Positions 1 through 27,948 of a stretch of 27,948 bases of DNA are shown here, piece after piece. Within the stretch, counting starts at the first letter, position 1. Each line of letters begins with the position of its first letter. Position numbers and translations under genes: made by a program. The notes below the pieces were generated by a model. The model had not been told where the DNA came from and did no database searches. It saw only the letters and a list, made by a program, of their open reading frames with translations. Source of the stretch: a virus; the IMG/VR virus record IMGVR_UViG_3300009418_000087, positions 1-27,948 of that record. The stretch is one strand, 5' to 3'.

Positions 1-1
1 C

Positions 2-40
2 CGTAGAGGGCTGCCCTGGCCCCGTCTCCCTGCGCCGTGA
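2..40 (+). CDS. Possible 3' end of an upstream gene (partial)
   Basis: A frame open from the left edge ends in TGA at 38-40, just upstream of the nuclease gene. Only 12 codons are visible (the peptide ends in LPAP), so nothing can be said about function. It fits the dense gene packing of this arm, but the open stretch is short enough to be chance. Confidence 0.25.
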   Translation, partial: RRGLPWPRLPAP

Positions 41-58
41 GCCGTGGGAGGGGGTGGC

Positions 59-487
59 ATGAGCAAGCTATCCCGCACCAAGGGCAGCGCCTTCGAGCGC
101 ACCGTCGCCCGCGAACTGTTCGACCGGCTCGGCCTGACCTTCAGTCGGGATCTTCGGCAGTATCAGCGATCCGACCTCGGGGATCTTCTCTGCGAAGATG
201 AAGCGTTCCCGTTTCTGATCGAGTGCAAGCACAAGACCCGGCCGGCGCTTCCCGAATGGCGCCGTCAGGCCGTCACAGCGGCCACAGCACAGGGCAAGAC
301 ACCCGTGGTGATCTACCGCATCACTGGCAGGCCTATCCGCGTCAGCGCACCTCTGAGCGCCATAGGCGGCCCGTCCAGTTTGTGGGCGGACATGGACCTC
401 GACGCCTTCGCCTGGATCGTCCGTGAAGCGATGGCGGAAACCTCGGGCATCGGCGCTGCCACAGAAGCAAGGGAGGGCGGGGAATGA
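59..487 (+). CDS. PDDEXK-type nuclease, Holliday-junction-resolvase-like
   Basis: A 142-residue protein with a compact PDDEXK restriction-endonuclease-like core. An N-terminal helix carries E13 and E19, followed by a GD motif (D42) and an I-E-C-K motif (E55, K57), then an arginine/glutamine-rich helix (PEWRRQA). This spacing matches small phage and archaeal-type resolvase/VRR-like nucleases that cut branched or recombining DNA. ATG 59 was chosen because GGGAGGGGG lies just upstream; GTG 44 is an in-frame alternative. The stop overlaps the next start (ATGA). Its place at the head of a replication operon fits a role in resolving replication or recombination intermediates before packaging. The nuclease fold is well supported; substrate specificity is inferred. 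Confidence 0.8.
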   Translation: MSKLSRTKGSAFERTVARELFDRLGLTFSRDLRQYQRSDLGDLLCEDEAFPFLIECKHKTRPALPEWRRQAVTAATAQGKTPVVIYRITGRPIRVSAPLSAIGGPSSLWADMDLDAFAWIVREAMAETSGIGAATEAREGGE

Positions 488-795
488 CGCTCGACCGTGC
501 GGGAATCGAGACCGGCATAACTCCGGGAAAACCGACCAAGTGCGAAGCACTGACCCAAGAAAATAAGGGCTTTAGGAAATACTTATCCCATGTTGATCGC
601 AGCCCTTGCGATGGGGCAGAATCGAACGAGGCGAGCAAGGGGGGCCACCCAACACTCGCCTCTAACCGCAACCCTTCCGTAACAAGGGAGACGACTTTGA
701 CCGAACCTACCCCGCAGGACGCGGGCTGGCAATCCGTATCCGAGGTTGCCGCCCGGCTAGTTGCGCGCGCCGCCGACAAGGCAGGTGCAAAGTGA
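484..795 (+). CDS. Small hypothetical protein upstream of the helicase
   Basis: A 103-codon frame with an ATGA overlap at each end, which favours real translation. No known domain was recognised. The first two thirds are low in coding character (Asn/Lys/Ser-rich, AT-richer DNA at 540-600) and contain inverted repeats. The last 33 codons look more like protein: a predicted helix ending VAARLVARAADKAGAK. A TTG at 697, preceded by AAGGGAGA, is an alternative start that would make a 32-residue protein and leave 488-696 as untranslated leader. The stop overlaps the GTG of the helicase gene (GTGA). The long form is listed because of its coupled ATG and its own purine-rich ribosome-binding site. Confidence 0.5.
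   Translation: MTLDRAGIETGITPGKPTKCEALTQENKGFRKYLSHVDRSPCDGAESNEASKGGHPTLASNRNPSVTRETTLTEPTPQDAGWQSVSEVAARLVARAADKAGAK
565..662. repeat. Inverted repeats upstream of the helicase gene
   Basis: The clearest element is GAGGCGAG at 628-635 paired with CTCGCCTC at 655-662: an 8-bp perfect stem with a 19-nt loop. Just upstream, ATCGC (596-600) and GCGAT (608-612) flank AGCCCTT, and AAGGGCT at 565-571 is complementary to AGCCCTT at 601-607. No T-tract follows, so this is not a standard intrinsic terminator. It could be an mRNA structure controlling translation of the downstream start, or an operator. Confidence 0.45.
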
Positions 796-2183
796 CACAG
801 CACTTCCGCGCTCAAGACCAACTGCCCGTTAACGTCGAAGCTGAGCAGCAGACCCTCGGGGCGCTGTTGCTCGACAACGCCCGCATCGCGACCGTCGCGG
901 CGCGGGGCGGGGCCGATCTCTTCGGGGATCCCGTTCACGCCGAGATCTTCGCCAAGATGGCCCGGATGGAACGCGACTCCATCTTGGCAAGCCCCGTGAC
1001 CCTTCGCGAATGGGCTTCGGCGCAAGAGGGTATGCGCGAGCTGGGCGGGGCCAAGTACCTCGCTCGCTTGGCCGGGGCCTCGATCTCTGGCAGCAGCGTT
1101 GGACACTACGCCGACCTTCTGGCTGAGACGAAGAGCCGACGCGACCTGACGTTGGCCCTCCGGGAAGCGCAAGGCGCGCTGACCAAAAGCGACGAACCGG
1201 CGGCCGCCATAGCAAACCGGCTGGAAAGCACGCTGCTCAGCATGTCGGAGGTCGGGACCGGCCCCAAGCCTACGTCGATGATGGCGGCCGTCACGAAGGC
1301 CATGCAGCAGTCCATGGATGCGGCGCAGGGCAACTTCGGTTCCTTCGTGCGCACCGGCATCCCGTCGCTGGATGGGCTTGTCACCGGCCTTTACCCCGGC
1401 GAACTGGTGTTGCTTGGCGGGCGTCCGTCCATGGGCAAGACAAGCGTGGCCCTGAACATCGCGCTGAACGCCGCGCGGGCGGGCAACCATGTCGTCATCT
1501 GCAGCCTGGAGATGAACCCCGAAGCGATGGCCTTGCGCGCGCTGTCCGAGCGCACCGCGGAACTCGGGAAGGGCATCACCTACCGGGACATTCGGCAGGG
1601 GGTCGGCAGCCCCGCTCTTCAAGCCGTCTTGGCCGAGGCAGCGCGTGAGGTTGCGAACCTGCCCATCCAGTTTCTGTCCCGCGACTATTCAGAGATCGGG
1701 GCCATGATGGCAGGGGCGAAGCAAGCCCGCCGCGTCCTCGGGGATGACCTTGGGCTTCTCGTGGTGGACTACGCACAGCTTCTGAAGGTGCAGGGCGCGC
1801 GGTCGCGATATGACGAAGTGTCAGAGATCAGCCGCACGCTGAAGGCGCTGGCCGGGCAGATGAACGTCCCCGTGCTGGCCCTGTCGCAGCTTTCGCGCAA
1901 CCTGGAGAGCCGCGACGACAAGCGCCCCATGATGTCTGACCTTCGCGAGAGCGGCCAGCTTGAGCAGGACGCTGATGCGGTCTTCTTCTGCTACCGGGAC
2001 GAATACTACATCGAGCGCGATAAGCCCGACACCCACGATATCGAGAAGCTGGACCGCTGGCAGCGGGCGCTGGACCTTGCCCGCAACCGCCTGGAGATCA
2101 TCGTCGCGAAGCAGCGGCAGGGGCCCATCGGGACCGCCAACGTTATGTGCAACGTCGCCCTTAACCGGATTTGGGAGGGCTGA
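792..2183 (+). CDS. dnaB: Replicative DNA helicase, DnaB family
   Basis: 463 residues, the normal length for DnaB. The N-terminal domain starts with LPVNVEAEQQTLGALLLDN (residues 11-29), characteristic of the family. The C-terminal RecA-like domain has Walker A GGRPSMGKTS (209-218), Walker B LLVVDYAQ (322-329), the sensor segment SQLSRNLESR (365-374) and the KQR arginine-finger region (440-442). It unwinds the fork as a hexamer. The GTG start overlaps the previous stop and precedes the conserved N-terminus by nine residues. The initiator-like gene lies 4 bases downstream, so the phage supplies its own helicase rather than only a loader for the host one. No loader gene was recognised nearby. 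Confidence 0.97.
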   Translation: MTQHFRAQDQLPVNVEAEQQTLGALLLDNARIATVAARGGADLFGDPVHAEIFAKMARMERDSILASPVTLREWASAQEGMRELGGAKYLARLAGASISGSSVGHYADLLAETKSRRDLTLALREAQGALTKSDEPAAAIANRLESTLLSMSEVGTGPKPTSMMAAVTKAMQQSMDAAQGNFGSFVRTGIPSLDGLVTGLYPGELVLLGGRPSMGKTSVALNIALNAARAGNHVVICSLEMNPEAMALRALSERTAELGKGITYRDIRQGVGSPALQAVLAEAAREVANLPIQFLSRDYSEIGAMMAGAKQARRVLGDDLGLLVVDYAQLLKVQGARSRYDEVSEISRTLKALAGQMNVPVLALSQLSRNLESRDDKRPMMSDLRESGQLEQDADAVFFCYRDEYYIERDKPDTHDIEKLDRWQRALDLARNRLEIIVAKQRQGPIGTANVMCNVALNRIWEG

Positions 2184-2187
2184 CGCA

Positions 2188-2916
2188 ATGAGCCACGAAG
2201 CGACAACGTGGGCGTTCGGGCAGCGCGGTCTGAAGCCTGCCACCAAGATGGTGCTTTTGGCTTTGGCCAACTGCCACAACCCGCATCACGGCTGTTTCCC
2301 GAGCAAGAAGCGACTCGCTGAAGACTGCGAAATGTCAGAGCGATCGGTAGCGGATCACCTTCAGAAGCTGGAGCAAGGCGGCCTCATTTCCGTCGAAAAG
2401 CGCGGCGGGAAGCGTATGGGGCAATTTGCATCCAACCGCTACATATTGGGGTTTGAACGCGAGAATTGCCAAGGGCAGGACTTGCCGTCGGCAAAATCTG
2501 CCGTAGGCGAAAACGAGGACTTGCCGTCGGCAAAATCTGCCGTCGACCGTCGGCAAAATTTGCCGAGTAACCTTGTAAAGGAATCTTGTAAGAGAACCAG
2601 TAAGGGCGAGCATCCGCGTGACGTTCTCTTGCAATTCGCAGATGGCGAGGCTGTCACCAGCTTCATCGCATATCGTCAGCGCAGGAATAAGCCGCTGACC
2701 CTCACAGCTGCCAAGCGGCAAGCTACGCACCTAGGAAAAATCGCGGACGCCGGAGGGGACCCAAGCGACGCTTTGGGCATGGCGGAGGAAAAAGGCTGGG
2801 TGGCCGTCGAAGCCGATTGGTATTTCAACGCCCGGCGCCAAATGCCGACCGCTTCGTCAAATTCCGACGATCATCTTAGCAAAATGCAGCTCAAATACGG
2901 AAACGGAGGCCAGTAA
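2188..2916 (+). CDS. Winged-helix replication initiator-like protein (lambda O-like architecture)
   Basis: 242 residues. Residues 12-90 form a helix-turn-helix/winged-helix domain of the type used in phage and plasmid replication proteins, including PSKKRLAEDCEMSERSVADH and the wing around KRGGKRMGQFASNRY. Residues 97-126 are encoded by DNA repeats and read as a peptide duplication (DLPSAKSAV twice). Residues 165-212 form a second conserved-looking domain (PLTLTAAKRQ to VEADWY). ATG 2188 is taken because the helicase ends at 2183 and the conserved domain begins soon after; the frame is open further upstream but only inside dnaB. The layout of N-terminal DNA-binding domain, iterons in the middle of the gene and a C-terminal domain parallels lambda O, but sequence homology to O is not claimed. 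It probably binds the iterons in its own gene and recruits the adjacent helicase. Confidence 0.8.
   Translation: MSHEATTWAFGQRGLKPATKMVLLALANCHNPHHGCFPSKKRLAEDCEMSERSVADHLQKLEQGGLISVEKRGGKRMGQFASNRYILGFERENCQGQDLPSAKSAVGENEDLPSAKSAVDRRQNLPSNLVKESCKRTSKGEHPRDVLLQFADGEAVTSFIAYRQRRNKPLTLTAAKRQATHLGKIADAGGDPSDALGMAEEKGWVAVEADWYFNARRQMPTASSNSDDHLSKMQLKYGNGGQ
2477..2566. repeat. Iterons, candidate replication origin inside the initiator gene
   Basis: Two identical 28-bp copies (2477-2504 and 2516-2543), 39 bp apart, each contain CCGTCGGCAAAATCTGCCGT. A third copy, CCGTCGGCAAAATTTGCCGA, lies at 2547-2566. Each core is a dyad (CGGCA...TGCCG), and the third is a perfect 7-bp-arm palindrome around a central A. 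Copies one and two also contain TTGCCG-T-CGGCAA. An AT-richer stretch follows (about 2567-2600, with CTTGTAA twice), unusual in this GC-rich genome. Lambda's ori has the same plan: dyad iterons with an A-run centre within gene O, followed by an AT-rich unwinding region. Confidence 0.75.
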
Positions 2917-3342
2917 ATGGCAGGCAGCGTAAACAAGGTAATTCTGATCGGAAACTTGGGCCGCGACCCTGAAACGCGAAATTTCGCGAACGGCGGCAAG
3001 GTCTGCAATCTGCGCATCGCCACGTCCGAGACCTGGAAGGACCGCAACAGCGGTGAGCGCAAGGAGCGCACCGAGTGGCATCAAGTCAGCATCTTCTCCG
3101 AGCCGCTGGCGAACATCGCAGAGCAGTATCTCCGCAAAGGGTCAAAGGTCTACATTGAGGGCCAGCTTGAAACCCGCAAATGGCAGGACCAGAGCGGCGC
3201 GGACCGCTACAGCACTGAGGTCGTTCTTCGCCCCTACGCCAGCACCCTGACGATGCTGGACGGCAAGAGCGAAGGCGGGCGGCCCGGTGGGGGGTATTAC
3301 GACGACTCGGACATACCCTTTGCCCCTGAGGTGCGGGCATGA
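2917..3342 (+). CDS. ssb: Single-stranded DNA-binding protein
   Basis: 141 residues with the full OB-fold signature of bacterial/phage [20 protein letters not shown] (5-21), [21 protein letters not shown] (52-72) and [16 protein letters not shown] (75-90). A short glycine-rich linker follows. The acidic tip DDSDIPF (129-135), used by SSB to recruit partner proteins, is present but is followed by six more residues (APEVRA) instead of ending the chain. It coats single-stranded DNA at the fork. The start directly follows the TAA of the initiator gene, and the stop overlaps the next start (ATGA). Confidence 0.97.
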
Positions 3343-3575
3343 CCTTTTTCGAGGAAGGCGACCGCGTGCAGGTTCGCGACCCCGAGGGATGGATCCAGCC
3401 TTGGCGCAACAGGTTCAAGCCCGGCCGCGCAGGCACCGTGCAGAAAGTCTTCGCTGATGGGCGTCGGAACCCGATTTTGGTGCAATGGGACACGAAGTCC
3501 AAACGGCTGACCGAATGGCAACTGACGGTCAATCATCGCGATCTAAAGCACGCCGACGAGGATCCCCGCCCATGA
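3339..3575 (+). CDS. Small SH3/KOW-like hypothetical protein
   Basis: A 78-residue protein beginning [16 protein letters not shown], with a later segment reading [10 protein letters not shown] followed by a strand ending VQWD. Alternating GD-V-V and G-V-V strands are typical of small SH3-like or KOW-like barrels. Similar short proteins with a GD-V-V-P-W-RNRF pattern occur in alphaproteobacterial phages, without assigned function as far as I know. It is coupled to neighbours by ATGA overlaps at both ends, so it is translated with the SSB and DnaA-like genes. A nucleic-acid-binding role is only a guess from fold and context. Confidence 0.7.
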
Positions 3576-3925
3576 CCACCATGCAGGACATAGCCGCCCA
3601 GGTGACGGCAGAGACCGGCGTGACGCTGGAGCAGATGCGGGATTTGGACCGCGCTAAAGGCCGAACAGCCGCGCGGCAGCGGGCATGGCGTCAGGCGCGT
3701 CATCGCCTCGGAGCCAGCTTTCCGGAGATCGGCCGGTTCTTTCGCCGCGACCCTTCCACGATCATCGCCGGGATACGAATGGACGAAAAGCGCCATCCCG
3801 ACCGCGCCGCTGAACTCATGGAACTCGCCATTCGCGATGCCGCCAAGCTGGCCGTGCGCAAGGGCGTCGGAGTTGAGGCCCTGCACAACCGCTTGATGGA
3901 CGCATACCGGGAGGCACAGGCATGA
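3572..3925 (+). CDS. Stand-alone DnaA domain IV-like DNA-binding protein
   Basis: 117 residues. The central part (about 31-75) resembles the C-terminal DNA-binding domain of DnaA: a helix rich in Arg/Ala (ARQRAWRQARHRL), the SFPEIGRFF element equivalent to LPEIGRAF in DnaA, and RDPSTIIAGI at the position of the DnaA-box-reading RDHTTVLHA helix. There is no AAA+ ATPase domain, so it cannot initiate alone like DnaA. It lies in the replication operon with overlapping starts on both sides; the ATG at 3581 is a possible alternative start. It may bind DnaA-box-like sites to regulate host or phage replication, or act as a transcription factor. The domain match is good by eye; the role is inferred. 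Confidence 0.75.
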   Translation: MTTMQDIAAQVTAETGVTLEQMRDLDRAKGRTAARQRAWRQARHRLGASFPEIGRFFRRDPSTIIAGIRMDEKRHPDRAAELMELAIRDAAKLAVRKGVGVEALHNRLMDAYREAQA

Positions 3926-4335
3926 CCGACACAGCAGCACTGGAACGGCTGATCGAGGCGGTGGAAGCGGGTGAGTGGAATAGCCTCGCCAATGTGGCGG
4001 CTATAGGGGACCGGGACGCGCACCTTGCCAAATCGGCTTTCCACGGTTCGCTTGACGCAGCCAAGGCCCTGCACGACGCGCTTCTGCCGGGGTGGGTGTG
4101 GTCCATCGGCTCCTGTCACTTATCGGACGACGCCCGCGTGTTCCCCGACTTCAATAGCCCGGAACATGGGGGACGGCTGCGTGTGGAACTTCCGTTTAAG
4201 GTCAACGGTAAGGAATGGCCTGATCTCACCGACATCGACCAGCGCCCGGCCGGGAACGTCTCAAGGGCGTGGCTGAAGTCTATCCTGACGGCGCTGCTCT
4301 TAGTGGAAAAGCACAATTTGGGGGTGCACCTATGA
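3922..4335 (+). CDS. Hypothetical phage protein (LHDALLPGW motif)
   Basis: 137 residues. An acidic N-terminal helix (ALERLIEAVEAGEWN) is followed by a segment around AKALHDALLPGWVWSIG and a short beta-rich C-terminal part. The pattern 'ALHDALLPGW-W' recurs in small proteins of alphaproteobacterial phages and resembles the Phage ABA sandwich type, though I cannot confirm that family. It has ATGA overlaps at both ends and lies among replication genes. No function is assigned. Confidence 0.7.
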   Translation: MTDTAALERLIEAVEAGEWNSLANVAAIGDRDAHLAKSAFHGSLDAAKALHDALLPGWVWSIGSCHLSDDARVFPDFNSPEHGGRLRVELPFKVNGKEWPDLTDIDQRPAGNVSRAWLKSILTALLLVEKHNLGVHL

Positions 4336-4604
4336 CCCCCGCCAAGCGCGCCCTCCTCCGCGACACCCTCTGCGCCCGCCTGCCCATGGAGGAGCGCCCC
4401 GAAGCTCTCTTGGCCTGCGCCATGGCCGTGGGGATCGACCTACCCGCCCTGTGGCACATCCACGGGCTGTCAGAGGACGCACACCCGCACAGCAAGGACG
4501 CCGGCCGCCCCTGGGTAGGCGACGGGTCCGACTACAGCGACCTGCCGGACACGGGCCGGGCCGGTCTCAAGGCAATGGCCGAAGCAAAGGAGGGCAGGGG
4601 ATGA
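4332..4604 (+). CDS. Hypothetical protein
   Basis: A 90-residue, mostly helical protein: an N-terminal basic helix (TPAKRALLRDTLCARL), a middle segment (EALLACAMAVGIDLPALWHIHGL) and a charged, disordered-looking C-terminus ending AKEGRG. Overlapping ATGA junctions at both ends and an SD-like GGAGGGCAGGGG near its end, serving the next gene, support translation. No family was recognised. Confidence 0.65.
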   Translation: MTPAKRALLRDTLCARLPMEERPEALLACAMAVGIDLPALWHIHGLSEDAHPHSKDAGRPWVGDGSDYSDLPDTGRAGLKAMAEAKEGRG

Positions 4605-4771
4605 AGTGGTTCCTGCGAATTGTGCAGATCGCATCCATAATGATGTTGATCGGCGTGGACGGCACCAACAGTTGGGGCGACGTTCTTTGGGTCTCAATAT
4701 TCGGCGCCATCGTTCTTTTAGCCGCATTTATTGAGGGGGATCATTACGGCCCCAGAAAGGTCGAAAAATGA
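4601..4771 (+). CDS. Small inner-membrane protein, two predicted membrane segments
   Basis: A 56-residue protein with a first hydrophobic segment at about residues 4-20 (FLRIVQIASIMMLIGV) and a second at about 28-44 (VLWVSIFGAIVLLAAFI), ending with a charged tail (GPRKVEK). AGGAGGGCAGGGG lies immediately upstream of the ATG. Position in the early operon, away from the lysis cassette, argues against a holin. Small early membrane proteins of phages often modify the host envelope or exclude superinfection, but nothing specific can be read here. Confidence 0.7.
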   Translation: MKWFLRIVQIASIMMLIGVDGTNSWGDVLWVSIFGAIVLLAAFIEGDHYGPRKVEK

Positions 4772-5055
4772 CCAGCGCCGACACGACAGAAGCGCCGGAG
4801 CGGGGGGCAGCAATCGCTGATTTGCTCGACCATCTCCAAGTTGCGGTTGCGAAGGGCGAGCCGCACGGGGCGATAGCCTACAAGGTTCAGAATATTCGCG
4901 CAGCTTACCAGAGGGCGATCCCGGCCCTCATAGCAGAGGCGGTGGAGGCGGCTGCAACTCGGGTCGCAGAGATGTGGCCGTTGGAGGGGCGCGCTCGCCT
5001 TGGTGAAGTTCTGGATGCCATCCGCTCCCACACAGGAGGGCAGAGCGATGGGTAA
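4768..5055 (+). CDS. Hypothetical helical protein
   Basis: 95 residues, predicted to be almost entirely helical (AAIADLLDHLQVAVAKGE; ALIAEAVEAAATRVAEMW; ARLGEVLDAIRSH). The start overlaps the stop of the small membrane protein (ATGA). No domain was recognised. It is the last gene of the overlapping series before a 49-base gap. Confidence 0.65.
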   Translation: MTSADTTEAPERGAAIADLLDHLQVAVAKGEPHGAIAYKVQNIRAAYQRAIPALIAEAVEAAATRVAEMWPLEGRARLGEVLDAIRSHTGGQSDG

Positions 5056-5104
5056 GCACCGCCCCAAGACGTAACCCTATCGAGCAGAACGAAGGGGCAG
5101 GACA

Positions 5105-5740
5105 ATGACCACCGTAGGCGAGAAGAAGCGGCGCAAGCGGGAACGGCGCAAGATGGATGAGTTCGACCTGGCTCCAACGCCGCGCCGTCAGAAGTCGGGC
5201 AATTGGTCAGAGGCAGGCAAACGCGACCAGAGCGACCCGCGGAACATCGTGTTAGACGCGCGGTGCAGAATGGCGGGGAAGCCAGCGACCCGTGCCAACA
5301 GGCGGCAGGTGTCTGACCCTATATCGGGATCCCCGATAGGCTTGGCCTGCCGAGCCGCGCTTGAGCCGGAAGCCGCTATGGAAGCTTGGGACGCATGGCG
5401 TGGGTATGACGGCATCATGCGCAGGTTCGATATCGTGATGGACCGTTCGTCGTCGCCCACAACGGCCAATCTCGCATCCCCGCCCGACGCCTCGGAAATA
5501 GGCCCTGATGCCCCGCCCCCGGACCACCGAACCGAAGATGAGCGCATTAGCGACGCAAAAGCAGCTCACGAGAGGGTCACGACAGCACTGGCGCGGCTGA
5601 ACCTGCGCGAACGCAATCTGATCGAGGATAGCCGATTTGCCCCCCCGGAGGCATGGTGGGATGCCGCAACCGCTACAGTTACGCGCAAAGGCAAAGAGTT
5701 GGCCCGCGCGCTCTATGAGTTCGCAGATATAGCGGATTGA
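5105..5740 (+). CDS. Hypothetical protein at the early/late boundary (Q-like position)
   Basis: 211 residues. The first 20 are extremely basic (KKRRKRERRK). The middle carries a patterned segment, LDARCRMAGKPATRANRRQV followed by SDPISGSPIGLACR. A proline/serine-rich linker (about 118-145) leads to a C-terminal helical part (ERVTTALARLNLRERNLIED to ELARALYEFADIAD). AGGGGCAGGACA provides a ribosome-binding site. I do not recognise a family. Being last in the early operon and directly upstream of an intrinsic terminator followed by packaging genes is the place where lambdoid phages keep their late-gene regulator. A regulatory or DNA-binding role is therefore plausible but unproven. Confidence 0.7.
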   Translation: MTTVGEKKRRKRERRKMDEFDLAPTPRRQKSGNWSEAGKRDQSDPRNIVLDARCRMAGKPATRANRRQVSDPISGSPIGLACRAALEPEAAMEAWDAWRGYDGIMRRFDIVMDRSSSPTTANLASPPDASEIGPDAPPPDHRTEDERISDAKAAHERVTTALARLNLRERNLIEDSRFAPPEAWWDAATATVTRKGKELARALYEFADIAD

Positions 5741-5774
5741 CACTTGCAAACTTCGGTGATCCGTGATTTTGTAG

Positions 5775-5792
5775 AATCGCAAGCGATTGCGA
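5775..5792. promoter_or_regulatory. Overlapping palindromes between early and late genes (operator candidate)
   Basis: AATCGC-AA-GCGATT (5775-5788) and TCGCAA-GCGA-TTGCGA (5777-5792) are two overlapping perfect inverted repeats. They lie in the 164-base gap between the 211-residue gene and the terminase genes, just upstream of the terminator. A TTGACA occurs at 5737-5742 and a TAGAAT at 5772-5777, but they are 29 bases apart, so they do not form one standard promoter. The palindrome is a plausible protein-binding site; no binding partner is identified. Confidence 0.45.
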
Positions 5793-5807
5793 GAAATGCG
5801 TACAGTG

Positions 5808-5841
5808 GCGCGGGAATGCACATGGTGCACCCGCGCTTTTT
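5808..5841 (+). terminator. Intrinsic terminator between early and late operons
   Basis: GCGCGGG (5808-5814) pairs with CCCGCGC (5830-5836). An inner stem TGCAC/GTGCA closes around ATG, with an AA bulge on the 5' side, and TTTTT follows directly (5837-5841). This is a classic rho-independent terminator. It ends early transcription, or it must be overridden for late expression if the late promoter lies upstream. Confidence 0.85.
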
Positions 5842-5904
5842 CGTTTCACACCCCCACATCGAAGCTAGAGGCGCTGACCGCTCAGACCGGCAGCGACGGT
5901 AAGC

Positions 5905-6168
5905 ATGTCTAAACTAGAGGCGAGTAGACAGAAGACCGGCGGCCGCAAGAAGGGCACCCCGAACAAGATCACCGGTTTGGCAAAGGACGCAATCGCAACG
6001 GCGGCCGATGGCTTGGGTGGCGCTGATCGCCTGATGGCGTGGGCCAAGGAAGACCCGGCGAACGAAAAGGCGTTCTGGACCACGATCTATCCCAAGCTGG
6101 TCCCCGTGCAGGTAGACGGAAACCCTGACGCCCCGATGACCATGCGAATTGTCATCGGCGGGGAATGA
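5905..6168 (+). CDS. Probable terminase small subunit (TerS candidate)
   Basis: 87 residues. An AT-hook-like basic segment (GGRKKGTPNKITG, residues 12-24) is followed by a helical stretch and a C-terminal FWTTIYPKLVPVQVDG with a short beta tail. The basic GRKKGTPNK opening is common in small proteins next to TerL in alphaproteobacterial phages. The stop overlaps the TerL start (ATGA), which together with position is the main reason for the call. TerS recognises the packaging site and presents DNA to TerL. There is no strong Shine-Dalgarno sequence before ATG 5905. It is short for a full TerS, so an accessory packaging protein remains possible. Confidence 0.6.
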   Translation: MSKLEASRQKTGGRKKGTPNKITGLAKDAIATAADGLGGADRLMAWAKEDPANEKAFWTTIYPKLVPVQVDGNPDAPMTMRIVIGGE

Positions 6169-7469
6169 CCCTCGAAATAGAGCTTGTCCCGCGCAAGCCA
6201 TTCCGGCCCTTCCTGCTAAGCGACAGGCGGTGGGCCTGCATTGTTGCGCATCGACGCGCGGGCAAGACAGTCGCCTGCATCCAGAAGCTGGTGGCAAGCG
6301 CGGTCTCCACGGAAAAGACCAACGCACGCTTCGCCTACATCGCCCCGTTTTACGTGCAGTCCAAAGACGTCGCGTGGGCCTATCTCAAGCAGTTCACCCA
6401 GCAGATTCCGGGCGTCACCGCAAACGAGGGCGAGCTTCACATCACTTTCGGGCACAACGGCGCACGGATACGCCTCTACGGGGCAGACAACTACGACCGG
6501 ATGCGCGGCATCTACCTCGACGGCTGCATTCTGGACGAAAACGGCGACATGGACCCCAGGGCATGGGCCGAGGTCATTCGCCCTGCGCTGTCCGACCGCA
6601 AGGGCTGGGCCACGTTCATCGGCACACCTAAGGGCCGCAACGCATTCTTCGACGTCCACCGCATGGCAGAGCAGAGCGAGACTTGGTTCAGCCTTGTGCT
6701 ACGCGCCAGTGAAAGCGGGCTAATAGACGACGACGAACTGGCGGACGCCCGGCAGACGATGACGCCGGAGCAGTACGAGCAAGAGTACGAGTGCAGCTTC
6801 GACGCGGCCATTCTCGGCGCCTACTACGCCAGCCTGATATCCGATGCGGATCGCGAGGGCCGCATCACCGACGTACCGCTTGACCCCACGCTTCCCATCC
6901 ATACGGCGTGGGACCTCGGGATAGGGGACAGCACCGCCATCTGGGTCTTCCAAGCCGGTCCCGAGGGGATGCGGCTGGTGGACTTTCTTGAAGACCACGG
7001 CAAGCCATTGTCCCACTACGTGGCGCGGCTGGAAGTGAAGGGGTATCGCGGCGGCCGGGATTACGTGCCCCACGACGCGAAGGTTCGCAGTCTGGACACG
7101 GGGCGCAGCCGGTTGGAAACGCTGGCCGGGTTGGGGCGCAGTCCTTTCCTGCTACCGCCCGCAAACCTGGATGACGGGATCAACGGCGTCCGACAGCTTA
7201 TGCCGCGCATGTGGTTCGACGCACACGAATGCGGCCAAGGGTTAGAGGCCCTTCGCCACTACCGCACAGAGTTCGATGAGAAGGCTAAGGTGTTCAAGCC
7301 GCGGCCCCTGCACGACTGGTCCAGCCATTGCGCTGACGCCTTGCGCTATGCGGCGCAGGGCTACCGCGATCTGGCGATCACCAAGATCAAGACGAAACCG
7401 ACCCTGAAGCCCGGACAGGTCTATGTCGGTCCTCCCGAGCCCGAGAACAGCACAAGGACGCAACTATGA
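6165..7469 (+). CDS. terL: Terminase large subunit (packaging ATPase/nuclease)
   Basis: 434 residues with both TerL domains. The ATPase has Walker A AHRRAGKT (28-35), Walker B with catalytic Glu CILDEN (121-126) and the coupling motif FIGTPKG (151-157). The RNase H-like nuclease has acidic residues at D250 (AWDLGIGDST), D304 (VPHDAK) and D391 (CADALRY). The protein drives DNA into the procapsid through the portal encoded next and cuts the concatemer. It is slightly compact compared with many TerLs, but all key residues are present. ATGA overlap with the upstream gene and GCAACTATG coupling with the portal gene show co-translation. Confidence 0.96.
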   Translation: MTLEIELVPRKPFRPFLLSDRRWACIVAHRRAGKTVACIQKLVASAVSTEKTNARFAYIAPFYVQSKDVAWAYLKQFTQQIPGVTANEGELHITFGHNGARIRLYGADNYDRMRGIYLDGCILDENGDMDPRAWAEVIRPALSDRKGWATFIGTPKGRNAFFDVHRMAEQSETWFSLVLRASESGLIDDDELADARQTMTPEQYEQEYECSFDAAILGAYYASLISDADREGRITDVPLDPTLPIHTAWDLGIGDSTAIWVFQAGPEGMRLVDFLEDHGKPLSHYVARLEVKGYRGGRDYVPHDAKVRSLDTGRSRLETLAGLGRSPFLLPPANLDDGINGVRQLMPRMWFDAHECGQGLEALRHYRTEFDEKAKVFKPRPLHDWSSHCADALRYAAQGYRDLAITKIKTKPTLKPGQVYVGPPEPENSTRTQL

Positions 7470-9469
7470 GCGACAGTGCCAAAGCGGGCAACGCCAAGAA
7501 GTGGCTGGATTCCATCGCCAACGCTGAGAAGGCGTTCGAGAAGTACAACAGCTCCGCCGACAAGGTGGAAAAGCACTACGCGGACCTTGAGAAGCTGTCA
7601 CGCACGACAGGCGACGAATTCCAGGTCTTCTGGGCCAACATGGAAATCCTGCGCCCCAGCGTGTACCAGCGCCCGCCACAGCCCGTGGTCATGCCGCGCC
7701 ATACGGACACGGGGGAAGTCCCGCGCAAGGCGGCACAGCTGCTTGAGCGCGCCTTGGAGTACGACGTCGAAGCCGACGACCTGCACGAGACGCTGATCCA
7801 CGTGCGCGACGACGTGTGTCTGGTGGGCCGCGGTGTTGCATGGGTGCTGGACAACGGCCAAGCGATCCATGTGGAGCGGCACGACTTCCTGCACGAACCT
7901 GCCCGAAAGTGGGAAGAGGTCACGTGGGTGGCCCGGCGCGTCTACCTGACCCGCGATGAATGGCCCGAGGGCTTCAAGGCGAAATTCTCGGAGGTCCAGA
8001 GCAGCAAGCCCGGCAAGGATCGCGAAGACAGCTATGGCGGGATCGCCGAAAAGGCCGCGGTCTGGGAGATATGGGACAAGACCACGCGCAAGGTCTACTG
8101 GATCACCGAAGGGCACGACGGTATTCTTGATGAGCAGGATGCCTTTATCGACGTGAAGGGCTTCTTCCCCTGTCCCAAGCCCGCCTATGCGACGATTGAG
8201 CCGCATACGCTGAAGCCGGTCCCGGACTTCCACTACTACGTGAACCAAGTCGACGAAATCCGCGCGCTGACCCGGCGGATCGGGGCGCTATCGGAAAGCC
8301 TGCGCCTCAAGGGCTTCTATTCGGCGGGATCGTCGGACGTCAGCGAAGCCATCGAAGCGTCCATGAAGCAGACGGACGACAAGGCGATCCTTGTGCCGAT
8401 CAGCAGCGCGGCCGCGATGGGCGGTGTGGCGCTGAAGGACAGCATTATCTGGATGCCTGTCGCCGAGGTCGTGAAGGTCATCCAGTCCTGCGTCGAGCTA
8501 CGCAAGCAACTGATCGAAGACGTCTACGAGATCACCGGGCTGTCGGATATCATGCGCGGCGTCACGCAGGCGCAGGAGACGCTGGGGGCCCAGAACCTGA
8601 AGGCGCAGTTCGGCAGTGTTCGGGTGCGCGAAAAGCAGTCCGAGATGGTGCGCGTCGCGGTGGACGTGCTGCGCATCAAGGCGGAAATCTTCGCGGAACA
8701 GTTCGACATTCAAGAGCTGATGTCCATGGCCGGGATGCGGCTGCCCACGGCGATGCAGCTTCAGCAGATGGCGGCTCAGTCGCAGCAGACGGGCCAGCCG
8801 ATGGAACAGCAGGTTGCGTTGGAGCAGGTGGCCCAGCTTCTACAAGACCAGCGTATCCGGCCATTCGCGCTTGAGGTGGAATCCGACAGCACGATTGCTC
8901 CGAACGAGGAAGCGGAGAAGGCCAGCCGTATCGAGTTCCTGACGGCTGTAGGCGGGTTCCTGTCCCAAGCCGGTCCGATGGTTGAACAGCAGCCCCAGAC
9001 GGCCCCGCTTCTGGCCGAGATGCTGAAATTCGGCGTGGGCGCGTTCCGTGCGGGCCGCGACCTTGGCGCCGTGATCGACCAGTTCGCAGAGCAGGTGAAG
9101 CGATCCGCGGGACAGGGACAACAACAGCCCGATCCGGAGGCACAAGCGAAGGCCGCCGAAGCGCAGATCAAGGCGCAAGAGATGCAGATGAACAGGGAGT
9201 TCAAGCAGACCGAGTTGCAGATGCGTCAACAGGAAATGGCGTTCAAGCAGCAGCAGGCGGCCGCCGATAACGAGGTCCGCCGCTACGACGCTCAGACCAG
9301 CGCGGCGCTCAAGCAATTCGAGTTGTCCCTGAGGGCGCACGAACTGGGCATCAAGCAAGACGACCAGCAGCTCAAGCGGCAGCAGGCCGAGATTCAGGCC
9401 CTTCTGGATGTCGAGGAGCTGAAGATTGAGCGAGAACAGAAACGGCCCGTGGGGATTGGCGATGGTTGA
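7466..9469 (+). CDS. Portal protein, P22-type
   Basis: 667 residues, the size of podovirus P22-like portals. The N-terminal helix (AEKAFEKYNSSADKVEKHYADL) leads to the FWANMEILRPSVYQRPPQP segment typical of this group, then the stem/wing region including YYVNQVDEIRALTRRIGALS and VYEITGLSDIMRGVTQAQETLGAQ. The last 150 residues are strongly Gln-rich and helical (for example QMNREFKQTELQMRQQEMAF) and probably form the barrel or coiled-coil extension inside the capsid. It forms the dodecameric ring through which DNA enters and leaves. It overlaps TerL at its start and overlaps the next gene by 8 bases. Confidence 0.92.
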   Translation: MSDSAKAGNAKKWLDSIANAEKAFEKYNSSADKVEKHYADLEKLSRTTGDEFQVFWANMEILRPSVYQRPPQPVVMPRHTDTGEVPRKAAQLLERALEYDVEADDLHETLIHVRDDVCLVGRGVAWVLDNGQAIHVERHDFLHEPARKWEEVTWVARRVYLTRDEWPEGFKAKFSEVQSSKPGKDREDSYGGIAEKAAVWEIWDKTTRKVYWITEGHDGILDEQDAFIDVKGFFPCPKPAYATIEPHTLKPVPDFHYYVNQVDEIRALTRRIGALSESLRLKGFYSAGSSDVSEAIEASMKQTDDKAILVPISSAAAMGGVALKDSIIWMPVAEVVKVIQSCVELRKQLIEDVYEITGLSDIMRGVTQAQETLGAQNLKAQFGSVRVREKQSEMVRVAVDVLRIKAEIFAEQFDIQELMSMAGMRLPTAMQLQQMAAQSQQTGQPMEQQVALEQVAQLLQDQRIRPFALEVESDSTIAPNEEAEKASRIEFLTAVGGFLSQAGPMVEQQPQTAPLLAEMLKFGVGAFRAGRDLGAVIDQFAEQVKRSAGQGQQQPDPEAQAKAAEAQIKAQEMQMNREFKQTELQMRQQEMAFKQQQAAADNEVRRYDAQTSAALKQFELSLRAHELGIKQDDQQLKRQQAEIQALLDVEELKIEREQKRPVGIGDG

Positions 9470-9839
9470 CCTGACGCTTGGCAAGAAGTTCGACCGCGTG
9501 TCCGGAACGTGGGTGGACGCGGACGTCTACGACCGTCGCCGCGCTGACATGGAAGAGCGTGCCTTCCAGCGGCGGTCCAACCAAGGCGAACTGACCGCGC
9601 CGATGATCGTCACGGACGGTCAACCCGCCCTTCGCAGCATGACGGACGGCAAGGTGTACGACAGCAAGTCCGAGATGCGGAAGGAATACCGCCGCGCAGG
9701 CGTGGTGGAAGTCGGCACGGAAAAGCAGAAACCGGGCCGGACCTGGACGCAAGAGCGCGAAAAGCGCGCCAAGCAGCGCGAACAGATCAAGGCATCGCTC
9801 CACATGGCCCATTCGCGCATGGGCTTCGGAGCGGCATAG
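9462..9839 (+). CDS. Small conserved phage protein between portal and scaffold
   Basis: 125 residues from ATG 9462; an upstream TTG (9426) lies inside the portal gene and is less likely. The middle contains a pattern I associate with proteins at this locus in short-tailed alphaproteobacterial phages (YDSKSEMRKEYRRAGVVEVG), followed by a highly charged C-terminal helix (EREKRAKQREQIKASLHMAHSRMG). The Arg/Lys-rich makeup suggests nucleic-acid or portal contact. Function unknown; a minor head or packaging protein is the simplest reading. Confidence 0.8.
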   Translation: MVDLTLGKKFDRVSGTWVDADVYDRRRADMEERAFQRRSNQGELTAPMIVTDGQPALRSMTDGKVYDSKSEMRKEYRRAGVVEVGTEKQKPGRTWTQEREKRAKQREQIKASLHMAHSRMGFGAA

Positions 9840-9863
9840 CAACCCCTCAGACGGGAACCCCCA

Positions 9864-10934
9864 ATGACCGATGACATGACACCCGCCACGGCGGACCAGC
9901 TTCCTGTTGCCGATGCTCAAGCGGAGCAACCGGCGGAACCGCAGGTCGAACAGACCGCCGAAGCACCTTCGGAGCCCGCGCCGAAGCGCAGCGCTTCCGC
10001 CCGTGAGGCGCTGGAGAAGGCGTTCCGCGACCAGCCCGAAGATGCGGCGGTAAAGGCCCCGCAGGAAGAGGATGGGCAGGCCAGCGGCCCCCAGCGCGGC
10101 CCTGACGGCAAGTTCGTCGCCAAGGAAGGCGCGGAGCCGAAAGACGGCCAGCCTGATGCGCAAGCCGAAGCGGCCCCCAAGGACGACAAGCCCCCGGTGG
10201 CCAAGGATGCCCCGGCGCGCTTCTCGGCCGATGCCAAAGCGTCATGGGAGAAGACCCCCGAGCCGGTGCGCGCCGAAGTCCAGCGGGCGATGCGGGAGAT
10301 GGAGCAGGGTATCCAGCAGTACAAGGAGCGCGTCGAGCCGCTGGATCGCTATTTCCAGATGGCGGACAAGCACGGCGTGAAGCTGGAAGCGGCCTTGGAG
10401 CGCTACGTCAACATGGAGACGATGCTGGCGCAGGACCCTGTGCGCGGGTTTACCGAGGTCGCGCGAAACATGGGTCTGTCGCCTCAGCAGGTCGCGCAGA
10501 TGCTCATGGGCCAGCAGCCCGGCAAGGGAGATGCGCGAGATACTGAAATCAACCAGCTTCGCCAACAGGTTCAGCAGTTGCAGCAGGGGTACGGACAAGT
10601 CCAGCAGTCCTTCCAGCAGCAGCGCGAGCAGGCGGTGATGTCCGAAATCGACAAGTTCGCGGCGGAACATCCCCGTTTTGAAGAACTGGCCGACGAAATG
10701 GCGCGGATGTTGTCCACTGGCTATGCCGAGGACATGCCTGACGCCTACGAGAAAGCCGACCGGCTTCGCCCGGCCCCGGCCCCGCAGCAAGAAACGGCTG
10801 CACCATCGCCACCGGCTCAAACCCGACCGGCGAAATCCCTGACAGGCGCACCTAGCCCCGGCTCAAACCCGGCGACAAGGCGTGCCCCGTCGAAGTCACC
10901 TCGGGAGGCCCTTGCACGGGCCTTCGGGGCTTAA
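9864..10934 (+). CDS. Scaffolding protein
   Basis: 356 residues directly before the major capsid gene. Residues 1-110 are acidic, Ala/Pro/Glu-rich and probably disordered. Residues 115-200 hold the conserved part (RFSADAKASWEKTPEPVRAEVQRAMREMEQGI). Residues 215-255 are a Gln-rich coiled coil (INQLRQQVQQLQQGYG), and the end is a basic Pro/Ser-rich tail. Low complexity, coiled coil and position identify a scaffold that templates procapsid assembly and is later expelled or cleaved. The same short motif occurs near both ends: SAREALEKAF (45-54) and SPREALARAF (345-354). ATG 9864 follows a weak purine-rich site. Confidence 0.82.
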   Translation: MTDDMTPATADQLPVADAQAEQPAEPQVEQTAEAPSEPAPKRSASAREALEKAFRDQPEDAAVKAPQEEDGQASGPQRGPDGKFVAKEGAEPKDGQPDAQAEAAPKDDKPPVAKDAPARFSADAKASWEKTPEPVRAEVQRAMREMEQGIQQYKERVEPLDRYFQMADKHGVKLEAALERYVNMETMLAQDPVRGFTEVARNMGLSPQQVAQMLMGQQPGKGDARDTEINQLRQQVQQLQQGYGQVQQSFQQQREQAVMSEIDKFAAEHPRFEELADEMARMLSTGYAEDMPDAYEKADRLRPAPAPQQETAAPSPPAQTRPAKSLTGAPSPGSNPATRRAPSKSPREALARAFGA

Positions 10935-10958
10935 CCTCTCTCTCAAGGAGCGTCACAC

Positions 10959-11966
10959 ATGACGATCACCGACACGGAAGCGCTGCAAGAGCGCTTTTCG
11001 CTGGCGCTTGAGGACAGGTCGTCGGGCTACGTCGACCTGGTCTCCGATGCCAACGTGGTTCTTTCCCTTCTCCGTGACAACGGCGGGTGGAAGACCTATC
11101 AAGGCCCAACGATCCGCGAGCGGCTGATGTACCAGCTGCACGGGTCGTATGTCCGCTATTCGGGCTTCGAGTACCTTACGCCGGTTCACGCCGAAATCAT
11201 CAGCGACGCAGAGTTCGTGCCGAAACAATCGGCCGTGGTCTTCTCGCTGTCGATGGAAGAAATCCTCGCCAACTCCGGTTCCGACGCCCAGCTTTTGGAT
11301 GTCTTCGCGACCCATATGGAAGCGGCGGAGATGGAGCTGGAGAACAAGGTCACCGAGGACATCCACTCGGACGGCACCGCCGACGGCGGGCGGCAAATCG
11401 GCGGGATGCAACTGATCCTGCCCGATGACCCGACCACCGGCACCTATGGCGGGATCAGCCGGGCCAACGTCGCGGCATGGCGGCCCAACAGCTACGATGT
11501 GTCGTCCTATTCGTGGGACTTCACCTCGGAAACCGCGATCAACGCCTCTTCCGTTCATGCGATCTATTCGCAGGTCATGCGGGAGACGTCGAAGGGTAAG
11601 AAGGGGCCGAACATCATTTTGGCCTCGGAAAGCCACTACGGCGCGTTTGAGGCGGCCCTGCAGGCGATTCAGCGGGTCACCAATGGCGGCGGCGAGGGGA
11701 AGCTGGGCTTCCCCAGCCTGAAGTTCTACGGCGGCGGGCGCAATCTCGACGTCGTGCTGGAAGGCGGTATCGGGTCCTACATGCCCGACGACGTGACCTA
11801 CGTGCTCGACACGAAGTCGCTATGTATGCGCTACCACCCGCAGCGGAACTTCTCGAAGATGGGCGGCAAGCAGCGCCCGATCAACCAAGACGCAATCGTG
11901 CAGCAGATCGGGTTCATGGGCGAGATGACCATGCGCGATCCGCAGCACATGTCGAAACTCTATTGA
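10959..11966 (+). CDS. Major capsid protein
   Basis: 335 residues, preceded by a strong AAGGAG site, as expected for the most abundant virion protein. It lies directly after the scaffold and before a decoration-like protein. Recognisable stretches of the family include TYQGPTIRERLMYQLHGSYV, YSGFEYLTPVHAE, the long acidic helix AEMELENKVTEDIHSDGTAD and TYGGISRANVAAWRP. I infer an HK97 fold from position, size and this pattern; no fold prediction was run. It forms the icosahedral shell. Confidence 0.87.
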   Translation: MTITDTEALQERFSLALEDRSSGYVDLVSDANVVLSLLRDNGGWKTYQGPTIRERLMYQLHGSYVRYSGFEYLTPVHAEIISDAEFVPKQSAVVFSLSMEEILANSGSDAQLLDVFATHMEAAEMELENKVTEDIHSDGTADGGRQIGGMQLILPDDPTTGTYGGISRANVAAWRPNSYDVSSYSWDFTSETAINASSVHAIYSQVMRETSKGKKGPNIILASESHYGAFEAALQAIQRVTNGGGEGKLGFPSLKFYGGGRNLDVVLEGGIGSYMPDDVTYVLDTKSLCMRYHPQRNFSKMGGKQRPINQDAIVQQIGFMGEMTMRDPQHMSKLY

Positions 11967-11979
11967 GGAGGGTGATGCG

Positions 11980-12468
11980 ATGAGCGGACCCGGAGCAGGC
12001 ATTGCGTTCGACAAGACGTTCACGGCACGGGAGCGCTCCCCGCGCTTCCCGCCGTTTCGTCTCGGGCAACGCATGGAAGGCGAAGACGGCAAAGAATACG
12101 TGTACGTCCAAGCCGATGGCGCGATCACGGGGGCAGGGTATGTCGCTGTGATCGACGAGAACGGTCAGGCCGCGATGGCGACCAACACGACTGCGGTCTA
12201 CGGCCAGCAGATCGGTGTGGCCAGCGTGGCGTTTGCCGATGACGAGTACGGTTGGCTGCAGGTGTTCGGCACGGCCAACATCCGCGTGGCGGCAAGCTGT
12301 GCGGCCAATGTGCCGATCACGTCGACCACCACGGGCGGCCAGCTGGACGATGCGGCAGGCGCCGGCACCAAGACCATCACCGGTGCGGTCCTGACCACGG
12401 CGAATGGCGGCACGGCTGGCACGGCCGAAGGCGTCCTGACCTACCCCACGGTCGGCGCCACCAACTAA
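11980..12468 (+). CDS. Probable capsid decoration or head-completion protein
   Basis: 162 residues, rich in Gly, Ala and Thr, with alternating short strands (GKEYVYVQADGAITGAGYVAV; YGQQIGVASVAFADDEYGWL; NIRVAASCAANVPI). This is the composition of small beta-rich cement proteins that bind the outside of capsids. It follows the major capsid gene by 13 bases with GAGGAGGGTG before its ATG. No family is claimed; the role rests on position and composition. Confidence 0.65.
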   Translation: MSGPGAGIAFDKTFTARERSPRFPPFRLGQRMEGEDGKEYVYVQADGAITGAGYVAVIDENGQAAMATNTTAVYGQQIGVASVAFADDEYGWLQVFGTANIRVAASCAANVPITSTTTGGQLDDAAGAGTKTITGAVLTTANGGTAGTAEGVLTYPTVGATN

Positions 12469-12474
12469 CGGACA

Positions 12475-12497
12475 GGCGGGGCTGTCACGGCCCCGCC
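12475..12497 (+). terminator. Hairpin after the capsid gene pair, no U-tract
   Basis: GGCGGGGC (12475-12482) pairs with GCCCCGCC (12490-12497) around a 7-nt loop. GACAG (12471-12475) and CTGTC (12482-12486) offer an alternative pairing. No T-run follows, so it is more likely an attenuator or 3' mRNA-stabilising hairpin than a full terminator. Confidence 0.5.
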
Positions 12498-12532
12498 ACC
12501 CCCTTGCATTTCCCTCAGAAGGAACACGACCG

Positions 12533-13204
12533 ATGAACGAAGCCGACCGCAATCTGTCGGTGCGCTTTTGGCTGCACCCCAAGGAAAACCCCCGCAAGTC
12601 GAAAGAGGCCGGGCGACCGATCTACGACGAGGTGGAAATGGTCAGCATCATGGCCCCCGGCAACACCAAGACGGAGTTCACCGGCCGCGCTCACAGTATG
12701 CATTACGATGCCAACGAGCAGCGCCAGCGCACCTATGCCGAGCGCTTTGCCGAGCATTATTCCCAGTTCAAGGCCGGGCTGGAAGAGCAGGTGCAGGGCA
12801 CGCCCCTGAGCGAAGCTGCCTTCCTGTCGGTCGGGCAGCGCGCGGAGATGCGGGCCAAGCAGATCAAGACCGTGGAGCAGCTGGCCGCAATGTCGGACCG
12901 CGATATTCAGAAGATGGGCATGGGCTTTCGCAAGCACGTCGACGCGGCGCGCGCCTATCTCGACACCGCCAACGGCACCTCCGTCATGACCAAGGAAATC
13001 GAGGAACTGCGCCGTCAGATCGCGGCGTTGCAGGCGTCCGGCCCGGCTGTGCAAGCCCCGGAGCCTGAGACGGACCAGTTCGACCAGATGGCCGACGAGG
13101 ACCTGAAGAACATGCTGACGGATGCAGGGGTCACCGTAGACAACCGCTGGGGGCGCAAGCGTCTTCTAGAGGAAACCCGTTCGCTGGCGCGTGAAGCCGC
13201 CTGA
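12533..13204 (+). CDS. Virion-region protein with coiled coil and SAP/HeH-like C-terminus
   Basis: 223 residues. The N-terminal half contains SVRFWLHPKENPRKSK and IYDEVEMVSIMAPGNTKTEF. The centre is helical, with a short coiled coil at about 157-172 (MTKEIEELRRQIAALQ). The last 40 residues (DEDLKNMLTDAGVTVDNRWG, then RKRLLEETRSLA) look like a SAP/HeH-type two-helix module. It lies between the capsid genes and the head-tail adaptor, so a head-completion or minor virion role is likely. The stop and the next start overlap by one base (TGATG). Confidence 0.7.
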   Translation: MNEADRNLSVRFWLHPKENPRKSKEAGRPIYDEVEMVSIMAPGNTKTEFTGRAHSMHYDANEQRQRTYAERFAEHYSQFKAGLEEQVQGTPLSEAAFLSVGQRAEMRAKQIKTVEQLAAMSDRDIQKMGMGFRKHVDAARAYLDTANGTSVMTKEIEELRRQIAALQASGPAVQAPEPETDQFDQMADEDLKNMLTDAGVTVDNRWGRKRLLEETRSLAREAA

Positions 13205-13899
13205 TGGCACGCACCGCGTTGCAGATCGTCCGGGCAGCGGCGACCAAGCTGGGCATTGACCAGCCGGACGTCCTGTTCACGGCGACGGACCGCACCGAGA
13301 TCGAACTGCGCCAAGCGCTGATCGAGGCATCGGACAAGATCCTGCACATGCACGACTGGCAGGCCCTGCGGACGGTTGTAACGCATGACGGAGACGGCAG
13401 CACGACGCAATTCGCGTTGCCGTCCGACTATATCCGGATGCCTAAGGATGCGCGCGTCTGGTCGACCAAATGGCAGCTGACGCTGCATCACATCACGCCC
13501 GAAGAATGGCTGAACCTGGACGTTCGTGAGTTCGAGCTGGCCCGCGGGACATGGACGATCTACGGCGGCAACTTCGTCTACAAGCCCGCGCTGGATGCCG
13601 ACGAAGACGCCAAGTTCTGGTACATCAGCCGGAATGTGGTTCTGGGGTCGGATCAGGTCGCCAAGGAAGAGTTCAGCGCCGACGACGACACCTACAAGCT
13701 GGACGACCGCGTGCTTGAATTGGTGCTGGTCTGGGTCTGGCGCCAGCAGAAGGGTCTGGATTACGCGGAAGAGATGCAGACGGCCGAATATGCCGTGTCC
13801 CGCGCCATGGCCCGCGACGGCGGCGCCCGCATCCTGACGCAATCCTCCCGGTCCGGCTACAATGCCGAAACCGCCTATCCGATCCGGGTCGAGCCGTGA
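13204..13899 (+). CDS. Head-tail adaptor protein (podovirus gp4/gp11-like role)
   Basis: 231 residues opening with TALQIVRAAATKLGI, then ELRQALIEASDKILHMHDWQAL. This is the helical bundle plus 'W--L' pattern of the adaptor ring that docks beneath the portal in podoviruses. Beta segments follow (YIRMPKDARVWSTKWQLTLH; WTIYGGNFVYKPALD), then a C-terminal helix (MQTAEYAVSRAMARDGGAR). It sits between the capsid genes and the tail nozzle and is translationally coupled to both, the next gene starting at an overlapping GTG. It extends the portal channel after packaging. Confidence 0.8.
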   Translation: MARTALQIVRAAATKLGIDQPDVLFTATDRTEIELRQALIEASDKILHMHDWQALRTVVTHDGDGSTTQFALPSDYIRMPKDARVWSTKWQLTLHHITPEEWLNLDVREFELARGTWTIYGGNFVYKPALDADEDAKFWYISRNVVLGSDQVAKEEFSADDDTYKLDDRVLELVLVWVWRQQKGLDYAEEMQTAEYAVSRAMARDGGARILTQSSRSGYNAETAYPIRVEP

Positions 13900-15752
13900 G
13901 ACGCCCCATGCGCCGAAAGCAGGCGCAGACGATCAGCCTTCCCGCACCGACCCTCGGACTGGTGGAGAACCAGCCCGTGGCGGACAAGTCGGCAATGGGT
14001 GCGGAATGGCTGGAAAACTGGCTCCCCACGCAGCGCGGCCTGAAGATGCGCGGCGGGACGGTGCGAACCTCCTTCATCGCGTCCGCCGTGAAGAAGCTGT
14101 TCCAGTTCGACGACGGCACCGGAGACCCGCGGTTCTTCGCCTCGTCGGCATCGCAGATATTCGACATCTCGGACACGGCCACGGCGGCGGTCAACCGCAA
14201 CGCGACCGCGCTGGTCTGGCGGCAGGGGCGATGGGGCCGCAATACCTGGGGCAAACTCGAACGCCCGGTTGCCTCGGGCTTCACGAGCGGTGATTGGGCG
14301 GTCCAGCAGGTAGGGACCTCGGGCGGGGACTTCCTGGTCGCGGTCAACGGGGCCGACACGGCGCAGATTTACGACGGGACGTGGAACCCACTGACGGATG
14401 AGGCGATCAACGACCTTGCATTCGTGCAGATGGGCGCGGCCTTCGCTGTCGGGGAGACCGTAACCGGCGGGACCTCGGGGGCGACGGCTGAAATCCTCGG
14501 GTTTACCCAAAAGGCTACCCTGTCGGGAACGCTGAAGCTTGGCGCGATTACAGGAACGTTCGAGGACGGCGAGATGCTGACCTCGGCCAGCGGGCAGGCG
14601 GTCGCAAGCGGCACCACGTCGGAAGCGTCAGCGATCACTCTGACGGGGGTCGACACGTCCACCCTGCGCCATGTCTGGTTGTATCAGAACCGGCTGTTTT
14701 TCGTGCAGAGCAACAGCTTGCGCGTGTGGTTCCTGCCTGCGGGCGCGGTCGGGGGCGCTGCGCAGGACATATCTCTGGCTGGCGTGTTCCGGCGCGGCGG
14801 CAAGATACTCTTCGGCACGACGTGGAGCCTCGATAGCGGGGACGGGCTGGACGACAAATGCCTGTTCGTCACGGACCAAGGCGAGGTGGCCGTCTACAGC
14901 GGCACAAACCCCGCTGAGGCGGGCAATTGGTCATTTGAGGGCCGGTACGACATCGGGCGGCCTCTGGGACGTGACGCGGCCATACAGGCGGGCGGTGACG
15001 TGCTCATTGCCACGGATGACGGCATTGTCCCGATGAACGTGGCAATCAGCAAGGACCCGTCGCGGTTGTCGCTGGACGCGATATCACGACCGATCAAGAT
15101 CACATGGGACGACGAGTCCCGCCGCGCGGGTGGCAACGTGGCGCTGGTGAAGTGGACTCAGGGCGACCTGATGCTGTCGGTCTTTCCCGAGGCGGAACGG
15201 ATGCTGACAGCCAACCTCGAAACTGGGGCATGGGCGATCCAGTCGGGATGGGCCGCAGATTGCGCAGGCATCTACAACGGGGCCTTGTTCGGGGGCCGAT
15301 CCAACGGTGTGGTCTACAAGTTCGATACCGGCGGCACGGATGACGGCGCGCCCTTCACGGCCAAGCTTTGCTATCCGTTCCTCGATATGGGCGTCCCCGC
15401 TGACTACAAGGTGGCGCAGATGATGCGCGGCGCGTTCTTCGCCGACGACGCATTCGGGGCCCGCTACAGCGTCTCCGTGGATTACAACGTGCGCTTCCCC
15501 ATCGCGCCAGCTGCAGCGCCCTCCAGCCCCGTTCAGATGGTCTGGGGGACGGGTGTCTGGGGCGTCAACGACTGGGCCGGGGCAACGGTGGGCGACGCCC
15601 GCCTCGGCGTGGTCGACAGGTGGGAGAGCGTCAGCGGCGCAGGTTATGCCATCGCGCCCATGGTGCAGATCACATCGGGCGGAACGACAAAACTGCCGGT
15701 GGAGCTGGTGCGACTGGATATCCTTGCAGAAGCGGGCGGCCGGGCGTCTTGA
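13896..15752 (+). CDS. Tail nozzle / packaged-DNA stabilisation-type protein
   Basis: 618 residues. The N-terminal part (LPAPTLGLVENQPVADKSAM and AEWLENWLPTQRGLKMRGGT) and the later repeated beta strands (HVWLYQNRLFFVQSNSLRVW; KCLFVTDQGEVAVYSG; ALFGGRSNGVVYKFDTGG) fit the beta-propeller nozzle of podoviruses (P22 gp10-like role). It closes the tail channel and holds DNA in. Residues about 176-247 look like an inserted domain with two related halves (FAVGETVTGGTSGATAEILG and FEDGEMLTSASGQAVASG). GTG 13896 overlaps the previous stop; ATG 13908 is an equally possible start four codons later. Confidence 0.8.
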   Translation: MRRPMRRKQAQTISLPAPTLGLVENQPVADKSAMGAEWLENWLPTQRGLKMRGGTVRTSFIASAVKKLFQFDDGTGDPRFFASSASQIFDISDTATAAVNRNATALVWRQGRWGRNTWGKLERPVASGFTSGDWAVQQVGTSGGDFLVAVNGADTAQIYDGTWNPLTDEAINDLAFVQMGAAFAVGETVTGGTSGATAEILGFTQKATLSGTLKLGAITGTFEDGEMLTSASGQAVASGTTSEASAITLTGVDTSTLRHVWLYQNRLFFVQSNSLRVWFLPAGAVGGAAQDISLAGVFRRGGKILFGTTWSLDSGDGLDDKCLFVTDQGEVAVYSGTNPAEAGNWSFEGRYDIGRPLGRDAAIQAGGDVLIATDDGIVPMNVAISKDPSRLSLDAISRPIKITWDDESRRAGGNVALVKWTQGDLMLSVFPEAERMLTANLETGAWAIQSGWAADCAGIYNGALFGGRSNGVVYKFDTGGTDDGAPFTAKLCYPFLDMGVPADYKVAQMMRGAFFADDAFGARYSVSVDYNVRFPIAPAAAPSSPVQMVWGTGVWGVNDWAGATVGDARLGVVDRWESVSGAGYAIAPMVQITSGGTTKLPVELVRLDILAEAGGRAS

Positions 15753-16168
15753 GGCTGGAATGGGGCCGCGAGGCGCTGGCCGTCCCCGCGGCGATGGAAA
15801 TGCTGGGTTTCGACAGGGACTTTGGCCCCTGCATCACGGCTTGCGTTCTGGACCGGACCAACCGCGTCGCGGCTGTTCTGGTGTTTCACAACTACGCCCC
15901 GGAGGCCGGGGTCATCGAAGTCTCGGCCGCTGCGGAGAGCGCGGCTTGGGCGCAGCGCGGCATTCTGCGTGAGGCGTTCGGATACGTGTTCGCGCATTGC
16001 CAGATGGCGGTGGCGCGGTGCGCGGAAAGCAACACGCGCGTGCGTCGTCTCTGGGCGGCGTTCGGCGCGGACGAGGTCGTCATTCCCCGCCTTCGGGGCC
16101 GCGATGAAGCCGAGTGCATCCTGACATTAACGGACGACGCATGGCGCCTGTCCAGATTTGCGAGGTAA
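15749..16168 (+). CDS. GNAT-fold acetyltransferase-like protein in the tail cluster
   Basis: 139 residues starting at TTG 15749, which overlaps the previous TGA (TTGA); no in-frame ATG comes before the conserved part. The order of elements fits a small GNAT fold: a strand with CITACVLDRTNRVAAVLVFH, IEVSAAA, a long helix (QRGILREAFGYVFAHCQM) and VARCAESNTRVRRLWAAFGA near the C-terminus, where GNATs carry N-R-(A/L)-(Y/F/W)-(E/R)--G. GNAT-like proteins are known in podovirus internal/tail gene clusters, where the enzyme activity is often unproven. It could be an ejected modifier of host proteins or a purely structural relic. Confidence 0.7.
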   Translation: MRLEWGREALAVPAAMEMLGFDRDFGPCITACVLDRTNRVAAVLVFHNYAPEAGVIEVSAAAESAAWAQRGILREAFGYVFAHCQMAVARCAESNTRVRRLWAAFGADEVVIPRLRGRDEAECILTLTDDAWRLSRFAR

Positions 16169-16171
16169 CCG

Positions 16172-17503
16172 ATGGGTAAGAGCAGTCCCCCCCGCCCGCC
16201 TGATCCGCAGGAAACGGCCGGGGCGCAAACGGCGAACAACATCGGCACCTCCGTGGCGAACGCATGGCTGGGGAACGTCAATCAGGTCACGCCCTACGGC
16301 GACCTGACCTACAGCCAGACCGGGACCTTCCAGTATACCGACCCGAACACGGGCGAAGTGTACGACATCCCCAATTTCACGGCCACGCAAACGCTGTCGC
16401 CGGAGATGCAGGCGATCTTCGACCAGCAGACGCGCGCGCAAAGCAACCTTGCCACGATGGGCGCGGACCAGTCCGCCCGCCTCATGGATCACCTGTCTAC
16501 GAACCTCAACTTCGACGACCTGCCCGAAGGCGGATCGGCTGCGAACCTCGAGCGCGGCCCCATGGTCATGAACGTCCCCAGCCAAGCGGACGAAATTCAG
16601 ACCTCTATCGATCCGCGCACCGGGCAGCTTGTGCGCAACGTCGACCAGCAGAGCTATCAGCAGGACTTCGCGGACGTGGGCGGCCCGACGCGGACCTACG
16701 GCACGGACTTCTCGGAGGACAGGCGCCGGGTGGAGGACGCGATCTATTCGCGGATGAACCCGCAGCTCGAGCGCGACCGGGAGAACCTGCGTTCGTCCCT
16801 TGTCAGTCAAGGCATCCGGGAAGGATCGACGGCCTACGACCGCGCCATGAACCGGTTCGGGGAACAGTCGAACGATGCCCGCATGGGGGCGATCCTCGCG
16901 GGCGGTCAGGAACAGTCGCGCATGGCGGGGCTTGAGCGTGACCGGGCCGGGTTCGAGAACGCAGCGCAGTCCCAAGCCTACCAGCAGGCGATGGGTCGCG
17001 CGGGCTTCACCAACGATGCACGGTTCCGGCAGCTGCAATCCGACATCATGGGCGGGCAGTTTGCCAACCAGGCCACAGGGCAAGCCTTCAGCCAGGACCT
17101 CGGGGCGGGGCAGTTCAGAAACGCGGCTATCGGCCAGCAATTCCAGCAGAACCTTGCATCCGGCAGCTTCGCCAATTCGGCCCAGAACCAGGGCTTCAAC
17201 CAGTCCCTGACGACGCAGGACCGCATGGACCGCGACAGGGCGATTGCACGAGATGAGACGCTGACCCTGCGCAACCAGCCGATCAACGAAATCGCGGCGC
17301 TTCTCGGCACAGGGCAGGTGACGCAACCCAACTTCGTCAGCACGCAGATGCCGTCCATCCCGACCGTGGATCGTGCGGGGCTGGAGCAGCAAAACTATGC
17401 CAGCCGCTTGAACGCCTATAACCAGCGGCAGGCGACCATGGGCGGCATATTCGGCACCTTGGGCAATGTCGCGGCGGCTGGTATCGGTGGAGGGTTCTTC
17501 TGA
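16172..17503 (+). CDS. Internal/ejection protein with 18-residue repeats
   Basis: 443 residues, starting GKSSPPRPPDPQETAGAQ, with a conserved-looking N-terminal part (VNQVTPYGDLTYSQTG) and a charged helical middle (EDRRRVEDAIYSRMNPQLER). Residues 259-348 are five tandem 18-residue units with the pattern [AG]-x-F-x-N-x-A. The C-terminus is glycine-rich and hydrophobic (GGIFGTLGNVAAAGIGGGFF), suitable for membrane insertion. Place and composition fit one of the proteins that podoviruses eject to form the trans-envelope DNA channel. The end overlaps the next start by one base (TGATG). Confidence 0.75.
   Translation: MGKSSPPRPPDPQETAGAQTANNIGTSVANAWLGNVNQVTPYGDLTYSQTGTFQYTDPNTGEVYDIPNFTATQTLSPEMQAIFDQQTRAQSNLATMGADQSARLMDHLSTNLNFDDLPEGGSAANLERGPMVMNVPSQADEIQTSIDPRTGQLVRNVDQQSYQQDFADVGGPTRTYGTDFSEDRRRVEDAIYSRMNPQLERDRENLRSSLVSQGIREGSTAYDRAMNRFGEQSNDARMGAILAGGQEQSRMAGLERDRAGFENAAQSQAYQQAMGRAGFTNDARFRQLQSDIMGGQFANQATGQAFSQDLGAGQFRNAAIGQQFQQNLASGSFANSAQNQGFNQSLTTQDRMDRDRAIARDETLTLRNQPINEIAALLGTGQVTQPNFVSTQMPSIPTVDRAGLEQQNYASRLNAYNQRQATMGGIFGTLGNVAAAGIGGGFF
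16946..17215 (+). repeat. Five tandem 54-bp (18-residue) coding repeats
   Basis: The encoded units are AGFENAAQSQAYQQAMGR, AGFTNDARFRQLQSDIMG, GQFANQATGQAFSQDLGA, GQFRNAAIGQQFQQNLAS and GSFANSAQNQGFNQSLTT. Phe at position 3, Asn at position 5 (the first unit has E4-N5) and Gln-rich positions recur without gaps. DNA copies have diverged, so selection appears to act on the protein. Eighteen residues equal five turns of an alpha helix. Confidence 0.8.
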
Positions 17504-19854
17504 TGGCCGGATTCATCTTTGGCGGCGATACGGGCGTCAGCTACGAAACCCTCCAGCGGCGCCGTAAACTGGCCGAGCAATTGATGAGCCGGAAGGGCGC
17601 ACCGCGCAACGTGGCCGAAGGGCTGGGTCAAGCCGCGGAAAGCATCATGGGCGGTCTGATTGCGCGCCGGACGAACAAGCAGGATGACGCGGCGGCGAAG
17701 CAAGCCGATAGCATTTTCGCGGATGCACTCGGTGGCGCTTTAACCGGCGGCGGTGGCTACAGCGCCCCGTCGTCGACGACGTTCAGCACGTCTGGCGGGT
17801 CAAACGCAGCCCGCAACGCGGCCATGGCTGCGAATGGTGGCCCTACCAATGCAGCCGCGGCGGCCATGGACTTCAGCACCGTCGAACAGCAGTATGGCCT
17901 CCCGTCGGGGTATCTTGCCCGTACCGCTCAGATTGAAAGCAGCGGCAACCCGCGCGCGCAAAACCCGAACAGCTCGGCTGGTGGTCTGTTTCAGTTTATC
18001 GACAGCACGGCGAAGCAATATGGCTTGGCGGATCGGTTCGACCCGGCCCAGGCAACAGATGCGGCAGCGCGCCTTGCCCGTGACAACGCATCGACCCTGC
18101 GGCGGGTTCTTGGCCGCGATCCGACCGCGGCTGAATTGTACCTTGCGCATCAGCAGGGCGGCGGCGGAGCGGCGAAGTTGCTGGGCAATCCGAACGCCCG
18201 CGCGGTCGATATCGTTGGCGCCGACGCAGTGCGGCTGAACGGCGGCAATGCCAATATGACGGCTGCGGAATTTGCGGGGAAATGGCTGAACAAGTTCGGA
18301 ACGCCACGTGGGGGCCCTTCCGGCAAGAGCGAGCCCATCAGCAACCTGTCGTATCGCCCCGGCCAGAACATTGTCGCCGATGCCGTCCAGAGCGGGCCTG
18401 CCATGCGCAGCACGCCCGGTCAGCAGGCGGACATCATGCCCGCGATGCAGGGCGGTGGCAGCGCGTCCAACCTTCAGGGCGGCGCGGGACAAGATCAGGT
18501 GCGAATGTCCAGCATGAACGCCCCGCAGCAATTCAACCCGCAGGCATCGGGGCAGGCGGCAGGCCCGGCTATTGCGCAGGCGCTCCTGTCCACGGGGCAA
18601 TTCGGCGGACAGGGCCGGTCCCCCACGCAGCAGGGGCAAATGATGCAGCGCCCCGGCATCCAGCAGATCGCACAGGCCATGGGGAACCCCTATATCCAGC
18701 GCGACCCCGGCAGGATGGCCGTGCTTCAGGCACTCTTGCAACAGCAGTTGGCGGCGAGCCAGCCGATGTCCGAAATGGACCGCATCCAGCTTGAGCAAGA
18801 GCGTCTGCGCCTTCAGCAAATGCAGAACCCGACGCGTGAACCGATCACCGTGGGTGGCGTGCTGGTCGACCCCGAAACCTACGAGCCGTTGTTCGATAGC
18901 AGGCAGCAGAACGAGGGCGGGTTTACCCTCTCGCCCGGTCAGCAGCGGTTCGACGCACAAGGCAACCCCATTGCATCGGGCGGAGCGGAGCCCGGGTACG
19001 CCGCAGTGTCCCCCGAGGAAGCGCAGGCGCTCGGTCTGCCCGAAGGGGCTTATCAACGTGCGCCAGACGGACGGATCGTGGCAATCGGGGGGGGCGGCAC
19101 GAATGTGACCGTCAACAACAATCCCGCCGGAAGCCCGATGCCGGGGCTTTCCAAGCTCGGGGAGGGGATGACGTATCTCTACAACCCGGATGGCACCGTG
19201 AAGATGGACGAACAGGGCGTCCCCTTGTCCGCCCCGATCCCGGGCACCGACACGGCACGCGACCGAGAAAATGAAGCGCGCTCCAGAGCCGCAGCGCAAG
19301 AACAGCGCCAGAAATATGCGGATGTCGTGCTGACGGATATCGGCCGCGCAAAGTCAAATCTCACGGGCGGACGCGCGCAACCGATCACAGGCATGGCGGG
19401 CTCCATCGCTGCGCAAGTTCCGGGGTCCGAGGCGACAGATACCCGCGCATTGGTGGAGACGGTCAAGGCGAATATCGGCTTCGACCGCCTGCAAGAAATG
19501 CGGGACGCCAGCCCAACCGGCGGCGCGCTGGGGCAGGTGACGGAGCGCGAACTGGCGACGCTGCAAGCAGTCCTAGGCAACCTGGAGTTCAACCAGTCGA
19601 AGGAACAGCTCCTCGCAAACCTCACGCGGTTGGAAGAGACATATCTGGATATCGTCCACGGACGCGGGAACTGGTCGCGGGGTGAAGATGGCAACATCGC
19701 TTTCGGAGGCCGGACCGCACAGAGCAGCGACAACGCGGCGGGTGACTTCGATGTGAATTCGGACACTCCGCCGCCCTTCCTTAGCCGGGAAGACGCTGAA
19801 TTGTGGCCTTACGGCACACCTGAAGAACGTGCCGCAATAGCGGGGGTTTACTGA
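17503..19854 (+). CDS. Internal virion protein with lytic transglycosylase domain
   Basis: 783 residues. Residues about 124-268 are an SLT-type domain: FSTVEQQYGLPSGYLARTAQ, then catalytic Glu145 in IESSGNP, the SAGGLFQFIDSTA motif (158-170) and AELYLAHQQGGGGAAKLL (210-227). The rest is Gln/Gly/Pro-rich, with a helical section at 410-440 (EMDRIQLEQERLRLQQMQ), and ends in a helical region similar in style to channel-forming ejection proteins. The domain cuts the glycan strand with 1,6-anhydro product formation. In podoviruses this allows the ejected channel to cross the peptidoglycan at infection. Stop and start with the next gene overlap (TGATG). Confidence 0.88.
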   Translation: MAGFIFGGDTGVSYETLQRRRKLAEQLMSRKGAPRNVAEGLGQAAESIMGGLIARRTNKQDDAAAKQADSIFADALGGALTGGGGYSAPSSTTFSTSGGSNAARNAAMAANGGPTNAAAAAMDFSTVEQQYGLPSGYLARTAQIESSGNPRAQNPNSSAGGLFQFIDSTAKQYGLADRFDPAQATDAAARLARDNASTLRRVLGRDPTAAELYLAHQQGGGGAAKLLGNPNARAVDIVGADAVRLNGGNANMTAAEFAGKWLNKFGTPRGGPSGKSEPISNLSYRPGQNIVADAVQSGPAMRSTPGQQADIMPAMQGGGSASNLQGGAGQDQVRMSSMNAPQQFNPQASGQAAGPAIAQALLSTGQFGGQGRSPTQQGQMMQRPGIQQIAQAMGNPYIQRDPGRMAVLQALLQQQLAASQPMSEMDRIQLEQERLRLQQMQNPTREPITVGGVLVDPETYEPLFDSRQQNEGGFTLSPGQQRFDAQGNPIASGGAEPGYAAVSPEEAQALGLPEGAYQRAPDGRIVAIGGGGTNVTVNNNPAGSPMPGLSKLGEGMTYLYNPDGTVKMDEQGVPLSAPIPGTDTARDRENEARSRAAAQEQRQKYADVVLTDIGRAKSNLTGGRAQPITGMAGSIAAQVPGSEATDTRALVETVKANIGFDRLQEMRDASPTGGALGQVTERELATLQAVLGNLEFNQSKEQLLANLTRLEETYLDIVHGRGNWSRGEDGNIAFGGRTAQSSDNAAGDFDVNSDTPPPFLSREDAELWPYGTPEERAAIAGVY

Positions 19855-21371
19855 TGAGCGCAGATGCCGTCCGCGCCCGCCTTGCCATGAAAAAACGCAT
19901 GGCAGAAAGGCAAGCCCCCAAACCCATTGGCCAGCGCATCCGCGAAAACGTCTTTGGCGACGACGACCCCAACACCCAGAACACGGGGGAGCGGATCGGA
20001 TCGGCGCTGAACAAAGCAGGCGAAGCGCTGACGTTCGGATTGATCGGTGACGAAGCTTCCGGCGCAGCGGCGGCGCTTATTCCCGGCGGGATGGGTTACG
20101 AGGAACGCCGTGACTTCGAGCGCCAGCAAGAGGAAGTCCTAGAACGGGACAGCCCCATGCTAGCGCTCGGCGCCGACGTGGGGGGCTCTGTGTTGGGCGC
20201 AGCGCTGCCTGTCGGGGCCATTGGTACGCTTGGCAGGGGCGCGGGCTTGATGCCGCGCCTAGGCGCTTCTGTGGGAATAGGAGCGGCAGGCGGGGCGACC
20301 TATGGCGCGATGGAAGGCGAGGGCCAGCAGGACAGGATTGACGAGGGCCAAAAAGGTGCGGCTTGGGGCGGCGCCATGGGGGCAGCGGCGGTGCCAGTCG
20401 GCGGAGCAGTCCAGCGCATTGCGGATAGTCTGGTCGGCACCAAGGCCATCCGCGCCGGGGCGCGGAATGCTCCCACATCCGAAGAACTGCGCGCGGCCGG
20501 AAATGCGGCTTACAAACAGATCGATGAAGCTGGGGTCCAAATAAAGCCCGAGGCGTTCGACAATGCCCAATCGAAAATTCTCGACAGCCTTCGGACCCGG
20601 ACCGGATACGACGAACTTCCGGGGCCGGGGAGCCTCACGCCGAACGCTGGCAGGGTCATGGAAATCATGCGGCAGTCGTCAGATCAGATGGCTTCCGACC
20701 CGACATCGGCACTACCGTTCCGGTCCCTCGACCAAATGCGGAGGCAGGCAGGCGCGGCCGCTGGCAATGTGACCAATCGCCAGGATAGCGCCGCAGGGTC
20801 TGTGGTGATCGAGGGTCTGGACGAATTCATGCAGTCCATCGGGGCCGATGACGTGGTGGCGGGCGATGTGACGGCGCTTAAGGAGGCGATCCCGAAGGCG
20901 CGGGACCTGTGGTCGCGCATGTCGCGCAGTCAGCTGATCGATGACGCCATGGCGCAGGAAGGTAACTACCTGTCGGGCGGGTCTAGCGCGATCCGCAACC
21001 AGTTTGCCAAAATCCTGCGCAACCCCCGCTTGTCGCGTGGCTTTTCCGATGCCGAGAAAAAGGCCATGCAGCGCGTGGTGCAAGGCACGATGCCTGAGCA
21101 GGTGATGAACCTGATGGGCGGGGGATTGGGGCAACTGACCCAAATTGGCGCGGGGTTCGGCATCGGGGGTCTTCCTGGCGCGGCTCTTGGCGCAGGGGCC
21201 GCAGCTTTGTCGCGGAAGGGGTCTGAGGCCATAACGGCACGCAATGCGGAAATTGCCCGGGCCTTGATCGCGAACGGGCAAATGCGCGGTGGTCTTCCGG
21301 TGGCTAGCGAGGCGAACCGGATGATGGCTGAGGCGCTAATGCGTCGAACTGGGGTGGCGGTCCCTCAGTAG
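19854..21371 (+). CDS. Internal/ejection protein with Gly/Ala-rich membrane-prone segments
   Basis: 505 residues. The N-terminus is basic (VRARLAMKKRMAERQAPKPI). Residues about 103-190 are a run of Gly/Ala-rich stretches (LALGADVGGSVLGAALPVGA; ASVGIGAAGGATYGAM; GAAWGGAMGAAAVPVGGAV) of the glycine-zipper type. The middle is soluble and helical. A further Gly-rich stretch precedes the C-terminus (IGAGFGIGGLPGAALGAGAA). Together with its position after the transglycosylase protein, this suggests a third ejected protein that inserts into the inner membrane. No enzymatic domain is seen. Confidence 0.75.
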   Translation: MSADAVRARLAMKKRMAERQAPKPIGQRIRENVFGDDDPNTQNTGERIGSALNKAGEALTFGLIGDEASGAAAALIPGGMGYEERRDFERQQEEVLERDSPMLALGADVGGSVLGAALPVGAIGTLGRGAGLMPRLGASVGIGAAGGATYGAMEGEGQQDRIDEGQKGAAWGGAMGAAAVPVGGAVQRIADSLVGTKAIRAGARNAPTSEELRAAGNAAYKQIDEAGVQIKPEAFDNAQSKILDSLRTRTGYDELPGPGSLTPNAGRVMEIMRQSSDQMASDPTSALPFRSLDQMRRQAGAAAGNVTNRQDSAAGSVVIEGLDEFMQSIGADDVVAGDVTALKEAIPKARDLWSRMSRSQLIDDAMAQEGNYLSGGSSAIRNQFAKILRNPRLSRGFSDAEKKAMQRVVQGTMPEQVMNLMGGGLGQLTQIGAGFGIGGLPGAALGAGAAALSRKGSEAITARNAEIARALIANGQMRGGLPVASEANRMMAEALMRRTGVAVPQ

Positions 21372-21534
21372 ACCAGAGCGACGCCATCAGAAGAACCAAG
21401 GGACAGATCATCGCGAGGTAGGCGGCCCAAGGCCCACGATAACCATCTCTGTTGAGGGTCCACGCCCCCCACGCGAATGAGAAGGTTATGAGATTCCCGC
21501 CAAACACGGCGAAGATCGTATCGGCAAAAGTCAT
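21304..21534 (-). CDS. Possible antisense small membrane protein
   Basis: 76 residues on the minus strand with two hydrophobic segments, about 6-26 (TIFAVFGGNLITFSFAWGAW) and 37-53 (AAYLAMICPLVLLMASL), then a Pro/Ser-rich tail. Both membrane segments lie in the 267-base gap between plus-strand genes, so they are not forced by a plus-strand protein; only the tail overlaps the end of the ejection protein gene. The ribosome-binding site is weak (GGATGCGCGG). If real, it is a single gene transcribed against the late operon, as seen for lysogenic-conversion or exclusion genes. If not, 21372-21638 is non-coding. Confidence 0.45.
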   Translation of the reverse strand: MTFADTIFAVFGGNLITFSFAWGAWTLNRDGYRGPWAAYLAMICPLVLLMASLWSTEGPPPQFDALAPQPSSGSPR

Positions 21535-21638
21535 CCGCGCATCCGATCAAACTGCCGCTGTGCGTATGGAATTAGCAGAAATCTACCCATGCCGTTCAAC
21601 GTCGGCATTCCCCACCCCACTGTCAAGGAGAACGCACC

Positions 21639-22415
21639 ATGCCCAGAGCAGATGGTGTCTATGCGCTGCCGCCGGAATACCGCGCCGCGACCGGATCGAC
21701 AGCGACGGCAAACCAGCACAACAGCCCCTTGGAAGACCTCGCGTTCGACAACAACTCGGCCCGCCCCATCACCGCTGGGGGCACGGGAGCGCTGACGGCC
21801 GCCGATGCCAGAACGAACCTCGGGCTGGAAATCGGGACGGACGTGCAAGCCTACGCCGCGCGGCTGACGGAGATTGTGGACCTTGCGACCATTGACCCGC
21901 TGACGTCCATCACGGGTCTGGAAACAGACGCCAACCAGATGCTCTATACCACCGGAGCGGATGTCTACGCGACCACCGCGCTGACCGCCTTCGCGCGCAC
22001 GCTCCTGGATGACACGACAGCAACCGAAGCCCGGACAACGCTGGGGGCCTTTGCCACGGCAGGCGGAACCTTCACGGGGCCGATCAAGACCAAGGAGCTG
22101 CGGGAGACCGCCGTTCAGCTTTCCGGAACAAGCGTAACGGCAGACCTCGAGCTTGGCACTTACTTCTACATCACGACGACCGGCAACACGACGATCAATT
22201 TCGGTAATCCTGCCCCGAGCGGCACCGTATCCGCGCTTACGCTGGAAATCACCGCAGGCGGCGACCACACGCTGACATGGCCCGGGACGGTAAAATGGCC
22301 CCGGGGGATCGAACCGCCCGCCGGAGAAAACGGGGATGTCGACGTCTATACGTTCGTCACCAGAGATCAGGGCACGACATGGCGCGGCGCGTTGGCGATG
22401 GGTGACAGCAAGTGA
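21639..22415 (+). CDS. Tail fibre protein 1
   Basis: 258 residues from ATG 21639, preceded by AAGGAGAACGCACC. The N-terminal 65 residues (LPPEYRAATGSTATANQHNS, PLEDLAFDNNSARPITAGGT, ADARTNLGL) contain the GGTG-T-A-ARTNLG pattern common at fibre shafts, and they match the start of the later tailspike gene. The C-terminal 120 residues are beta-rich (ADLELGTYFYITTTGNTTIN; ALTLEITAGGDHTLTWPGTV), resembling fibre tip domains. It probably attaches to the tail through the shared N-terminus and contributes to host binding. It is coupled by an overlapping GTG to the next gene. Confidence 0.82.
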   Translation: MPRADGVYALPPEYRAATGSTATANQHNSPLEDLAFDNNSARPITAGGTGALTAADARTNLGLEIGTDVQAYAARLTEIVDLATIDPLTSITGLETDANQMLYTTGADVYATTALTAFARTLLDDTTATEARTTLGAFATAGGTFTGPIKTKELRETAVQLSGTSVTADLELGTYFYITTTGNTTINFGNPAPSGTVSALTLEITAGGDHTLTWPGTVKWPRGIEPPAGENGDVDVYTFVTRDQGTTWRGALAMGDSK

Positions 22416-22786
22416 CCGTCGCGCGCCTTATGCTCTCCGCCGTTGGCGATGAAGTTTACGGCAGGTCCGAATGGAACCAGTCCGGAACATTCGTCGTGCC
22501 CGCCAACGTCACGAGCATATCCGTTATCTGCGGTGCGGGGACAGACTTCGGCGAACAAGACTTTGCAAACGACGTCGATGTCACCGCGGGCCAGACATTC
22601 GCCGTAACTGTCGGTACGAGCATGGGCTCCACAACCTCTTTCGGCGCGCTTGCAAGCGTGACCGTCGACGACCCGGATACCACTGACATTACCATACTTT
22701 GGCCCGGACGTTTGAGGCAATGGCCCGACAGCATCGGCGGCGCGCTCGTCGACGACGAAGTCTACCAGAACGGCGTACTACAGTAA
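22412..22786 (+). CDS. Small tail-associated protein, adhesin-like or fibre partner
   Basis: 124 residues starting at GTG 22412 (GTGA overlap). The pattern SGTFVVPANVTSISVICGAG followed by VDVTAGQTFAVTVG and TSFGALASVTVDD resembles receptor-binding modules of phage fibre tips. Those usually carry long glycine-rich loops, which are missing here. It could be the distal part of a two-gene fibre, an adhesin, or a fibre-assembly factor. Its place between two fibre genes supports a tail role. Confidence 0.65.
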   Translation: MTVARLMLSAVGDEVYGRSEWNQSGTFVVPANVTSISVICGAGTDFGEQDFANDVDVTAGQTFAVTVGTSMGSTTSFGALASVTVDDPDTTDITILWPGRLRQWPDSIGGALVDDEVYQNGVLQ

Positions 22787-22823
22787 CGCCACCCTCCCCA
22801 CATTGCTATCTTAGGAGACGCTC

Positions 22824-24899
22824 ATGCCCCGAGTTGCGGATGAGTATTCGCTTCCTGCGTCCTATCAGGCGACGGATGACGGCCTCGCTACGCCTGCCCA
22901 GCACAATGAGCCGCTGGAGGATATCGCCGCGGACCTGAACGCCCCACGGCCTGTTTCGAAAGGGGGGACCGGCGGCACCAGTTCCAAAACGGCCCGCGGA
23001 ACCCTGCGTGTGGCATTCGGCGTGCAGACCTACGACGACCTCGATACGCTGACTTACGATGAAGCCGACGTCGGCGGCTTGGTGCATGTCGCGGAATCCG
23101 GGGCAATCCTTCGCGTCTTGGCGTCCGGGGCCGGGGATGGCGACTTCGCCGGTTCGGGCGACATGTTCCTGAATGTCGAGAAGACCAGCGGGCGGTATCT
23201 GATTTCGCACTTCAACCCCGATGGGACCAACGCGAAAGTCGCGCTGAAACGGGCTGTGGAACTCCTGCAATCCGGCGACAGGCTGGTGATCGATACCCCT
23301 TTGACTGTCGCCTACTCGGAATGGACCGACGTTCCGAAGATCCCCGACGGGGCCACCATCGACTTCCGCGCGCCGATCACGCACCAGACGTTCGGCGTCC
23401 CCTGCATGTGGCACGAAACCACGGCGAGCGGCACGAACATCACGATCAACAACGCGCACATCATCTATGATGACACTGCGCCCACGACGCGGCCGGACAT
23501 CCAGAACGACTTCTACGACAACACGTTCAAGAACTCGGGCTATTCCAACCGCGCCCAAACCGCCATGCTGTTCTTCCGGGGCGGCACCGTTTCTCTGAAC
23601 GGACTGACGCGCATCGAAGCCGCGGACTTCAGCGCAGCGGACAAGCTTGTCCCGCGCTGCGTCGTGATGCTGAAAGGCCCGGATGGCGAGAACGGGCGGT
23701 GCTTCTTGGAGCGGTACTACTTCGACGGCACGCTCTTCGGCATTGTCGGGACCGGGTTCGACTTCTTCGAGATCGGAGGCGGCTTCTCGGATCGCTGGTC
23801 GCAGCTTGATACGTCGGTTTACACTTGGGAAGCCCCGGCGCACGTCTGGTACTTTACCCCGGACACATCTGGCGATTACGTCCTGAAAATCGGGCCGTGT
23901 TTCGACCAAGGGACGGAGGTCGGCACGCCCTACGTTACTGGCGCGACGTCCTACAAGTGCACGACCCGTTCCGCGGCGTGCCAGATCGGCCCGCTGTATT
24001 CCCGTCGCAGCCAAGGCATCGCCGACCTGGAGGTCAGCAAGGGGCACCTTCTCGGCGGCGCATGGGATGGCAGCGCATCTTCGCAGGCCGATATGGGTGG
24101 AGGAAAGGCGCTGCGGATCGCGGACTTCAACGATGGCGGGTCGGAAGACGCGGACCTTGGCCGCTGGGACCTCATTATGCCCAGCGATTACAACGACTAT
24201 GTGCAGTTGGACGCCACGCGGTGCCGCGCGCATTTCTCGGTCACGCTGACGGGCAACACGCAAGACACGCCGATATTGCAGGGTGTCATGAACCGCTGCC
24301 TGATCGGCATGAACATCGAAGCGGACCAGGCGCAGGCCACGGCGTTCCCGGTTGCGGCGCGGATCGACAGCGGCGGGTCCAACAACCACATCGACATCAT
24401 GACGAACGCGCCGTTCTGGTCCGCGCTTCGGGTTATCTCACAAGTCAAGACCACCAGCACCGGCAACAGCGCGATTATCCGCCACGCCCAGACGGGTTCC
24501 ACACGTCGGCTGGGCCAGTATTGCGAGCGGGCGGAGATGTTCGTGACGGAGCTTCTGGCAGCCGTCAGCGGGGCAACCGTTACCACGGGCACGCTGGTGC
24601 CGAAGGGGGGGCATGTCATGGGGCTTTCCGCGCGGGTGGTGACGTCTCTCGGCACGACAAGCGGCTTGACGGGATTCACTGTCGGGACTGCATCCGACGC
24701 CGACCTCTACGGCACGGCGAACGCCATCACGGCCAACGGGGGCACCGAGGACAACGACTGGACCGCAGACGGCGGCGGCTGGCAAGCGGCGAACTTGGCT
24801 GTGCAGCTTACGGCGGTCGGTGGCGACTTCGACGGGACCGGCGATGTGCAGGTGTCGGCGCATTACACCATGTCTTCGCGCAACAACGACCTGATCTGA
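22824..24899 (+). CDS. Tailspike/tail fibre protein 2
   Basis: 691 residues. The N-terminal 65 residues are paralogous to tail fibre 1. Residues about 125-185 (AKVALKRAVELLQSGDRLVI, then VPKIPDGATIDFRAPI) look like the entry into a right-handed beta-helix, the fold of tailspikes that bind or cut surface polysaccharide. The long middle carries repeated short strands. The last 110 residues (TTGTLVPKGGHVMGLSARVV to VQVSAHYTMSSRNNDLI) resemble a small beta tip module seen at the ends of fibre proteins in related phages. No catalytic residues can be assigned. AGGAGACGCTC precedes the ATG. Confidence 0.83.
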   Translation: MPRVADEYSLPASYQATDDGLATPAQHNEPLEDIAADLNAPRPVSKGGTGGTSSKTARGTLRVAFGVQTYDDLDTLTYDEADVGGLVHVAESGAILRVLASGAGDGDFAGSGDMFLNVEKTSGRYLISHFNPDGTNAKVALKRAVELLQSGDRLVIDTPLTVAYSEWTDVPKIPDGATIDFRAPITHQTFGVPCMWHETTASGTNITINNAHIIYDDTAPTTRPDIQNDFYDNTFKNSGYSNRAQTAMLFFRGGTVSLNGLTRIEAADFSAADKLVPRCVVMLKGPDGENGRCFLERYYFDGTLFGIVGTGFDFFEIGGGFSDRWSQLDTSVYTWEAPAHVWYFTPDTSGDYVLKIGPCFDQGTEVGTPYVTGATSYKCTTRSAACQIGPLYSRRSQGIADLEVSKGHLLGGAWDGSASSQADMGGGKALRIADFNDGGSEDADLGRWDLIMPSDYNDYVQLDATRCRAHFSVTLTGNTQDTPILQGVMNRCLIGMNIEADQAQATAFPVAARIDSGGSNNHIDIMTNAPFWSALRVISQVKTTSTGNSAIIRHAQTGSTRRLGQYCERAEMFVTELLAAVSGATVTTGTLVPKGGHVMGLSARVVTSLGTTSGLTGFTVGTASDADLYGTANAITANGGTEDNDWTADGGGWQAANLAVQLTAVGGDFDGTGDVQVSAHYTMSSRNNDLI

Positions 24900-24902
24900 A
24901 CG

Positions 24903-25166
24903 ATGGACTTACTGAAAGATTGGTGGGGCGTCGGCGCGGCCGTTGTGGCGGTTATCATGGCCTACGCCGGGTTCAAATCCACGACGACGAGCAAGATCGA
25001 CAGTCTGGAGCGCAGGATGAGCAAGGCAGAAGCGGACATTGAAATGCTCGAACGTTCGGGCGTCGACAACGCCGTCACCCTTGGCATCATCCAGACCACG
25101 CTGACGCAGATCAAAGAAGGCATAGACGGCCTTCGCGAAGAGATGCGCACCAAAGCCGACAAGTAG
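24903..25166 (+). CDS. Membrane-anchored coiled-coil protein of the lysis cassette
   Basis: 87 residues. A short N-terminus is followed by one membrane segment (residues about 8-24, WGVGAAVVAVIMAYAGF), then a long coiled coil (IDSLERRMSKAEADIEMLER; IQTTLTQIKEGIDGLREEMR). This is the topology of an inner-membrane spanin, and also of small DUF2730-like phage proteins near lysis genes. Being directly upstream of the endolysin fits a spanin or holin-related role. No outer-membrane lipoprotein partner was found nested or downstream. Confidence 0.7.
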   Translation: MDLLKDWWGVGAAVVAVIMAYAGFKSTTTSKIDSLERRMSKAEADIEMLERSGVDNAVTLGIIQTTLTQIKEGIDGLREEMRTKADK

Positions 25167-25235
25167 ACACCCCCGACATTCCACCCGACCACACCCCGCC
25201 CCGGCGGGCCTGACGTGCTGCACAGGAGGCAGATC

Positions 25236-25970
25236 ATGGACCCACGCGCAAAGCCGCTGCTCGACTTCATCGCCATTCCCGAGTCCCGAGGCGAATACAA
25301 CATCGTCTGGGGCGGCATCGCCCGCCATGACCGTCCGCCCGCGCCCTTGGTCGAGATGACCATCGGAGAGGTGCTGGACTGGCAAGACAGCATCGATAGC
25401 AAATACATGAGCGAAGCCGCTGGCCGGTATCAGATCATGGAAGATACGTTGCGGGACATCTACAAGCCCGCCGGGTTCACTCGCAATGATCGGTTCGATG
25501 AAGCCACCCAGGATGCGCTCGGGTTCTATTTGCTGAAACGCCGCGGCTGGGACGATTACATCGCGGGCCGGATCGGGGCGTTGGCTTTCGCCAATTCGCT
25601 GGCGAAGGAATGGGCCAGCCTGCCGGTCGTGAGCGGGGCTAAGAAGGGCCGCAGCTATTACGGCGAGGACGGCCTGAACAAGTCCCACGTGAGCGTCAGC
25701 GCTTTTCTGGATGCCGTTGCCGCTGCGAAGCAGCCTGCCGCCCCAGCGCCCGCTCAGAGGCCCCCAGAACTAGTTGTCCAGCCGAGCAAGGTCCCCACCC
25801 GGAAGGTCGCCGCTGCCGGGATCGGCGGCATCGTGACGGCGCTTAGTGTCGCCGTGGTGAACCACTACCTTCCCGGCATGGGGGACGAGATCGGCCCCGA
25901 GGTGGCAGGGCTGATCGTGGCCGCTGGCGCTACCGTGGCCGGGTGGTTCACCCGCGACCGCGCCGTCTGA
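25236..25970 (+). CDS. Endolysin (lambda R-like transglycosylase) fused to two membrane segments
   Basis: 244 residues from ATG 25236, with AGGAGG upstream. Residues 1-163 follow the lambda R/GH104 pattern: an early catalytic Glu (E16 in IPESRGEYNIVWGG), SEAAGRYQIM (59-68, compare TGAGRYQLL in lambda R), DALGFYLLKRRGWDDYI (93-109), WASLP (126-130) and GRSYYG (138-143). A Pro/Ala-rich linker (165-188) leads to two hydrophobic segments (about 191-209 and 222-238). The enzyme cleaves glycan strands from the periplasmic side at lysis. The membrane part may anchor it, act as a signal-arrest-release-like device at the C-terminus, or work as a holin domain. Confidence 0.88.
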   Translation: MDPRAKPLLDFIAIPESRGEYNIVWGGIARHDRPPAPLVEMTIGEVLDWQDSIDSKYMSEAAGRYQIMEDTLRDIYKPAGFTRNDRFDEATQDALGFYLLKRRGWDDYIAGRIGALAFANSLAKEWASLPVVSGAKKGRSYYGEDGLNKSHVSVSAFLDAVAAAKQPAAPAPAQRPPELVVQPSKVPTRKVAAAGIGGIVTALSVAVVNHYLPGMGDEIGPEVAGLIVAAGATVAGWFTRDRAV

Positions 25971-25971
25971 C

Positions 25972-26175
25972 ATGCGGGGCGTCTGGCAGGCTGTCGAAGC
26001 CTTGTCGTGGCGCACTCACTACCTATTGCGCGGTCGGCGCTGCGCCTGGTGCGCGTGGGCTTACTGGCACCGGGACAAGCCGTTCTGGGCCGTGTTCTGC
26101 GCCGTGATGAACCGGATTGATCGCGGGCATTGCAGGCGATCAGCCGAGTGGTGGGAGAGGCGCCCGCCCGTGTGA
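25972..26175 (+). CDS. Small Trp/Arg-rich hypothetical protein after the endolysin
   Basis: 67 residues beginning one base after the endolysin stop. It is rich in Trp, Arg and His, with a C-A-W-C pair and several aromatic clusters (CAWCAWAYWHRDKPFWAVFC). No domain was recognised. It is followed by a strong terminator, so it would be the last gene of the late operon. The frame could be chance, but spacing and the absence of another frame favour a gene. Confidence 0.5.
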   Translation: MRGVWQAVEALSWRTHYLLRGRRCAWCAWAYWHRDKPFWAVFCAVMNRIDRGHCRRSAEWWERRPPV

Positions 26176-26209
26176 ACCCCATTCCCGGCCACCTGCCTCG
26201 GGATGCACT

Positions 26210-26244
26210 GCCCCGCTCTCGGTTCGCCGGGGCGGGGCGCTTTT
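26210..26244 (+). terminator. Intrinsic terminator closing the late operon
   Basis: A GC-rich stem of about 12 bp, with 5' arm at 26210-26222 and 3' arm at 26227-26238, closes on a TTCG loop. There is one bulged C in the 5' arm, and GC-TTTT follows (26239-26244). It lies 34 bases after the last late gene and is a strong rho-independent terminator for plus-strand transcription. Confidence 0.85.
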
Positions 26245-26556
26245 GTGGGGTAGAGCGCGGGCCGGGCGCTACTCCGGCTATGTCGCCTTGAACCATTGCA
26301 CGCCCGGTCTGCCCTTCCCCGTCACTTGGTTCGCTGTCTCTGGCGCAGTCCGAAGTGCGTTGACGTTTTTCAGGTCCAGTGAAGGCAGGCGGTCGGCGAC
26401 TTGTGCTCAGTGCTTTCCGCTTTCAGCACCGCCGCGCTCTGGTGAGCCGATCCCCGGTGCCTAACGCCGATGCCTCGACGCGACAGTGATCCGGCGCCTA
26501 TCGGCTCGCCAGAAGGCGGTTCCGCGTTGATGGGCAGCCGCGGCCCTGCCGATTCT
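26245..26556 (-). pseudogene. No intact gene; degenerate-looking minus-strand frame
   Basis: This 312-base stretch holds no frame with a normal start. On the minus strand, a frame open from 26406 to its TAG at 26278-26280 encodes 42 residues with a coding-like end (VTGKGRPGVQWFKAT). It lacks ATG, GTG or TTG at its beginning and is preceded in the same frame by TGA (26407-26409) and 17 further open codons. This looks like the 3' part of a gene broken by a stop, or a transcribed remnant beyond the tRNA. No family is assigned. Otherwise the stretch appears non-coding. Confidence 0.35.
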
Positions 26557-26632
26557 TGGTGCTGGTCCGTGGACTTGAACCCCGCGCATCCTGATTACAA
26601 ATCAGGCGCTCTACCTGATGAGCTAGACCAGC
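26557..26632 (-). tRNA. tRNA-Thr(UGU) with encoded CCA
   Basis: On the minus strand the 76-nt sequence folds as a normal tRNA. The acceptor is GCTGGTC/GACCAGC with discriminator A and encoded CCA. The D-arm is GCTC...GAGC with GG in the loop, and the anticodon arm is CCTGA-TTTGTAA-TCAGG with anticodon TGT. The T-arm is CGGGG-TTCAAGT-CCACG with one G-A mismatch. It reads ACA (and related Thr) codons, rarely used in a GC-rich phage. It probably compensates for scarce or cleaved host tRNA, or marks an attachment site. Confidence 0.95.
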
Positions 26633-26809
26633 AATGTGAGCGCGAAGTCCCCGCATTCTGGGTTGCGGTCTGGCGTTGCTTCTTCCTAGTCGGGTCTTGC
26701 CGGTCCCCGTCGGGATTCTCGGCAGGGGTCCGCTAGGTAAGAGGGACCGGGCTAACCGTCGCCCGCGCTCCCGTCCACCTTACCCCATTCCCCGCCGCGT
26801 GGGAATCCC
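26633..26809. other. Non-coding stretch between the tRNA and the first minus-strand gene
   Basis: No supported gene is seen. Just beyond the stop of the minus-strand gene, ATTCCC (26785-26791 region) and GGGAAT (26800-26805 region) form an inverted repeat around a GC loop; it lacks a T-run in the minus direction. This sequence would form the leader between the upstream minus-strand gene and the tRNA if they are co-transcribed. Confidence 0.4.
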
Positions 26810-27013
26810 CTACGGCGCGGTGATCTCTGGGAAGAGTCCGTCGATCACGTTGATCCGGTCTTGCATCCCGTCAATGATGTGCTGCTGTGCATTCCACCAT
26901 GGCTCGGGCATACTGTCCGCATTCTCGAGCGCTCGCTGACAGAAGTCCCTGCGCTCGACCGCAGCCCTCCGCCACCTCTTTGCCTTCTCGATACGCTCCG
27001 CTTCGGTGATCAT
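26810..27013 (-). CDS. Small charged helical protein
   Basis: 67 residues, minus strand, with AGAGGAGAAACGGGA before the ATG. It is dense in charged residues and appears wholly helical (EAERIEKAKRWRRAAVERRD; CQRALENADSMPEPWWNAQQ; IIDGMQDRINVIDGLF). No family was recognised. Size and style match small early phage proteins, often of host-takeover type. It shares the 67-base gap at 27014-27080 with the divergent zinc-ribbon gene. Confidence 0.75.
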   Translation of the reverse strand: MITEAERIEKAKRWRRAAVERRDFCQRALENADSMPEPWWNAQQHIIDGMQDRINVIDGLFPEITAP

Positions 27014-27080
27014 TCCCGTTTCTCCTCTGCGCTATCCTACCCCATGGCGGGGCTGCTGTGAATCCTCTACATGCCGCCCC

Positions 27081-27290
27081 ATGCCCCTCGTCACCTGGAT
27101 CACCTGCCACTGCGGCCATGAGACCCGTATCCCGTTCAGCGAGTGGGACCGCGAGGTCATCCTGCCTCGTGCTCGGTGTAGCCGCTGCGGGGCCCGTGGA
27201 GCGGCTGACCTGCGCCATGGGCACGTCTCCGAGGCCAATGCGGCGGAGGGAAGCCGAGTGCAGGGCGACGGGCCGGTCAGGGACGGGTAG
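27081..27290 (+). CDS. Small zinc-ribbon protein
   Basis: 69 residues on the plus strand, opposite to its neighbours. WITCHCGHETRIPF (residues 6-19) gives a C-x-C-x-x-H knuckle and ARCSRCGARGAADLR (31-45) gives a C-x-x-C knuckle, so four zinc ligands are possible. Similar short C-x-CGH ... RCSRCGARG proteins are widespread in alphaproteobacteria and their phages, without a defined function to my knowledge. The ribosome-binding site before ATG 27081 is weak; the frame is open further upstream to GTG 27006, but the motif starts only here. It converges on the next minus-strand gene with a 13-base gap. Confidence 0.65.
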   Translation: MPLVTWITCHCGHETRIPFSEWDREVILPRARCSRCGARGAADLRHGHVSEANAAEGSRVQGDGPVRDG

Positions 27291-27303
27291 AGGGCGTTGG
27301 GGA

Positions 27304-27537
27304 TTACATGTCGCTGGTATCTTCGCCCATAAGGCTTAGAATGTCTTTCGCGGCGTGGTATTTGCTGGAATGAATCGTGCTTTGAAGCTGCATTGCTTCA
27401 GAAAGGGCAGCATTCTCTGACGTCATGCTGTGCCCTCGCAAGATCGGGTCGCCCAGCACCCCAGCACTGCACTCGTCCATGTTGACCCGGGCGTATTCCC
27501 TGATCATGGCGACAATTTCTTCGCGTGTTTCCGCCAT
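27304..27537 (-). CDS. Small hypothetical protein
   Basis: 77 residues, minus strand, with AAGGAAACAGAG before the ATG. The N-terminal helix is acidic (ETREEIVAMIREYARVNMDE), and a C-terminal helical region follows (SEAMQLQSTIHSSKYHAAKD to ILSLMGED). No family was recognised. It is 19 bases downstream of a 41-residue gene in the same operon. Confidence 0.75.
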   Translation of the reverse strand: MAETREEIVAMIREYARVNMDECSAGVLGDPILRGHSMTSENAALSEAMQLQSTIHSSKYHAAKDILSLMGEDTSDM

Positions 27538-27556
27538 CTCTGTTTCCTTAAGTGAG

Positions 27557-27682
27557 CTAGGGGTGGGGGCGAAAAATGAGCCAGAGGTTAAGCGCTAGGA
27601 CGGCCACGGCCATCCATCGTAAAGGCTCTGCCACCAGCAACACTCCAGCTATGGCAGCAAGCGGATAATATGGCCTATCCAT
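27557..27682 (-). CDS. 41-residue membrane protein
   Basis: A short minus-strand gene with a clear TAGGAGAGACGAGG site upstream of the ATG. The product has two hydrophobic stretches (PLAAIAGVLLVAEPL and WMAVAVLALNLWLIF) separated by LR, then ends RPHP. It fits exactly between two minus-strand neighbours (36 and 19 bases apart), which supports it as a real gene in the operon. A small inner-membrane protein of unknown role, perhaps a host-envelope modifier. Confidence 0.7.
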   Translation of the reverse strand: MDRPYYPLAAIAGVLLVAEPLRWMAVAVLALNLWLIFRPHP

Positions 27683-27718
27683 CCTCGTCTCTCCTATGGG
27701 CGGCGAAGGCCGCGGGGG

Positions 27719-27907
27719 TTAGCGAAGGTAATCGAACAGGCCATCAACGGCGTCGGCTGGTATGATTACGCTCTCTGGCATATCCTCGGAGGCTTCAACG
27801 TCAGGGCGCCAGCCGTTTGGAGTGGTCCAGATCTCCACGTCAAGCGATCCATCGCCGCGCTTCCCGGCGCGAACGTGTTCGGTGATCTCAGTCATTCGGT
27901 AGGCCAT
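27719..27907 (-). CDS. Small hypothetical protein
   Basis: 62 residues, minus strand, with AGAGGAGACGACG before the ATG. The N-terminus (YRMTEITEHVRAGKRGDGSL) leads to short strands (VEIWTTPNGW) and an acidic C-terminal part (ESVIIPADAVDGLFDYLR). No family was recognised. It is the first complete gene of the minus-strand operon that enters from the right edge. Confidence 0.75.
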   Translation of the reverse strand: MAYRMTEITEHVRAGKRGDGSLDVEIWTTPNGWRPDVEASEDMPESVIIPADAVDGLFDYLR

Positions 27908-27929
27908 CGTCGTCTCCTCTATAGGTGGG

Positions 27930-27948
27930 CTAGGGGGTGGGGTTGCAC
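27930..27948 (-). CDS. Possible 3' end of a minus-strand gene entering from the right (partial)
   Basis: On the minus strand a TAG at 27932-27930 ends a frame open to the window edge (last residues CNPTP), 22 bases before the next start. The spacing matches the other genes of this operon, but only five codons are visible. Confidence 0.25.

Follow-up and report, generated by a model that had tools for sequence, protein, structure and literature searches.

The locus considered here raises the question of why the gene for a winged-helix protein should carry an array of dyad repeats in the middle of its coding sequence, and whether that array is the replication origin of the phage that encodes it. 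The DNA analysed (the window) is the whole of IMG/VR record IMGVR_UViG_3300009418_000087, a linear sequence of 27,948 bp whose completeness is not stated. Its replication block, encoded on the plus strand, comprises in order a phage-encoded DnaB-type replicative helicase (792-2183; Pfam DnaB_C E 8e-71, DnaB N-terminal domain E 2e-18), a winged-helix initiator of 242 residues directly downstream of it (2188-2916), and, directly after the initiator, a single-strand DNA-binding protein (SSB; 2917-3342; Pfam SSB E 1.9e-37). A little further downstream lies the gene for a small protein (3572-3925), an orphan DnaA C-terminal (domain IV) DNA-binding domain (Pfam Bac_DnaA_C E 3.8e-10), the rest of DnaA being absent. 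A second IMG/VR contig (3300025293_000121; L004) encodes the initiator from residue 85 to residue 242 with 100% identity, and the genes that come after it are those of the window. From the sequence comparisons set out below, positions 2477-2606, within the initiator gene, are very probably the phage replication origin, of the intragenic type found in lambda and P22.

The array consists of three iterons on the plus strand, delimited by repeat and dyad analysis. Iteron 1 (2477-2504) is made up of TTGCCGTCGGCAA (2482-2494) overlapping CGGCAAAATCTGCCG (2489-2503), iteron 2 (2516-2543) is an exact copy of iteron 1, and iteron 3 (2547-2566) is a shorter dyad in which positions 2550-2566 (TCGGCAAAATTTGCCGA) form a perfect odd palindrome centred on 2558. 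The first-pass annotation of this DNA had described two identical 28-bp copies and a shorter third, and all three were found exactly where it had placed them; a set of dyad iterons, each some 17-20 bp long and located within the initiator gene, is characteristic of lambda/P22-type origins, and here there are three. Dyads of the form CGGCA-N5-TGCCG begin at 2489, 2528 and 2551 and nowhere else in the record (3/3 inside the initiator gene), whilst 2,000 synonymous-codon shuffles of the gene yielded a mean of 0.08 and a maximum of 1. Likewise, the longest exact repeat in the gene (28 bp) far exceeds that in 200 codon shuffles (mean 9.3, maximum 17), and the pair of 28-mers is the sole direct repeat of at least 20 bp within 300 bp across the 27,948-bp record. 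In iterons 1 and 2 a second dyad, TTGCCG-T-CGGCAA, overlaps the first (at 2482 and 2521), which gives each of these iterons three alternating half-sites. Because the half-sites alternate, odd spacers from 1 to 9 score alike, and the register was therefore set on the perfect dyads (spacer 5); an even-length dyad test on relatives was not used, being uninformative for dyads of odd length.

Iterons 1 and 2 duplicate the peptide DLPSAKSAV exactly, and the repeat could accordingly be a feature of the protein, a duplicated peptide linker. Iteron 3, however, carries the same DNA in another codon frame and encodes a different peptide (RRQNLPS), so that the duplicated peptide is a by-product; the first-pass annotation was right that copies 1 and 2 duplicate it, yet the peptide is not the unit of repetition. 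In L005 (also L226; IMGVR_UViG_3300027980_000042), the nearest relative whose genome differs from that of the window, all three iterons are present with the 39- and 23-bp spacing of the window. Between the window and L005, synonymous codons are identical at 28/30 degenerate sites in the array (93%), compared with 37/72 (51%) in the upstream coding region (Fisher p 3e-5). Given the frame shift of iteron 3 and the identity of synonymous codons in the array, the repeats are, on this comparison, conserved as DNA, and together with the codon-shuffle controls this bears out the earlier suggestion that DNA function has shaped the linker. In addition, the iteron-encoded linker (about residues 99-142) is modelled by AlphaFold2 with low confidence and almost without regular structure, which also speaks against a peptide role; the chance that the repeat is a protein feature is negligible.

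The protein resembles a replication initiator. Residues 14-67 match Pfam HTH_36 (E 2.3e-15), and the protein matches several PHROG ‘replication initiation O-like’ families (best E 3.5e-24), an O-like initiator with an N-terminal DNA-binding domain being what is seen in the lambda/P22 type. In the AlphaFold2 model the winged-helix domain (wHTH) is followed by the unstructured, origin-encoded linker and a helical C-terminal part of low to moderate confidence. The predicted recognition helix comprises residues 51-63 (ERSVADHLQKLEQ; pLDDT about 96), the codons of which lie at 2338-2376 on the plus strand. The helical C-terminal domain (residues 143-217; 2614-2838, plus strand) may bind a partner, and in the closest relative an unrelated domain is found instead. 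When the wHTH was compared with known structures using Foldseek, the wHTHs of DnaD and of plasmid initiators ranked high, as did the MarR, ArsR and Fur regulators. As dyads of this size are typical of operators, the latter neighbours lend something to the view that the repeats are no origin but operators, used by the wHTH protein to regulate the transcription of the operon that encodes it. Operators would, however, sit oddly in the middle of a gene, beside a conserved AT-rich box at fixed spacing (described below) and in an operon with a helicase and an SSB, and the DnaD and plasmid-initiator neighbours point the other way; we regard operators alone as very improbable, although the array may have a second, regulatory role beside that of an origin.

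Relatives of the gene were gathered by using the wHTH alignment to scan GTDB genomes and IMG/VR and by adding phage records, which gave 151 distinct complete genes. The best repeat family beat all 12 codon shuffles in 146 of the 151, and the remaining five show repeats by eye; no relative without an array was found among these 151 genes, and the array occupies the same position in every one, starting at a median of codon 99, just past the wHTH, regardless of protein length. The first-pass annotation had named relatives with intact initiators but without repeats as grounds for rejecting the origin, and none such appeared. A DnaB gene lies inside the fetched flanks in only 4/150 relatives, linkage to the helicase being a minority trait, which weighs against the origin reading. 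Between the window and L226 the wHTHs are 81% identical and the iterons nearly identical, whereas the C-terminal domains belong to different classes; the DnaB proteins are 51% identical. The C-terminal domain of the window protein matches that of a Pseudomonas phage initiator beside a primase/helicase gene (39% over 62 residues). That such similar wHTHs and iterons are joined to different C-terminal classes indicates that the iteron region is the border between exchangeable halves of the initiator. When the L226 initiator (3001-3711) is set beside that of the window (2188-2916), the halves are seen to be swapped at the putative origin. A Sulfitobacter prophage (L147, 1629-3714) has the DnaB-initiator order of the window, with a DnaB that is 54% identical and the 10-bp spacing to the box, but its iterons are different (GGACAAATTGTCC).

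An initiator gene that carries its own putative sites documents how one protein is matched to one DNA sequence, and such pairs were compared across 41 representatives (<88% wHTH identity) by relating iteron half-site distance to residue distance, with the rest of the wHTH controlled for. The top segment of ten residues was 47-56 (partial r 0.49; maximum of 500 permutations 0.41), a signal that is not fully independent of phylogeny, since related genes share ancestry and residues 69 and 83, outside the recognition helix, also score high. This segment overlaps the start of the predicted recognition helix (H51-63); taken singly, positions 55, 51 and 52 also rank among the highest. Pairs of helix and half-site include SRSTLN with GTGTCCG, S[VI]SxLN with [AG]TCTCCG, SRASLN with [GA]TGTCCA, SRA[ST]xNR with GTGTCTC, and SERSV with TCGGCA (the window) or TCTGCA. 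Across the 41 representatives the iteron sequence co-varies most strongly with the predicted recognition helix, and the check proposed by the first-pass annotation, whether the repeats move with the DNA-binding residues, thus came out in favour of its reading. Residues 51, 52 and 55 may set specificity, and the recognition code they suggest is directly testable. The same result bears on whether the palindromes act in RNA, as hairpins of an early transcript. The RNA fold z-score of -2.6 would suit hairpins and is also what is expected of DNA palindromes, but base pairing predicts neither the covariation of the iterons with the encoded helix nor the constant spacing to the box, and an RNA role seems highly implausible. 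A scan for the window iteron CGGCAAAATYTGCCG returned mostly single chance matches and, besides the known relative, five loci inside distantly related initiators (L071, L056, L091, L104 and L121; family HMM E 2e-37 to 2e-6); these carry it in the linker, and in all five the residues corresponding to R52 and V54 in the recognition helix of the window protein are likewise R and V.

The array is adjoined by a constant AT-rich box, TAACCTTGTAAAGGAATCTTGTAAGAGAACCAGTAAGGG (2568-2606, plus strand; TAACCYTGTAAGRGAACC type), a candidate DNA-unwinding element that begins 10 bp past the centre of iteron 3. Here the first-pass annotation had noted an AT-richer stretch, and positions 2567-2610 are indeed 57% AT as against 43.5% for the gene, in keeping with the AT-rich tract adjoining the iterons of lambda/P22-type origins; what distinguishes the stretch is rather a conserved box at fixed spacing. 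Within it, GTAA occurs at 2575, 2588 and 2600 in the units AACCTTGTAA, AATCTTGTAA and AACCAGTAA, which form a structured repeat, and the second and third GTAA are in a codon phase unlike that of the first, which points to constraint at the DNA level. The use of two codon phases is claimed for the window and L226, where it was read by hand; a tally in which 123 of 139 genes had units in two or more frames was rejected, since units containing 1 or 2 spacer bases give rise to it artefactually. In relatives the box is typically TAACCYTGTAAGRGAACCWNTAAGRGAACCAGTAA, encoding NLVREPVREPV via codons that are otherwise rare in those genes, and it is present in 138/146 of them as a 58% AT island within 37% AT genes. 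Valine is encoded by GTA in 269/271 cases in the box as located by pattern, compared with 3.4% elsewhere, the pattern itself favouring GTA at the first valine; with the box defined by position the figures are 63/69 and 34/526 elsewhere. TAACC lies 10 bp from the centre of the last dyad in 128/139 genes and in 34/38 representatives, across iterons as unlike as the GGACAAATTGTCC of L147. Exact matches to AACCNTGTAARRGAACCNNTAA in IMG/VR number at least 120, and of those listed 119/120 lie inside O-like wHTH initiator ORFs. The array and the box are thus, as judged from their conservation, selected as DNA with a fixed place and spacing. How the origin opens is still an open question, as the title of a review puts it (PMC5043065), and a constant box at fixed spacing offers a defined target for mutations aimed at that step.

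The type of box varies between initiator families. Lambda O and P22 gene 18 have the words ACACAAAAGACA and TACAAAAGA in common, just past their unlike iterons. A scan for ACAAAAGACANTAT(N)ACAAAAGA gave at least 120 matches, all of those listed lying within ORFs and falling, by the protein sequence that precedes the motif, into about 18 groups with many unlike iterons. Among the matches listed, the best dyad centre in distinct contexts lies 11 bp upstream in 18/52 and 22.5 bp upstream in 25/52, the latter being cases in which the dyad between neighbouring copies scores better; also among the matches listed, the partner at these loci is P22 gp12 in 44/120, lambda P in 39/120 and a DnaC-like protein in 16/120. 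In phages of E. coli and Vibrio, by contrast, the initiators of HTH_36 type (no more than a handful of genes) have AACCAGTCA-type boxes like the alphaproteobacterial ones. Boxes of the AACCNNGTAA or AACCAGTCA type are therefore found with HTH_36-type initiators (alphaproteobacterial, E. coli and Vibrio phages) and those of the ACAAAAGACANTAT type with lambda/P22-type initiators (enteric). The type of box seems to track the initiator family, and not iteron type, helicase partner or host. The initiator is accordingly the best candidate for the factor that reads the box, although simple inheritance of the box within each initiator family may be an alternative. A host factor reading the box is less likely, given that E. 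coli and Vibrio phages with initiators of HTH_36 type have AACCAGTCA boxes and enteric phages with initiators of lambda/P22 type have the other box. We tentatively propose two layers of recognition, an arrangement that is plausible if somewhat short of probable: the recognition helix would read the variable iterons, and a conserved region of the initiator family would recognise the constant box in a sequence-specific manner, perhaps once the box is single-stranded. The box lies one helical turn away, and its type goes with the family. One enteric locus (L504) has a ACAAAAGACAATAT box at about codon 257 of a 388-codon ORF, with a dyad upstream; its N-terminal part is unlike wHTH initiators, and it may represent an origin in an unusual gene fusion.

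On the origin reading, the 242-residue protein would bind the dyad iterons via its winged-helix domain, probably as dimers, and the loaded array would unwind or bend the adjoining box (2568-2606), one helical turn from the last dyad centre. The C-terminal domain could then recruit the phage’s own DnaB helicase, with SSB holding the opened strand. The orphan DnaA domain IV protein encoded by the phage raises the alternative that the true origin lies elsewhere and is served by that protein or by host DnaA; against this, no DnaA box (TTWTNCACA) occurs anywhere in the 27,948-bp record and no second repeat array of comparable length was found in it, and an origin outside the initiator gene is very unlikely. 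GC skew over the record showed no clear switch near 2500, which, for a linear contig, neither supports nor refutes an origin there.

A search of the open literature, with older lambdoid papers mostly outside its coverage, turned up no account of the AACCNNGTAA box or of the alphaproteobacterial arrays. The constancy of the AT-rich region among lambdoid phages may partly be on record in that older work. The Rhodobacter capsulatus phages RcMeacham, RcDormio and RcKemmy and Rhodobacterales prophages share with the window the initiator family, the place of the array and, in nearly all, a AACCNNGTAA-type box, but they differ in their iterons (CTCCGAAATTCGGAG or GTGTCCGGAAATCGGACAC and others) and, in nearly all, lack an adjoining DnaB. 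The initiators of the three phages are labelled in their records only as ‘helix-turn-helix DNA binding domain protein’, and looking for the array and box would be an easy means of annotating origins in phages and prophages of Rhodobacterales. Sphingopyxis phage VSN-002 likewise has a wHTH gene with an array of 17-bp repeats and a DnaB-type helicase two genes upstream, although its iteron is ACCCCCGCAAAATC and its box is not clearly of the window type.

In lambda, O dimers bind the iterons, and bending and the opening of an adjoining AT-rich tract follow (PMC5043065, review); in Stx phages extra iteron copies add residues to O (PMC7466680). Like the window gene, lambda O carries dyad iterons mid-gene (four annotated, of 18 bp) and then an AT-rich tract, but the iteron and AT-box sequences differ, and whilst lambda relies on the P loader and host DnaB, the neighbours of the window initiator are DnaB and SSB, the next gene being SSB where a P-type loader directly after the initiator would mark the lambda subtype. 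The first-pass annotation had called the design lambda-like and offered the phage’s own DnaB as a contrast; the intragenic array stands, but that contrast is already known from P22 and phage L, in which genes 18/12 have their own iterons inside the initiator gene, beside a phage DnaB-type helicase (PMC8022706). Indeed, the P22 record has a rep_origin annotated inside gene 18. The window shares with P22 and L an initiator with intragenic iterons next to a phage DnaB-type helicase, the adjacency that marks the P22 subtype, and differs from both in wHTH family and iteron sequence; it differs from P22 also in having the helicase upstream of the initiator (downstream in P22) and a AACCNNGTAA-type box (ACAAAAGACAATAT type in P22). 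The intragenic origin design is thus already known from lambda, P22 and L, whose iterons differ, and it is to P22 that the window is closest in logic.
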